This document shows, in pieces, positions 1 to 64,000 of a stretch of DNA of 64,000 nucleotides. The notes beneath the pieces are model-generated. The model ran no database searches. It worked only from the letters and a program-made list of their open reading frames with translations, and was not told the origin of the DNA. Positions within the stretch are counted from its first letter, which is position 1. Every line of letters begins with the position of its first letter. The DNA is from a bacterium SCSIO 12827. GTDB lineage: Bacteria > Pseudomonadota > Alphaproteobacteria > Rhodospirillales > Casp-alpha2. A program made the position numbers and the translations under genes. Location of the stretch: positions 3,346,001 to 3,410,000 of the forward strand of contig CP073746.1 of NCBI GenBank assembly GCA_024397995.1, in the 5' to 3' direction.

Positions 1-370
1 GCGCCGCCAGCAAAAGTCCGACAGCGCCGTCGCCGAATGGCAGGGCCTCTGCCGTGCCCTTCACCACCGAAACGTCCGGCCGGTCGGCCAGCGCCGCTTC
101 CGCCTGGGTGCGCATGTCGTCGTTGGGCTCCACCACCTGAGCGGTCCAGGCATCCCCGCCGCCCTCGGCCAGAATCGCCAGCATGGCTCGGGTCGAGATC
201 CCCGTGCCGCCGCCGATATCGGCCAACAGACGCGGCACACCGGGGGTTTCCGCCCAATAGGCCCGCACAGCCGCAAGGGCTTCCGCGGGATAGCTCGGTC
301 GGAATTTCTCGTAGGTTTCGGCCAGGCCGGTGAAGCGGGTCGTGTTGTCCGGAGGGGCGATCTCGATCAT
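1..370 (-). CDS. SAM-dependent methyltransferase, class I (partial, cut by window start)
   Basis: Reading leftward from the ATG at 370, an uninterrupted frame of 123 codons runs off the left edge of the window. The N-terminal part has a tyrosine- and proline-containing lead (ETYEKFRPSYP, about residues 19-29), which is common at the start of UbiE/BioC-like methyltransferases. It is followed by the glycine-rich SAM-binding motif I (ADIGGGTGIST, about residues 48-58), an acidic residue after strand 2 (VVEPN), and a motif resembling GTAEALPFGD. These are Rossmann-fold methyltransferase features; the substrate cannot be told. The gene diverges from mdh, and the 301 bp between them must hold both promoters. 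Confidence 0.75.
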   Translation of the reverse strand, partial: MIEIAPPDNTTRFTGLAETYEKFRPSYPAEALAAVRAYWAETPGVPRLLADIGGGTGISTRAMLAILAEGGGDAWTAQVVEPNDDMRTQAEAALADRPDVSVVKGTAEALPFGDGAVGLLLAA

Positions 371-1787
<1,417 letters not shown>

Positions 1788-1792
1788 TGAAC

Positions 1793-1833
1793 AACCGCCC
1801 GCGCCCGTCCCCCGGGCGCGGGCCGGTTTTTTT
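1793..1833 (+). terminator. Rho-independent terminator-like hairpin between mdh and sucC
   Basis: A perfect 9-bp GC stem (CCCGCGCCC at 1798-1806, GGGCGCGGG at 1814-1822) with a 7-nt loop is followed by CCGG and seven Ts (1827-1833). It lies 11 bases after the mdh stop and about 40 bases before sucC. It probably ends or attenuates mdh transcripts and so lowers readthrough into suc. Confidence 0.8.
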
Positions 1834-1872
1834 GAAACTTAACCAGCAGAGTTGGGAGTTTGAGGGGACGCA

Positions 1873-3069
<1,197 letters not shown>

Positions 3070-3071
3070 TC

Positions 3072-3947
<876 letters not shown>

Positions 3948-3964
3948 CCCGCGCCTGGGATCGA

Positions 3965-4001
3965 CCCGGCGCGGCCCCCATATCAGGGAGGGCGCGCCGG
4001 G
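3965..4001 (+). other. Stem-loop between sucD and sucA with an AGGGAGG in its loop
   Basis: CCCGGCGCG (3965-3973) and CGCGCCGGG (3993-4001) form a perfect 9-bp stem with a 19-nt loop. The loop contains AGGGAGGG (3985-3992), a near-perfect Shine-Dalgarno sequence, but 24 bases before the sucA ATG. No T-run follows, so it is not an ordinary terminator. It may be a processing or mRNA-stability element setting the SucCD to SucA ratio. Confidence 0.6.
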
Positions 4002-4016
4002 CTCGCGCCTTATTGC

Positions 4017-7000
4017 ATGACGGAAATCGATCTCGATCCGACACAATTTCTCTACTCCGGCAATACGGTCTACGTAGCCGAACTCTATGAACGCTACATG
4101 GACGACCCCGGCTCTGTAGACCTGCGCTGGCAGGATTTCTTCAAGGGGCTGGAAGACGACACCCGCGGATTCGCCAAGGAACAGGACGGGGCCAGTTGGG
4201 CGCCGCGGTCCGAGAAGATCCTCGGCCACGGCGATGTCGTCCCCCTGACCGACCATCTGACCGCGGCCCAACAGGGCCGCCGCCGCGACGACCGCGGACG
4301 TGACCAGGAACCGGCGCAAGACCGCATGAGTTCCGCCAAGGTCCGCGAAGCGACCCTCGATTCCCTGCGGGCATTGATGCTGATTCGCGCCTATCGCGTG
4401 CGCGGCCATCTGCACGCCAACCTGGACCCCCTCGGCCTGACCGAACCGGCGCCCCATTCGGAACTGGACCCGGCGACCTACGGTTTCACGGACAAGGACT
4501 GGGACCGGGAAATCTTCATCAACTACGTCCTGGGCCTGGAAACCGCGACGCTGCGCACGATCATGCAAATCCTGAAGGAGACCTATTGCGGGTCCATCGG
4601 GATCGAGTTCATGCACATCCAGGACCCGGAGGAGAAATCCTGGCTGCAGGAACGGATCGAGCGCATCCGGAATCAGACCTCGTTCACCAACGAAGGCAAG
4701 CGCGCGATCCTCAACCGCCTGATCGAGACGGAAGGCTTTGAGCGCTACCTGGACAAGAAGTTCACGGGCACCAAACGGTTCGGCCTGGACGGCGGGGAAA
4801 GCCTGGTCCCGGCCATGGAACAGATTTTCAAGCGCGGCAGCCAGCTGGGCATGGAGGAAATCGTTCTCGGCATGGCTCACCGCGGCCGCCTCAACGTGCT
4901 GGCCAACGTCATGTCCAAGCCGTTCCAGGCGATCCTCAATGAATTCCAGGGTGGGGCCTCCAAGCCGGAGGACGTCGGCGGATCGGGTGACGTGAAATAC
5001 CACCTGGGGGCCTCGGCCGACCGCGTGTTCGACGGCCGCTCCATCCACCTGTCGCTAACCGCCAACCCGTCGCATCTGGAATGCGTCAACACGGTCTGTC
5101 TGGGCAAGACCCTGGCCAAACAGCGCCAGCGTAACGACCCGGAAATGGAAAAGGTGATGTGCATCCTGCTGCACGGCGATGCCGCCTTCATGGGACAAGG
5201 CATCATCCAGGAGACCCTGGATCTGTCCAACCTGAGCGGCTACCAGACCGGCGGCACCATCCATATCATCATCAACAACCAGATCGGCTTTACCACCAAT
5301 CCGAAGCAGCACCGTTCGTCACCCTATTGTTCCGACGCGGCCAAGATCGTTTCGGCACCCATTTTCCACGTCAACGCGGATGATGTTGAAGCCGTTGTCC
5401 ATACGGCGCGCATCGCCACGGAATACCGCCAGCGCTTCAAGAAGGACGTGGTGGTGGACATGATCTGTTATCGCCGCCACGGCCATAACGAAGGCGACGA
5501 GCCGATGTTCACCCAGCCGAAGATGTACAAGACCATCCAGACGCATCCGACGACGCTGAACATCTACGCCCGCAAGCTGATCCACGAAAAAGTCCTGACC
5601 GAGGACGAAATCGAAAAGCAGATGCAGACCTTCATCACCACCATGGATGAGGCTTTCGAAGCATCCAAGGGCTACAAGCCCAACAAGGCGGATTGGATGG
5701 ACGGCGTATGGGCCGGCATGGCCGTTGCCTCCGGCGACGCCCGGCGCGGCGAAACCGGCTGTTCCATTGATTTCCTGAAGGAAGTCGGCGCCGGTTTGAC
5801 CCGACTTCCGGGCAACTTCACCCCGCATCCGAAGATCGAACGCCAGTTGGCCGCCAAGGCCAAGATGATCGACACCGGTGAAGGCATCGACTGGGCGACC
5901 GCCGAGGCCTTGGCCTTCGGCACTCTGGTCGTCGAGGGCCATCCAGTACGCCTGTCGGGCGAGGATTGCGAACGCGGCACGTTTTCGCAACGCCACTCCG
6001 TGCTGATCGACCAGGAGAACGAAGACCGCCACACCCCGCTGGCCAACATCCGTTTCGGCCAGGCGCCGTTCGAGGTCCTGAACTCGCCGCTGTCTGAATT
6101 CGGCGTGCTCGGATTCGAATACGGCTATTCCCTGGCCGAACCGCAGACCCTGACCCTGTGGGAAGCCCAGTTCGGCGATTTCGCCAATGGTGCCCAGGTC
6201 ATCATCGACCAGTTCATTTCCTCGGGCGAGCAGAAGTGGTTGCGCATGTGCGGTCTGGTGATGTTGCTGCCGCACGGCTACGAAGGCCAGGGACCGGAAC
6301 ATTCATCGGCCCGCCTGGAACGCTATCTGCAGAATTCCGCCGATGACAACTGGCAGGTCTGCAACTGCTCCACGCCGGCCAATTATTTCCATGTCCTGCG
6401 CCGCCAGATGCGCCGCGACTTCCGCAAGCCGCTGATCCTGATGACACCGAAATCGCTGTTGCGTCACAAGCTCTGCGTGTCGAAGCTGGAGGAAATGGGG
6501 CCGGGCACAACCTTCCATCGGTTGCTGTGGGACGACGCGCAACTGGTCAAGGGCGGCCTTGTCGCCGACGACAAGATCAAGCGGGTCGTGCTGTGTTCGG
6601 GCAAGGTCTATTTCGACCTGTTCGAGGAACGCGCCCAGCGCGGCATCAAGGATGTCTACCTGCTGCGGGTCGAACAGCTTTATCCGTTCCCGCATTCCGC
6701 CCTGGTCGAGGAATTGAAGCGTTTCAAGAACGCCGAGATCATGTGGTGCCAGGAAGAACCCAAGAACATGGGGGCCTGGAGCTTCATCCTTGAGCCGATG
6801 ATGGCCGTGATGGAAGAACTGAAACTGAAACAGGCCAAGCCGTCCTATGCCGGCCGTGCCGCCGCCGCAGCCCCGGCAACCGGCAGCGCCAACAAGCACA
6901 AGGTCGAACTGGCCGCCTTCATGGATGCCGCGCTGACCGTCCAGGCGCCGCCGCGCGCCAGAACCAAAGCACCGGCCAAAGCACCAACCAAGACCCCGGC

Positions 7001-7028
7001 CAAGGCCCCGGCCAAAGCCAAGAAATAA
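4017..7028 (+). CDS. sucA: 2-oxoglutarate dehydrogenase E1 component
   Basis: Thiamine-diphosphate-dependent E1 that decarboxylates 2-oxoglutarate and reductively succinylates the lipoyl group of SucB. The N-terminal segment YVAELYERYMDDPGSVD is the conserved E2-contacting region of E1o. HRGRLNVLANV is at about 288, the ThDP/Mg motif GDAAFMGQGIIQET starts near 387 and runs to IIINNQIGFTT near 417, and GHNEGDEP lies near 489. ATG 4017 is the only plausible start in frame; no good Shine-Dalgarno is at normal distance. The last ~27 residues (977-1003) are a K/A/P/T-rich tail like that of Mdh, atypical for the family. 1003 aa. Confidence 0.97.
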   Translation: MTEIDLDPTQFLYSGNTVYVAELYERYMDDPGSVDLRWQDFFKGLEDDTRGFAKEQDGASWAPRSEKILGHGDVVPLTDHLTAAQQGRRRDDRGRDQEPAQDRMSSAKVREATLDSLRALMLIRAYRVRGHLHANLDPLGLTEPAPHSELDPATYGFTDKDWDREIFINYVLGLETATLRTIMQILKETYCGSIGIEFMHIQDPEEKSWLQERIERIRNQTSFTNEGKRAILNRLIETEGFERYLDKKFTGTKRFGLDGGESLVPAMEQIFKRGSQLGMEEIVLGMAHRGRLNVLANVMSKPFQAILNEFQGGASKPEDVGGSGDVKYHLGASADRVFDGRSIHLSLTANPSHLECVNTVCLGKTLAKQRQRNDPEMEKVMCILLHGDAAFMGQGIIQETLDLSNLSGYQTGGTIHIIINNQIGFTTNPKQHRSSPYCSDAAKIVSAPIFHVNADDVEAVVHTARIATEYRQRFKKDVVVDMICYRRHGHNEGDEPMFTQPKMYKTIQTHPTTLNIYARKLIHEKVLTEDEIEKQMQTFITTMDEAFEASKGYKPNKADWMDGVWAGMAVASGDARRGETGCSIDFLKEVGAGLTRLPGNFTPHPKIERQLAAKAKMIDTGEGIDWATAEALAFGTLVVEGHPVRLSGEDCERGTFSQRHSVLIDQENEDRHTPLANIRFGQAPFEVLNSPLSEFGVLGFEYGYSLAEPQTLTLWEAQFGDFANGAQVIIDQFISSGEQKWLRMCGLVMLLPHGYEGQGPEHSSARLERYLQNSADDNWQVCNCSTPANYFHVLRRQMRRDFRKPLILMTPKSLLRHKLCVSKLEEMGPGTTFHRLLWDDAQLVKGGLVADDKIKRVVLCSGKVYFDLFEERAQRGIKDVYLLRVEQLYPFPHSALVEELKRFKNAEIMWCQEEPKNMGAWSFILEPMMAVMEELKLKQAKPSYAGRAAAAAPATGSANKHKVELAAFMDAALTVQAPPRARTKAPAKAPTKTPAKAPAKAKK

Positions 7029-7082
7029 CGCCGAAACCGGTCGCAGGGTTTCGAGCAGTCGATAATCGCAGGGGAAGATTTT

Positions 7083-8696
<1,614 letters not shown>

Positions 8697-8754
8697 CCCA
8701 GCGGGTTACATTGAAGAACGAGACTCCCGAAACACGATCAGGAGCGATCAGATT

Positions 8755-10167
8755 ATGAGTGACGCTTACGACCTGGTGGTCATCGGCGGCGGGCCCGCCG
8801 GCTACGTCGCCGCCATCCGCGCGGCGCAGCTGGGCATGAAGACGGCCGTCGTCGAAGGACGCGGCGCCCTGGGCGGAACCTGCCTCAACGTGGGCTGCAT
8901 CCCGTCGAAGGCAATGCTGCAGTCGTCCCACCACTTTGAGATGGCGGACAAGGAGTTCGCCCATCACGGAATCGACGTTTCCGGCTTGAAGGTCAACCTG
9001 AAGACCATGCTGGCGCGCAAGGACAAGGTTGTCGAAGGCCTGACCGGCGGCATCGAGATGCTGATGAAGAAGAACAAGGTCGACTACATCAAGGGCTGGG
9101 GCAAGATCGACGCCGTCGGCAAAGTGTCGGTGAAGCCGCTTGAGGGCAAGGCCAAGGCGCAGGTCTTGAACACGGCGAACATCCTGATCGCCACGGGCTC
9201 CGAGGTCACGCCCCTGCCCGGCGTGACCATCGATGAAAAGCAGATCGTGTCCTCCACGGGCGCCCTGGCGCTGCCCAAGGTGCCGAAAACCATGGCGGTG
9301 ATCGGCGCCGGCGTGATCGGGCTGGAGCTCGGCAGTGTGTGGCGGCGGCTGGGTGCCGAGGTTACGGTGGTCGAATTCCTCGACGTTGCCCTTCCCGGCA
9401 TGGACGGTGAAGTGTCCAAGCATGCGCAGCGCATCCTGAGCAAGCAGGGCCTGACCTTCAAGATGAAGACCAAGGTGACGGGCGCCAAGGCCGGCAAGGA
9501 CGGTGTGACCCTGACCATGGAGCCGCGCGACGGCGGCAAGGCCGAAACCCTAAAGGTGGACGTGGTGCTGGTCGCCATCGGCCGCCGGCCGTTCACGGAA
9601 GGCCTGGGCCTTAAGGAAGCCGGGGTCGAGATCGGTGAGCGCGGGTTCATCCCCGTCGATGACGATTATCAGACCAACGTCGAAGGCATTTATGCCATCG
9701 GCGACGTAATCGGCGGCGCCATGCTGGCCCATAAGGCCGAGGACGAAGGCGTCGTCTGCGCCGAGATCATGGCCGGACAGACCGGGCATATCGATTACGG
9801 CGCCATCCCGGGCATCGTCTACACCCATCCGGAAATCGCCGCCGTCGGCAAGACCGAGGAACAATTGAAGGAAGCGGGCATCGCCTACAACAAGGGGAAA
9901 TTCCCCTTCACCGCCAATTCCCGCGCGCGCTGCAATGACGACACGGACGGCTTCGTGAAGATCCTGGCCGACGCGACGACGGACAGGGTTCTCGGCTGCC
10001 ACATCATCGGCCCCCAGGCCGGCGACCTGATCCAAGAGGTCGTCAACGTGATGGAATTCGAAGGCTCGGCCGAGGATATCGCCCGCATCTGTCACGGCCA
10101 TCCGGGCCTGCCGGAATCGGTCAAGGAAGCCGCACTCGGCGTCGCTGGGCGCGCGATCCACATCTGA
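8755..10167 (+). CDS. lpdA: Dihydrolipoamide dehydrogenase (E3)
   Basis: FAD enzyme that reoxidises dihydrolipoyl groups of SucB with NAD. FAD-binding GGGPAG (residues 11-16), redox-active disulfide C43 and C48 in GGTCLNVGCIPSK, second Rossmann motif GAGVIGLELG, and catalytic dyad H449-E454 in HGHPGLPE. 470 aa, normal. Last gene of the TCA/OGDH cluster; followed by a probable terminator. It may also serve other lipoyl complexes. Confidence 0.97.
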   Translation: MSDAYDLVVIGGGPAGYVAAIRAAQLGMKTAVVEGRGALGGTCLNVGCIPSKAMLQSSHHFEMADKEFAHHGIDVSGLKVNLKTMLARKDKVVEGLTGGIEMLMKKNKVDYIKGWGKIDAVGKVSVKPLEGKAKAQVLNTANILIATGSEVTPLPGVTIDEKQIVSSTGALALPKVPKTMAVIGAGVIGLELGSVWRRLGAEVTVVEFLDVALPGMDGEVSKHAQRILSKQGLTFKMKTKVTGAKAGKDGVTLTMEPRDGGKAETLKVDVVLVAIGRRPFTEGLGLKEAGVEIGERGFIPVDDDYQTNVEGIYAIGDVIGGAMLAHKAEDEGVVCAEIMAGQTGHIDYGAIPGIVYTHPEIAAVGKTEEQLKEAGIAYNKGKFPFTANSRARCNDDTDGFVKILADATTDRVLGCHIIGPQAGDLIQEVVNVMEFEGSAEDIARICHGHPGLPESVKEAALGVAGRAIHI

Positions 10168-10223
10168 TCGTCCCACCCAGCCTGATCTACCAATGGCCTG
10201 CCTCGTCCAGGGGCGAGCACGAA

Positions 10224-10259
10224 TGCGCCTTTTCATCCATCTAGGCGTGGGCGTTTTTT
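10224..10259 (+). terminator. Probable Rho-independent terminator after lpdA
   Basis: GCGCC (10225-10229) can pair with GGCGT (10250-10254), and the T-run 10254-10259 follows at once. The stem is short, with a loop of about 20 nt that itself holds a second GGCG option, so efficiency is uncertain. Its place after the last cluster gene supports the call. Confidence 0.5.
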
Positions 10260-10321
10260 AATGGTCTAAACGTCTATCCCTCCTGGCATCCGCCGGGGCG
10301 TCGTTCGACGAAAGATGGATC

Positions 10322-11158
10322 ATGGATACCTGGATTCTCGCGCTGGTCCTGCTGGCGGCGGCCCTCCATGCGGGCTGGAACCTGCTGGTCAAGATGCGCG
10401 GCGACAAGCTGGTGATGATGGGCGTGATCGACGCGGGCCACGGCCTGCTCGCCCTGCCGCTGCTGCTGTTCTTTCCGTTCCCGAACCTGGAGGCCTGGCC
10501 CTTTATCGTCGCCTCGGCGGTGTTGCATGTGGGTTACAAGCTGTTTCTGGTGCGGGCCTATGTCCACGGCGACATGGGCGTGGTCTATCCCATCGCCCGC
10601 GGCATGGCGCCGGCCCTGGTGGCGCTGGGCGCCTATGTGTTCGCCGGAGAAAGCCTGAACCCGACGCAGCTTGCCGCCATCATCGCCATCGCCATCGCCA
10701 TTTCCGGCCTGACCTTCGCCAACGGCTGGCGCGATCTTCCGCTGCTTGGCCTGGCCTTCGCCGTGGGCACGGCCGTGTTCATCGCGTCCTACACGGTGGT
10801 CGACGGGATCGGGGGGCGGCTTGCCGGCAGCGCCCATGCCTACGCATTGTGGATGTTCGTCACCGACGCCTGCCTGTTCACCCCGATCGTGCTGCTGCGG
10901 CGCGGACGGCAGTTCCTGGCCACGGCCAGGGAATACTGGAGGCCGGGCTTGACCGGCGCCGCCATGTCCATGAGCGCCTATTGGATCGTCATCTGGGCCA
11001 TGAGCGTCACACCCATGGCCCCGGTGTCCGCGGTGCGGGAAACCAGTGTCCTGTTCGGCGCGCTGCTCGCCGGTTTCGTTCTGAAGGAAGGCCGCCTGGT
11101 TCTGCGCCTTGCGGCGGCGACCGTCATCGCGGCCGGGGTGATCAGTCTACAATTCTAA
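10322..11158 (+). CDS. EamA/DMT-superfamily transporter
   Basis: Integral membrane protein of 278 aa with about ten hydrophobic helices arranged as two repeats, as in the drug/metabolite transporter (EamA) superfamily. Helix 1 is WILALVLLAAALHAGWN, and the HAGWN sequence is typical of the first EamA helix. The PIARGMAPALVALGAYVFAG segment and the C-terminal PVSAVRETSVLFGALLAGF match the conserved helix-4 and helix-9 regions. Substrate unknown. ATG 10322 is chosen because the ATG 7 bases upstream is in another frame. Convergent with xerC. Confidence 0.8.
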   Translation: MDTWILALVLLAAALHAGWNLLVKMRGDKLVMMGVIDAGHGLLALPLLLFFPFPNLEAWPFIVASAVLHVGYKLFLVRAYVHGDMGVVYPIARGMAPALVALGAYVFAGESLNPTQLAAIIAIAIAISGLTFANGWRDLPLLGLAFAVGTAVFIASYTVVDGIGGRLAGSAHAYALWMFVTDACLFTPIVLLRRGRQFLATAREYWRPGLTGAAMSMSAYWIVIWAMSVTPMAPVSAVRETSVLFGALLAGFVLKEGRLVLRLAAATVIAAGVISLQF

Positions 11159-11171
11159 GACCACCTCGATG

Positions 11172-11189
11172 GCGCGGCGGCGGCCGCGC
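11172..11189. terminator. GC hairpin between convergent eamA-like gene and xerC
   Basis: GCGCGGC (11172-11178) and GCCGCGC (11183-11189) form a perfect 7-bp stem with a 4-nt loop in the 34 bp between two convergent stop codons. There is only a poor T-run on either side. It may help end transcription from both directions. Confidence 0.35.
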
Positions 11190-11192
11190 AAC

Positions 11193-12155
11193 CTAGATTT
11201 TCTTGCGGGCCCTAGGGTGGGCGTCCTCGTAAACGGCGCTGAGCCGCGCCATGTCGACATCCGTATAGCGCTGGGTCGTCGACAGCGACGCATGGCCCAG
11301 CAGTTCCTGAATGGTGCGCAGGTCACCACCGCCGGCCAGCAAATGGGTGGCATAGGAATGACGCAGCGCATGGGGCGTCGCCGTTTCCGGCAGACCCAAA
11401 AGGGCGCGCAAATTCCGCACCCGGGCCTGGGCAACCCCGGCGGCAAGCCGCCCGCCGCGCGCGCCCAGGAACAGCGGCGTGGTGCCATCGCCTGAATAAG
11501 GGCAAACATCCAGATATGCCGCGATCGCCTGACGCACGGCGGGCAGAACGGGAACCAGACGGTCCTTGTTGCCCTTACCGCGGACCATCATGGTATCGGC
11601 CGGATTGCCGAACAGGCCCGGTGCGCGGTCGCGGTTGAGGTCCAACGCCTCGCCGATGCGCAGCCCGCAGCCGTAAAGCAGCGTCAACAACGCCCGGTCA
11701 CGCAGCCCGATCCAGGCATCGTCGGCCAAGTCCGGCGCCGAGAGAATCAGGTCGAAGGCTTCCTCGATGCTGAGCGCCTTGGGCACGGATTTGGGCACGC
11801 GGGGCGTGCGCAGGGCGCTGATCGCCGAATTGCGCACCACACCCTGTTTTTCCAGATAGCGGAAGAAGCCCCGCAGGCAGGACAGCGCCCGGGCGGTGGA
11901 GGTCCGCGACAGGCCCCGGTGGTTGAGATCGGCCAGCCAGGCGCGGAAATCCAGCGGCTTCAAGCCTTCGATCTCCTTCAACCCCGGCGGCCCGCCCAGA
12001 TGATCCGCCATGAAGCGCAGGAACCCGGCAAGGTCGTGCTGATATCCCGCAAGGGTGTGCTTGGAATAACGCTTTTCGTGGGCCAACCAATCCCGCCACC
12101 GCGACGCCGCGGCCGCCAGGGCAGGATCGCAGGTCAGCTCCGGCGCCAAGGTCAC
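11193..12155 (-). CDS. xerC: Tyrosine recombinase XerC
   Basis: Site-specific recombinase that resolves chromosome dimers at dif with XerD. The N-terminal SAM-like core-binding domain (about 15-105) is followed by the catalytic domain with the full set R166, K194, H262, R265, H288 and nucleophile Y297 (HALRHSYATHLL and LGHASLSTTQRYTDVD blocks). 320 aa, normal. XerC rather than XerD is inferred from the upstream DUF484 gene, a conserved partner of xerC. The start overlaps the DUF484 stop by 4 bp. Confidence 0.92.
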   Translation of the reverse strand: MTLAPELTCDPALAAAASRWRDWLAHEKRYSKHTLAGYQHDLAGFLRFMADHLGGPPGLKEIEGLKPLDFRAWLADLNHRGLSRTSTARALSCLRGFFRYLEKQGVVRNSAISALRTPRVPKSVPKALSIEEAFDLILSAPDLADDAWIGLRDRALLTLLYGCGLRIGEALDLNRDRAPGLFGNPADTMMVRGKGNKDRLVPVLPAVRQAIAAYLDVCPYSGDGTTPLFLGARGGRLAAGVAQARVRNLRALLGLPETATPHALRHSYATHLLAGGGDLRTIQELLGHASLSTTQRYTDVDMARLSAVYEDAHPRARKKI

Positions 12156-12901
12156 ATCGAAGGTTCCTGCATGCGCTCGATGCAGTTTTCCAACACGCGG
12201 GCGAGGAACACCACCAGTTCCGTGCCCTGGCCCGGTTGGAAGAACGAATCGGAGCGTGAGCCGAGCGCCATCAGGCCCACGGGCGTGCGTGGTCCCGGGC
12301 GCAGGCGTGCCACGGCGGCCGACTGCACCAGACCGGCGGCGGCGCCGAACACGGACCCGTCGTCAGCGATGTCGCGGTACAGTTTGGCCGCCCCGCCCGA
12401 CCCCAACAGGGCATCGACCAATCCCGGTTTCAGGTCGGTGATTTCAGGAGAGACCAACCAGGACAGCGGATTGTTCGACGGCTCATAGCCGACGCAGACG
12501 ATATCCACGTCGAGAATCCGGGCCAGATCATCATTGACGATGCGGATCAGGGCTTCAAAATCGCGGGCGCTCAGCAGCGCCAGCACGGCGGCATGGGTGC
12601 GCTGTTGTACCGACATGTTGGAGCGGCTGGTCTCGATCACATCGCGCACGCATTCGCGCAATTCCTCGACCGCCTCTTTCTGCTGGGTCAGCAGGGCCTG
12701 CTGGAAATCCACCACCTGGGCCCCTTCCTGGGGGCCTTCCTGGGCGAATCGGCCCGGCATGTTCATGAAGGACAGCACTTCCAGGCGTTCGCGAAAGAAG
12801 TCGGGATGGGCCACCAGGAATTCGGCCACGTCGTCGTCCGACAGGCTGATATCCGCCGTTTCCAGGGTCTCGGCTGCAACCTCGTCCTTGCCTTGGGGCA
12901 T
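12152..12901 (-). CDS. DUF484 family protein (GAF-like)
   Basis: 249-aa cytoplasmic protein. The N-terminal region has the family signature DVAEFLVAHPDFFRERLEVL (residues 24-43), then a short coiled stretch and a GAF-like domain ending in GTELVVFLARVLENCIERM. DUF484 proteins are widely encoded directly before xerC; their role is unknown. The 4-bp overlap with xerC suggests coupled translation. Transcribed away from priA from a shared 113-bp promoter region. Confidence 0.88.
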   Translation of the reverse strand: MPQGKDEVAAETLETADISLSDDDVAEFLVAHPDFFRERLEVLSFMNMPGRFAQEGPQEGAQVVDFQQALLTQQKEAVEELRECVRDVIETSRSNMSVQQRTHAAVLALLSARDFEALIRIVNDDLARILDVDIVCVGYEPSNNPLSWLVSPEITDLKPGLVDALLGSGGAAKLYRDIADDGSVFGAAAGLVQSAAVARLRPGPRTPVGLMALGSRSDSFFQPGQGTELVVFLARVLENCIERMQEPSM

Positions 12902-12954
12902 CCCTTGGGTCCTTTCGTACTCACGCGCGGTGAAGGCGCGCGCCTATGATCCCT

Positions 12955-12962
12955 ATTATAAT
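12955..12962. promoter_or_regulatory. Overlapping divergent -10 boxes for DUF484-xerC and priA
   Basis: The sequence ATTATAAT carries TATAAT on the plus strand (12957-12962) and TATAAT on the minus strand (12960-12955). These are the best -10 candidates for the two divergent units. Neither has a clear TTGACA at the right spacing. If both are used, polymerase could bind only one direction at a time. Confidence 0.45.
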
Positions 12963-13014
12963 GCCAAGCCCCGCGTCCCCATAGAACCACCCCCAAGGAC
13001 CCTGCAAACCCACC

Positions 13015-15228
13015 ATGACGAAGGATCACCAATCGGCCGACGGGAAAGACGCCCCGGTTTTCCAGCCGGGCACGCGGGTCGCCGTGCGCCTGCCGCTGCC
13101 GTTGACCGACGCCTATGACTACCGGGTACCGGCCGGACTGCCCCTGGCCGCCGGGGATTTCGTGCGCGTCCCCCTGGGTCCGCGCCGCATGGCCGGCGTC
13201 GTCTGGGGCCCCGGCACCGGCGACGTGCCCGACGCCAAGATGAAGGAAATCCTGGACCGGCTTGACGCCCCGCCCATGACGGCGGAGGCCATGGCCTTCG
13301 TCGACTGGGTCGCCGAATACACCCTGAACCCGCCGGGCGCCGTGCTGCGCATGGCCTTGAGCGTGCCGGAAGCCCTGGAACCACCCAAGCCGCTGACGGC
13401 CTACCGCCCCGCCGATCCCCGGCCTGAGATCAAGATGACCCCGGCCCGCGAGCGCGTGTTGGCCGCCGCCGCCGAAGGCCCGCCGCGTCAGGCGGCGGAG
13501 CTTGCCCGCGCCGCGGGCGTCACCCCCGCCGTGGTCACCGGTCTGGCTAAGGTCGGCGGGCTGATCGCCTACCCGATTCCGGCCTTTCCCCCGCCCCCGG
13601 CGCCGGACCTGGGTCGTCCCGGCCCCGATTTATCGGCGGAACAGGCAGCGGCGGCGGATTCGCTGAGTGCGGCCGTGACCGAGGGCTTTTCCGTTCAGGT
13701 TCTGGAGGGCGTCCCCGGGTCGGGCAAGACCGAGGTTTATCTGCAGGCCGTGGCGGAAGCGGTCTCGCGCGGCCGCCAGGTGTTGGTGCTGCTGCCGGAA
13801 ATCGCCCTGTCGGCGCAATGGCTGGAACGGTTTCAGGCCAGGTTCGGCGGGGAGCCGGCGCTCTGGCATTCCGAGGTCACCCAGGCGCAAAAGCGCGAGA
13901 CCTGGCGCCATGTGGCCCTGGGCCAGGCGGACGTGGTGGTCGGCGCGCGATCGGCCCTGTTCCTGCCGTTCCGGGATTTGGGCCTGATCATCATCGACGA
14001 GGAACACGACGGCTCTTTCAAGCAGGAAGAGGGTGTCGTCTACAACGCCCGCGACATGGCCGTGGTGCGGGCCCGGATGGGCCGCATCCCCGTGGTTCTG
14101 GTCTCAGCAACGCCGTCCCTGGAAACCCAGGCCAACGTGGACCGGGGCCGCTACGTCCATCTGCATCTGCCGGCCCGCCACGGCGGCGCCGACCTGCCCG
14201 ATGTCGAACTGGTCAACATGACCAAGACGCCCCCGCAGCGCGGACAATGGCTGTCACCGCCACTGCGCGAGGCCGTGACGGCGACGCTTGAGCGCGGCGA
14301 GCAGGCCTTGCTGTTTCTCAACCGCCGGGGTTACGCGCCGCTGACCCTGTGCCGGACCTGCGGCCACCGCCTGCAATGCCCGCAATGCACGGCCTGGCTG
14401 GTCGAACACCGCCTGCTCGGGCGCCTGCAATGCCACCATTGCGGCTACCAGATGGCCCCGCCCCATACCTGCCCCGGCTGCGGCGCTGAAGATAGCTTGG
14501 TGCCTTGCGGGCCGGGGGTTGAGCGCCTGGAGGAAGAGGTCCGCGGCCTCTACCCTGATGCCCGCATCGCCATGGCGACATCGGACAACCTTTACAATCA
14601 GCGCACGGCCCGCGAATTCGTCCACCGCATCGAAGCCCATGAGATCGACCTGATCATCGGCACCCAGATCGTCGCCAAGGGCTACCATTTCCCCCTGCTG
14701 ACCCTGGTCGGCGTGGTCGATGCCGATCTGGGGCTTTCCGGCGGCGACCTGCGGGCGGCGGAGCGCACTTATCAGTTACTTTACCAGGTCGCCGGGCGGG
14801 CCGGGCGGGCGGACCGCCCGGGCCGGGTCCTGATCCAGACCTTCATGCCCGAGCATCCGGTCATGGATGCCATTCTGAAGGGCGACCGCGCCGCCTTCCT
14901 GACCGCCGAGGCCAAGGGCCGCGAGGACGCCCGCATGCCGCCCTACGGCCGCCTGGTCGGCGTGGTGGTGTCCGGTACGGACGAAGCGGCGGTCGATGCC
15001 GGGGCCCGCGCACTGGGTCGCTCCGCCCCTCAGGGCGCGGATATTCAGGTCCTGGGCCCGGCGCCGGCGCCGCTCGCCATGATCCGGGGCCGCCATCGCC
15101 GCAGGCTGTTGTTGAAGGCCGGGCGTGGCACGGCAGTGCAACCCCTGGTGCGGGCCTGGATCAAGCGCGCCAGCATTCCGAAAAAGGTTCGCGTGCTGAT
15201 CGATATAGATCCCTATTCCTTCATGTAA
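13015..15228 (+). CDS. priA: Primosomal protein N' (replication restart helicase PriA)
   Basis: 3'-to-5' DNA helicase that reloads the replisome at stalled forks. N-terminal DNA-binding domain (about 20-115), Walker [10 protein letters not shown] near 231-239, Walker B DEEHD near 328, helicase motif SATPS, and a zinc-binding region (about 446-495) with eight cysteines in CxxC pairs (CRTCG, CPQC, CHHCG, CPGCG) inserted in the helicase core. C-terminal motif [12 protein letters not shown]. 737 aa, normal. Divergent from DUF484-xerC. Confidence 0.96.
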
Positions 15229-15305
15229 CCGGCATGTGACCGGCCCCCAAATCCGGTTGCTCATCGGGCTTTAAAATTGCCCCGAAACGGGCCCAATCAG
15301 AGGTC

Positions 15306-15322
15306 TTTCACAGTCTGTGAAA
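15306..15322. promoter_or_regulatory. 17-bp perfect palindrome upstream of the atp operon
   Basis: TTTCACAG-T-CTGTGAAA has 8-bp perfect arms and lies 173 bp before atpH, in the 266-bp priA-atpH gap. The form is that of a dimeric regulator site. The A-run on its right side means it could also act as a minus-strand terminator, but no minus-strand gene is nearby. The rest of the gap holds a second GC hairpin (CCCGCC 15392-15397, GGCGGG 15404-15409) and no gene. Confidence 0.5.
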
Positions 15323-15494
15323 AAACCCGGGCGACTCTGGTTGCATGCGCGAAACCTCTGTGGTAGGACTGGCCGCGCTTTCCAGGCGGGGCCCGCCGGA
15401 ATTGGCGGGATTACGGCTGTTTTTTAGGCGCGATCCCTGTCCGAAACCGGCATATCAGGGTCCGTAAAAAAAACTTAATCAAGGGGTTTCCCAG

Positions 15495-16046
15495 GTGTCA
15501 TCGGATATCGCAGGCGCTTCCGGCCTTGCAGGTCGCTACGCGACCGCCCTTTTCGAATTGGCTGAGGCCGACAAGCAGCTGGACACGGTCGCCCAGGATC
15601 TGGCTGCAATCCGTGATATGGTCGATGGCAGTGCCGACTTGGCGCGCCTGATCCGATCCCCGGTCATTGCCCGGGACAACCAGATCGCCGCCATGGATGC
15701 GATCCTGACCAAGGCCGGGGTTTCCGAGCTAACCAAACATTTCGTTGGTGTCGTCGCGCAGAACCGCCGTTTGTTCGCGCTGACCGCCATGATCACGCAA
15801 TTTCAAGGTATCTTGGCCCAGCACCGGGGTGAAATGACCGCCGAGGTCACGTCCGCCCAAGCGCTGAGCGACAAACAGCGTCAAGCGATCGAGGACGGAC
15901 TGAAAAAGGCCATGGGCGCGAAAGTCGCCGTGGACGCACGGGTTGATGAAGATCTTCTGGGCGGCCTCGTGGTCAAAATCGGTTCACGTATGATCGATTC
16001 CTCGATCAAAACCAAACTTCAGCAACTTCGCTTAAGCCTGCGATAA
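15495..16046 (+). CDS. atpH: F1F0 ATP synthase delta subunit
   Basis: Delta subunit of F1, linking F1 to the peripheral stalk. 183 aa. The N-terminal LAGRYATALFELA and C-terminal DEDLLGGLVVKIGSRMIDSSIKTKLQQL match the OSCP/delta family. The start is GTG 15495, supported by AAGGGG at 15481-15486 with 8-nt spacing; no ATG fits. First gene of the F1 operon; F0 genes are not in the window, as usual for alphaproteobacteria, where F1 and F0 operons are separate. Confidence 0.95.
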   Translation: MSSDIAGASGLAGRYATALFELAEADKQLDTVAQDLAAIRDMVDGSADLARLIRSPVIARDNQIAAMDAILTKAGVSELTKHFVGVVAQNRRLFALTAMITQFQGILAQHRGEMTAEVTSAQALSDKQRQAIEDGLKKAMGAKVAVDARVDEDLLGGLVVKIGSRMIDSSIKTKLQQLRLSLR

Positions 16047-16061
16047 GAGGGGATCCCGAAA

Positions 16062-17597
16062 ATGGAAATCCGCGCCGCGGAAATCTCCGCCATTCTCAAG
16101 AAACAGATTGCCGACTTCGGTTCGGAAGCCGAGGTCGCGGAAGTCGGCCAGGTGCTGTCCGTCGGTGACGGTATTGCCCGTGTCTATGGTCTGGACCAGG
16201 TCCAGGCCGGCGAAATGGTCGAATTCCCGGGCGGCATCAAAGGGATGGCGTTGAACCTGGAAACCGACAACGTCGGTATCGTTATTTTCGGCGACGACCG
16301 AGACATCAAGGAAGGCGACACGGTCAAGCGGACCGGCGACATCGTTGACGTCCCCGTCGGCAAGGCTCTGTTGGGCCGCGTCGTTGACGCGCTCGGCAAC
16401 CCAATCGACGGCAAGGGCGATATCGACACCACCGAACGCTCCCTGGTCGAAGTCAAGGCGCCCGGCATCATTCCCCGGAAATCGGTGCATGAGCCGGTGC
16501 AGACCGGCCTCAAGGCCATCGACAGCCTGATCCCGGTCGGCCGCGGCCAGCGTGAATTGATCATCGGCGACCGCCAGACCGGCAAGACCGCCGTCATCAT
16601 CGACACCATCCTGAACCAGAAGTCGGTCAACGAGAACGCCAAGGACGAGTCGGAAAAGCTCTACTGCGTTTATGTCGCCGTCGGCCAGAAGCGGTCCACC
16701 GTGGCCCAGCTGGTCAAGACCCTCGAAGATTACGACGCCCTGAAATATTCCATCGTCGTCGCCTCGACCGCATCCGAGCCGGCGCCGCTGCAGTTCCTGG
16801 CCCCCTACACGGGCTGCGCCATGGGCGAATATTTCCGCGACAACGGCATGCACGCCGTCATCTTCTATGACGATCTGTCCAAACAGGCCGTCGCCTATCG
16901 TCAGATGTCCCTGCTGCTGCGCCGTCCGCCGGGCCGCGAAGCCTATCCGGGCGACGTCTTCTACCTGCACTCCCGCCTGCTCGAGCGCGCGGCCAAGATG
17001 AACGACGAACTGGGCGCCGGTTCGCTGACCGCCCTGCCGGTCATCGAAACCCAGGCCGGTGACGTTTCCGCCTACATCCCGACCAACGTGATCTCGATCA
17101 CCGACGGTCAGATCTTCCTGGAAACGGAACTGTTCTATAAGGGCATCCGCCCGGCCGTGAACGTCGGCCTGTCGGTGTCGCGCGTCGGTTCCGCCGCCCA
17201 GACCAAGGCCATGAAGCAGGTCGCCGGCTCGATCAAGCTGGAACTGGCCCAGTATCGCGAAATGGCGGCCTTCGCCCAGTTCGCGTCGGACCTGGACCCG
17301 TCGACCCAGCGGCTTCTGGCCCGTGGTGCCCGTCTGACCGAACTTCTGAAGCAGCCGCAGTATTCGCCGCTGACCGTGGCCGAACAGGTCGTCGTCATCT
17401 TCGCCGGCGTGAAGGGCTACACCGATAAGGTCGCCGTCAACGACATCACCGCCTACGAGCGCCGTCTGCTGGACGCCGCCCGTGACAAGGGGGCCGATAT
17501 CCTGGCGACGATCACCAAGGAAAAGGCGCTCAGCGACGACACCACGGAGAAGCTGTCGGCATTCCTCGACGACTTCACCAAGTCTTTCGCGGCCTAA
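16062..17597 (+). CDS. atpA: F1 ATP synthase alpha subunit
   Basis: Non-catalytic nucleotide-binding subunit of F1. Beta-barrel domain at the N terminus ([20 protein letters not shown]), P-loop GDRQTGKTA at about 169-177, and the signature [17 protein letters not shown] near 365. 511 aa is standard. Lies 15 bp after atpH and before atpG. Confidence 0.98.
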
Positions 17598-17654
17598 CGG
17601 ACGCCGAAGACCGGTTTAACGCACGCCTGACGGACGAACGAGGAAAGCGCTTTC

Positions 17655-18545
17655 ATGCCTTCGCTCAAGGACCTGAAAATCAGGATCAACAGCGTCAAGT
17701 CGACGCAGAAGATCACTTCCGCCATGAAAATGGTGGCTGCCGCCAAACTGCGGCGCGCCCAGGAAGGTGCGGAAGCCGCCCGTCCTTATGCGCAGCGCAT
17801 GGAAGGCATGGTTGCCGCCATCGGAGCGTCGATTGGGGACCCGACCGGCGCGCCGAAAATGTTGGCGGGAACCGGTTCGGACAACACCCATCTTCTTGTC
17901 GCCTGCACCGCCGACCGCGGTTTGTGCGGCGGTTTCAACGGCACCATCGTTCGCGAAGTGCGCCGTGTGGCCCGCAAGCTCAAAAGCGAAGGCAAGACGG
18001 TCAAGATTCTCTGCGTGGGTAAAAAGGCTCGCGACCTTCTGCGCCGCGACTTCAAGGCCGACATCGTCGAAACCTTTGAAGGCATTGGACGGCGCGGTGT
18101 CGAATACGAGCAGGCTCAGAGCGTCGCCGATAAGATCACGGAAATGTTCGAAGCCGGTGAATTCGACATCTGCACCGTCATCTTCAACCGATTCCAGTCG
18201 GCCATGACGCAGATCGTCACGAACCAGCAGATCATCCCCTTCCAGCCGCCGGAAACCGACGGCGACAAGGAAAAGACCGGTGGCCCGTCGGCGATTTATC
18301 TGTACGAGCCGGAAGAACAAGAAATTTTGGCCGATCTGCTGCCCCGCAACATGGCGGTGCAGTTGTTCCAGGCGTTGCTGGAAAGCTCCGCTTCGGAACA
18401 CGGTGCGCGCATGACCGCCATGGACAGCGCGACCCGAAATGCCGGCGAAATGATCGACAATCTGACGCTGACCTATAACCGGACACGTCAGGCATTTATC
18501 ACCAAGGAACTCATCGAAATCATCTCGGGCGCGGAAGCGGTCTAG
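17655..18545 (+). CDS. atpG: F1 ATP synthase gamma subunit
   Basis: Rotor shaft of F1. N-terminal coiled-coil [25 protein letters not shown] and C-terminal helix [43 protein letters not shown] are the classical paired helices of gamma. The central Rossmann-like domain includes [11 protein letters not shown]. 296 aa, normal. Start ATG 17655 follows GAGGAAAG. Confidence 0.97.
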
Positions 18546-18556
18546 AGACGATTTGA

Positions 18557-19999
<1,443 letters not shown>

Positions 20000-20029
20000 G
20001 GACTTGGTGCGAACAAAGGACATCCGATA

Positions 20030-20431
20030 ATGGCCGATACGATCCAATTCGATCTGGTTTCGCCGACAAAGCTGGTGGCGTCACAGGCCGTGGACATGGT
20101 CGTCGTTCCCGGCGGCGAGGGCGACCTGGGTGTCCTGCCCGGCCACTCGCTGCTGATCGGCACCGTGCGTCCCGGCGTCATCGACATCCATGAAGGCGGC
20201 AAGGTGACCAACAGCATCTTCGTCGCCGGCGGGTTCGTTGAGGTTAATCCCGAAACCTGCACGGTCCTGGTCGAAGAAGCGACCGCCGTCGCCGATATCG
20301 ACAAGGCGGCCGCCAGCCAGCGCCTTCAGGACGCACAAAAGGCCCTCGCCGACGCCGATGACGCCAGGGCAAAATCCGCCGCCGAAAGCGAAGTGAAGGT
20401 CGCCGAGGCGATGATCGCCGCCGCGCCCTAA
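20030..20431 (+). CDS. atpC: F1 ATP synthase epsilon subunit
   Basis: Epsilon subunit, regulator of ATP hydrolysis and part of the rotor. The N-terminal beta-sandwich (IQFDLVSPTKLVASQAVDMVVVPGGEGDLGVLPGHS) matches the family and is followed by a short alanine-rich C-terminal helical part. 133 aa. Last gene of the operon, directly followed by a strong terminator. Confidence 0.95.
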   Translation: MADTIQFDLVSPTKLVASQAVDMVVVPGGEGDLGVLPGHSLLIGTVRPGVIDIHEGGKVTNSIFVAGGFVEVNPETCTVLVEEATAVADIDKAAASQRLQDAQKALADADDARAKSAAESEVKVAEAMIAAAP

Positions 20432-20450
20432 ACCGGCCCACGCATTTGGG

Positions 20451-20477
20451 AAAAAGCCGCGCTTGCGCGGCTTTTTT
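20451..20477 (+). terminator. Rho-independent terminator of the atp operon
   Basis: AAAAAGCCGCG (20451-20461), loop CTTG, and CGCGGCTTTTT (20466-20476) form an 11-bp stem ending in six Ts. It lies 20 bases after the atpC stop. The A-run on the 5' side means it could work on both strands. Confidence 0.92.
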
Positions 20478-20527
20478 CATGCCCATTACCCCGCGTTCAT
20501 GAGCCCCCCCCTCACGCCAAAGAGCAT

Positions 20528-20555
20528 TTGGCCGGGGCAGGGGGGCTGCTATAAC
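20528..20555 (+). promoter_or_regulatory. Candidate sigma-70-type promoter for sixA
   Basis: TTGGCC (20528-20533), 16-nt spacer, TATAAC (20550-20555). The -10 matches consensus at five of six positions and the -35 at four. It lies 50 bp before the sixA start and just after the atp terminator. Confidence 0.5.
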
Positions 20556-20605
20556 AAGGCTGCCCATTAAAGATAAAAAACAGACCAATTGAAGGGAAGC
20601 CGTCT

Positions 20606-21088
20606 ATGCGCCTCTACCTCGTGCGTCACGGCCTTGCGCTGACCAAGGACGAAAATCCAGATCGGCCACTCAGCGAGCAAGGTCAAAAGGATGTAAAGCG
20701 CATGGCGTCGTTTCTCGGACGGGCCGGTGTTCGGATGCCACGCGTCATCCATTCGGAAATCCTCCGAGCCCAACAGACCGCCATGCATCTGTCGGCCGTG
20801 ATCGGACCCGGGCGCATCGTCGAGGAAATGAAAGACCTGAAGCCGTCGTCGCGCCTGGACAGCCTGGTGCAGGCCGCGTCCGGATGGACCGAGGACACCA
20901 TGGTCGTCGGCCACGATCCGTTCATGAGCCGCATCACCTCGTTCTTCACCGCGGGCGATGCCAACGCCGGGGTCATCGCCTTCGATCCGGGTTCCGTGGT
21001 CTGCCTGGAACGCGACCCCATCATCACGGAAAACGGCGGCCATTGGACCATCCTCTGGCACATGAGCCCGGTCTTGCTGAGTACGTGA
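20606..21088 (+). CDS. sixA: SixA-like phosphohistidine phosphatase
   Basis: Histidine phosphatase superfamily member, 160 aa. The N-terminal RHG motif (residues 7-9, catalytic H8), the SEILRAQQTA segment with the second substrate arginine, and VVGHDPFM with the second catalytic histidine are all present. SixA acts on phosphohistidine of phosphorelay or PTS proteins; the true substrate here is unknown. Start ATG 20606 follows GAAGGGAAG. Its stop overlaps the next gene by one base. Confidence 0.85.
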   Translation: MRLYLVRHGLALTKDENPDRPLSEQGQKDVKRMASFLGRAGVRMPRVIHSEILRAQQTAMHLSAVIGPGRIVEEMKDLKPSSRLDSLVQAASGWTEDTMVVGHDPFMSRITSFFTAGDANAGVIAFDPGSVVCLERDPIITENGGHWTILWHMSPVLLST

Positions 21089-21282
21089 TGACTGCGTTCC
21101 CCAGCGGCCCGGCGGCCATCGTCCTATTGGTGGTGCTGATCTACCTGGCGATCCGCGTGTTCATCGTCGCCCATCCCAAGAACGAGCGCACGGTGAAGGA
21201 AGTGTTCGAGGACATGCTTCTAGAACTCGTCGGCGCCGCGATCATCATAATCGGCGTTCTGCTTCTGCCGCTGTTTCTGTGA
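21088..21282 (+). CDS. Small two-helix membrane protein coupled to sixA
   Basis: A 64-aa frame starts at ATG 21088, whose A is the last base of the sixA stop codon (TGATG), a classic translational-coupling junction. It has two hydrophobic stretches, about residues 8-27 and 47-64, separated by a charged segment (HPKNERTVKEVFEDMLLE). I do not recognise the family. The coupling and the well-formed hairpin membrane topology support a real gene. Confidence 0.6.
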   Translation: MTAFPSGPAAIVLLVVLIYLAIRVFIVAHPKNERTVKEVFEDMLLELVGAAIIIIGVLLLPLFL

Positions 21283-21300
21283 TCGTGTAGCCAGCGATGT

Positions 21301-23493
21301 TCACGACCGCCGCTTCGGCGCGCGAGACGTCGCCTTGCGCGCGCCCTTGCCTTTCGGTTTCCACGCCGGGCCGCCCGCCGCGCGCTTTTCCGCCCCCGGC
21401 TTGCGACTGACCAGTTTGGAAGGCGCCGTGCCTGGCGAGGCCAACCCGAGGTCGACCGCTTCCAGCCTTCGAATTTCGTCACGCAGGCGGGCCGCTTCCT
21501 CGAATTCAAGGTTACCGGCGGCCTTGCGCATCTTGTCGTTCATGTCATTGATGACGGCGGTCAGGTTGTTGCCGGCGAGATGGGTTTCGCCGGTAACGCC
21601 CGTGTCGACGGTCATGTAATCGCCCTCGTAAACGCTTTCCAACGCCTTGGAGAATCCCTTCTTCACGCTTTCCGGGGTGATGCCGTGGGCGAGGTTGTAT
21701 TCCTGCTGCTTTTCCCGCCGCCGTTCGGTTTCCGACAGGGCATAGTCCAGGGCCTCGGTCATGTTGTCGGCATAGAGAATGACCCGGCCATCCAGGTTGC
21801 GGGCGGCGCGGCCGATGGTCTGCACCAGCGACGTCTTGGACCGCAGATATCCCGGCTTGTCCGCGTCGAGAATACAGACCAGGGCGCACTCCGGAATGTC
21901 CAATCCTTCGCGCAGAAGGTTAATACCGACCAGTACGTCGAAAGCACCCAAGCGCAGATCCCGGATGATTTCGATGCGTTCCAGGGTGTCGATGTCGGAA
22001 TGCATATAGCGCACCCGCACACCCTGTTCATGGAGGTATTCGGTCAGGTCCTCGGCCATGCGCTTGGTCAGGGTGGTGACCAGGGTGCGCTGGCCCTTGA
22101 GCGCCGTTTCCTTGACCTCCATCAGCAGGTCATCGACCTGATTTTCCACCGGCCGGACGATACACAGCGGGTCGATAAGCCCGGTCGGGCGCACCACCTG
22201 CTCGGTTATTACGCCCCCGGTACGATCAAGCTCCCACGGGCCGGGTGTGGCCGAGACAAACACCGTTTGCGGGCGCATGCCGTCCCATTCCTCGAACTTC
22301 AAGGGCCGGTTGTCGACGCAACTGGGCAGGCGGAAGCCGAATTGCGACAGGGTCGTTTTGCGCGCGTAATCGCCTTTGAACATGCCGCCGATCTGCGGCA
22401 CGGTGACATGGCTTTCATCGACCACCAAAAGGGCGTTTTCCGGCAGGTATTCGAACAGGGTGGGCGGCGGCTCGCCGGGGGCCCGGCCCGTAAGGTAGCG
22501 GCTGTAATTTTCGATACCGGAACAATGCCCCGTGGTCTCCAGCATTTCGATGTCGAAGGTGGTGCGTTCCTGCAGCCGTTGCGCCTCCAGAAGCTTGCCC
22601 TCAGCGATCAGACGGTCGAGGGTTTCCTTCAACTCGACCTTGATTTGGGGGATCGCCTGCATCAGCGTCGGACGCGGGGTCACATAGTGGCTGTTCGGAT
22701 AGACAATGATTTCGTCCAGGGTTGCGATCTTGTCGCCGGTCAGGGGATCGATCTCCCACATGGCCTCGACCTCGTCGCCGAACAGGGACAGCCGCCAGGC
22801 CCGGTCTTCCAAATGCGAAGGGAAAATTTCCACGACATCGCCCCGCACCCGGAACGTCCCCCGGACAAATGCCGCGTCATTGCGCTTGTATTGCAGCTCG
22901 ACCAACTGCTTTAGCAGTTTTTGCCGGTCGACGATGGACCCAGCCTTCAGGCGCACGATCATCTCGGCATAGGTCTCGACAGCGCCGATACCATAGATGC
23001 AGGACACCGAGGCGACGATCACCACGTCGTTGCGTTCCAACAGGGCGCGGGTCGCCGAATGGCGCATGCGGTCGATCTGTTCGTTGATGGAGGCGTCTTT
23101 TTCGATATAGGTGTCCGTCCGCGGCACGTAGGCTTCCGGCTGGTAATAATCGTAATAGCTGACGAAATATTCGACCGCGTTTTCCGGGAAAAACTCCCTC
23201 ATCTCGCCGTACAATTGCGCCGCCAAGGTCTTGTTTGGCGCCAGCACCAGGGTCGGCCGGTTCAGATTGCGGATGACGTGGGCCATGGTAAACGTCTTGC
23301 CCGAGCCGGTAACGCCGAGCAAAACCTGATCCCGTTCCCCCGCCTCCAACCCCGCCGTCAGCTCGGCGATGGCCTCGGGCTGGTCGCCGGCCGGGGAATA
23401 TTCGCTTTGCAGGTCGAACGCGGGGCCGCCCGCGACCGCCGGTCGCCGGGACGGATGATAAAGCGCCGGGTCGTTTTTCAGTTCCATGACCAT
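21301..23493 (-). CDS. uvrB: Excinuclease ABC subunit B
   Basis: Damage-verification helicase of nucleotide excision repair; works with UvrA and UvrC. Walker A GVTGSGKT (60-67), beta-hairpin [10 protein letters not shown] (113-122) that inserts between strands, helicase motifs DESHVT and the motif VI region QTIGRAARN, and a C-terminal UVR domain ([24 protein letters not shown]) that contacts UvrC. 730 aa with a basic, glycine/lysine-rich extension beyond the UVR domain (about 700-730), longer than E. coli UvrB. A TATAAT lies only 5 bases before the ATG, suggesting a leaderless mRNA. Confidence 0.97.
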
Positions 23494-23498
23494 GGCTG

Positions 23499-23504
23499 AT
23501 TATA
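23499..23504 (-). promoter_or_regulatory. TATAAT box directly in front of uvrB
   Basis: On the minus strand TATAAT occupies 23504-23499, followed by CAGCC and the uvrB ATG at 23493. Normal transcription start spacing would put +1 at or next to the A of the ATG. A -35 is poor (ATGACC at 19-nt spacing). Confidence 0.45.
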
Positions 23505-23577
23505 TAGGCGCTGTGCGCCCGCCGGTCATCCCTTGGCTTGGCTAAATTCCCAGGATGTCGGCGGGCGCAAACACGGT

Positions 23578-24936
23578 TCAGGCTTTAGGATTCAGGATGG
23601 CATCCACAAGCTGCGCCGACAGACCCGTGTAGCGCGCCGGATCAAGCAGGGTATCCAGTTCCTCAGCGGTCATGATTTCCGCCACCCGGGCGTCTTCCAA
23701 CAACAGGTCGCGGAATACCTTGCCTTGTTCAAAGGCCGTCATGGCTGCTTCATAGACCACGTCATGGGCCGTGTTGCGGCCGATGGTCTCGCCCAGCTTC
23801 ATCATCACCGCCTCGGACAGCAGCAAACCGCCGGTCAGATCCAGGTTTCGGCGCATGTTGTCGGCCCGCACGGTCAGCCCGCCGGTGACCATCACCGCCT
23901 TGCGCAGGGCCGATTCCGTCAGGCAGCTGACCCGCGGCACGAAATCCCGTTCGACCTGGTTGGCGACCTTGTCGCGTTCGTGGTCGGCGATCATGCTTTC
24001 GAAGGCCGGGGGCACACAGGCCCAGGCCAAGCGGACAATGCCCTGGGTCACTTCGCAGATCGCCGGGTTACGTTTCTGCGGCATGGTTGAGGATCCAACC
24101 TTGCCCGGCTTGTGCGGTTCCTCCAGCTCGGCCGCTTCCGTGCGTTGCAGGGTCGCGACCTCGCGGACGATGCGGCCCATGGTGCCGGCGATGCTGGCCA
24201 GCACGGCCGCGTATTCGGTGAACCGGTCCTTGGCGACATGCCAGGAAATCGCCGGCGCGCCGAGCCCCAGATCGGCCATCATCCGGGCCGCGACCTCGGG
24301 CCCCTTCCCGCCGACCGCCGCATGGGTGCCGACGGCGCCGGAGAACTGGCCGACCAGAACACGCACGGCCATCTGGTCCAGGCGTTCGCGCTGGCGGCGG
24401 ATTTCGTCGATCCAGACGGCAACCTTGTAGCCGAAGGTGATCGGCAGGGCCTGCTGGCCATGGGTGCGCCCGGCCATCGGTGTGTCGCGATGGTCCCGCG
24501 CAAGCTTGGCGCAGTTGGCTTCGAGTTCATCCAGACCATCGCGGATCAGCGCGACCGCGTCCTTCATCTGCAGGACAAGACCGGTGTCCATGACGTCCTG
24601 GGTGGTCGCCCCCCAATGGACGTATTCACCCGCCTTCTTGTCGCCCTGGGCTTCGCATTGCGCGGCCATGGCACGGACCAGCGGCACGATGGGATGGCTG
24701 GTGCGGGCCATTTCATCGCGGATGGCGTCAAAATCGTACAATGACATGTCGGCCGCCTTGGTGATCTGCGCGGCGGCACTTTCGGGAATGATGCCGAGGG
24801 CCGCTTCGGCGCGGGCAAGCGCCGCTTCCATGTCTAGAAATTTCTGCAGTGTCGCGGTGTCGTCGAAGGCCGCGCGCATGGCGGGGGTGGAAAACTGGTC
24901 GCGGTAAAGGACGCTGTCGATGCCGGAAACGGCCAT
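23578..24936 (-). CDS. Fumarase/aspartase-superfamily lyase (PurB/PcaB-like)
   Basis: 452-aa member of the fumarase/aspartase/adenylosuccinate lyase superfamily, which eliminates fumarate or forms lactones. The signature GSSTMPQKRNP with the catalytic serine loop is present, as is HWGATTQDVMDTG (region 1) and GRTHGQQALPITFG (region 2). The layout resembles 3-carboxy-cis,cis-muconate cycloisomerase and the adenylosuccinate-lyase-family proteins of alphaproteobacteria rather than housekeeping PurB. No aromatic-catabolism genes are nearby, so the substrate is open. Start ATG 24936 has a strong AGGAGGAA ribosome binding site at 7 bases. Confidence 0.8.
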   Translation of the reverse strand: MAVSGIDSVLYRDQFSTPAMRAAFDDTATLQKFLDMEAALARAEAALGIIPESAAAQITKAADMSLYDFDAIRDEMARTSHPIVPLVRAMAAQCEAQGDKKAGEYVHWGATTQDVMDTGLVLQMKDAVALIRDGLDELEANCAKLARDHRDTPMAGRTHGQQALPITFGYKVAVWIDEIRRQRERLDQMAVRVLVGQFSGAVGTHAAVGGKGPEVAARMMADLGLGAPAISWHVAKDRFTEYAAVLASIAGTMGRIVREVATLQRTEAAELEEPHKPGKVGSSTMPQKRNPAICEVTQGIVRLAWACVPPAFESMIADHERDKVANQVERDFVPRVSCLTESALRKAVMVTGGLTVRADNMRRNLDLTGGLLLSEAVMMKLGETIGRNTAHDVVYEAAMTAFEQGKVFRDLLLEDARVAEIMTAEELDTLLDPARYTGLSAQLVDAILNPKA

Positions 24937-25010
24937 GGGGTATTCCTCCTGGAGGCGTGGTTTCTTATTGAGAAGGCCGCCATGTTAGGGGGAACTACGG
25001 GCCAGGTTAA

Positions 25011-25634
25011 TCAGAATCGCTGTTCCGCCGTGACGATCAGGCGAAACGGGCCGCCCGGCGTCCAATCTTCGAACGGATAACAGGTGATCAAGGTCAACAG
25101 GTTTGCCTCCGGATGCAGCATGACCTGTTCGCGGCGCGTGTCGATGACCCGGCGTTCGACGATGCGATAGCCGCTTTTGGCGCCCGACGGTTGTTCGATC
25201 CCGATCAGGTCGCCGACACGGGCATCCTTCAGATAGGCGAAATGGGTGTCGCGATGGGCCGAAACGATGCTGTGCCCCGGTTGCCCCGGCAGGGCGGTAC
25301 CATCGACATGACCAGGCCCGAAGGCCAGCGTGCTGCCCGACGCCCCGGTGAGCACGATGCTCGACGATTTCAGCCGATCGATACCGAGCCGCGCAACCGG
25401 CGTCATGTCGGCCCATGGCCAGGGCCGGGCCAGCACGCCCGAGGGGGCCTGATTGGCCCGCGACTGGTCCCAAGCATGTTCCAGCAGCATCTGCGCCGCC
25501 CAGGCCTTGGCCGGGATATAGGCCCCCCAGGCAAAAAGACCCAGGCCGGCGGCGGCCATAAGAACAGCCGCCGGCCTGGAAGGTGCCTTGGAGGCAGGGA
25601 GCAATCGCGAAATATGGGCGGCCAAGGCCATCAA
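25011..25634 (-). CDS. Class GN sortase (proteobacterial sortase)
   Basis: 207-aa membrane-anchored sortase. One N-terminal helix (about 22-42) and a sortase domain with catalytic H127 (SAHRDTHF), C185 (LITCYPF) and R198 (GPFRLIV). Sortases cleave a C-terminal sorting signal and transfer the protein to a nucleophile. In Gram-negative bacteria this class is encoded with a single dedicated target, here the upstream VIT-VWA protein, whose stop it overlaps by 4 bp (ATGA). The nucleophile and final location are unknown. Confidence 0.92.
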   Translation of the reverse strand: MMALAAHISRLLPASKAPSRPAAVLMAAAGLGLFAWGAYIPAKAWAAQMLLEHAWDQSRANQAPSGVLARPWPWADMTPVARLGIDRLKSSSIVLTGASGSTLAFGPGHVDGTALPGQPGHSIVSAHRDTHFAYLKDARVGDLIGIEQPSGAKSGYRIVERRVIDTRREQVMLHPEANLLTLITCYPFEDWTPGGPFRLIVTAEQRF

Positions 25635-28021
25635 TCCGCCCCTTCCGTTCCCCGACGTCGGCGCGGCCGCGGACCACGCCAGCCGAGCGCAAGAATGGCG
25701 AGGGCGGCGACCACGAACAGCAGGCCGAGCCCCATGTAGGCATGGGCCGGGGTCGCCGTCTGGGGAGTGGCCGCCAACGGCGTGCCGGAACCGGCGGCCG
25801 CGAGATGGGCGCGCATGGCCGGGTCCGTCCGATCAAAGGCCAGGGTTGCCGCCTGTCCGGCCGGCACCGGAGCAGCCGGCGCCATGGTCTTTTGCGGGCC
25901 CGGCACAGGGGAGGACACGGGTGCTGCGGAAGATCCTTCCAGGCCCGAACGGTCTTGGCCGGCCGGCAGGTTGACCGGCACCTGGGACGTCGCCATCGGC
26001 GTGCCGGCGGGACGGCCCGGTTCCGCATCAACGGCGACCAGGCTGGTGAACTTGCTGATCAGGCCCAGGGTCAATGCCGTATCGACGATTTCCCGGCGGA
26101 TTTCGACGCGGGCGGCGTCCGCGTCCTTGGGTTCAAGATGCAGGCTGGCCGTCCGCATGTTCGCCATAAGTTGGCGGATCTTTTCGCGCCCCCACAGGCC
26201 CGCCACTCCGGGTGCTGCGGCACCGCCGGTAATGGTCACCGACTGTTCCCAAAAGCGCCCGCCCAGATGGCCGGCGACCTTCAGTTCCGGCCCGGCCCCG
26301 TTCAGTTTCATCAATGCGACCAGCGGTTCGCCCGCATAAAGGTCCGGCAGTGGCCGGGGCCAAACCTCGACCGAATGGGTTCCGCCCTGGGGCCACGTCA
26401 GGGTCACGTCGGTCAGGGCCGGGCGTTCCAGCTTGAGGAACAGCTCGGCCATACGTTCCTGAATTTCGTCGGCTGCCTGAATGAACGTATAGGTGCCGCG
26501 TCCGGCGCGGGCGGCGCGGGTCATCAGGAAGCCGTTGGGGGCCGATCCGATGCCGACCGTGAACAGGCGAGCAGCGCCGATGCGACCGTTGATGAGGGAC
26601 AGCAGGCGGTCCTCGTCGCCGACGGCGCCGTCGGTGATCAGCACGATCTGCTGCAGGCGGGTGCGGCCCTCGGGTGCCGCGTCTTCGGCCCCGCTGTCGA
26701 CACCGGCAAGCGCCGCCGTGACCGCGTTGGTGATCTCCGTGCCGCCTTCGGCCTCAAGCCCCCGCACATAGGCCTTGGCACGATCAATGGCCGCCGTGTC
26801 GGCGGTCACCGGCAAGGGCGTCAGATCCGAATAGCCCGAGGCAAAGCGGATGATGCGAAAACGATCTGCCAACGTCAGGCGGTCGAGCGCCATGACCAGG
26901 GCGTCCTTGGCCTGGGTCAGTGAGGTCCCCTTCATGGAGCCGGAGGTATCGATCACGAAGGTCACATCGCGGGCCGGCCGGGGCAGGTTCAGTCCGGCCC
27001 CGCCGGACACGGGCGGCATAAGCATGAGCAGGCCGTAAGTTTCATCCCCAACCTGCTCCCAGAAGAACCCAGCCTGCGGAGCAGCCCCCGCCTCGGCCGG
27101 TGCCCAGCGCAGGATGAAATCACGGTCAGCAGGCACGGCGTCGCCATCCAGGCGCACGACGGCTCGGCCAGAATCCGGGCGCGTCACGGTAACGTCGTGG
27201 CCGGGACTGGTGATCTTGCCGATATCGAAGCCGGCGGCCAGAGCGACCTCAAGCGTGACCGGATTGCCCTTGCCGGCCCCTTCATCGCGCAGCGGCGGTG
27301 TGATTTTGGAGGCATCGGGCACCCGATCCGTGTCCTGGGCCCAGCCCGTGCCGCCCGCGAAGTTCACGGGATGTGCACGGCCGGGGATATAGCGCGGCCC
27401 CACGACCAGCGGCAGACGCAGGGTGAACTGCCCGTCGCGGAAGGTCAGGCGTTCCTGAAATTCGATGGCGACGGTGACTTCCTCGCCAGGCCCCAGGTTG
27501 GCGACGGCGGTGGTGAAGATGTTGGGCCGCTGCTGTTCGACCAAGGATGCCCGGCGCCCGGCGCTTTTCGCCGCCGTATACAGGCGCCGCGCCTCGGCCC
27601 GTTCCTTGATTTGGCCCACGGTCACGCGCCCGCCGACGATCATCTTCAGACGGTCGACGGCACTGTCCGGCGGTAGGGGATAGGTATAGATGGCTTCGGT
27701 CCAGCGCGCCGTTGGGTTGCGAAAATGGTGGGTGACGGTAAAGCGCGCGATCAGGCCCGAAACCTGGACCTTGATGTCCGTGCCCAGCAGCGGCACGGCC
27801 CGCACCCGGGTATCGCCGCCTTCATCCTGTCCCCCGTCATCCCCGGCCGGCAGAAACAGGCCGCCCAGGTCCATGGCCGCAGCCGACACAACCGCCGACC
27901 GTCCGGCCGAACCATCAGCACGCGCCGATGACGTCGCCATGATGGTCATCAGAACCAAGGTAACGGCCAAAGCCAGAGGAAAGGCCCACCAGCGGCGGCC
28001 GATGACGGTGACGATGGGCAT
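25631..28021 (-). CDS. Sortase target protein with VIT and von Willebrand A domains
   Basis: 796-aa exported protein. Signal peptide 1-35 (AFPLALAVTLVLMTIMATSS, then ARA). VIT (inter-alpha-trypsin inhibitor-like) domain about 70-200. VWA domain about 350-530 with the MIDAS motif DTSGS (D358, S360, S362). The C terminus has a proline/alanine-rich stalk, then a sorting signal: TPQTAT (752-757, resembling LPxTA-type signals of this class), hydrophobic helix (about 762-781) and basic tail (RPRRRRG). It matches the marine proteobacterial sortase target family. Probably a surface or periplasmic adhesion or matrix-binding protein; the ligand is unknown. Confidence 0.92.
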   Translation of the reverse strand: MPIVTVIGRRWWAFPLALAVTLVLMTIMATSSARADGSAGRSAVVSAAAMDLGGLFLPAGDDGGQDEGGDTRVRAVPLLGTDIKVQVSGLIARFTVTHHFRNPTARWTEAIYTYPLPPDSAVDRLKMIVGGRVTVGQIKERAEARRLYTAAKSAGRRASLVEQQRPNIFTTAVANLGPGEEVTVAIEFQERLTFRDGQFTLRLPLVVGPRYIPGRAHPVNFAGGTGWAQDTDRVPDASKITPPLRDEGAGKGNPVTLEVALAAGFDIGKITSPGHDVTVTRPDSGRAVVRLDGDAVPADRDFILRWAPAEAGAAPQAGFFWEQVGDETYGLLMLMPPVSGGAGLNLPRPARDVTFVIDTSGSMKGTSLTQAKDALVMALDRLTLADRFRIIRFASGYSDLTPLPVTADTAAIDRAKAYVRGLEAEGGTEITNAVTAALAGVDSGAEDAAPEGRTRLQQIVLITDGAVGDEDRLLSLINGRIGAARLFTVGIGSAPNGFLMTRAARAGRGTYTFIQAADEIQERMAELFLKLERPALTDVTLTWPQGGTHSVEVWPRPLPDLYAGEPLVALMKLNGAGPELKVAGHLGGRFWEQSVTITGGAAAPGVAGLWGREKIRQLMANMRTASLHLEPKDADAARVEIRREIVDTALTLGLISKFTSLVAVDAEPGRPAGTPMATSQVPVNLPAGQDRSGLEGSSAAPVSSPVPGPQKTMAPAAPVPAGQAATLAFDRTDPAMRAHLAAAGSGTPLAATPQTATPAHAYMGLGLLFVVAALAILALGWRGPRPRRRRGTEGAD

Positions 28022-28223
28022 GGCGTACTTCTCTCCCGGCGAAATTCCGCCTGACGCGGTTCGGCATGGCCGCCCGTAATGCTGCGTTCCAGCGGGCGGC
28101 GGTTCGATGCATTGAAGAGGGAGAGTGCGGCGGCCCTAGGGTTCACCCAAGACCATTTGGGGGCAGTCAGGCCGCGATTTCGCCATAGTTCCCACGCGGG
28201 GAGGAATTGTTCCGTTCCCAGGG

Positions 28224-28283
28224 CTTCAACATGGCCCGAAAACGATCTAGTTTACGCGCCATCCAGATGGAACCGGGTTGAAG
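28224..28283 (+). promoter_or_regulatory. Structured leader overlapping the metY ribosome binding site
   Basis: CTTCAAC (28224-28230) pairs perfectly with GTTGAAG (28277-28283). The 3' arm covers the first half of the Shine-Dalgarno AAGGAG (28281-28286) of metY. Inside are CCG/CGG (28236-28238 with 28274-28276) and the hairpin CCAT-CCAG-ATGG (28259-28270). This could be a translational switch. It does not show the conserved SAM-II core that I know, so no riboswitch class is assigned. The remaining 28022-28223 gap holds no recognised gene. Confidence 0.4.
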
Positions 28284-28293
28284 GAGACATCCC

Positions 28294-30943
<2,650 letters not shown>

Positions 30944-30954
30944 CCGCCAGACAG

Positions 30955-31815
30955 GTGACATTGGGATTGTCCCCAAGGCGACGTCATCTATCGCGGGCCG
31001 TGGTCTTGGCCGTTATCGTTCTTGTTGCCGCCGTCCGGCCTGCCCAGGCCGACCTGGCCGAGGCGCAGGCCGCCTATAACGCCGGCGATTTCGCTGCCGC
31101 CTTCAAGAACCTGAAGCCCGCCGCCGAAGGCGGCGACGCCGAGGCCCAAACCCTGATCGCCGGCATGTACGCCCGCGGCCAGGGCACCGCGGCCGACCTT
31201 GGCGAAGCCGCGCGCTGGTACGGCTTGGCCGCCGACCAGGGGCATCTTTACGCCACCACCATGCTGGGCTGGTTCCACATGCGCGGCATCGGCGTCGAAC
31301 AGGACGCGGTCAAAGGATACCGTCTATTGTCGCGGGCAGCGGCGCGGGGCCAACCACGCGCCGTGGAAATGAAACAGGCCGTGGCTGAAAAGGCGCTCGC
31401 CGGTCTCGACGATTTGGTGACCACGGAAGCGCAAAGCCAGTCCATCGACCGCCGCGCCGCCTACTTCCGGATCGGCCGGAGCTTCGCCCTCGGCCACGGC
31501 GTGCCGCGTTTGCCGGAGGTCGCCGCCGAGGCCTTCCACCGCGCGGCGGACCTGGGCCACCGCGACAGCCAATACGAATACGCACGAAGGCTGGATACTG
31601 GCGACGGAGCCCCGGAAGACGCCAAAGCGGCCTTCACCTGGTTCAAAAAGGCGGGCGAGCAGGGCCATGCGGACGCCCTCGCCATGGTTGGAAAGGCCTA
31701 CCTGACCGGACGCGGCACGGCCCCCGACCGCCATCAGGCGATGGTCGCAATCACCCGGGCACGGGCCGCAGGCTCCCCCATCGCTAAACTAATACTGGAA
31801 GACATGAGCAAATGA
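30955..31815 (+). CDS. Exported Sel1-like repeat protein
   Basis: 286-aa protein with a basic N terminus and signal peptide (VVLAVIVLVAAVRPAQA, about residues 16-32). At least five Sel1-like repeats follow (for example AQTLIAGMYARGQGTAAD, and KAYLTGRGTAPD near the end). Sel1 repeats are helical scaffolds for protein contacts. GTG 30955 is used as start; no ATG fits the signal peptide. It overlaps the next gene by 4 bp (ATGA). Function unknown; periplasmic by inference. Confidence 0.8.
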   Translation: MTLGLSPRRRHLSRAVVLAVIVLVAAVRPAQADLAEAQAAYNAGDFAAAFKNLKPAAEGGDAEAQTLIAGMYARGQGTAADLGEAARWYGLAADQGHLYATTMLGWFHMRGIGVEQDAVKGYRLLSRAAARGQPRAVEMKQAVAEKALAGLDDLVTTEAQSQSIDRRAAYFRIGRSFALGHGVPRLPEVAAEAFHRAADLGHRDSQYEYARRLDTGDGAPEDAKAAFTWFKKAGEQGHADALAMVGKAYLTGRGTAPDRHQAMVAITRARAAGSPIAKLILEDMSK

Positions 31816-32891
31816 CCTCGACGATCACCGCGTTTACGGCTGAACTTCTCCGCCTGCCGCTGGACCGCCCCGTGGGCGGATCCGGCGTGGCCCAGATCGA
31901 CGTCCTGGCCGTCGATCTGACGGACAGCGACGGCGCCACCGGCACGGGGTTCAGCTACTGCCTGAACGGCGGCGCAGGGGTCGTTCTGGCAGCAGCCCGA
32001 GATCTTTTGGAAACCCGTGTCCAAGGCCAAGCCGCCCATACGCCGGAAGCCCTGTGGCGGCACATGGCCGGGTCCCTCAACCGCATCGGTCGGGGTGCGC
32101 ACAACCTGGCCATGGCGGCCATCGACGTGGCCGCCTGGGACCTGCATGCCCGGCGCCTGAACCTGCCCCTGGGCATCGCCATGGGTGGCACCGCGCGCAG
32201 CCTGCCCGTCTACGGCTCCGCCGACCATCGCCCGGACCACAGCCCGGAAGAAACCCGTGATCTGGCCCTGGCCCAGGTCGCCCAAGGATTCGCCGGGGTC
32301 AAGCCGCGCCTTTCCGGGGACGGCACGGACGGCGCACGGCTGAGCACCCTGCGCGCCGCCCTGCCCGACCGGGTGCGTCTGATGGCCGACGTGAACGAAA
32401 AATGCGATCCGGCATCGGCCCTGCATCTGGCGGCGGCCTGCGCCGACGCCGGCTGCCTGTGGCTGGAGGAACCCCTGCCGGCCGGTGACACCATTGCCTT
32501 CGCCCGCCTGGCGGCGGCTTCGCCGGTCGCCATCGCCGCGGGTGAACACCTCCAGGGCATGTCCGAGGTCATGCCCTATTTGACGTCGGGCGCCCTGCAC
32601 GTCCTGCAACCGGACCTGGCCATGATGGGCGGCCTGACGCCTTGCCTCACGGCGGCGCGGGCGGCCGAGTCCTTCGGTCTGCCGGTCGCGCCGCATTTCC
32701 TGCCGTCCCTGTTCATCCATTTGGCGGCGGCGCAGCCCAACGTCACCTGGCTGGAGGATTTCCCCCTGCTGGAACCCCTATTCGAAATCGCGGCCAGGAC
32801 CGAGAACGGCGCCATGGCCCTGCCCACCCTGCCCGGCCACGGCATGGCCTGGGCCGAGGGGGCCAGGGAACGGTATCGTCTGGACGGCTGA
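31812..32891 (+). CDS. Enolase-superfamily enzyme (mandelate racemase/muconate lactonizing type)
   Basis: 359-aa protein with the enolase-superfamily capping domain and TIM barrel. Likely Mg ligands are D193 (ADVNEK), E219 (WLEEPL) and E245 (AGEHL), with H295 (PHFLP) as a candidate acid/base. The expected KxK pair on barrel strand 2 reads K164-P-R166, so the second lysine is arginine. This points to an acid-sugar dehydratase-like or other non-racemase subgroup. Substrate unknown. Translationally coupled to the Sel1 protein, which is an odd pairing. Confidence 0.75.
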   Translation: MTSTITAFTAELLRLPLDRPVGGSGVAQIDVLAVDLTDSDGATGTGFSYCLNGGAGVVLAAARDLLETRVQGQAAHTPEALWRHMAGSLNRIGRGAHNLAMAAIDVAAWDLHARRLNLPLGIAMGGTARSLPVYGSADHRPDHSPEETRDLALAQVAQGFAGVKPRLSGDGTDGARLSTLRAALPDRVRLMADVNEKCDPASALHLAAACADAGCLWLEEPLPAGDTIAFARLAAASPVAIAAGEHLQGMSEVMPYLTSGALHVLQPDLAMMGGLTPCLTAARAAESFGLPVAPHFLPSLFIHLAAAQPNVTWLEDFPLLEPLFEIAARTENGAMALPTLPGHGMAWAEGARERYRLDG

Positions 32892-32909
32892 ACGGGTGAC
32901 GAGCGGCGC

Positions 32910-33404
32910 TTAATCCGTGTCATCGGGGGCGTCGATGTCGACGGGCACTCCCGGCTTGGCCTTGGAGGCGCGAATCGACAGCGCCGATTTCACGTGGCTG
33001 ACATTGGGCGCGGCGGTCAGCTTGGTCGTCAGGAAGTCCTGATAGGCGTCCCAATCGGCGGCGACCACCTTCAGCAGGAAATCCGTTTCCCCCGCCAGCA
33101 TGTGACATTCGCGCACCTGGGGCCAGGCACGCACGGCATTCTCGAAGGCCTCAAGATCATGTTCCGCCTGGGAGTTAAGCCCGACCTGGGCAAACACGGT
33201 GACATTGAAGCCCAGCATCTTGGGTTCCAGATCGGCATGGTAGCCGCGGATGAAGCCTGCTTCCTCCAACGCCCGGACCCGACGCAGGCAGGGAGGGGCG
33301 GAAATTCCGGCGCGTTTCGACAGTTCCACGTTGGTCATGCGACCATCGTTTTGCAGGTCGCGCAGGATACGCCGGTCAATCTTATCCAGTTTCACGCGCT
33401 GCAT
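32910..33404 (-). CDS. Lrp/AsnC family transcriptional regulator
   Basis: 164-aa regulator with an N-terminal helix-turn-helix (LDKIDRRILRDLQNDGRMTN, about 5-24, then VELSKRAGISAPPCLRRV) and a C-terminal RAM ligand-binding domain ending in HVKSALSIRA. Family members respond to amino acids. It diverges from trxB; the AT-rich gap between them probably holds its own promoter and site. It is convergent with the enolase-like gene. Confidence 0.9.
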   Translation of the reverse strand: MQRVKLDKIDRRILRDLQNDGRMTNVELSKRAGISAPPCLRRVRALEEAGFIRGYHADLEPKMLGFNVTVFAQVGLNSQAEHDLEAFENAVRAWPQVRECHMLAGETDFLLKVVAADWDAYQDFLTTKLTAAPNVSHVKSALSIRASKAKPGVPVDIDAPDDTD

Positions 33405-33453
33405 GATCGTTTCCTAACCCCCGGGTCACGGCGAAATATTGTTGCGAAATTAT

Positions 33454-33461
33454 ATTATAAC
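33454..33461. promoter_or_regulatory. AT-rich divergent promoter region between the Lrp gene and trxB
   Basis: ATTATAAC gives TATAAT on the minus strand (33459-33454) and TATAAC on the plus strand (33456-33461). It lies in the only AT-rich stretch (about 33431-33465) of the 234-bp gap. TTGTT (33439-33443) and AACAA (33459-33463) flank it, as in sites of autoregulated Lrp proteins. Confidence 0.35.
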
Positions 33462-33587
33462 AACGCCGGGGGAAAGCCCTGTCGCTGGGCGCCTTCCCAT
33501 GGTTGCTGAAGATGTCCCCGTCGCTGGGCCGCTTGTCCTTGCACGGCGGCCGGGGCCCACTTATCTTAGGTCCCCAATCCGCCGTGA

Positions 33588-34619
<1,032 letters not shown>

Positions 34620-34630
34620 GCGGCGACAAC

Positions 34631-34669
34631 CGGCCCGGATGCATTAGGGAGCGCATCCGCGAAGGGCCG
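34631..34669 (+). other. Stem-loop between trxB and the LysR gene
   Basis: CGGATGC (34636-34642) pairs with GCATCCG (34653-34659), and CGGCC (34631-34635) with GGCCG (34665-34669). No T-run follows, so it may be an mRNA-stability or processing element, or an imperfect terminator, between the two genes. Confidence 0.45.
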
Positions 34670-34685
34670 ATCAGGGGGCTTTCCC

Positions 34686-35576
34686 ATGGATTGGGACAAA
34701 CTGCGGGTGTTTCACGCCGTCGCCGAAGCGGGTAGCTTTACCCGCGCGGGCGAAGATCTGCACCTCAGCCAATCGGCGGTCAGCCGCCAGGTCAGCGCGC
34801 TTGAGGAAAGCCTGCGGGTACCGCTGTTCCACCGTCATGCACGCGGGTTGATCCTGACGGAACAGGGCGAACTGCTGTTTCGCACGGCGCATGACGTGTT
34901 TTCCAAGCTGGCCATGGTCGAGGCACGCATCGCCGACAATAAGGACGAGGCCCAGGGGCCGCTCAAGGTGACAACCACCGTTGCCTTTGGCTCGATCTGG
35001 CTGACGCCGCGCATGCGCGAATTCAAGACTCTGTACCCGGACATCGCCATCAGCCTGGTGCTCGCCGACACGGAACTGGACCTCAGCATGCGCCAGGCCG
35101 ACGTCGCCATCCGCCTGGCCCCGCCGAAGCAGCCGGACCTGATCCAGCGCTACATCATGACCATGAACTACCATGTCTATGCGTCGGAAGAGTATCTGGC
35201 CGAACACGGCACGCCGGCCCGGCCCCAGGATTTGGACGACCACGACCTGGTCGTCTATGGCGACGATGCCCGCCCGCCGGTCGAAAACCTGAACTGGCTG
35301 CTGACCGCCGGCGCGCCGCCCGGCGCAACGCGAGAACCGGTTCTTCGGGTCAATTCCATCTATGGCATCTACCGCGCCGTGCAGTCGGGGCTCGGTATCG
35401 GCGCATTGCCCGATTACATGAGCCGCGAGGCCGACAATTTGAAGGAAGTGCTGCCGGAACTACGGGGGCCCTCGATCGAGGCCTATTTCGTCTATCCGGA
35501 AGAACTGCGCAATTCCAAGCGCATCACCGTGTTCCGCGACTTCCTGGTCGACCGCCTGAACCCGGAAAATTTCTAG
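34686..35576 (+). CDS. lsrB: LysR-type transcriptional regulator, LsrB/VtlR-like
   Basis: 296-aa LysR regulator. The N-terminal winged HTH (DWDKLRVFHAVAEAGSFTRA, then LHLSQSAVSRQVSALEE) and the following FHRHARGLILTEQGELL are nearly those I recall for LsrB of Sinorhizobium and VtlR of Brucella/Agrobacterium. The C-terminal substrate-binding domain starts near residue 95. In those bacteria this regulator activates an adjacent AbcR small RNA. Here two LysR-type boxes and a predicted small RNA lie directly downstream on the same strand. The redox or metabolite signal is unknown. Confidence 0.82.
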   Translation: MDWDKLRVFHAVAEAGSFTRAGEDLHLSQSAVSRQVSALEESLRVPLFHRHARGLILTEQGELLFRTAHDVFSKLAMVEARIADNKDEAQGPLKVTTTVAFGSIWLTPRMREFKTLYPDIAISLVLADTELDLSMRQADVAIRLAPPKQPDLIQRYIMTMNYHVYASEEYLAEHGTPARPQDLDDHDLVVYGDDARPPVENLNWLLTAGAPPGATREPVLRVNSIYGIYRAVQSGLGIGALPDYMSREADNLKEVLPELRGPSIEAYFVYPEELRNSKRITVFRDFLVDRLNPENF

Positions 35577-35635
35577 AATCCGCCGACGCGAACTTCACAA
35601 AATTCACAGCCGGCGGCGATTTTTTGTTACCCAAA

Positions 35636-35648
35636 TGCAATATTTGCA
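35636..35648. promoter_or_regulatory. LysR-type box 1 (TGC-N7-GCA)
   Basis: TGCAATATTTGCA is an inverted repeat of the T-N11-A type bound by LysR regulators, with arms TGCAA and TTGCA. It lies 60 bases after the lysR stop and about 88 bases before the sRNA -10. Its centre is 30 bp from that of box 2. Confidence 0.6.
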
Positions 35649-35660
35649 GGGCGATGAACG

Positions 35661-35683
35661 AGATATGCGTGAATTGCATATCT
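35661..35683. promoter_or_regulatory. LysR-type box 2 within a 23-bp palindrome
   Basis: AGATATGC (35661-35668) and GCATATCT (35676-35683) are perfect 8-bp arms around a 7-nt centre. The core TGC-N7-GCA (35666-35678) has the same form as box 1. Two such boxes about three helical turns apart are typical of LysR recognition and activation sites. Confidence 0.65.
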
Positions 35684-35736
35684 GGAATGCAGGTTTGTGA
35701 CTGGTATACCAAGCATGGCGGTTTATATAACCACCA

Positions 35737-35934
35737 TCCCGTCGCCGCCGATTGCTCCTAAGCGCTGTGGCAACGGAACGGATTTTGGGTCTCCTCCCAG
35801 ACCCACCCCGCCGGAGGTCATCCGGCACCGGGACCGCTCCCTGGCCCCCCAGGCCAGCGGCCCCAACGTCTCCCAGACGTGAAGCCTCCCTGTCAAACTC
35901 GCCGGTCCCTTCCCAGGGACCGGCGGTTTTTTTT
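35737..35934 (+). ncRNA. Predicted multi-hairpin small RNA with repeated anti-Shine-Dalgarno motifs (AbcR-like)
   Basis: An intergenic transcript of about 200 nt is predicted. A -10-like TTATATAAC (35723-35731) precedes it and a strong terminator ends it; the 5' end is an estimate. Hairpins: H1 TGGGTCT/AGACCCA (35786-35805, loop CCTCCC); H2 GCCGGA/TCCGGC (35810-35826); H3 CCGCT/AGCGG plus CCTGG/CCAGG (35834-35860, loop CCCC); H4 ACGTCT/AGACGT (35866-35880, loop CCC); then the terminator. Anti-Shine-Dalgarno elements: CTCC 35755, CTCCTCCC 35791-35798, CTCCC 35837, CTCCC 35870, CTCCC 35886, CTTCCC 35909. Position after an lsrB/vtlR-like gene matches AbcR (alpha-r15) RNAs, which silence transporter mRNAs with CU-rich loops. 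It is longer than AbcR (about 115 nt), so it may be a distinct family. Confidence 0.72.
35900..35934 (+). terminator. Rho-independent terminator of the predicted small RNA
   Basis: CGCCGGTCCCT (35900-35910), loop TCCC, AGGGACCGGCG (35915-35925), then G and eight Ts (35927-35934). A perfect 11-bp stem; the strongest intrinsic terminator in the window besides that of atpC. Nothing coding on the plus strand ends nearby, so it must serve a noncoding transcript. Confidence 0.92.
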
Positions 35935-35990
35935 ATGGGCCCCGGGTATGGCTGGCAGTGCTATAGCGCCGGGTCAAATAGTTGGCGGCG

Positions 35991-38015
35991 CTATTGCGCC
36001 GCCTGGGCCCGCAGCGCGACCACTTGGTCCGCCTCCTTGCCCATCAGTTCCTGCAGGTGGTCGAATGCCCATTCGAAGGTGCCGACCCCCATGGTCATGG
36101 AGCGCAGTTCGATCACCAGGTCGTGCATTTCCGATTGCGGTAGTTGGACCTGAACCTCGTCCCAACCGGCCCAACCGGGCTTGGCATCAAAGCCCATGAT
36201 CTGCCCCCGCCGTCCGGACACCAGGCGCTGCATCCGGGACGTGAATTCCGACGGCATGGAGATGACGACCTTGCAGATCGGCTCCAGCAGCACCGGCTGA
36301 CAGTTGGGCATGCCTTCGCGCATGGCCTGCTGGGCCGCCTTGCGGAACGCCATGTCCGAGGAATCGACGTTATGGTACTGCCCATCGGTCAGGGTCACGG
36401 ACAGGTCGACCACGGGAAAGCCCAAAGGCCCACGCGCAAGATACTCGCGCACCCCGGCCTCGACCGCCGGAATATACTGTTTGGGCACCACCCCGCCAGT
36501 GATCGTGTCGCCGAAGGTGAACCCCTCGCCCCGGGCAAGCGGCTTGATATCCAGGTGCACATCGCCGAATTCACCATGCCCGCCCGATTGTTTCTTGTGG
36601 CGCGCGTGCTGGCTGGTCGGCTTGCGGATGGTTTCCTTGTAGGGGACCTGGGGCCGTTCGCTGTCGACGTCGATGTGGAACTTGCCCTTCATCCTGTCGA
36701 GGGTGATCAACAGGTGCATTTCGCCCTGCCCCCAGAGCAGCATCTCACCCGTATCCGGATTGTGCTCGTGGGAGATCGAGGGGTCTTCTTCCATGATCTT
36801 GGCCAGTGCGCCGGACATCTTGACCTCGTCACCGCGGTTGGCCGCGTGCACGGCCATGGAAAACAGCGGCGTCAGGGGCGGTGGCCAGGCCATGCCCTTG
36901 ACCTTACCCGAGGCCGAGACCAGATCGCCGGTCTTGACCGCGTCCATGCGGCCGAGGGCGACCACCTCGCCGACCCCCGCCTTGGCGGTCTTTTCCGTCT
37001 TCTGGCCGAAGGCTTTGGACAGGCCGGACACCCGACCCTGGGCCGACGCCATACCGTCGGTGATGTCGTCGCACCACACCCGGGCAAAACTGAGCTTGCC
37101 CGCATGGCCGGCATGGACGGTCTTGAACACCCGCGCCGCCGCTTCGCCCGACACCGGCTCACCCAGGCGCGCGGCCGTGGTCTCCGGGCCCGGGGCTTCG
37201 TGACGCAGGGCCTTGAGCAGGCGGCGAACGCCGTTGCCGTGTTCGGCCGAACCGAAGAACACGGGCACGGCCTTGCCGTCCTGCAGGACCTTGGTCAGAT
37301 GTTCGAACACCTCCCCCGTCTGCGGCACCACGTCTTCCAGCAGCGTTTCCAGCAGCGCGTCATCGAAATCGGCGAGGCTTTCCAACAGTTCCGTGCGCGC
37401 CGCCGCCTCGCGGTCGCGGATGCTTTCGGGCAGTTCCATCAATTCCGACGGCTTGCCTTCCTGCCAGCGAAAGGCGCGTTCCGACACCAGGTCGACATGG
37501 CCGGTCACGTCGTCACCGTCACGGAGCGGGATTTCCCGCAGCACCAAGGGGCTGTCGGACAGACCCTGCAGGGCGTCCAAAGTCTCGGCGACACTGGCCT
37601 CGGCTGTGTCCATCTTGTTGATGAAGATGAGGTGCGGAATCTGGTGCTGATCCAGGAATTTGAGGATCGGCGCCGCCGTCAGGGCCCGCGCCTGTCCCGG
37701 CTCACAGACCACCACGGCGGCATCGGCGACCATCAGGGCGTTATGGGCGTCCTGCAGCATGTCGATGGAACCGGGACAGTCGATAAAGGTCCAGGGGTCG
37801 CCCAGGTAGGGGGCGCTCACGATATTCATTTCCGTGGACATCTGGCGGGCGCGGGCTTCGGGCGAGCCGTCGCCGACCATGTTACCGTCCTTGACGGAGC
37901 CCTTGCGGTCAATGGCTTCGCATTGACGCAGGATTTCTTCGAGTAAGGATGTCTTGCCGCTTAAGTAGGGGCCGACCAGGGCTGCCACGCGGGGCCGGTT
38001 GTCGGATTTGGTCAT
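35991..38015 (-). CDS. EF-G-like GTPase (elongation factor G paralogue)
   Basis: 674-aa translational GTPase with the EF-G domain layout: G domain (1-about 270), domain II, domains III-V to the end. G1 GPYLSGKTS (15-23) and G4 NKMD (133-136) are intact. The G3 motif reads DCPGS (79-83): the catalytic histidine of PGH is serine. The switch I region is also divergent (RQMSTEMNI). It belongs to the EF-G-like paralogues of alphaproteobacteria, not FusA itself; no rps12/rps7/tuf genes are near. GTP hydrolysis is probably slow or altered. Role unknown. GGGAGGAAACG precedes the ATG. Confidence 0.88.
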   Translation of the reverse strand: MTKSDNRPRVAALVGPYLSGKTSLLEEILRQCEAIDRKGSVKDGNMVGDGSPEARARQMSTEMNIVSAPYLGDPWTFIDCPGSIDMLQDAHNALMVADAAVVVCEPGQARALTAAPILKFLDQHQIPHLIFINKMDTAEASVAETLDALQGLSDSPLVLREIPLRDGDDVTGHVDLVSERAFRWQEGKPSELMELPESIRDREAAARTELLESLADFDDALLETLLEDVVPQTGEVFEHLTKVLQDGKAVPVFFGSAEHGNGVRRLLKALRHEAPGPETTAARLGEPVSGEAAARVFKTVHAGHAGKLSFARVWCDDITDGMASAQGRVSGLSKAFGQKTEKTAKAGVGEVVALGRMDAVKTGDLVSASGKVKGMAWPPPLTPLFSMAVHAANRGDEVKMSGALAKIMEEDPSISHEHNPDTGEMLLWGQGEMHLLITLDRMKGKFHIDVDSERPQVPYKETIRKPTSQHARHKKQSGGHGEFGDVHLDIKPLARGEGFTFGDTITGGVVPKQYIPAVEAGVREYLARGPLGFPVVDLSVTLTDGQYHNVDSSDMAFRKAAQQAMREGMPNCQPVLLEPICKVVISMPSEFTSRMQRLVSGRRGQIMGFDAKPGWAGWDEVQVQLPQSEMHDLVIELRSMTMGVGTFEWAFDHLQELMGKEADQVVALRAQAAQ

Positions 38016-38121
38016 CGTTTCCTCCCAAGTGCGTTTTTTTGTCGCAGGAAGGGGCCGTTCAGTCGGCCTTCGAAGTCCGTTTATGGTTAAAGCCTAGCCT
38101 GCCCAGAGGGGGATTCAAGTA

Positions 38122-38134
38122 GATTCCGGGAATC
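38122..38134. promoter_or_regulatory. 13-bp palindrome between the EF-G-like gene and apaG
   Basis: GATTCC-G-GGAATC is a perfect inverted repeat in the divergent region between the EF-G-like gene (ending its leader at 38016) and apaG. It may be an operator; no family can be named. Confidence 0.3.
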
Positions 38135-38282
38135 CGGCCGATATTTGCCATTGCACAGGCCTTTGGCCGAACAGATGAGTGTCACGAACAACAAACCCTT
38201 GGCGTTAGTGGACAACCCCCCCATATCCGAGGCTAAACTGGCCTTTCTCGGCGCGCCGCCGTGGCAGAAACAGCGACAGACC

Positions 38283-38693
38283 ATGAACACCAAGACACAT
38301 AGCTACTCAGAAACGACCCGCGACATCCATGTCAGCGTGATCCCTCAGTACCTTCCCGACCAATCCGCGCCCGAGGACGGCCGCTATGTCTGGGCCTATA
38401 CGGTGCGGATCGAGAACCAGGGGACAGAGACGGTGCAGCTGCGCAACCGCTATTGGCGGATCACCGACGCGCTCGGCACTTCTCACGAAGTCCGCGGCGA
38501 GGGTGTGGTCGGCGAACAGCCGGTCCTGAACCCGGGCGAGGCCTTCGAATACACCAGCGGCACGCCTTTGGCGACGCCGTCGGGCATGATGATGGGATCC
38601 TACGAAATGGAGACCCAGGCCGGTGATTTCTTCGACGCCGCCGTGCCGGCCTTCTCGCTCGACAGTCCGCACGAACGCATCCATCTGAACTGA
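38283..38693 (+). CDS. apaG: Co2+/Mg2+ efflux-associated protein ApaG
   Basis: 136-aa protein of the ApaG/DUF525 family, an immunoglobulin-like beta fold. Conserved blocks are [49 protein letters not shown], and MMGSYEM. The start at 38283 ([10 protein letters not shown]) is chosen because the family begins just before YSETTR. An open frame extends 138 bases further upstream, but its sequence is not family-like. Biochemical role unsettled (loss affects cobalt and magnesium phenotypes in enterics). Confidence 0.9.
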
Positions 38694-38728
38694 GCCCCAA
38701 AAAACCAACAGGACCGGGAACCCCGACC

Positions 38729-39343
38729 GTGACCGCCAAGAAACATCTGAGTGTCGCCAATATCGCCGCCGCCAAAGCAAAGCCGACCCGCGCCGAGGCC
38801 GAACAGGCCGTGCGCACGCTGATCCGCTGGGCCGGCGACGACCCCACCCGCGAGGGCCTGGTCGACACACCCAAGCGGGTTGCCAGCGCCTATGAGGAAT
38901 TCTTCGCCGGTTACGATGCGGATCCGATGGAAATCCTGCAGCGCACCTTCGAGGAAACGGACGGTTACGATGAGATCGTGGTCCTCAAGGACATCCGCCT
39001 GGAAAGCCATTGCGAGCACCACATGGTGCCGATCATCGGCGTCGCCCATGTCGCCTATCTGCCGCACCGTCGGGTCGTCGGCATCTCCAAACTGGCGCGG
39101 GTCATCGACGCCTATGCCAAACGCCTGCAGATTCAGGAGAAGATGACCGCCCAGGTGGCCAACGCCATCAATGACGTGCTGGAGCCCAAGGGCGTTGCCG
39201 TCGTCATCGAGGCGGCACACCAATGCATGACCACGCGCGGCGTCTCGAAGCCGGGCGTGACCATGGTGACGTCGCGCATGCTGGGGGCGTTCCGCGACGA
39301 TCCGACCACGCGCCGTGAGTTCCTGGCCATGATCGGCCACTAA
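38729..39343 (+). CDS. folE: GTP cyclohydrolase I (type IA)
   Basis: Zinc enzyme that converts GTP to dihydroneopterin triphosphate, the first step of folate synthesis. Zinc ligands C95, H98 and C166 (CEHHMVP and HQCMTTRG), with H97 beside. The stretch [24 protein letters not shown] is a family hallmark. 204 aa, normal. The start is GTG 38729; it lies 35 bp after apaG on the same strand. Confidence 0.95.
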
Positions 39344-39445
39344 CCTTCTCAAGGGGCTGGCCCGACCCCAGCACCGTCGATTGGTTCCTTCTTTGTCCAA
39401 AATGCTCTAAACCTCGTCGCAACGGGGATAAGACGAGGCAAGGGC

Positions 39446-40894
39446 ATGGATTTCCGTCCCATTCTGATGATCGTGGGCACGCTGCTGGCGACGCTGGCGC
39501 TGGTCATGTGTGTGCCGGCCGTGGTCGATGCCTCGCTCGGCAATCCGGACTGGGAAGTGTTCGCCGCCTCCGCCGGGGTGACCCTGTTCCTCGGCGTCGC
39601 CATGGCGCTGACGGCGACGACCGGCGGCGTGCGGAACCTCAGCGTGCGCCAGGCCTTCGTCATGACGACGCTGACCTGGGTCGCCCTGACGGTGTTCGCA
39701 TCCTTTCCCTTCATGTTTTCGGAACGGGATCTCAGCTTCACCGACGCCTTTTTCGAGGCCATGTCGGGCCTGACAACCACGGGATCGACCATCCTGACCG
39801 ATTTGGACAGCCTGCCGCCCGGCATTCTGCTGTGGCGTTCCCTGCTGCAATGGCTCGGCGGCATCGGGATCATCGTCATGGCGATCGCCATTCTGCCCAT
39901 GCTCAAGGTCGGCGGCATGCAGCTGTTCCGCATGGAATCGTCGGATCAGTCGACGGAAAAGGCTCTGCCCCGCGCAGCCCAGATCGCCAGCACCATCGGC
40001 GTTATCTATCTGTTCCTGACCATAATCTGGGCGGGAGCGTTCTGGCTGGCGGGGATGAGCGGGTTCGACGCGGTGGCCCATGCCATGACCACCATCGCCA
40101 CGGGCGGATTTTCGACCCATGACGATTCCATGGGCCACTTCGACCATGCGGCCATCGACTACATCGCCTCGGCCGGCATGATCGTCGGCGCGCTGCCGTT
40201 CATTCTTTACGTGCGCTTCCTGCAGGGCCAATTCATGGCCCTACCCCGCGACCCCCAGGTGCAATGGTTCCTGACCACGGTCTGCGCCGTCGTCATTGTG
40301 ACCGCCGTGTGGCTGTGGCTGGAACAGGACAAGCATCCGTTGGATGCACTCAGGCTTGCGACCTTCAACATCATTTCGATCATCACCGGCACGGGCTACG
40401 CCACGGATGACTATTCCCTGGGGGGGCATTTCGCCCTGCCGATCTTCTTCTTCATAATGTTCATCGGCGGCTGCGCCGGGTCAACGACCTGCGGCATCAA
40501 GGTGTTCCGTTTTCAGATCCTCTACGCTGCCTGCCGCACCCAGCTGCGCCATCTTTTGCATCCCCACGGCGTGTTCATTCCCTACTACAACAAGCAGCCG
40601 ATTTCCGACGAGGTCATCATCTCCGTGCTGTCGTTCTTCTTCGTGTGGTTCCTTTGCTTCACGGTGCTGGCGCTGGGGCTGGGACTTCTCGGACTCGATT
40701 TCGTGACCGCCTTTTCGTCCGCCGCCACGGCGATCGCCAATGTCGGCCCGGCGCTGGGCGAAACTGGTCCGGCGACGACCTTCGCCGACCTGCACGACGG
40801 CGCGAAATGGCTGATGGCCATCGGCATGCTGTTGGGACGGCTGGAACTGTTCACGGTGATCGTGCTGTTCACCCGCGCGTTCTGGCGGAACTAG
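39446..40894 (+). CDS. trkH: TrkH family potassium uptake protein
   Basis: 482-aa membrane protein with the four pore-loop repeats of the Trk/Ktr/HKT family. Selectivity-filter-like segments are SGLTTTGST (repeat 1), TIATGGFST (repeat 2), GGCAGSTTCGIKVFR (repeat 3), and TAIANVGPALG (repeat 4). It moves K+ inward with TrkA, whose gene is not in the window. 102 bp after folE, likely its own unit. Convergent with the LysE gene. Confidence 0.93.
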   Translation: MDFRPILMIVGTLLATLALVMCVPAVVDASLGNPDWEVFAASAGVTLFLGVAMALTATTGGVRNLSVRQAFVMTTLTWVALTVFASFPFMFSERDLSFTDAFFEAMSGLTTTGSTILTDLDSLPPGILLWRSLLQWLGGIGIIVMAIAILPMLKVGGMQLFRMESSDQSTEKALPRAAQIASTIGVIYLFLTIIWAGAFWLAGMSGFDAVAHAMTTIATGGFSTHDDSMGHFDHAAIDYIASAGMIVGALPFILYVRFLQGQFMALPRDPQVQWFLTTVCAVVIVTAVWLWLEQDKHPLDALRLATFNIISIITGTGYATDDYSLGGHFALPIFFFIMFIGGCAGSTTCGIKVFRFQILYAACRTQLRHLLHPHGVFIPYYNKQPISDEVIISVLSFFFVWFLCFTVLALGLGLLGLDFVTAFSSAATAIANVGPALGETGPATTFADLHDGAKWLMAIGMLLGRLELFTVIVLFTRAFWRN

Positions 40895-40915
40895 GCGGCC
40901 CGAAGCAGCCCACAC

Positions 40916-41506
40916 TTATTGTTGGGCGATCACCGCGAGTGCCACGACCGCCAGCATGGACAACGCCATGGCGACATTGATGGCGAACTGGGTGCGTTTC
41001 GGCAGGTCCAGGCGGTGCAAGGTCACCCCGGCCCATAGCCAGAGAAAATGGATGCAGACCCAGAGCGCGTTCATGATCGCGAACTTGATCGCAAGTTCCA
41101 TCACCAGATTGTCCGGCATGAACGCAAAGCCCGAGAAAAAGGCCGTATTCACGGCATAGGCCTTGGGGTTGATCGCCTGCAGCATGAGGCCGCCGATTAT
41201 GCCGGGGGCGGACTGGCGTTCGATGAAGGCGATCTTGGAGCCGGCGAAGGCGATGCGCAGCGCCAGATACAGAAGATAAGCGGCCGACGCATAAAGCAGC
41301 GCGGTACGCACATGCGGCACCGCCAACACGGCGGCGGCAAGGCCCGTGACCACGGCCAGCGCCACGAAGTTGGTGCCCAGGAACAGCCCGACCATGTAGC
41401 GCCGCCCCTGGGCGAAGCCGAAGCCGGACCCAACCCCGGCCAGCGACAGCACCCCCGGCCCCGGCGTGATGAACAGGAAAAAGCAGGCGGCGGCGAACGT
41501 CAGCAT
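40916..41506 (-). CDS. LysE/RhtB family amino acid exporter
   Basis: 196-aa membrane protein with about six helices. The N-terminal FITPGPGVLSLAGVGSGFGFAQG is the LysE-family signature. The C-terminal helix ends in ALAVIAQQ. Exports amino acids or related compounds; the substrate cannot be told. Convergent with trkH with 21 bp between the stops. Confidence 0.85.
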   Translation of the reverse strand: MLTFAAACFFLFITPGPGVLSLAGVGSGFGFAQGRRYMVGLFLGTNFVALAVVTGLAAAVLAVPHVRTALLYASAAYLLYLALRIAFAGSKIAFIERQSAPGIIGGLMLQAINPKAYAVNTAFFSGFAFMPDNLVMELAIKFAIMNALWVCIHFLWLWAGVTLHRLDLPKRTQFAINVAMALSMLAVVALAVIAQQ

Positions 41507-41626
41507 GAAGGCCTTCCGGCAGGGATGGAGCAGAGTGTTGCGGGATTACGGATGCACACCGGACATTGGCGGCCCGGACACATGGTGCGGAGCCGGCGTC
41601 ACCCGGTCAAGCCCCAAAGGGGTCAG

Positions 41627-42223
41627 TCAGCGCATCCAGTTGCCGAGGAACCGGCGCATGTTGGTTTCCATTTCGTGGTCGAAGTCCTTCAGCGCCGCTT
41701 CCATCATCGCGAACCAGGTCTTGTTCAGATCATTCAGGGTCACGTCCTCGGGCACGGTCTGGTTGCGGGTGGCGCGCGCCGCCGCATGGCCGACACGCCG
41801 GCCCTGGGGGTCGAACACCTCGATCATGGCCGACATTTCCAGGTCGTAACGGGCGTCCTGATCCGTCGTGAAAGCCCCCTTGATGCCTTGGGTGCGCGGC
41901 AGCTTGGTCTCCACGACCTCCGCACGTTCGATGGTCAGGCGTGCGACCGTGCCGGCGGCGCCACCCACGGCCTTGAGACGGTCGCGACCCCAAATCGCCA
42001 TCGCCTTGGCCGGCGGCGTCTGCATCTTGTGCTCCACGTTGGGCGGCGCAAGCGGCGCCTTGTGGACATCGACGATTTCAACCCGGTCGACGGCAAGGTT
42101 CAGGGCCGGTGCGTGCTGGAAGGTGATTTCCGGCAGGTTGACGCTGGGATCCGGCGTGGTGCAAGCACCCAGCGCCAACAGGCCGGCGACAAGGGCGGCG
42201 GTCAGTGATCTGGTCAAGGTCAT
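41627..42223 (-). CDS. Lipoprotein of unknown function
   Basis: 198-aa predicted lipoprotein. From ATG 42223 the N terminus is a signal peptide with lipobox LGAC (Cys21). The mature part shows alternating beta strands (RLTIERAEVVETKLP, YDLEMSAMIEVFDPQGRRV) and a C-terminal helix. I recall similar proteins in Rhodospirillales but no function. An upstream in-frame ATG (42295) would bury the signal peptide, so it was not used. Last gene of the argD-argF-GNAT-hslO direction, 114 bp after hslO. Confidence 0.75.
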   Translation of the reverse strand: MTLTRSLTAALVAGLLALGACTTPDPSVNLPEITFQHAPALNLAVDRVEIVDVHKAPLAPPNVEHKMQTPPAKAMAIWGRDRLKAVGGAAGTVARLTIERAEVVETKLPRTQGIKGAFTTDQDARYDLEMSAMIEVFDPQGRRVGHAAARATRNQTVPEDVTLNDLNKTWFAMMEAALKDFDHEMETNMRRFLGNWMR

Positions 42224-42337
42224 CGGTTGTCGGTTCCTCGCTCCAATGGTTTCCCCGGCACCCCTCATACTGGGCATGCCCTGTGTCAGGATCAAGGCAT
42301 GGGTCGAATTATCCGCGCCGACGGGACGGGCGCGGCG

Positions 42338-43243
42338 TCAATCCTGGTAAAGTGCCTCGACCTGGTCCGGGCCGAAGACATAGTCCGTACGGCAGAATTC
42401 GCAGGTTACCGTGACCGTACCGTCATCGGCCATGTCCTCGATTTCCGCCTGCGGGAAGGAACGCAGGGTCATTTCAACCTTGTCCCTGGAACAACGACAG
42501 GTCTGTTTCACAGGTCGGCCCTCGGTCACCCGCACACCGTCCTGATGGTAAAGACGATAGAGCAGCCGGTCCGTCGTCACCGCCGGGTCGAGCAGTTCGC
42601 CGGACGACAGGCTGCTCATCAGGATCACCGCCCGACGCCAAGCTTCCTCGGCCTCGTCCTTGTCGGCGCCGTGCTTGTCCGGCAGGCGCTGCACCATGAT
42701 CGCCCCGGCGCTCAACGGATCGGCGCCGGACGCCAGAAGGATCGCGGTTTCCAGCTGTTCGGATTGGCGAAAATAATCATGGGCGCAGTCGGCCAGGGTC
42801 GCCCCCACCAGTTCGGTGATGCCCTGATAACGGTCTGTGTCCGGCCCCTGGTCGACCGTGAAGGCGAGATAGCCGGAACCGAGCAACGCCGGAACGGGCG
42901 CCCCCTGAGCGCCCGCGGCATCAACCGCCGCGAGACGGTCCGCGTCATAACGCGCGTAGCTGCGCACCCCGCCGGCCGACGTCCCGTCCGCCATGACCAG
43001 GCCGACCGGGCCGTCACCTTGGACCTGCAGGGTGAACACGCCGTCGAACTTGAGCACGCTGGACAGCGTCGCCGCCAGCACCACGACCTGCGACAACAGA
43101 TCGGCGACCAACGGCGGATAGCCGTGCGGCCCGACCAATTGGTCGAGTATCGGACCCAGGCGCACGACGCGCCCGTTGACGCCCAGTGCATCTACATGGA
43201 ACGGCTGAACAACGTCGTCGAGGGAAAGGGTCACGTCAGGCAT
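42338..43243 (-). CDS. hslO: Redox-regulated chaperone Hsp33
   Basis: Holdase chaperone activated by oxidation of a zinc centre. The C-terminal zinc site has C249 and C251 (CRC) with C281 and C284 (CEFC). Core blocks LGPILDQLVGPHGYPP and YARYDADRLAA fit the family. The start at 43243 (MPDVTLSLDD) gives 301 aa; MPSQM starts at 43261 and 43273 are possible and no clear SD decides. It overlaps the GNAT gene stop by 8 bp. The place after argF is usual in alphaproteobacteria. Confidence 0.9.
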   Translation of the reverse strand: MPDVTLSLDDVVQPFHVDALGVNGRVVRLGPILDQLVGPHGYPPLVADLLSQVVVLAATLSSVLKFDGVFTLQVQGDGPVGLVMADGTSAGGVRSYARYDADRLAAVDAAGAQGAPVPALLGSGYLAFTVDQGPDTDRYQGITELVGATLADCAHDYFRQSEQLETAILLASGADPLSAGAIMVQRLPDKHGADKDEAEEAWRRAVILMSSLSSGELLDPAVTTDRLLYRLYHQDGVRVTEGRPVKQTCRCSRDKVEMTLRSFPQAEIEDMADDGTVTVTCEFCRTDYVFGPDQVEALYQD

Positions 43244-44057
43244 TGTCTCGGTCGGCGGCATCTGGGAGGGCATCGTTTGGAGCGGCTTGTGTCTGTGTCC
43301 GATAGTAATAGGTATGCGCGGCTTGGAAACCCGCCAAGTGATAAAGCGCCATGGCGGGACGATTGTCCGATTCCACCTGCAGAAACAGGCGGCGGTCGCG
43401 GTCCGTATCAGCAGCCCAGGCGGCGAGTGCGGCCAGCACCCGCGCGGCATGTCCCCGGCGGCGGTAACCATCCCGTGTCGCCATGCACAGGATCAATGCC
43501 CAGTCATCGCGAATAACGGCCGCCCCCACGGCGGCGGGCTCGGTCCCGTCGTCCACCACCGCATAGGCCCGCGGCGCAGGCAGGCTTTCAGCCAGACGAC
43601 AGCGTAGGCCACGTTCGCGCCCCTGCGCCAGGCCGCCGCCATAGACCTGAAACCACGCCCCGGTGGGGCCGGAAAACAGACGCGCGCGAAAACGGAGCGC
43701 CTGTCGGTCGGCTAAATTTTTCACCACGGACGCGGCATCGGCGATCATGACCAGGGTGCGCGCCTCGATCACGTAGCCACGGCGTTCCAACTCAGCGTCC
43801 AAGCCGTGCGGCGCGACCGCGCCGGAAATCTGAAAGCGGCAAGGCAGGCCGCGCTGGCGATAGAATTTTTCCGCGGCGTCGATGCGTAGCTCAAGGGCGC
43901 TCGACCCCGTTTCCTCAAGCGCCAGAACGGAATTGGCACGCCGCGATACCCCTTCGGAAAAGCGCAGTTGCCAGCCTTCCAGAATACCCTGGCTGAACGG
44001 CGGCCAGCATTCGGCGGCCCGGCGCTCCAGGTCGCGGATGCCCTCTTCGTTAAACAT
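43236..44057 (-). CDS. GNAT family N-acetyltransferase
   Basis: 273-aa protein; the C-terminal half is a GNAT domain with the acetyl-CoA loop in MATRDGYRRRGHAARVLAALAAW (about 209-231) and the final strand FLQVESDNRPAMALYHLAGFQ. The N-terminal half resembles a second, divergent GNAT fold. Lies between argF and hslO, 35 bp after argF. Substrate unknown; arginine-pathway involvement is only suggested by position. Confidence 0.82.
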   Translation of the reverse strand: MFNEEGIRDLERRAAECWPPFSQGILEGWQLRFSEGVSRRANSVLALEETGSSALELRIDAAEKFYRQRGLPCRFQISGAVAPHGLDAELERRGYVIEARTLVMIADAASVVKNLADRQALRFRARLFSGPTGAWFQVYGGGLAQGRERGLRCRLAESLPAPRAYAVVDDGTEPAAVGAAVIRDDWALILCMATRDGYRRRGHAARVLAALAAWAADTDRDRRLFLQVESDNRPAMALYHLAGFQAAHTYYYRTQTQAAPNDALPDAADRDNA

Positions 44058-44092
44058 GAGGGGCGTCCTTCACCATCATTCGGAAGGCCCGA

Positions 44093-45010
44093 TCAGACGT
44101 CGCCCAGACACCAGGCCAGGATACCCTTCTGCGCATGCAGGCGGTTTTCGGCCTCGTCCCAAATAACGGACTGGGGACCGTCGATCACGGATTCGGTGAC
44201 TTCCTCGCCGCGGTGCGCGGGCAGGCAATGCATGAACAGGGCATCGGACGCAGCCTTGGCCATCAGGCGGTCATCCACCCGGTAAGGCGTCAGCAGGTTG
44301 TGGCGCGGCCCCGCGTCGGCGTCGCCCATGGACACCCAAGTGTCGGTAACAACCAAATCCGCCCCGGCAATCGCCGCTTCGGCGTCTTCGGTCACTTGCA
44401 CGTCCGCACCCTCGCCCGTCGCCCAGGACACCAGCTCGGGATTGGGAGACAGCGCCTCGGGACAGGCTAGGCGCAACTGGTAGCCAAACCGCGCGGCCCC
44501 GTGAATCCATGACGCGGCGACGTTGTTGCCGTCCCCGGCCCAGGCCACGGTACGCCCCTTGATGTCGCCCCGGTGTTCTTCATAGGTCATGATGTCGGCC
44601 ATGATCTGACAGGGATGCGACGCGTCGGTCAGTCCGTTGATCACCGGCACGGTGGCGTATTCAGCCAGATCGTGCAGTTTCTGCGGATCGTCCGTGCGGA
44701 TCATGATGACATCGCAATAACGCGACAGTACGCGCGCCGTATCGGCCACGGTCTCGCCCCGGCCAAGCTGCGATTCATTGCCCGACAGCACGACGGCGCA
44801 ACCGCCCAGTTGCTGGATCGCGACCTCGAACGACACGCGGGTGCGGGTCGACGGTTTTTCGAAGATCATCACCAGCGTTTTCCCGGCCAGGGATGGTGAC
44901 GTCGAGGCCGCCGCTCCGTTCTTCTTCATCGCGGCCGCGCGGTCGAGAATCCGGCGCAGGGTGCCCGCGTCGGCGCGGTCGAGGTCGAGGAAATGGCGAA
45001 GCGCGCTCAT
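44093..45010 (-). CDS. argF: Ornithine carbamoyltransferase
   Basis: Condenses ornithine and carbamoyl phosphate to citrulline in arginine synthesis. Carbamoyl-phosphate motif STRTR (54-58), HPCQ (132-135), and ornithine-binding HCLPAHRG (261-268). 305 aa, normal. ATG 45010 overlaps the argD stop by 4 bp, so argD and argF are co-translated. Confidence 0.96.
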
Positions 45011-46203
45011 CCCGTCTTCTCCTTGGCCATGTCCGCCGCGATTTCACCGCAGCTTTTGTCGAGGGCGGCGACGGCTTCGTTGATGTGACTTTCCTCGAGG
45101 ATCATCGGCGGCAACATGCGCACGACGTTGTCGCCCGCCGGCACCGTCAGCACGCCGTTGTCGGTCATCTTGCCGACCAGGATGCTGTTTTCCACGGCGC
45201 AACGCATGCCGACCATCAGGCCCTGGCCGCGCACTTCGGTCAGCACGGTCGGATGTTTGGCGACGACGGCGCCCAGCCGGTCCCACAGAATACGGGCCAT
45301 CTTATCGACCCGGGGAAGGAAGCCGGGCTCCAGCACCACGTCCAGCATGGCGCCGACCGCCGACATGGCAAGCGGCGTGCCGCCGAAGGTCGACCCGTGA
45401 CTGCCCGCCGTCATGGCCTTGGCCGCGGCCTCGGTCGCCAACACGGCGCCGACGGGGAACCCGCCGCCCAGGCCCTTGGCCGTGGCCAGGATGTCCGGGG
45501 TCACGCCGGCCCATTCATGGGCAAACAGTTTGCCCGTGCGGCCGTTACCGGTCTGCACTTCGTCCAGCACCATCAGGATGCCGAACTCGTCGCACATTTC
45601 GCGTACACCCTTGAGGAAGCCCGGCGACGGCGCCTTGATGCCGCCCTCGCCCTGCACCGGCTCGACCAGGATCGCCGCCGTCTGGTCGGTGATCGCGGCG
45701 CGCATGGCGTTCAGGTTGTCGAACGGCACATGGTCGAAGCCTTCCGGCATGGGGCCGAAACCCTCGCGATGCTTTTCGTTGGACCCTGCGGCCAGATCGG
45801 TCAGGGACCGCCCGTGGAACGAGCCGTCGCAGCTGATGATGCGGTAACGCTCCGGATGCCCGGCCCCGTGGTGATACCGCCGCGCCATCTTGATCGAGGC
45901 CTCGACGGCCTCGGCGCCCGAGTTGTTGAAGAACACGGTATCGGCAAAGGAATTGGCGACCAGAAGGCCTGCCACCCGTTCCTGCCCGGCGATGCGGTAC
46001 AGGTTCGAGACATGCCACAGGGTCTTCGCCTGTTCGGTCAGGGCGGCGACCAGTTTCGGATGGCAATGGCCAAGTGAATTGACAGCGATCCCCGACCCCA
46101 TGTCGAGGAATCGTCGGCCGTCGTCCGCCCAGACATACATGCCCTCACCCCTGACCAGGGCGAAAGCGGTCCGTGCGTAAGTCGGCATGACGGCGCTGAT
46201 CAT
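45007..46203 (-). CDS. argD: Acetylornithine aminotransferase
   Basis: PLP enzyme converting N-acetylglutamate semialdehyde to N-acetylornithine; it may also act in lysine synthesis. PLP lysine K243 (TAKGLGGG), D214 in [12 protein letters not shown], and [15 protein letters not shown]. 398 aa, normal. AAAGGAG precedes the ATG. An attenuator-like leader with promoter lies upstream. Confidence 0.95.
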
Positions 46204-46219
46204 TTCGCTCTCCTTTGGC

Positions 46220-46270
46220 TCAACGTGTCAAAACGGAAAAAAGCCCCCGTTTTCCAGGAGCTTCAACCAT
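46220..46270 (-). CDS. Possible 16-residue leader peptide of argD
   Basis: ATG 46270 opens a 16-codon frame ending at 46220, just before the argD ribosome binding site. It is preceded by AAGGAAG, which is very close to the ATG. The peptide would contain two arginine codons (CGG eighth, CGT last). The terminator hairpin lies inside the frame. It may be chance; kept because of its exact place between promoter and argD. Confidence 0.3.
   Translation of the reverse strand: MVEAPGKRGLFSVLTR
46237..46263 (-). terminator. Terminator-like hairpin in the argD leader (candidate attenuator)
   Basis: On the minus strand AAGCTCC (46263-46257) pairs with GGGGCTT (46247-46241) and a T-run follows (to 46237). 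An alternative stem AAAACGG/CCGTTTT (46253-46247 with 46236-46230) uses part of the same bases, so the two are exclusive. It lies downstream of the predicted argD promoter, which suggests attenuation; it could instead just end the upstream ABC permease transcript. Confidence 0.6.
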
Positions 46271-46293
46271 CTTCCTTACCAGGAAAGCCGCCG

Positions 46294-46322
46294 AGTATCA
46301 GTATCTCATGGCCCCTTGTCAA
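46294..46322 (-). promoter_or_regulatory. Predicted argD promoter
   Basis: Consensus TTGACA (46322-46317), 17-nt spacer, GATACT (46299-46294), four of six matches to TATAAT. A transcription start near 46287 would give an 84-nt leader before argD. Confidence 0.6.
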
Positions 46323-46364
46323 CGGCGGCAAGATGACCGTTCGGCGACGGCTTGCGCACGGGCC

Positions 46365-47204
46365 TCAGGCCTTCAGCTTGTAGCCCGTGCGGAACATCCA
46401 GGTACAAAGCCACCAGAGGCCCGCGTTGATCACCGCCATGACCGTGACGCCGATCCACAGGTTGCCGTCGGCATGGCCGATGAAACCATAGCGGAAGCCG
46501 TCGATCATGTAGAAGAAGGGATTGAAATGGGCCGCGATCTGGACACCTTGGGGCAGGCGTTCGATCGAATAAAAGGTCCCCGACAGGAACGACAGCGGCG
46601 TGATGACGAAGTTGGTAACCGCCGCGATATGGTCGAACTTATCGGCCCAGATGCCCCCCGCCAGCCCCAGCAGCGACAACATCAAGGACCCCATGACCGC
46701 GTGATAGACGACGAAAAACGGATCATGCAGGCCCAGGTCCACGGTCATCGCCATGGCCACGCCGACGACGACGGCAACGGCGACGCCCCGTGTCATGCCG
46801 CCGATGGCAAAGCCGAACGTCAGTTCATGGGCGTTGAGGGGCGCCATCAGGCTGTCGACGATGTTGCCCTGAATCTTACCGATCATCAGCGAACTTGAGG
46901 TATTGGCGAAGGCATTCTGGGCGATCGCCATCATGATCAGGCCGGGCGCCAGGAAGGTCATGAACGGCATGCCGGCGACGACCCGGTGATCGCCGCCCAG
47001 CGCCAGGGCAAACACGGCGAGGAACAGCATGGTCGTCACCAGAGGGGCCACCAGGGTCTGGGTATAGACCTTGATGAAGCGCCGCACCTCGCGCAGGTAG
47101 AGCGTCTTCAGCCCGATCCAATTGACCGCACCCATAGCGGGCAGGTCGTCGGACGCGGACGGCATGTCGGGCAGGGCGGCAAGGGGTGTCTGGTCACGCA
47201 TCAT
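46365..47204 (-). CDS. ABC-2 type transporter permease
   Basis: About 279-aa membrane protein with six helices. Conserved ABC-2 segments are TLVAPLVTTMLFLAVFALAL and FLSGTFYSIERLPQGVQIAAHFNPFFYMIDGFRYGF (read as two blocks), typical of drug or polysaccharide exporters such as YadH. SD AAGGAG (47214-47209) places the start at 47204 or the adjoining ATG at 47201; an ATG at 47240 would overlap recX. Its ATPase partner is not adjacent. Substrate unknown. Confidence 0.85.
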   Translation of the reverse strand: MMRDQTPLAALPDMPSASDDLPAMGAVNWIGLKTLYLREVRRFIKVYTQTLVAPLVTTMLFLAVFALALGGDHRVVAGMPFMTFLAPGLIMMAIAQNAFANTSSSLMIGKIQGNIVDSLMAPLNAHELTFGFAIGGMTRGVAVAVVVGVAMAMTVDLGLHDPFFVVYHAVMGSLMLSLLGLAGGIWADKFDHIAAVTNFVITPLSFLSGTFYSIERLPQGVQIAAHFNPFFYMIDGFRYGFIGHADGNLWIGVTVMAVINAGLWWLCTWMFRTGYKLKA

Positions 47205-47221
47205 CGCGCTCCTTATAAGAT

Positions 47222-47836
47222 ATGACCATGGAGAGTCCAATCGGTTCCGACGATCCGGCGCCCGCCAAGGGTGCCAGGCGCAAGCCCCGGGGGCCCAAGA
47301 AGGCGACGCAGAGCCATCTTGCCAACGCGGCCCTCCACTATCTTGCGCGCTTCGCCACGTCGGCCGAAAACCTGCGCCGGGTGCTGATGCGCCGGGTCGA
47401 TAAATCCGCCCGCCATCACGGCACGGATCCTGAGGAAGGGGCCGCCTGGGTCGAGGATCTGATCCAGCGCTACCAGCGGGCGGGTCTGCTGGACGACGCC
47501 GCCTATGCCGAAGCCCGGGCCGGCGACATGTTGCGCCGGGGCACGCCGATGAAGGGTGTGCGGTTCAAACTGATGCAGAAGGGCGTGGGTGCGGACGACA
47601 TCGACAAGGCCCTTGCCGCCGCGACCGAGGACACAGCCGAGCCCGATCTGACCGCCGCCGCCGCCCTGGCCCGGCGCCGCCGGTTGGGACCCTACGCCGC
47701 CCCGGACAAGCGTGAAGAACGGCGCGACAAGGACCTGGCGACCCTGGCCCGCGCCGGGTTCGATTACGACACGGCGCGGCGGGTGATCGAAGCCGAAACC
47801 GTCGACGACCTGACCCGGATGCTCGACGACGGCTAG
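47222..47836 (+). CDS. recX: Regulatory protein RecX
   Basis: 204-aa RecX family protein that modulates RecA filaments. The first RecX helical block is ALHYLARFATSAENLRRVLMRR and the second is RYQRAGLLDDAAYAEARAGDMLRRG. The third (LARAGFDYDTARRVIEAE) closes the protein. A basic N-terminal extension (GARRKPRGPKK) is present. recA is not adjacent. ATG 47222 is 17 bp from the divergent ABC permease start; ATG 47228 is an alternative. Confidence 0.88.
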   Translation: MTMESPIGSDDPAPAKGARRKPRGPKKATQSHLANAALHYLARFATSAENLRRVLMRRVDKSARHHGTDPEEGAAWVEDLIQRYQRAGLLDDAAYAEARAGDMLRRGTPMKGVRFKLMQKGVGADDIDKALAAATEDTAEPDLTAAAALARRRRLGPYAAPDKREERRDKDLATLARAGFDYDTARRVIEAETVDDLTRMLDDG

Positions 47837-47894
47837 GGTTTGCCGCCAGCCCGGAATTCGGGAACAATAGGCTAAACCGGTCCGGGAGGGACGG

Positions 47895-48341
47895 ATGACG
47901 CCACGCATGCCGGTGATATTCGGGATTTGGGCCGCCCTGATGACAGGCGCCGCATCCGCACAGGCAGACAGCGCGCTGAAAACCGTCGGCCTGATCGAAA
48001 CCGTCCACATTCAGCCGGAAGGCATCGACATCCGCGCCAAGGTCGACACGGGGGCCGAGAATTCGTCCCTCGACACCCGGGACTGGCAAACCTTCGAGCG
48101 CGGCGGTGCGACCTGGATTCGCTTCACCTTGAATCTCGACGGCGGCGACAGCCGGACCCTGGAACGCCCGCTTGGGCGCATGACGATGATACACCGCGCC
48201 GGCAGCCGCCAGGAACGCCCCATCGTGACGATGACCCTTTGCGTCGGCGACGTCGCCCGCGCGGTCGAGGTCAACTTGGCCGAGCGGCCCAAGCTGACCT
48301 ACCGCATGCTGCTGGGGGCGAGCTTCCTCACCGGTGTCTAG
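47895..48341 (+). CDS. Periplasmic RimK-associated protease-like protein, apparently truncated by TAG
   Basis: 148-aa exported protein of the ATP-dependent zinc protease (DUF785/RimB-like, retropepsin-fold) family. Signal peptide to about AQA24; catalytic-type aspartate D51 in AKVDTGAENSSLD; C-terminal LLGASFLTG matches the family LLGR-FL-G motif. The family normally continues with a (F)LVDVSRS-type strand. Here TAG (48339-48341) stops it, yet the same frame goes on as VVDVSQSDL and ends at TGA 48399-48401, overlapping the next ATG by 4 bp. A recent nonsense mutation or sequencing error is likely. Partner of the next two genes. Confidence 0.75.
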   Translation: MTPRMPVIFGIWAALMTGAASAQADSALKTVGLIETVHIQPEGIDIRAKVDTGAENSSLDTRDWQTFERGGATWIRFTLNLDGGDSRTLERPLGRMTMIHRAGSRQERPIVTMTLCVGDVARAVEVNLAERPKLTYRMLLGASFLTGV

Positions 48342-48401
48342 GTGGTCGACGTGTCGCAATCGGACCTGACCCACCCTACCTGCGGCGAGGCCGCAAAATG
48401 A
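48342..48401 (+). pseudogene. In-frame C-terminal remnant of the protease-like gene after the TAG
   Basis: Nineteen codons in the frame of the upstream gene, beginning VVDVSQSDLTHPTCG, then stop. They restore the expected last strand of the family and the ATGA overlap with the downstream gene. No start codon of its own with an SD is seen, so this is read as the lost end of that gene. Confidence 0.6.
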
Positions 48402-49927
48402 GGAACCGCACGGTCTATCTGCTGGCGGCGGTATTCGCGGCGGCGGGGCTGGCGCTGTTTGCCTACAAGGTTTTGGCCCTTGATTTTCCCCTGACCCCGG
48501 GGGATGCCCCTGACAATTGGGCGGTTGAAACCCGCGTTACCTTCCAGGCCGCGGGCGGCCCGGTGGCCGTGCGCCTGTTCATCCCGCGCAACACCCGGGC
48601 CTACACGATCCTGGATCAAAGCTTCGTCTCCCGCGGCTATGCCCTGGCCATGGAACTGACACCCGACGGCCGCATGGCGAGCCTGACGCGGCGCCAGGCC
48701 AAGGGGCCGCAGACGGTCTATTTCCGCTTTCTGATTCACCGGGCCGAACCCGCCCCTCCGCCGCCCCAGGCGGAACCGGCCCCGGTGCAGCCGCCGCCGT
48801 GGAAGACCCTGCGGCTGATCGCGGCGCGGGCCCTTCTCGACCAGATCCGAAATGAGGGCGAGACGGCGACCGCCCTGGCCCAAGCCCTGATCAAACGGCT
48901 GGCGGCAACCGACCCGGACGACGCGGCGCGCAGCCTACTGGGTAAAACCGCCGGCGCAGAGCGTATCGTCGACGTGGCGGCGGGCGTGTTGGCCCTGGGC
49001 GGCATCCACGCCCGGTCCGTGCACGGCATCGCCTTGGCCGAAAGCCAGAAACCGGTGCACACGGTCCATTGGCTGGAAGTGGCCGAGGCCGGTGCCTGGC
49101 ACCGCATGACCGCCGACCCGGCTGCACCAGAAGTCCCGGCAGGTTGGTTCCCCTGGTGGCGAGGCACCGGCAAGATGGCCCAGGTCGATGGCGGCAGCCA
49201 CCCCAAGCTGCGCATCACGGTCGAACGGGCAGCCGACCAGACGATTGTCGACAGCCTGTCGCAGGACCGCGCCCAGGCGAAAAACCTTGTGACCTCGGCC
49301 ATGGCATCCCTGCCGTTGGAGGTGCAGCAGGTCTACCGCGTGTTGCTGGTGGTGCCGCTGGGGGTGTTGCTGCTGGTCGTCCTGCGCAACGTGATCGGGC
49401 TGAAAAGTTTCGGCACCTTCATGCCCGTGCTGATCGCCCTGGCGTTCCGTGAAACGCAACTGCTTTGGGGCATCGTGCTGTTCACCGTGATCGTCGCCAT
49501 CGGTTTGGCGATCCGCTTGTGGATGGAGAACTTGCGCCTGCTCGTCGTGCCGCGCCTGGCGGCCGTGCTGATCGTGGTGGTCGGGGCCATGGCCGTGCTC
49601 AGCGTCGCCAGCGCCCAGTTGGGCCTGACCGGCGGCCTGTCCGTCGCCCTGTTCCCCATGGTCATCCTGACCATGACGGTGGAGCGCATGTCCGTGATCT
49701 GGGACGAACGCGGCCCGCGCGACGCCGTGCAACAAGGGGTCGGCAGTCTGGTTGTGGCCACGGTCTGCTACCTGTTGATGAGCCATCCCCTGGTCGAACA
49801 CCTGTTCTTCCAGTTCCCTGAACTGCTGCTGGTCGTGCTGGCGGCGGTGCTGCTGCTGGGCCGCTATTCCGGCTACCGGCTGACGGAGCTCTACCGTTTC
49901 AGGCCGCTCGCGGGCGGGCAGCCCTAG
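48398..49927 (+). CDS. Inactive transglutaminase domain fused to seven transmembrane helices (UUP1 family)
   Basis: 509-aa membrane protein. One N-terminal helix (about 7-27) is followed by a large periplasmic part (28-about 305), which has a transglutaminase-like fold lacking the catalytic Cys-His-Asp set, with a PPPPQ-rich linker near 125-135. Seven hydrophobic helices follow (from about residue 310 to 495), including LRNVIGLKSFGTFMPVLIALAF. The family is encoded with a RimK-like ligase and a protease-like protein. It may present a substrate to them across the membrane. ATG 48398 overlaps the restored upstream frame. Confidence 0.88.
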   Translation: MRNRTVYLLAAVFAAAGLALFAYKVLALDFPLTPGDAPDNWAVETRVTFQAAGGPVAVRLFIPRNTRAYTILDQSFVSRGYALAMELTPDGRMASLTRRQAKGPQTVYFRFLIHRAEPAPPPPQAEPAPVQPPPWKTLRLIAARALLDQIRNEGETATALAQALIKRLAATDPDDAARSLLGKTAGAERIVDVAAGVLALGGIHARSVHGIALAESQKPVHTVHWLEVAEAGAWHRMTADPAAPEVPAGWFPWWRGTGKMAQVDGGSHPKLRITVERAADQTIVDSLSQDRAQAKNLVTSAMASLPLEVQQVYRVLLVVPLGVLLLVVLRNVIGLKSFGTFMPVLIALAFRETQLLWGIVLFTVIVAIGLAIRLWMENLRLLVVPRLAAVLIVVVGAMAVLSVASAQLGLTGGLSVALFPMVILTMTVERMSVIWDERGPRDAVQQGVGSLVVATVCYLLMSHPLVEHLFFQFPELLLVVLAAVLLLGRYSGYRLTELYRFRPLAGGQP

Positions 49928-49928
49928 G

Positions 49929-50900
49929 ATGGAGATTGTCGACCTTTACAGGCGTCTTCGCGCCAACGGGGTTCTCGGCCTGAATTGGCGCAATGCGGAG
50001 TACCAGTTGGTCCACAATCAACGCAGGTATTTCCCCCTGGTCGACGACAAGCTGAAATCCAAGCGCCTGGCCGAGGCCGCGGGCATCGCCGTGCCGCCCC
50101 TGTTCGGTGTCATCGAGTATCCGCACGAAGTCCGCACCTTCGACGCCATTGTCCAGGATCATGAGGATTTCGTGGTCAAACCGGCCGAAGGCAGCGGCGG
50201 CGACGGGATTCTTGTGATCGTGGGCCGCGACGGCGCCGGATTCCGCCTGGCCAACGGCACCGTCATGTCGGCGGACGAGATGCGTTTTCACATCAACAAT
50301 ATCCTGGCTGGCACCTTTTCCCTGGGCGGGCAGCCGGACAAGGCGCTGATCGAATACCGAATCCGTTTCGATCCATTGTTCAAGCACATCGCCTTTCAGG
50401 GCGTGCCGGACATCCGCATCATCGTGTTCTACGGTGTACCGATCATGGCCATGACCCGCCTGCCGACCGAAGAATCGTCGGGTAAGGCCAATTTGCACCA
50501 GGGCGCGATCGGCGCCGGCATCGACATGACATCGGGCCGAACCCTGAATGCCGTGTGGCACGACCGCATCATCACCACCCATCCCGACACCGGCGCCCCC
50601 GTGTCGGGTGTGCAGATCCCCCATTGGGAGATCCTGCTGCACCATGCGGCACGATCCTTCGATCTGACCCATCTGGGTTATCAGGGCATCGATATGGTGT
50701 TGGATTCCGAACGCGGGCCAGTGATGCTGGAATTGAACGCCCGCCCGGGCCTGAGCATTCAGATCGCCAACGGCGAGGGTCTGGGCCTGCGGCTCGCCAA
50801 GGTGGAGGAATACCTGCAAAGTGCGCCGGACACCTTGGCCTTGGTCGACAGCCGCGTGGCGTTCACGAAAGCGCATTTCGTCCCCCGCCCGGCGGTTTGA
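49929..50900 (+). CDS. RimK-like ATP-grasp ligase (alpha-L-glutamate ligase-related)
   Basis: 323-aa ATP-grasp protein. N-terminal block LRANGVLGLNWRNAEY; lysine loop VVKPAEGSGGDGILVI (about 80-95); C-terminal Mg-binding LELNARPGLSIQIAN near 269-283. ATP-grasp ligases of this group add amino acids to peptides or proteins. It starts one base after the previous stop. The substrate is unknown; its neighbours suggest an envelope or secreted peptide target. Confidence 0.9.
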   Translation: MEIVDLYRRLRANGVLGLNWRNAEYQLVHNQRRYFPLVDDKLKSKRLAEAAGIAVPPLFGVIEYPHEVRTFDAIVQDHEDFVVKPAEGSGGDGILVIVGRDGAGFRLANGTVMSADEMRFHINNILAGTFSLGGQPDKALIEYRIRFDPLFKHIAFQGVPDIRIIVFYGVPIMAMTRLPTEESSGKANLHQGAIGAGIDMTSGRTLNAVWHDRIITTHPDTGAPVSGVQIPHWEILLHHAARSFDLTHLGYQGIDMVLDSERGPVMLELNARPGLSIQIANGEGLGLRLAKVEEYLQSAPDTLALVDSRVAFTKAHFVPRPAV

Positions 50901-50915
50901 AGCCTGCCCATTATT

Positions 50916-51602
50916 TTATTGCGGAACTTCGATGGCCTCGCGGCGGCGGATCAGGATCAGCTTGCCCTTGAAGGAAATGCGATCCTCCATCAGCAGCGCC
51001 GTGCCGAACTCGGGCACGTACCAAGCGTTGATTTCGACCAGGTCCCATTTCATGGACTTGGGCCCCTCGATCACCTTCTGCGAGATGTCGACCAGATAGG
51101 CGGTGAAATCGCCGGCCGGCAGTTTCAGGACCTTGGAGCCGCGCACACACAGTGACGACTGCAGCTTGAACACCGACTTGCCGTCCTTTTTGCCTTCGAC
51201 GACATAGTTGGCCTCGTTGCCCTGCTTCAGGGGCCACAGCTTGTCGTACTCCGGCATCTTGAAATCGAAATTCCACCCGCCGCCGCCGGCGACACGGGCG
51301 AAAGCGCGGTACAGGGTCACGTCCTGGATCGGCCCCTTGCCCTGGACCGGTTCGCGGAACCAGCGCACCTTGTCGCCATCGATGGTTTTCACTCGATAGC
51401 GGTGATGGGTCACGTCCGGGGTTTTCGAATCCGGATTGTGGGTGATCTTGAAAATGAAATTGGCGTTTTCAGCAGGCGACGAATAGGGAATCGGCGCGTC
51501 CCCGCCCTTCGAGGCGATGCAGGCCGAAGCCCATGCGGAAGACGACGAGGCCATGGCCCCGATCAGGGCTGCCACAAATGCAGTAGTACGGGACAGGCCC
51601 AT
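50916..51602 (-). CDS. Exported protein, DUF3108-like
   Basis: 228-aa protein with a signal peptide (from ATG 51602: TAFVAALIGAMASSSSAWASA). The start has SD AAGGGGAG; the frame extends 51 bases upstream but without signal-like sequence. The mature part is rich in beta strands (YRVKTIDGDKVRWFREP, ADKGAVEIN-like strands) as in DUF3108/LolA-like folds. No function recognised. Convergent with the ATP-grasp gene, 15 bp between stops. Confidence 0.65.
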   Translation of the reverse strand: MGLSRTTAFVAALIGAMASSSSAWASACIASKGGDAPIPYSSPAENANFIFKITHNPDSKTPDVTHHRYRVKTIDGDKVRWFREPVQGKGPIQDVTLYRAFARVAGGGGWNFDFKMPEYDKLWPLKQGNEANYVVEGKKDGKSVFKLQSSLCVRGSKVLKLPAGDFTAYLVDISQKVIEGPKSMKWDLVEINAWYVPEFGTALLMEDRISFKGKLILIRRREAIEVPQ

Positions 51603-51715
51603 TCGGCTCCCCTTGGCTGTCACGGTGCGGGACGAGCCCGCCCTCGCCCCCAAGAAGCAATTTTATCCGGGCAACAGTCTAGTCAAGCAGGCCCAACATA
51701 CAATAAACAACTGTT

Positions 51716-52870
51716 ATGAAAGACATGACAGAGTTCTGGAATCTGGTTGTCGACGTGTGGCAGCACGGCGTGATCGGCATCGACGTCGGGCGCATGGCCG
51801 CCGCCCTGGGGATTTTCCTCGTCTTCCTGATGTTGCGCGGTTTGCTGACCCGCTTCCTCATGGGTTGGCTGCGCATGATGACCAAGCGCACGCCCTGGAC
51901 CCTGGACGATCAAATTCTGGCCGCTATCGAACCGCCGGTCCGCTTCGTGCCCGTGGTCATGGGCCTGTTCTTCGCCTTCCAGGTCCTCAAGCTTGCGGGC
52001 ACGCCCGACCAGATGGCGTCGAACCTGGTACGCTCGCTGATTGCCTTCACCATTTTCTGGGCGCTTTACCGGGCAGTCGATCCCTTGAGCGTGCTTCTTC
52101 ATCGCCTCGACCGGATCTTTTCCACGGAACTGGTGGAGTGGATGGCGCGTGCGATCCGCGTGCTGGTGTTCATCATCGGCGCGGCGGCGGTGTTGGAAAT
52201 CTGGGGCATCAAGGTCGGCCCGATCATTGCCGGGTTCGGCCTGATCGGGGTCGCCGTGGCCCTGGGCGCGCAGGACCTGTTCAAGAACCTGATCGCGGGC
52301 CTGTTGATCCTGGCGGAAAAACGCTTCCACAAGGGCGATTGGATCCATGTCGAAGGCGTGGTCGAAGGCCATGTCGAGATCATCGGATTCCGCTCCACCA
52401 TGGTTCGCCGGTTCGACAAGGCGCCGGTCATGGTGCCCAATTCGCAACTGTCTGACACGGCGGTCATCAACTTCACCGCCATGACTCACCGCCGCATCAA
52501 GTGGCTGATCGGGGTCGAATACCGCACCTCGGTCGACCAGTTGCGCCAAATCCGCGATCAGATCGCGGCCTACATCGATGAAACACCCGACTTCGCGCCG
52601 AAAACCGATGTCTCGACCTTTGTGCGAATCGACAGCTTCGGCGATTCCTCCATCAACATCATGGTCTACTGCTTCACCCTGACGACGAAATGGGGGGAGT
52701 ATCTGGAGATCAAGGAACGCCTGGCCTACAAGGTCATGGACATCGTCCACGGTGCCGGGGCGGCCTTTGCCTTCCCGAGCCAATCGATTTATGTGGAAAG
52801 CCTGCCGGGCGACGACGCGCCGGAAATCTTCCAACCGCCCACGGGGCCCACATCCGGCGGAGACGCATGA
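51716..52870 (+). CDS. MscS-family mechanosensitive channel
   Basis: 384-aa protein with four to five helices and the MscS domain. The pore helix region is GPIIAGFGLIGVAVALGAQ and the following beta domain has KRFHKGDWIHVEGVVEGHVEIIGFRSTMVR, then VPNSQLSDTAVINFT. Opens under turgor jump to release solutes. Located after the envelope-related triplet, which may point to osmotic functions in common. C-terminal cytoplasmic domain complete. Confidence 0.9.
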   Translation: MKDMTEFWNLVVDVWQHGVIGIDVGRMAAALGIFLVFLMLRGLLTRFLMGWLRMMTKRTPWTLDDQILAAIEPPVRFVPVVMGLFFAFQVLKLAGTPDQMASNLVRSLIAFTIFWALYRAVDPLSVLLHRLDRIFSTELVEWMARAIRVLVFIIGAAAVLEIWGIKVGPIIAGFGLIGVAVALGAQDLFKNLIAGLLILAEKRFHKGDWIHVEGVVEGHVEIIGFRSTMVRRFDKAPVMVPNSQLSDTAVINFTAMTHRRIKWLIGVEYRTSVDQLRQIRDQIAAYIDETPDFAPKTDVSTFVRIDSFGDSSINIMVYCFTLTTKWGEYLEIKERLAYKVMDIVHGAGAAFAFPSQSIYVESLPGDDAPEIFQPPTGPTSGGDA

Positions 52871-52918
52871 CGACGGTCCCACCGGCAGAAGATGACAAAC
52901 ATCAGGAGAGCAGACATC

Positions 52919-53257
52919 ATGGGCATCACCATCTATCACAACCCGAAGTGCAGCAAATCACGCCAGACCCTTCAACTGCTGGAGGACAACGGCGTCACTC
53001 CGGAAATCGTGCTGTACCTGGACACCCCGCCCACGGTGGACGAAATGAAGGCGCTGTTGCGTAAACTCGGCCTGAAAGCCTCCGACATCCTGCGCCAGGC
53101 CGAAGCCAAGGAGGCGGGCCTCGCCAAGGACATGGACGAGGATGCCTTGATCAAAGGCATGATCGCCAATCCCCGGTGCATCGAACGGCCGATCGTCGTC
53201 AAGGGCGCCAAGGCGGTTCTCGGACGGCCGCCGGAAAACGTTCTGGCGCTTATCTGA
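52919..53257 (+). CDS. ArsC-family reductase-like protein (glutaredoxin-fold)
   Basis: 112-aa protein of the ArsC/Spx family. Active-site cysteine C11 in HNPKCSKSRQT, and the family blocks LYLDTPPTVDEMKALLRKLG and NPRCIERPIVVKG. Either arsenate reductase or the YfgD-type relative with unknown substrate; no other ars genes are near. Start ATG 52919 is preceded by AGGAGAG; an ATG 27 bases upstream lacks an SD and adds non-family sequence. Confidence 0.85.
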   Translation: MGITIYHNPKCSKSRQTLQLLEDNGVTPEIVLYLDTPPTVDEMKALLRKLGLKASDILRQAEAKEAGLAKDMDEDALIKGMIANPRCIERPIVVKGAKAVLGRPPENVLALI

Positions 53258-53364
53258 CACCTACCTGACAGACCACCCGAACCGCCGAGTTTTATTGTAA
53301 TCCTCGTAGGTTACGGGACTTGCGGTTCCGTTGTGGACACTTCAATATGTGCGCGCGAGGGGAG

Positions 53365-53376
53365 TGTGGTTCCACA
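53365..53376. promoter_or_regulatory. 12-bp palindrome upstream of the TPR protein
   Basis: TGTGG-TT-CCACA in the 221-bp gap before 53479. Possible operator, of unknown type. The rest of the gap shows no gene or RNA that I can support. Confidence 0.25.
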
Positions 53377-53478
53377 TCACTTCTCTGGTTTGCCTTAAGA
53401 TCACCAAAACGGGGCATGGGCAGGCCAGATGAGCACTACCGACAGCGGTCCAGGGGCCGCTGAAATCGTGGAGGACTG

Positions 53479-54933
53479 ATGGCCGCCGAAGATCGCGCCA
53501 GCCCGGATCAATCTCCGGTGGACGTCGCTGACGCCCGCGCCGCATGGGAGTCTCTTCCGGAAGAAGAACGCACGGCCCTGCGCGACCGCGAAGCTGCGCG
53601 CCTGTTCGCCATCGGCTCCGACCATCAACGGAACGGCCGACTGGAAGAAGCGATCCCCGATTACACCCGGGCCCTCGCCCTCAACCCCAATCTGGCCGAA
53701 GCCTACAACAACCTGGGCGTGGTGCTGCGCGCCACGGGCCGACCGGAAGCGGCTGTCGCCTGCTACCGGCGGGCCATCGCGCTGAAGCCGCGCAACGCGA
53801 CATCCCATTCCAACCTGGGCAACGTACTGCGTGACCTGGGCCGGTTCGAGGCCGCGGTGGCCAGCCACCAACAAGCCGTGCACCTGGACCCGAAAAATCC
53901 CGACACCCTGCACAACCTGGGCGTGGCGCTGCGCGACCTTGGCCGCCGTGATCAGTCCCTCGATTGTTTCGAACGCGCCCTCGACCACAACCCCGACCAT
54001 ATCCCAAGCCTGCTCGACCGCGGGCGGTCGCTGCTTTTGGCGGGTGAATATGCCGCCGGCTTCAAGGACCTGGAAGCCCGTTTCCGGATGCGTCGCTTCC
54101 AATTGCGCGGCACCGACACGCCGCGCTGGACCGGGGCCAAGGTCAAAGGCAAGACGGTTCTGGTGCCTTGCGAGGGCACACCGGGCGACATCATCCAGTT
54201 CGCCCGCTACATCCCCATGATCAAGGCCCAGGGTGCCAACGTCGTTCTCGAAGCGCCTGCCGCGCTGGCCGATCTGCTGGCCACCGTGCCCGGCGTCGAC
54301 AAGCTGGTGGTCCAGGGCGCCGCCTTGCCGAAATTCGATCTGCACGCGCCGCTGTTGTCGCTTGCCGCCATCTTCAAGACGACCGCCACCAAGGTGCCGG
54401 CCGCGCCCCCCTACATCACCCCGCCCGACCCCGGGGCCTTTCGCCTGCCGCCGGGCGGCGATTTCCTGAAGGTCGGGATCGCCTGGGAGGATGAGCGGAC
54501 ACCGGCCCACGTCACGCCGACACCGGGTCTGCGCCCGTTCCTCGATCTGGCCGGTCTGGCCGGTGTTACCTTGTTCGGCCTGCAGACGGGACCGGCGGCG
54601 GGGGATTTGAAGGCACAGGGGGCGGGCGCCCTGATCATCGACGTGGCGCGCCGTTCCGGCGGGCTGGCGGGCCTGGCGGCCTATATCGATCAGATGGACG
54701 TGGTGATCGCCGTCGACGGCGCCGTCGCTCATCTGGCCGGTGCGCTGGGCAAGGAAACCTGGCTGATCGCCCCGGCCTCACCCGATTGGCGTTGGGGTAC
54801 TTCGGGTGATACCACGCCCTGGTATCCGACCATGCGCATCCTGCGCACGGAACGGCGGGGCGACTGGTCAGCCTTGCTGGACCAGACCCGGCGTGACCTG
54901 CGGGCCCGGGTGCGGCGCGGCAACGGGGCTTAA
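53479..54933 (+). CDS. TPR protein with a glycosyltransferase-like C-terminal domain
   Basis: 484-aa protein. Residues 40-205 hold about five TPR units (for example NLAEAYNNLGVVLRATGRPE, TLHNLGVALRDLGRRD). The C-terminal half (about 220-470) resembles the ADP-heptosyltransferase/GT41-like domain found after TPRs: VPCEGTPGDIIQFARYIPM and MDVVIAVDGAVAHLAGALGKETWLI. Such proteins occur in surface polysaccharide and flagellin-modification loci. No such locus is here. Acceptor unknown. Confidence 0.78.
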   Translation: MAAEDRASPDQSPVDVADARAAWESLPEEERTALRDREAARLFAIGSDHQRNGRLEEAIPDYTRALALNPNLAEAYNNLGVVLRATGRPEAAVACYRRAIALKPRNATSHSNLGNVLRDLGRFEAAVASHQQAVHLDPKNPDTLHNLGVALRDLGRRDQSLDCFERALDHNPDHIPSLLDRGRSLLLAGEYAAGFKDLEARFRMRRFQLRGTDTPRWTGAKVKGKTVLVPCEGTPGDIIQFARYIPMIKAQGANVVLEAPAALADLLATVPGVDKLVVQGAALPKFDLHAPLLSLAAIFKTTATKVPAAPPYITPPDPGAFRLPPGGDFLKVGIAWEDERTPAHVTPTPGLRPFLDLAGLAGVTLFGLQTGPAAGDLKAQGAGALIIDVARRSGGLAGLAAYIDQMDVVIAVDGAVAHLAGALGKETWLIAPASPDWRWGTSGDTTPWYPTMRILRTERRGDWSALLDQTRRDLRARVRRGNGA

Positions 54934-54941
54934 GTTCGACT

Positions 54942-55790
54942 CTAGAAGCGGTAGCTGTAGCGCAGGCCGATGTTTTCCAGGCCTTCGTTGTAATCACAAA
55001 TCTTGGCATTCGAGATATGGTCGAAGATGGCCGCGATCTTGTGATGTTCGGTCAGTTGCCAGCCAAGCGTGAACGATTCCCGGAACAACAGGTGACAGCC
55101 CAGATCCTTCTTGTCGGCCGCCCCTGAATCCGTTTCTCCGTCATGATAGGCACCGCCGACGCTGACCCCCGCGAACAGCCCCTTCCACAGGTTCCATTCA
55201 TAGCTAAGACCGGCGAACACCTGGCTGGTGTCGCCTTCGGAATTGATGTTAGCGCCGATGTGGGGCTCCGGGCTCCAGATCAGGTCGAGGAATTTCGGCG
55301 AAGCGAAGCGGATTTCGATATGCCCGTCGTAGCCATCTTCCTTGGAGTTGGAGAACGGCCCTTCGTCGTGAATCAGGGCGCCGATGGAAATTTCAGAAAT
55401 GATGCCGCCGAGCGGTTTGCCCCGCGAACTGGCGCGGGCTCCCTGTTCCGTACCGCCGGGCCACAGCGGCCCCGTTTTCGACGACACCCGCGTCATCGGT
55501 TCGGCCTGCGGCTGCGGTGCCGGCGCGGAGGTCGGAATGGGGCGGACCTGAGGTCGGGGCGCCGGACGCGCCGGCATGGGGGCGTAAATCGGCTGGGCTA
55601 CGCGCCCTGCGGCAGGCTGTCCCGGTCGGGCTTGGTCCCACTCTTTGGCCGGACGAGCGGCGAAGGGATGGGCCTTGCCCATCAGAATTCGGATGTCGTA
55701 CCCGGTCGACGCACTATCCGCCTGCGCACCGGAAACAGTCACCATGCAGAGCCCGACGACCCAGCACAATCCCTTGAACTTATTATACAA
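54942..55790 (-). CDS. pagL: PagL-like lipid A 3-O-deacylase
   Basis: 282-aa outer membrane protein. The C-terminal 150 residues are a PagL beta barrel with the catalytic set H258, S260, N261 (HISNAK) and E272; it ends in YRF, an outer-membrane C-terminal signal. Removes the 3-O-acyl chain of lipid A. Between the signal peptide (MVTVSGAQA) and barrel is a 100-residue proline/alanine-rich stretch, unusual for PagL. The start is TTG 55790, with AGGGG at 5 bases; ATG 55745 would split the signal peptide. Confidence 0.85.
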   Translation of the reverse strand: MYNKFKGLCWVVGLCMVTVSGAQADSASTGYDIRILMGKAHPFAARPAKEWDQARPGQPAAGRVAQPIYAPMPARPAPRPQVRPIPTSAPAPQPQAEPMTRVSSKTGPLWPGGTEQGARASSRGKPLGGIISEISIGALIHDEGPFSNSKEDGYDGHIEIRFASPKFLDLIWSPEPHIGANINSEGDTSQVFAGLSYEWNLWKGLFAGVSVGGAYHDGETDSGAADKKDLGCHLLFRESFTLGWQLTEHHKIAAIFDHISNAKICDYNEGLENIGLRYSYRF

Positions 55791-56014
55791 AATAGCCCCT
55801 CACTCGCTCACAGGACGCCGATTTCGACGGTCCCCGTCTCCGGTCATATCCTTAGCATTCAGCCGCGATAAGGAAGCAGATCGGCCTTAAACAAGGGTAA
55901 ACCTTCTTTCTGTTTAATGGACGGGGCGGCAATCGTCCAGCGCCGCCGTCGGCTCCGATCGGATTGGATAACCGGCGAACTGGTGGATAGCGTTTAGCGA
56001 ACAGGCCAAGGTCC

Positions 56015-57928
56015 GTGAACAGCAGGAAACAACAGTTCCGCGACAAGGACATCATCTTCCGCGAGGGGGATCCGGCGACCCGTGCCTTCACCATCATCGC
56101 GGGCAAGGTCGAACTGATGACCGAGGTCGACGGCAAGGAAAAGCATCTGGGAGTTCTGGGCCCGGGCAAAACCCTGGGCGACGCGGATGTCGCGCACGGC
56201 CGCCACAAATCGACGGCGATCGCCGCCGGCATGGTGACGCTGCGCCCGCTCGACCAGCAGGCCCTGGCCCTGGTCAAGGCGCCGGCACAGCAGGCCGGCC
56301 TGCTGGCCCGCTTGCTCGCTCCCCTGGCTGTGCCGGACACCGGGGCACCACGCCGCCGGTTTTCCCTGTTCGGCTGGTTCCGCCAGATCAAGGAAGCAAG
56401 CCAACCCGCCGACCCGACCCGCATCGAGGTCCGCGTTGCGGCCCTGCCTCCCGAAGGCCAAGCCCCGGAAGGCATCAACATTGATAGCGACACCGCGACG
56501 GACCCTGAAATTCTGATTCTCGACGCCTTCGCCGAACTTGAAGGCGTGCGCGCCCGCCCCCTGAAGAAGCCCCTCACTCTCCCTGAGGATACGGAACCCG
56601 AGGACCGCGCGAACCGCCTGCATTGGGCGGCACGCCAAGCCCTGGCGCAGGTCGAGGCGGACATCCTGATCTGCTTCGAATTGGATGCCGCCGGCAAGCG
56701 CCTGACCCTGCGGTTCCTGCCCTTGGGCATCCAGAACGAGGATCCGCCCGGGATGTTCCATGCGGCCCAGGCGCTGGTGCTGCCGGCCCAGCCGGATCCG
56801 GCCCTGTCCGCCTTGGCCACGGCCGTCGCCCTGACGGCGACGATCCCGCTGACCGAGGTCAAGAAGAGCCGTCTTGCCAAAGTCCTGCCCCAGGCCATGG
56901 AACGCGCGGCCCCGGCCATCGAAGCCCTGGGCACGGCCCCCGACATCACGGACCGCGATCGTGCCATCGCCCGGCTGTTTTTCGCCAACCTGCTGACGCT
57001 TCAGTCGGGCCCGGCGGGACAGCTTGAGGGCTACCGCATGGCCGCCGACATCTACGGTCAGGCCATCGCCTTCCTGAAGGATGACAGCGATGCCTTCGAC
57101 CGCGCCGTGGCACAACGCGCGCTCGGCGCGATCCTGCCGACCCTGGCCCCTGAATGGGAAACCCTGGAGATGGCGGCCGACGACGAACATAAGGCGGCCG
57201 GGCCGATGGCCCAGGCGATGGCGCTTCTGGAAGCGGCGGCCGAGCAGTTCACCCGCGACGCATATCCTAAGGAATGGGCGGCGCTACAGAACCGGATGGG
57301 GCAAATCTGTTACCGCATCGACGCCCAGGAAGGCGACCAAGACCTTCTGAAACAGGCCCTGAATCACTATCAGGCCGCCTTGCAGGTCTTCAACCGGATC
57401 GACCATCCCATGCGCTGGGCCGAAGTCATGAACAACATCGGTCAGGCGGCGGCGATTCTGGGTGAGCAGTTGAAATCGGTGGAGCTGTTTGAAAAAGCCA
57501 TCGAAGCCTGTTCCGGCGCCCTGGAAGTCCGCCACAAGCTGGATCATCCGTTGCTGTGGGCAGCGACCCAGAACAACTTGGGTTCGGCCCTGTTCATGCT
57601 GTCCAAGCTGACCCACGATCCGGGTCAGTTGGAAGCCGCCCGCGAAGCCTTTTCCCTGGCCAAGGGCGTGTACGAAGCGCGCGGCGCCCACCGCCTGACC
57701 ATGATCACGGAAAAAAACCTGTCGCGCGTCGAACGCCTGATGGATATCGCCCGGCCCAAGTCGCCGCCGCCCCTGCCTTGGGAGCCCAAGGATTACGCCC
57801 CGCATCTGGCCGAGGCATCGGACCTTGAGGAAGAGGACGACGAGGAAGAGGGCGACATGTCGGTCTATGACGCCCCCAAGGACGACGATGACGACCGCGG
57901 CCTCAAGAGCCGGGCCGCCAGAGGCTGA
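56015..57928 (+). CDS. Cyclic-nucleotide-binding-like and TPR protein with acidic tail
   Basis: 637-aa protein. Residues 1-about 100 match a cNMP-binding fold (DIIFREGDPATRAFTIIAGKVELMT, LGPGKTLGD). A middle part of unknown type (about 120-300) follows. Residues about 330-590 carry helical TPR-like repeats (MRWAEVMNNIGQAAAILG, LLWAATQNNLGSALFML). The C terminus is very acidic (LEEEDDEEEGD, then DDDDD). The cyclic nucleotide site lacks the full RxA phosphate-binding pattern, so ligand binding is uncertain. Start is GTG 56015. I do not recognise a named family. Confidence 0.68.
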   Translation: MNSRKQQFRDKDIIFREGDPATRAFTIIAGKVELMTEVDGKEKHLGVLGPGKTLGDADVAHGRHKSTAIAAGMVTLRPLDQQALALVKAPAQQAGLLARLLAPLAVPDTGAPRRRFSLFGWFRQIKEASQPADPTRIEVRVAALPPEGQAPEGINIDSDTATDPEILILDAFAELEGVRARPLKKPLTLPEDTEPEDRANRLHWAARQALAQVEADILICFELDAAGKRLTLRFLPLGIQNEDPPGMFHAAQALVLPAQPDPALSALATAVALTATIPLTEVKKSRLAKVLPQAMERAAPAIEALGTAPDITDRDRAIARLFFANLLTLQSGPAGQLEGYRMAADIYGQAIAFLKDDSDAFDRAVAQRALGAILPTLAPEWETLEMAADDEHKAAGPMAQAMALLEAAAEQFTRDAYPKEWAALQNRMGQICYRIDAQEGDQDLLKQALNHYQAALQVFNRIDHPMRWAEVMNNIGQAAAILGEQLKSVELFEKAIEACSGALEVRHKLDHPLLWAATQNNLGSALFMLSKLTHDPGQLEAAREAFSLAKGVYEARGAHRLTMITEKNLSRVERLMDIARPKSPPPLPWEPKDYAPHLAEASDLEEEDDEEEGDMSVYDAPKDDDDDRGLKSRAARG

Positions 57929-58045
57929 GCCTCGCCCGGCCTTCAAGGGGACTTGCACCCGGCCGCGAAGATATTACACTTAGGGCTCAGCATCGCGACC
58001 AAGCCATCGAACCGGCGCGATAGCCCAAGGACCGCGGACGGACCC

Positions 58046-58285
58046 ATGACCAGCTTGCGTTCACCCATCGGATCGGAGATCACCTGGCGTCAGCCGGACG
58101 GTGAATTGGTGTCCTGTGAGGAGAAGCTCAAGGTCCTGAACGAGAATCTCGAGGAAATCCGTCAGTACTGCCAGGACGCCTTCGAGGATGCGATCCTCAT
58201 GGGCTGCGACGAGGCCCAGGTTCGCGAGGTCCTGCAGTCCGTCGTCGACGCGATCGAGAACCCCTACAAGGGCCGCGCGTCCTAA
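58046..58285 (+). CDS. Small conserved protein of unknown function
   Basis: 79-aa acidic protein. The C-terminal half NENLEEIRQYCQDAFEDAIL, then MGCDEAQVREVLQ, forms one or two amphipathic helices. I recall related small proteins in other Rhodospirillales. ATG 58046 is used because the family-like part (LRSPIGSEITWRQPDGE) starts there; the frame is open further upstream. Follows the cNMP/TPR gene by 117 bp. Confidence 0.6.
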   Translation: MTSLRSPIGSEITWRQPDGELVSCEEKLKVLNENLEEIRQYCQDAFEDAILMGCDEAQVREVLQSVVDAIENPYKGRAS

Positions 58286-58301
58286 CTTTCCATGATATCG
58301 A

Positions 58302-60062
58302 TCAGTCGGCGCCGATGAAGCGATCGGCGAAGGTGAAGGGATCGGGGCTGGGCTTTCCGAAGTGCCAGCCCTGGCCGTAGTCGATGCCGCAATAGAACAA
58401 CTTGTTGGCCGCATCCTTGTCCTCGACCATTTCCGCGACCGTGTGCACGCCGGCGCTTGAACACATCTTTGCCATCGACGACAGCATGTCGCGGCCCTTG
58501 TCCGAGGCACAGGCCCGGCGCACCACCGGGCCGTCGAACTTGACCACGTCGACGTCGAGGGCGTTGAGGTAATCGAAGCTGGCAGCCCCCGCGCCGAAAT
58601 CATCGAGACAGAACTGGAACCCGCGCGAGCGGATTTCCTGGATCACCTTGTTGAGGGTTTCCAGGTCTTCGGCCTCGGCCGATTCCGTCAATTCGAACAT
58701 CACCCGGCGGTTCATATCGCGGCGGCTTTCGAGAACCTGAATCAGGCGCTGCACAAACTGCGGCTGAGCCAGCGACAGCGACGAAAGATTGACCGCCACC
58801 GGCGGCAGCGGCCCGCGCTTCGCCATATGCCCCAGAATATCCATGACCTGACGGACCACCGCAAAGTCGAAATCGACAATCAGGCCCAGTTGTTCGGCCA
58901 GCGTGATGATCTGGAACGTCGTCTTGGCGCGGGTCTGGTCGCGGAACCGGGACAGGGCCTCAAAATGATGGACCCGGCCCAGGCGTAGATCGCAGATCGG
59001 CATGAACACCAGATCAAAATCGCAGCGTTCCGTCGTTTCCTTGATGTATTTCACGGTTTCCACCGTGTCCTGCATCATGTCGTCGAGCGCGTCGGACAAC
59101 TTCTCGACCGGCAGCCGCGCCTTGCCGGTGCAGAACTGCTGCATGGTATGGACCAGGGCACGGGCGACCTGATCCTCGCTGAGCCCGGCACCGTCGGCAT
59201 CCAGGGTCGAGGAACGGGCACCGAATTCGGCGGCCTTGTCGCCGAGAAGCCGCTGGGCGGCTTCCTCGACCTTCATGTTCACATCCTCGGGGTCGACGTC
59301 ACCACCGTGAACATAGGCAAAGTTCTCGGCATCCAACTGGCCCGCCGTGCTGCCGCCCAGCGAATGGGTTTTCAGGATACTGCCGACAGCGGTCATCAGG
59401 TTGCGCTTCTCGCTGGCGCCCAGGGTTTCGGTCAGGGATTTGACGTTGTCCAGGCGCACGAAAGTCAGCTGCCCTCTGGCGCCCGTGCGATCGTAATCTT
59501 GAATGCGTTCGACCGCGGCGCGGGTGAAGGACTCGCGCTCCAACACGCCCGACCATTCATCCTCGATCAGGTCTTCGGCCGGGACATGGGTCTTGCGCAC
59601 CGGCTCGACCTTCAGCGCCAGGAAATAATGATCCTCGAAATCAGGCATGCGGTAGCCTGAAAACACCACGGGAATGCGTTTGCCGGCGATGCTTTTCAGG
59701 TCGAGGACAACGTCCTCCAGGCGACCGTTGCGGCCGCCGCCCGTCAGCAGATCGCGGGCATAGGTCTTGTGCTCGTCACCGACAAAGTCGAGGAACGACG
59801 ACCCCAACAAGGTTTCCGGCGTAGCGCCCAGCACCGGGGTCACCCCGGCGGCGAAGGCAATGTTGTAGTTGCCGTCCAGTTCAAGAAGCAGGTCCGCGCG
59901 GCAGAAGGCCAAGGCCACGAAGCGTTCGCGGTCGGTCTTGCCCTGAACGCGGGATTTCGCCGCGGGCTTGGCCTTGGCGGCCGCGCCCGATTTCCCCGCC
60001 GTGTCGTCCCTGTCCGCACCGGTCATGGCAGCCCCTGAATGCTTGAGCGCGATCTCGTTCAT
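58302..60062 (-). CDS. PAS-GGDEF(degenerate)-EAL protein, probable c-di-GMP phosphodiesterase
   Basis: 586-aa cytoplasmic protein. PAS domain about 45-160, a GGDEF-like domain (about 175-330) without the GGDEF motif, then EAL (about 345-586). EAL catalytic residues appear intact: FEALSRF, VAVNLSS, FELTESAE, LDDFGAGAAS, VVKFDG, AEMVEDKD, and YGQGWHFGKP. It should hydrolyse c-di-GMP, lowering its level. The degenerate GGDEF may sense GTP. Convergent with the 79-aa gene. Start ATG 60062. Confidence 0.88.
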   Translation of the reverse strand: MNEIALKHSGAAMTGADRDDTAGKSGAAAKAKPAAKSRVQGKTDRERFVALAFCRADLLLELDGNYNIAFAAGVTPVLGATPETLLGSSFLDFVGDEHKTYARDLLTGGGRNGRLEDVVLDLKSIAGKRIPVVFSGYRMPDFEDHYFLALKVEPVRKTHVPAEDLIEDEWSGVLERESFTRAAVERIQDYDRTGARGQLTFVRLDNVKSLTETLGASEKRNLMTAVGSILKTHSLGGSTAGQLDAENFAYVHGGDVDPEDVNMKVEEAAQRLLGDKAAEFGARSSTLDADGAGLSEDQVARALVHTMQQFCTGKARLPVEKLSDALDDMMQDTVETVKYIKETTERCDFDLVFMPICDLRLGRVHHFEALSRFRDQTRAKTTFQIITLAEQLGLIVDFDFAVVRQVMDILGHMAKRGPLPPVAVNLSSLSLAQPQFVQRLIQVLESRRDMNRRVMFELTESAEAEDLETLNKVIQEIRSRGFQFCLDDFGAGAASFDYLNALDVDVVKFDGPVVRRACASDKGRDMLSSMAKMCSSAGVHTVAEMVEDKDAANKLFYCGIDYGQGWHFGKPSPDPFTFADRFIGAD

Positions 60063-60203
60063 GTCGAGCCTACCTTACCCCGTCGCCGGGGTCCACGGGC
60101 CGCCCCCTGGCCGACCTTATGGCGATAGCGTAGGGATGCGGGTTCGCGCCATCTGTGACGGGCGGCACAATTTGAAATTAAAGGAAAATTGGTTGCGCAG
60201 GCG

Positions 60204-61265
60204 TTACGAGCCGGCGGCGTCCTCGACCAGGTCTTTCATGCGTTTGGCGATCGCGTCGTAGCGATAGTCGGAAATCCGGAACACCCAGGGCCCGGTGCGC
60301 GCGCGCAAGCCATCGGCCTCGGCCGTGCCCTCACCGCCGGCAATGTCGAGCGACACCCAATATTCAGCCGTCGGCCCCTTGAGATCACCCTCGGGCAGGT
60401 CGATCAGGGCGGTCACGGTCAGCCCGTCAAAAGTTTCGTAGACGACACGGGTCGCCGTCGCCGGATCGATGGGATGCTTTTCGCGAAGCGCGACGTCCAT
60501 GATCTTGTAATCGTCGATGGCCGACGCGATGCCGTTGACGCTGAACCGGCTTTTTACCTTTTTGCCGTCGGGGACACCGTTCAGAACGAAATCCAAATCC
60601 CCCTGCTGTTCCTTGAAGATGGAAATCTTCTCGCCATCGGCGTGATGAATTTCGACGCGACGGATGCGCTTGGTCTGAATATCGAAGATGTCCGTCTCGA
60701 TCCATTCGGAAATCAGCTTGCCGATTTCGATCGAGCCCTTGGCCAGCCAGGCCTGATCCTTGCCGGGAATGCGGAAATAGGTGCCGCCCGCGGCCGAACC
60801 CTCGAGCGAGCTGCGGGCCTTGCCGAGCACCATATCGACCATCGGCCGCCCGCCCTTGTCGTTGAGACGCAGGCTGATGGCCTTCGAGCCCACGACATCG
60901 GGATCACCCAGATCAAGCCGTGGGAACAATTCCGGGGTCGCGGTCTTGGGCGCCAGATAGGTGAGTTCCGCCACGCGCAGCGCCAGCGCATTCACTTGGC
61001 TTGCCTTCGCCGGGTACATATCGCGGTTGGCAATGCCCCAGTCCCCGGCATCCTTGGCGTTGCGCTTGAAGGTCAGCACCCCGCCTTCGTGGCTTTCGAT
61101 ACGCACCGTGTCGACATCGTTCAGGTTGTCGATCAGGCCGGGCACCACCGGGTCGCCCAGATTGGCATAGACCGCGTCACCAGGCCGGGTGACCACGGCG
61201 GCGGCGGCGGCAACGATGCCCAGCACCGTGGCGACCAGAAGGATCAGGAAATTTTTCGCACTCAT
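60204..61265 (-). CDS. DUF4340 domain protein of the GldG-type ABC cluster
   Basis: 353-aa membrane-anchored periplasmic protein. One N-terminal helix (LILLVATVLGIVAAAAAVV) and DUF4340 strands (DTVRIESHEGGVLTFKRNA, KIMDVALREKHPI). DUF4340 proteins follow GldG-like genes. 11 bp after the GldG stop, last gene of the unit. Role unknown. Confidence 0.85.
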   Translation of the reverse strand: MSAKNFLILLVATVLGIVAAAAAVVTRPGDAVYANLGDPVVPGLIDNLNDVDTVRIESHEGGVLTFKRNAKDAGDWGIANRDMYPAKASQVNALALRVAELTYLAPKTATPELFPRLDLGDPDVVGSKAISLRLNDKGGRPMVDMVLGKARSSLEGSAAGGTYFRIPGKDQAWLAKGSIEIGKLISEWIETDIFDIQTKRIRRVEIHHADGEKISIFKEQQGDLDFVLNGVPDGKKVKSRFSVNGIASAIDDYKIMDVALREKHPIDPATATRVVYETFDGLTVTALIDLPEGDLKGPTAEYWVSLDIAGGEGTAEADGLRARTGPWVFRISDYRYDAIAKRMKDLVEDAAGS

Positions 61266-61276
61266 GCCGGCTCTCC

Positions 61277-63187
61277 CTATTCCGTCACCGGCCGCGCGCG
61301 GGCGCGGCTCAGGCGGCGGGCAACGGCGATGACCAAGGCGGCAAATCCCAGGATCAACGGAATGGCCGCGATGTTGAGGAACTTCAACCAGGCGTCCAGC
61401 GCGTCGATATCCTTGCGCAGCGCATGCTGCACGTTGCGCAGGTCGTGGCGGATATCGATCATCTTGCGGCGGAATTCGGCGATCGCGGTTTTTTCCTCCG
61501 CCGTCAGAATGGCTTCGCTATTGGCGCCTTCGCGGTTGGTCAGGCCCTCGATCCGCTTTTGCGTTTCCTGCAATTCCTTGGCCAGCTTTTCCTGTTCGGC
61601 GCGGAACTTGCGCTCCGCCTCAAGCTGGATTTTCTCAACCATCAGGAACGGACGCTTGGAATCTCCGCGCGAGCGCAGGCCCAGCAACACATCGCCGCCG
61701 GACAGGTTCTCGACCGCATTGATGACGAAGTCGCTGTTGCCCGCATAGGGCACCAGAAGCTGTTCGCCGTTGACGTTGCGAATTTCCGCCCACAGACCTT
61801 CGTGCAGGACATCCGTATCGGCGACGATCACCGCGTTGAGCGGCTTCTGCGCTTCCGCCAGATGGGTCTTGGCCCTCTCTAGGCGGGCCTTTTCGGCATC
61901 CTCGCCCTCACCGATCAAGGGCGGGCCGTCGGGGAATGCCGATTTGACCGGACCGGTCACGCGCGCGGCCATGGTCAGCTTCTTACCCGACGCCTTGAAG
62001 TCGCGGAACAGGGCGACAATGTCGATCCGTCCCTGCAGCTTGGCCACGTCAAGGGCTTCGGAATCCTCCGAGGTGGTGACGAGCGGGCGGAAGGTCGTGG
62101 TCGCGCCTTCGGCCGGCTCGAGTATCCCGGCCGAACCGACGTTGAGGTCGCGGATGTCGGCGACCACCGCGTCGGTGGTGTCCAGGTTGCGCCGGTCGAG
62201 CGTATTCCACGCCACGTAATCAACCTGGGTGATCTGGCCTTCGTGGCGGACATTGACGCGGCGCGCCGATTGCAGGTCGGCGGCAACCTTGTCCTTGATG
62301 AAGGTGACGCCCCAGGATTTCAGAAGCCGATCGATGTCCGACGGGCCTGCCGGTCCCTGGGGACTGGGGGCTTCGGTTTCCGCGTTGGGGTCGATAAAAG
62401 CCAGCACCCGACCGCCGCGCATCACGAACTGGTCGATGGCGTACAGGGTTTCGTCGCTGAGGTTCTTGGGATGAACCAGCATCAGCATGCCGATTTCCGG
62501 CGGCACGGCATTGAATTCGGCCGGCATGGTGCGGACGTCGAACAGTTCGCGGATCTGGCTGATCACGGCCCAGGCCGGCACGGGCCGCTGGCCCATCATG
62601 AAGCCGCCTTCGACCGGCAAACGCGCGACCATGCCGACAACCGGACGGTCCAGGGTCGCCAGCGAATAGACCAGCTTGGTCAAATCGTATTCCAGGAACG
62701 GCTCGCGCTCCGTCGTGAAGTAGGGGATGACGGCCTTGCCGTCGACGGAATTGGTGCCGGCCAGGCCGAAATAGCCGCGGTCACCGGACTGGTCATAGGG
62801 CAGGCCCTGCAGGCCGAAAGTGACGGCCTCGTCCTCGACCTCGGAAAAGGCCTCAGGGTTCTTGACCTCAAGCCGGATCTTGCCGCCCGAAATGTTGACG
62901 TAGCGTTCCAGAAGCTCCCGCACGCGGTTGGCATAGGCCTGATGGCCGGGATAGCGTTCACCCAGCGCCCGGGTGAAATAGAGGCGCAGCGTGATCGGTT
63001 CCGTCAGCGACGTCAGCACCTTGCGCGTGCCGTCGGACAGTGTGTAGAGCCCGCGTTCCGTCAGGTCGACCTGGGCCGAGCGCAGGGACAGATTGACCGC
63101 CAGATTGACGGCAAGGAACAAGACGGCGGCAAGGCCCACGCCGATCACGGCAAGACGGTTGCGGTCTATGGTCTTCAATGCGTTCAT
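61277..63187 (-). CDS. GldG-like ABC auxiliary protein
   Basis: 636-aa protein with one helix at each end (about 13-34 and 600-622). Periplasmic part starts LTERGLYTLSDGTRKVLTSL, the ABC-type uncharacterised transport (GldG) signature. A coiled coil (RKFRAEQEKLAKELQETQKR) precedes the last helix. GldG supports gliding in Bacteroidetes but the family is much wider; gliding is not implied. Lies between permease and DUF4340 genes. Confidence 0.87.
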   Translation of the reverse strand: MNALKTIDRNRLAVIGVGLAAVLFLAVNLAVNLSLRSAQVDLTERGLYTLSDGTRKVLTSLTEPITLRLYFTRALGERYPGHQAYANRVRELLERYVNISGGKIRLEVKNPEAFSEVEDEAVTFGLQGLPYDQSGDRGYFGLAGTNSVDGKAVIPYFTTEREPFLEYDLTKLVYSLATLDRPVVGMVARLPVEGGFMMGQRPVPAWAVISQIRELFDVRTMPAEFNAVPPEIGMLMLVHPKNLSDETLYAIDQFVMRGGRVLAFIDPNAETEAPSPQGPAGPSDIDRLLKSWGVTFIKDKVAADLQSARRVNVRHEGQITQVDYVAWNTLDRRNLDTTDAVVADIRDLNVGSAGILEPAEGATTTFRPLVTTSEDSEALDVAKLQGRIDIVALFRDFKASGKKLTMAARVTGPVKSAFPDGPPLIGEGEDAEKARLERAKTHLAEAQKPLNAVIVADTDVLHEGLWAEIRNVNGEQLLVPYAGNSDFVINAVENLSGGDVLLGLRSRGDSKRPFLMVEKIQLEAERKFRAEQEKLAKELQETQKRIEGLTNREGANSEAILTAEEKTAIAEFRRKMIDIRHDLRNVQHALRKDIDALDAWLKFLNIAAIPLILGFAALVIAVARRLSRARARPVTE

Positions 63188-63203
63188 GGTCGTTCCCGCC
63201 CCC

Positions 63204-63938
63204 CTACGCCGATTTCTTCACTTCCACGACGATCACGTTGGTGAACAGGAAGAACGCGATCAGCGACACGAAGAACAGCACGTCGCGCAGGTCGATGACG
63301 CCGCGCATCACCGCATCGAAACGAACCAGGAAGCTAAGACTGGCCACCGTGTCGACGATCAGCGCCGGCGCCCAGGCCTGGAAGAAGTTGAGCACCAGAT
63401 CCAGGCCGCTCATGGTGAACAGGAAGCACACCGTGGCCGAGATGATGAAGGCGATCACCTGGTTCTTGGTCATGGCCGACATGCAGGCGCCGATGGACAT
63501 GAAAGCGCCCGCCATCAGAAAACTGCCGACATAGCCCGCGACGATCACGCCGTTGTCCGGTTCGCCCAGCACGTTGACGGTAACCCAGACGGGAAAGGTC
63601 AGCGCCAGCGCGATGCCGCAGAACGCCCAGGCCGCCACGAATTTGCCGAGCACCGCCTGCGCCGTGGTCACGGGCAGGGTCATCAGAAGCTCGATGGTCC
63701 CCGACTTGCGTTCCTCCGCCCACAGGCGCATGGCGACGGCGGGGATCAGAATCAGATACAGCCAGGGATGAAAGCGGAAGAAGGCTTCCAAATCCGCTTG
63801 GCCGTTGTCGAAGAAACGGCCCAGGTAGAAGGTGAAGGCGCCAGTCAGCGCCAGAAAGATGACGATGAACACAAGCGCCAGCGGCGTCGCGAAATAGCCC
63901 GCCAGTTCGCGCTTGGCGATGATCCAGATGTTACGCAT
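63204..63938 (-). CDS. ABC-2 permease, GldF/NosY-like
   Basis: 244-aa, six-helix protein. First block IWIIAKRELAGYFATPLALVF is the GldF/NosY type. Works with the ATPase, whose stop codon it overlaps by 8 bp, and with the GldG and DUF4340 proteins. Substrate unknown. Confidence 0.88.
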   Translation of the reverse strand: MRNIWIIAKRELAGYFATPLALVFIVIFLALTGAFTFYLGRFFDNGQADLEAFFRFHPWLYLILIPAVAMRLWAEERKSGTIELLMTLPVTTAQAVLGKFVAAWAFCGIALALTFPVWVTVNVLGEPDNGVIVAGYVGSFLMAGAFMSIGACMSAMTKNQVIAFIISATVCFLFTMSGLDLVLNFFQAWAPALIVDTVASLSFLVRFDAVMRGVIDLRDVLFFVSLIAFFLFTNVIVVEVKKSA

Positions 63939-64000
63939 CGGCTCCCCCTTGGGCGTCGCCCTGGGTGATCTTGCGGAACACTTCGTCCATATGGCCGCGT
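63931..64000 (-). CDS. ABC transporter ATP-binding protein (partial, C-terminal end)
   Basis: The last 22 codons of a minus-strand frame (RGHMDEVFRKITQGDAQGGADA) reach a TAA at 63931-63933 and overlap the permease start. LDEVFRKIT-like ends are typical of GldA/CcmA-type ATPases of this cluster. The rest lies outside the window; the call rests on context. Confidence 0.7.
   Translation of the reverse strand, partial: RGHMDEVFRKITQGDAQGGADA

Follow-up and report, generated by a model that had tools for sequence, protein, structure and literature searches.

Within the window, the whole 64,000-nt stretch of DNA that was analysed, a thioredoxin reductase gene, a LysR-type regulator gene and a predicted small RNA (sRNA) gene follow one another behind a divergent Lrp/AsnC-family regulator, and an EF-G-like gene converges on the sRNA from the opposite strand (Table 1). 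The order Lrp (minus strand), trxB, LysR, sRNA is also that of the S. meliloti lsrB–abcR and R. leguminosarum records, in which two ar15 copies fill the sRNA place after LysR; the first-pass annotation had located the RNA in the abcR place, and the Lrp–trxB–LysR order shared with S. meliloti agrees. Genes further downstream differ, with the EF-G-like gene here and ArsR in both rhizobial records. The R. leguminosarum LysR gene at the equivalent place is annotated as VtlR, and the LysR protein here, described at the outset as LsrB/VtlR-like, deserves that description, being 49% identical to its S. meliloti counterpart, which is encoded in the same gene order. Upstream of LysR, trxB is present in 79 of 80 named loci (the best 80 of at least 572) and in 74 of 89 class loci. 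One rhizobial record, CP090106.1 (L284), is titled pSymB yet is 3.7 Mb long and bears trxB–lsrB–abcR; as we take pSymB to be smaller than this and the locus to be chromosomal, the replicon label may be wrong.

Table 1. Genes, promoter elements and RNA features at the locus (window coordinates).
Feature	Position	Strand	Basis or remark
Lrp/AsnC-family regulator	32910..33404	−	Divergent from trxB; same position in S. meliloti and R. leguminosarum records
trxB, thioredoxin reductase	33639..34619	+	TIGR01292, 418.5 bits (cut-off 343)
LysR-type regulator, VtlR/LsrB-like, without cysteine	34686..35576	+	
Predicted VtlR operator, ATGC-N7-GCAT-N3-TG-N3-TGCA	35665..35691	+	GCAT starts at 35676
Predicted −10 element, TATATA	35724..35729	+	Sequence; spacing from GCAT
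Predicted sRNA, 198 nt	35737..35934	+	
Hairpin 1 (5′ end), CTCC in loop	35739..35776	+	Only 71% of cells paired in genus
CTCC	35755-35758	+	Hairpin 1 loop
Hairpin 2, CCTCCC loop	35786..35805	+	Loop motif missing in 2 of 7 genus members; stem of some form retained
CTCCTCCC	35791-35798	+	Hairpin 2 region
Hairpin 3 (GCCGGA/UCCGGC)	35810..35826	+	Predicted fold; genus alignment
Hairpin 4	about 35830..35864	+	Predicted fold; covarying stems
CTCCC	35837-35841	+	Mostly paired
Hairpin 5, ACGUCUCCCAGACGU, near-invariant	35866..35880	+	Includes CUCCCA, as AbcR motif M1
CTCCC	35870-35874	+	Only CCC lies in loop
Linker GAAGCCUCCCUGU	35881..35893	+	Anti-Shine-Dalgarno element with highest conservation
CTCCC	35886-35890	+	Unpaired probability 0.5-0.8
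Intrinsic terminator and U tail	35895..35934	+	Fold, terminator search, alignments
CTTCCC	35909-35914	+	Sixth CU motif
EF-G-like protein, convergent with sRNA	35991..38015	−	NF009379, 1023.6 bits (cut-off 513)

The plus strand of the sRNA region has a minimum free energy of −95.1 kcal/mol, against −70.9 ± 4.4 kcal/mol in shuffled sequences (z = −5.56), and none of 200 shuffles equalled it. The minus strand of the same region also folds well (z = −4.9), as is expected of inverted repeats. A plus-strand stem of 12 pairs at 35899–35926 is the sole terminator-like site in 35450–36100. With the six CU motifs all found as well, the region is structured in the way that the first-pass annotation had proposed, although of its four internal hairpins and terminator it is the terminator that was borne out and the internal hairpins number five. 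The loops were further described there as CU-rich; not all of the motifs are open: the copy at 35837–35841 is mostly paired and that at 35870–35874 partly so. Shuffles that preserve the C-rich composition of the sRNA have 2.8 motifs on average, compared with the six found (P = 0.037); across the whole window, both strands, only 0.03% of 6,382 stretches of 198 nt have at least six. The fold, the terminator and the conservation described below are strong evidence for an sRNA gene; the motif count by itself is modest evidence.

The sRNA is present in seven of eight genus genomes, the source genome counted, and gave no match in the eighth (G003). Taken from 61 nt past the start of GCAT to the T run, the seven sequences are 188–198 nt long, with folding energies of −90 to −103 kcal/mol. 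When they are aligned, pairing holds in 89.9% of pair cells and covariation is 0.101, compared with 0.057 in shuffles (0 of 500 as high) and at most 0.062 when the structure is slid along the alignment. Because the sequences are seven related ones and 'further pair types' do not exceed the shuffles (462 of 500 as high), this support is real but moderate. Stems free of compensatory changes and CU loops without conservation had been named beforehand as what would speak against the RNA; the alignments gave another picture, in that the stems covary. The six motifs, by contrast, failed as a defining feature. Only two of them are retained throughout the seven genus sequences, two of which keep a hairpin-2 stem, have lost the CCUCCC loop and carry two CU motifs instead of six; among the 23 sequences whose 5′ end could be defined, the number ranges from two to six.

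Upstream of the RNA, GCATATCTGGAAT at 35676–35688 lies within the palindrome ATGC-N7-GCAT and forms an LsrB/VtlR-type site at the sRNA promoter. The predicted operator is the only place where a genome-wide scan found the full pattern without a mismatch; with up to two mismatches allowed, 16 places fit, compared with 6 for the control, and only the sRNA promoter is perfect. Inspection by eye of the sequence behind one good-looking two-mismatch site, C1:3793904, revealed neither an RNA nor a gene start. LsrB of S. meliloti is reported to activate abcR1 through GCAT-N3-TG-N3-T at −61 to −49 (PMC8844928), and the abcR1 promoters of S. meliloti, R. leguminosarum and Shinella share this layout, their GCAT lying 61 nt ahead of the point where the ar15 match begins. 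Relative to the predicted start at 35737, the site described here lies at −61 to −49, the register of these three promoters; the start was derived from the operator register and is therefore itself a prediction. A sigma-70 consensus promoter was not found in 35450–36100, which dependence of the promoter on an activator would explain.

The upstream arrangement recurs among relatives, for which 59 of 60 non-redundant sequences were covered. A strict LsrB site precedes 23 of the 59, whereas shuffles gave 1.4 and downstream control stretches 3 of 55; the ATGC..GCAT palindrome precedes 45 of the 59, against 4.4 in shuffles and 11 of 55 downstream stretches. Behind 28 of these 45 palindromes a −10-like hexamer is recognisable, with a spacing from GCAT of 48–49 nt in 26 sequences and 53 nt in two; the other 17 palindromes have no such hexamer in range.

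Conservation beyond the genus centres on the 3′ end. Scanning with the LysR protein identified 80 named loci, the best 80 of at least 572, from many metagenome-assembled genomes (Rhodospirillaceae, Rhodospirillales, Alphaproteobacteria) and from Magnetospirillum, Telmatospirillum, Thalassospira and others. In most of these 80 best loci LysR is followed by a 3′ module comprising the ACGUCUCCCAGACGU hairpin, a GAAGCCUCCCUGUU linker and a terminator. The 60 non-redundant sequences yielded alignments A2 (59 rows, without L050) and A3 (48 sequences), and from A3, 32 members of which come from the named loci, we built R1, a covariance model of the last 70 nt of the sRNA. In A3, 89.4% of the module is paired and covariation is 0.179, against 0.085 in shuffles (0 of 500 as high). 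The covariation is seen in the terminator; hairpin 5 tells little about structure because its sequence is almost invariant. Just upstream of hairpin 5, 51 of the 60 sequences have a hairpin whose stems are many and different, which was studied through individual folds because A2 left it unaligned. When 3′ arms were swapped between species, pairing of this hairpin fell to 70% from 100% unswapped (42 of 60 sequences, those with a usable stem of five pairs); the 100% arises by selection, and the drop is the informative figure.

R1 lies downstream of LysR in 65 of the 80 named loci (best 80 of at least 572), within 600 nt in 59 of the 65 and within 1 kb in all 65. Among 192 genomes of the class, R1 matched somewhere at E ≤ 0.01 in 113 and the LysR protein at E ≤ 1e-70 in 116. 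Of 119 class LysR places, 116 were examined (all except those of the source genome, G000, and of G115 and G261), and R1 lies downstream at E ≤ 1e-3 in 68 of them (62 of 89 plus 6 of 27, the 62 within about 530 nt), counts that include any class genome also represented among the named loci behind the model. At these cut-offs a downstream match is absent from 15 of the 80 named loci (best 80 of at least 572) and from 48 of the 116 class loci; some loci without an adjacent match have one a few kilobases off or elsewhere in the genome. The sRNA itself, downstream of the VtlR-like LysR on the same strand, scores 78.3 bits (E = 4.7e-21 in the genome), a match by construction because it belongs to the 48 sequences from which the model was built. 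On these sequence comparisons, 35737–35934 is very probably an sRNA gene, and many alphaproteobacteria have relatives of it next to the same regulator; occurrence in seven of eight genus genomes, covarying stems and R1 downstream of LysR in most loci thus uphold the original sRNA-gene reading.

Individual loci vary. Two R1 copies occur in ten Thalassospira loci and, at a distance, in L050, and in L146 (2095–2690) one LysR gene is followed by three tandem R1 matches with differing hairpins. Weak matches after LysR in L193 (2130–2197, 27.5 bits) and L195 (1757–1823, 25.1 bits) have a CCTCCCTGTT linker and no CUCCCA hairpin. L190 (about 1891–2160) has no R1 match; there, LysR is followed by an LsrB-type site and then three CTCCC, possibly another RNA in the same place. 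On an Azospirillum megaplasmid (L286), a VtlR-like LysR of 61.8% identity has no annotated trxB beside it and no R1 match (best 8.4 bits), so LysR relatives can lack the RNA. Behind an 87-aa ORF, the source genome also holds a second CU-rich sRNA-like element at C1:3635009–3635067 (locus L207, about 1465–1560; R1 31.6 bits), in which CTCCCCTCCCTCCCC is followed by GCCTCCCTGTTAAAACTCGCC and a terminator.

Rfam 15 did not match the sRNA. The four candidates run as covariance models over 35560–35990 were ar15, suhB, SorX and ar14, and the sRNA is not a member of any of them because it falls below their gathering scores. NfeR1 (RF02344 ar14), which has CU-rich anti-Shine-Dalgarno motifs like those here, gave 16.9 bits against 58.8. 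The alphaR8/MmgR/SisA family (RF00519 suhB) gave 23 bits against 41, and the genome's own copy lies elsewhere (C1:662501–662577, 51.9 bits); alphaR8 resembles the sRNA in its reported hairpin, single-stranded CCUCCCU and terminator (PMC12559287). SorX of the Rhodobacterales (RF02784) gave 26.7 bits against 46.6. It shares a CCUCCCUGUU linker and a terminator end, but its consensus has no CUCCCA hairpin and it is reported to be cut from an mRNA 3′ end (PMC9438474). At gathering level, SorX directly follows a VtlR-like LysR in L290 (3537–3623, Paracoccus) and L303 (1601–1668), preceded by the ATGC..GCAT palindrome in L303 and not in L290; some weaker R1 class matches, L303 for example, are SorX by Rfam. 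SmelA075 and SmelA099 have been printed with CCUCCUCCC loops (PMC3927594). No Rfam family reached gathering score in the 20 scanned of the 80 named loci (best 80 of at least 572), and scans of 60 of the 116 class loci gave ar15 in none and SorX in one. Outside the Rhizobiales, a literature search whose coverage excluded most subscription journals brought up no report that we recognised as this RNA at a trxB–LysR locus; the main text of an A. brasilense RNA-seq paper contains neither trxB nor thioredoxin, and LysR once, among predicted targets (PMC7685610).

As a whole, the locus is best explained, in our judgement probably correctly, as the gene of a VtlR-activated, trans-acting anti-Shine-Dalgarno sRNA with its own promoter. 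A VtlR/LsrB-type LysR would bind the predicted operator and activate transcription from about 35737, as the sequence and the abcR1 promoter suggest, and the RNA would end at the terminator, at 35934. The conserved working end would be the last 70 nt, in which a small hairpin showing CUCCC is followed by an open linker, GCCUCCCUG, and then by the U-tailed terminator; this end fits an Hfq-dependent RNA, and the genome encodes Hfq (110 bits), to which the RNA may bind. Base-pairing of the CU motifs with the purine-rich ribosome binding sites of several mRNAs would prevent their translation, as in AbcR, whose livK target and anti-Shine-Dalgarno loop are reported (PMC3712013), and in SorX, reported to repress potA, part of a polyamine transporter (PMC9438474). 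By analogy with these two, occlusion of ribosome binding sites is the likely action, and the targets, as for AbcR, which binds Hfq and represses ABC-transporter mRNAs, are probably genes of transport and metabolism. Which targets are chosen may depend on the 5′ hairpins and the additional CU loops, which differ between lineages. A genome scan for CAGGGAGG followed by ATG gave 26 sites against 3 for a reversed control, most with short or wrong-looking frames behind them. A few starts look real by eye, in frames that we take to be MlaC-like, dienelactone-hydrolase-like, RidA-like and 2′-5′ RNA ligase-like. The scan for complementary sites yielded no coherent target set, and we therefore make no target claim.

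Whether the sRNA is instead AbcR itself in an enlarged copy, the 'expanded AbcR' that the first-pass annotation had entertained, turns on its relation to AbcR1/AbcR2 of the Rhizobiaceae (RF02345 ar15). Both lie downstream of trxB–LsrB/VtlR, with GCAT-N3-TG-N3-T at −61 in an equal promoter register, and both have an anti-Shine-Dalgarno loop, a CUCCCA motif in a hairpin and a terminator; the tandem abcR1/2 pair, moreover, has a parallel in the two R1 copies of ten Thalassospira loci. However, the matches at E ≤ 10 in 35560–35990 did not include ar15 (gathering score 40), although this model scored 97–127 bits on six rhizobial copies (L284, L285 and L288), and R1 did not match true abcR1/2 copies even with filters off; over 39 chosen genomes ar15 gave nothing above its cut-off. 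Of the reported AbcR motifs, M1 (CUCCCA) lies in the first hairpin and M2 (GUUCCC) is single-stranded (PMC5461406), whereas here CUCCCA (35870–35875) lies in the last internal hairpin and M2 is absent, CCUCCCUG standing instead and GCCUCCCUG occupying its place. AbcR is also reported to be 114–121 nt long with three hairpins in all (PMC8844928, PMC3712013), compared with about 200 nt and five internal hairpins here. The first-pass annotation put the RNA at nearly twice the AbcR length; this copy, at 198 nt, is the longest among 23 measured relatives. We consider an enlarged AbcR improbable; the other reading, an RNA outside ar15, is supported.

A functional RNA cut, like SorX, as a 3′ piece from a longer LysR read-through mRNA would account for the concentration of conservation in the last 70 nt and for the lack of a clear terminator right after the LysR stop (z = −0.8), and SorX, reported to derive from a 3′ UTR (PMC9438474), does lie downstream of a VtlR-like LysR in L290 and L303. 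Against such an origin stand the conserved operator with its fixed spacing to the −10 element and the compensatory changes upstream of the 3′ module, and we think it unlikely, although a primary transcript could later be processed, making both true. That the RNA mainly acts as a sponge, titrating a purine-rich sRNA or a protein instead of mRNAs, is suggested by the Caulobacter alphaR8 CU stretch, reported to be complementary to the G/A-rich loop of the sRNA CrfA (PMC12559287); as AbcR and SorX, at the equivalent locus elsewhere, are reported to act on mRNAs (PMC5461406, PMC3712013, PMC9438474), we give this little credence. A TTG-started ORF (35752–36153) crosses the sRNA, but the 198 nt hold no ATG, the ORF continues through the terminator, and indels of 1 and 2 bases between genus members speak against a reading frame, for which reason a coding sequence was rejected; with the next gene on the opposite strand, a short coding sequence or an untranslated leader is scarcely credible. 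A VtlR-activated sRNA made from its own promoter remains our preferred reading.

The regulator differs from LsrB in one respect that bears on its input. Its gene encodes no cysteine, and neither does the matched stretch in 70 of 80 named relatives (best 80 of at least 572) and 56 of 89 class relatives; in contrast, each protein from S. meliloti, R. leguminosarum and Shinella has three. Because the redox response of LsrB has been attributed to two cysteines (PMC8844928), the signal sensed by the cysteine-free LysR would have to be a different one.

What is new here is a family unmatched by Rfam 15; its type of regulator, promoter and action are known. By analogy, this VtlR-linked anti-Shine-Dalgarno sRNA family, absent from Rfam, likely works like AbcR. 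The place after trxB–vtlR could be an ancient alphaproteobacterial regulator–sRNA slot. AbcR (Rhizobiaceae), SorX (Rhodobacterales) and the R1 family would then either have diverged from a single VtlR-activated anti-Shine-Dalgarno RNA or have replaced it in series; the RNA body would have been remodelled while the operator stayed in its register, and the input signal would have changed as well, a cysteine-free VtlR being unable to use a thiol switch. We hold this scenario to be about as probable as its opposite. R1 provides a searchable model for the RNA, with a predicted regulator and operator, and SorX becomes linked to the same VtlR-type regulator. The literature covered describes AbcR for rhizobia as well as for Agrobacterium and Brucella; if Rhodospirillales and many further alphaproteobacterial families have a related circuit, it would be a core control system, untied to host life.
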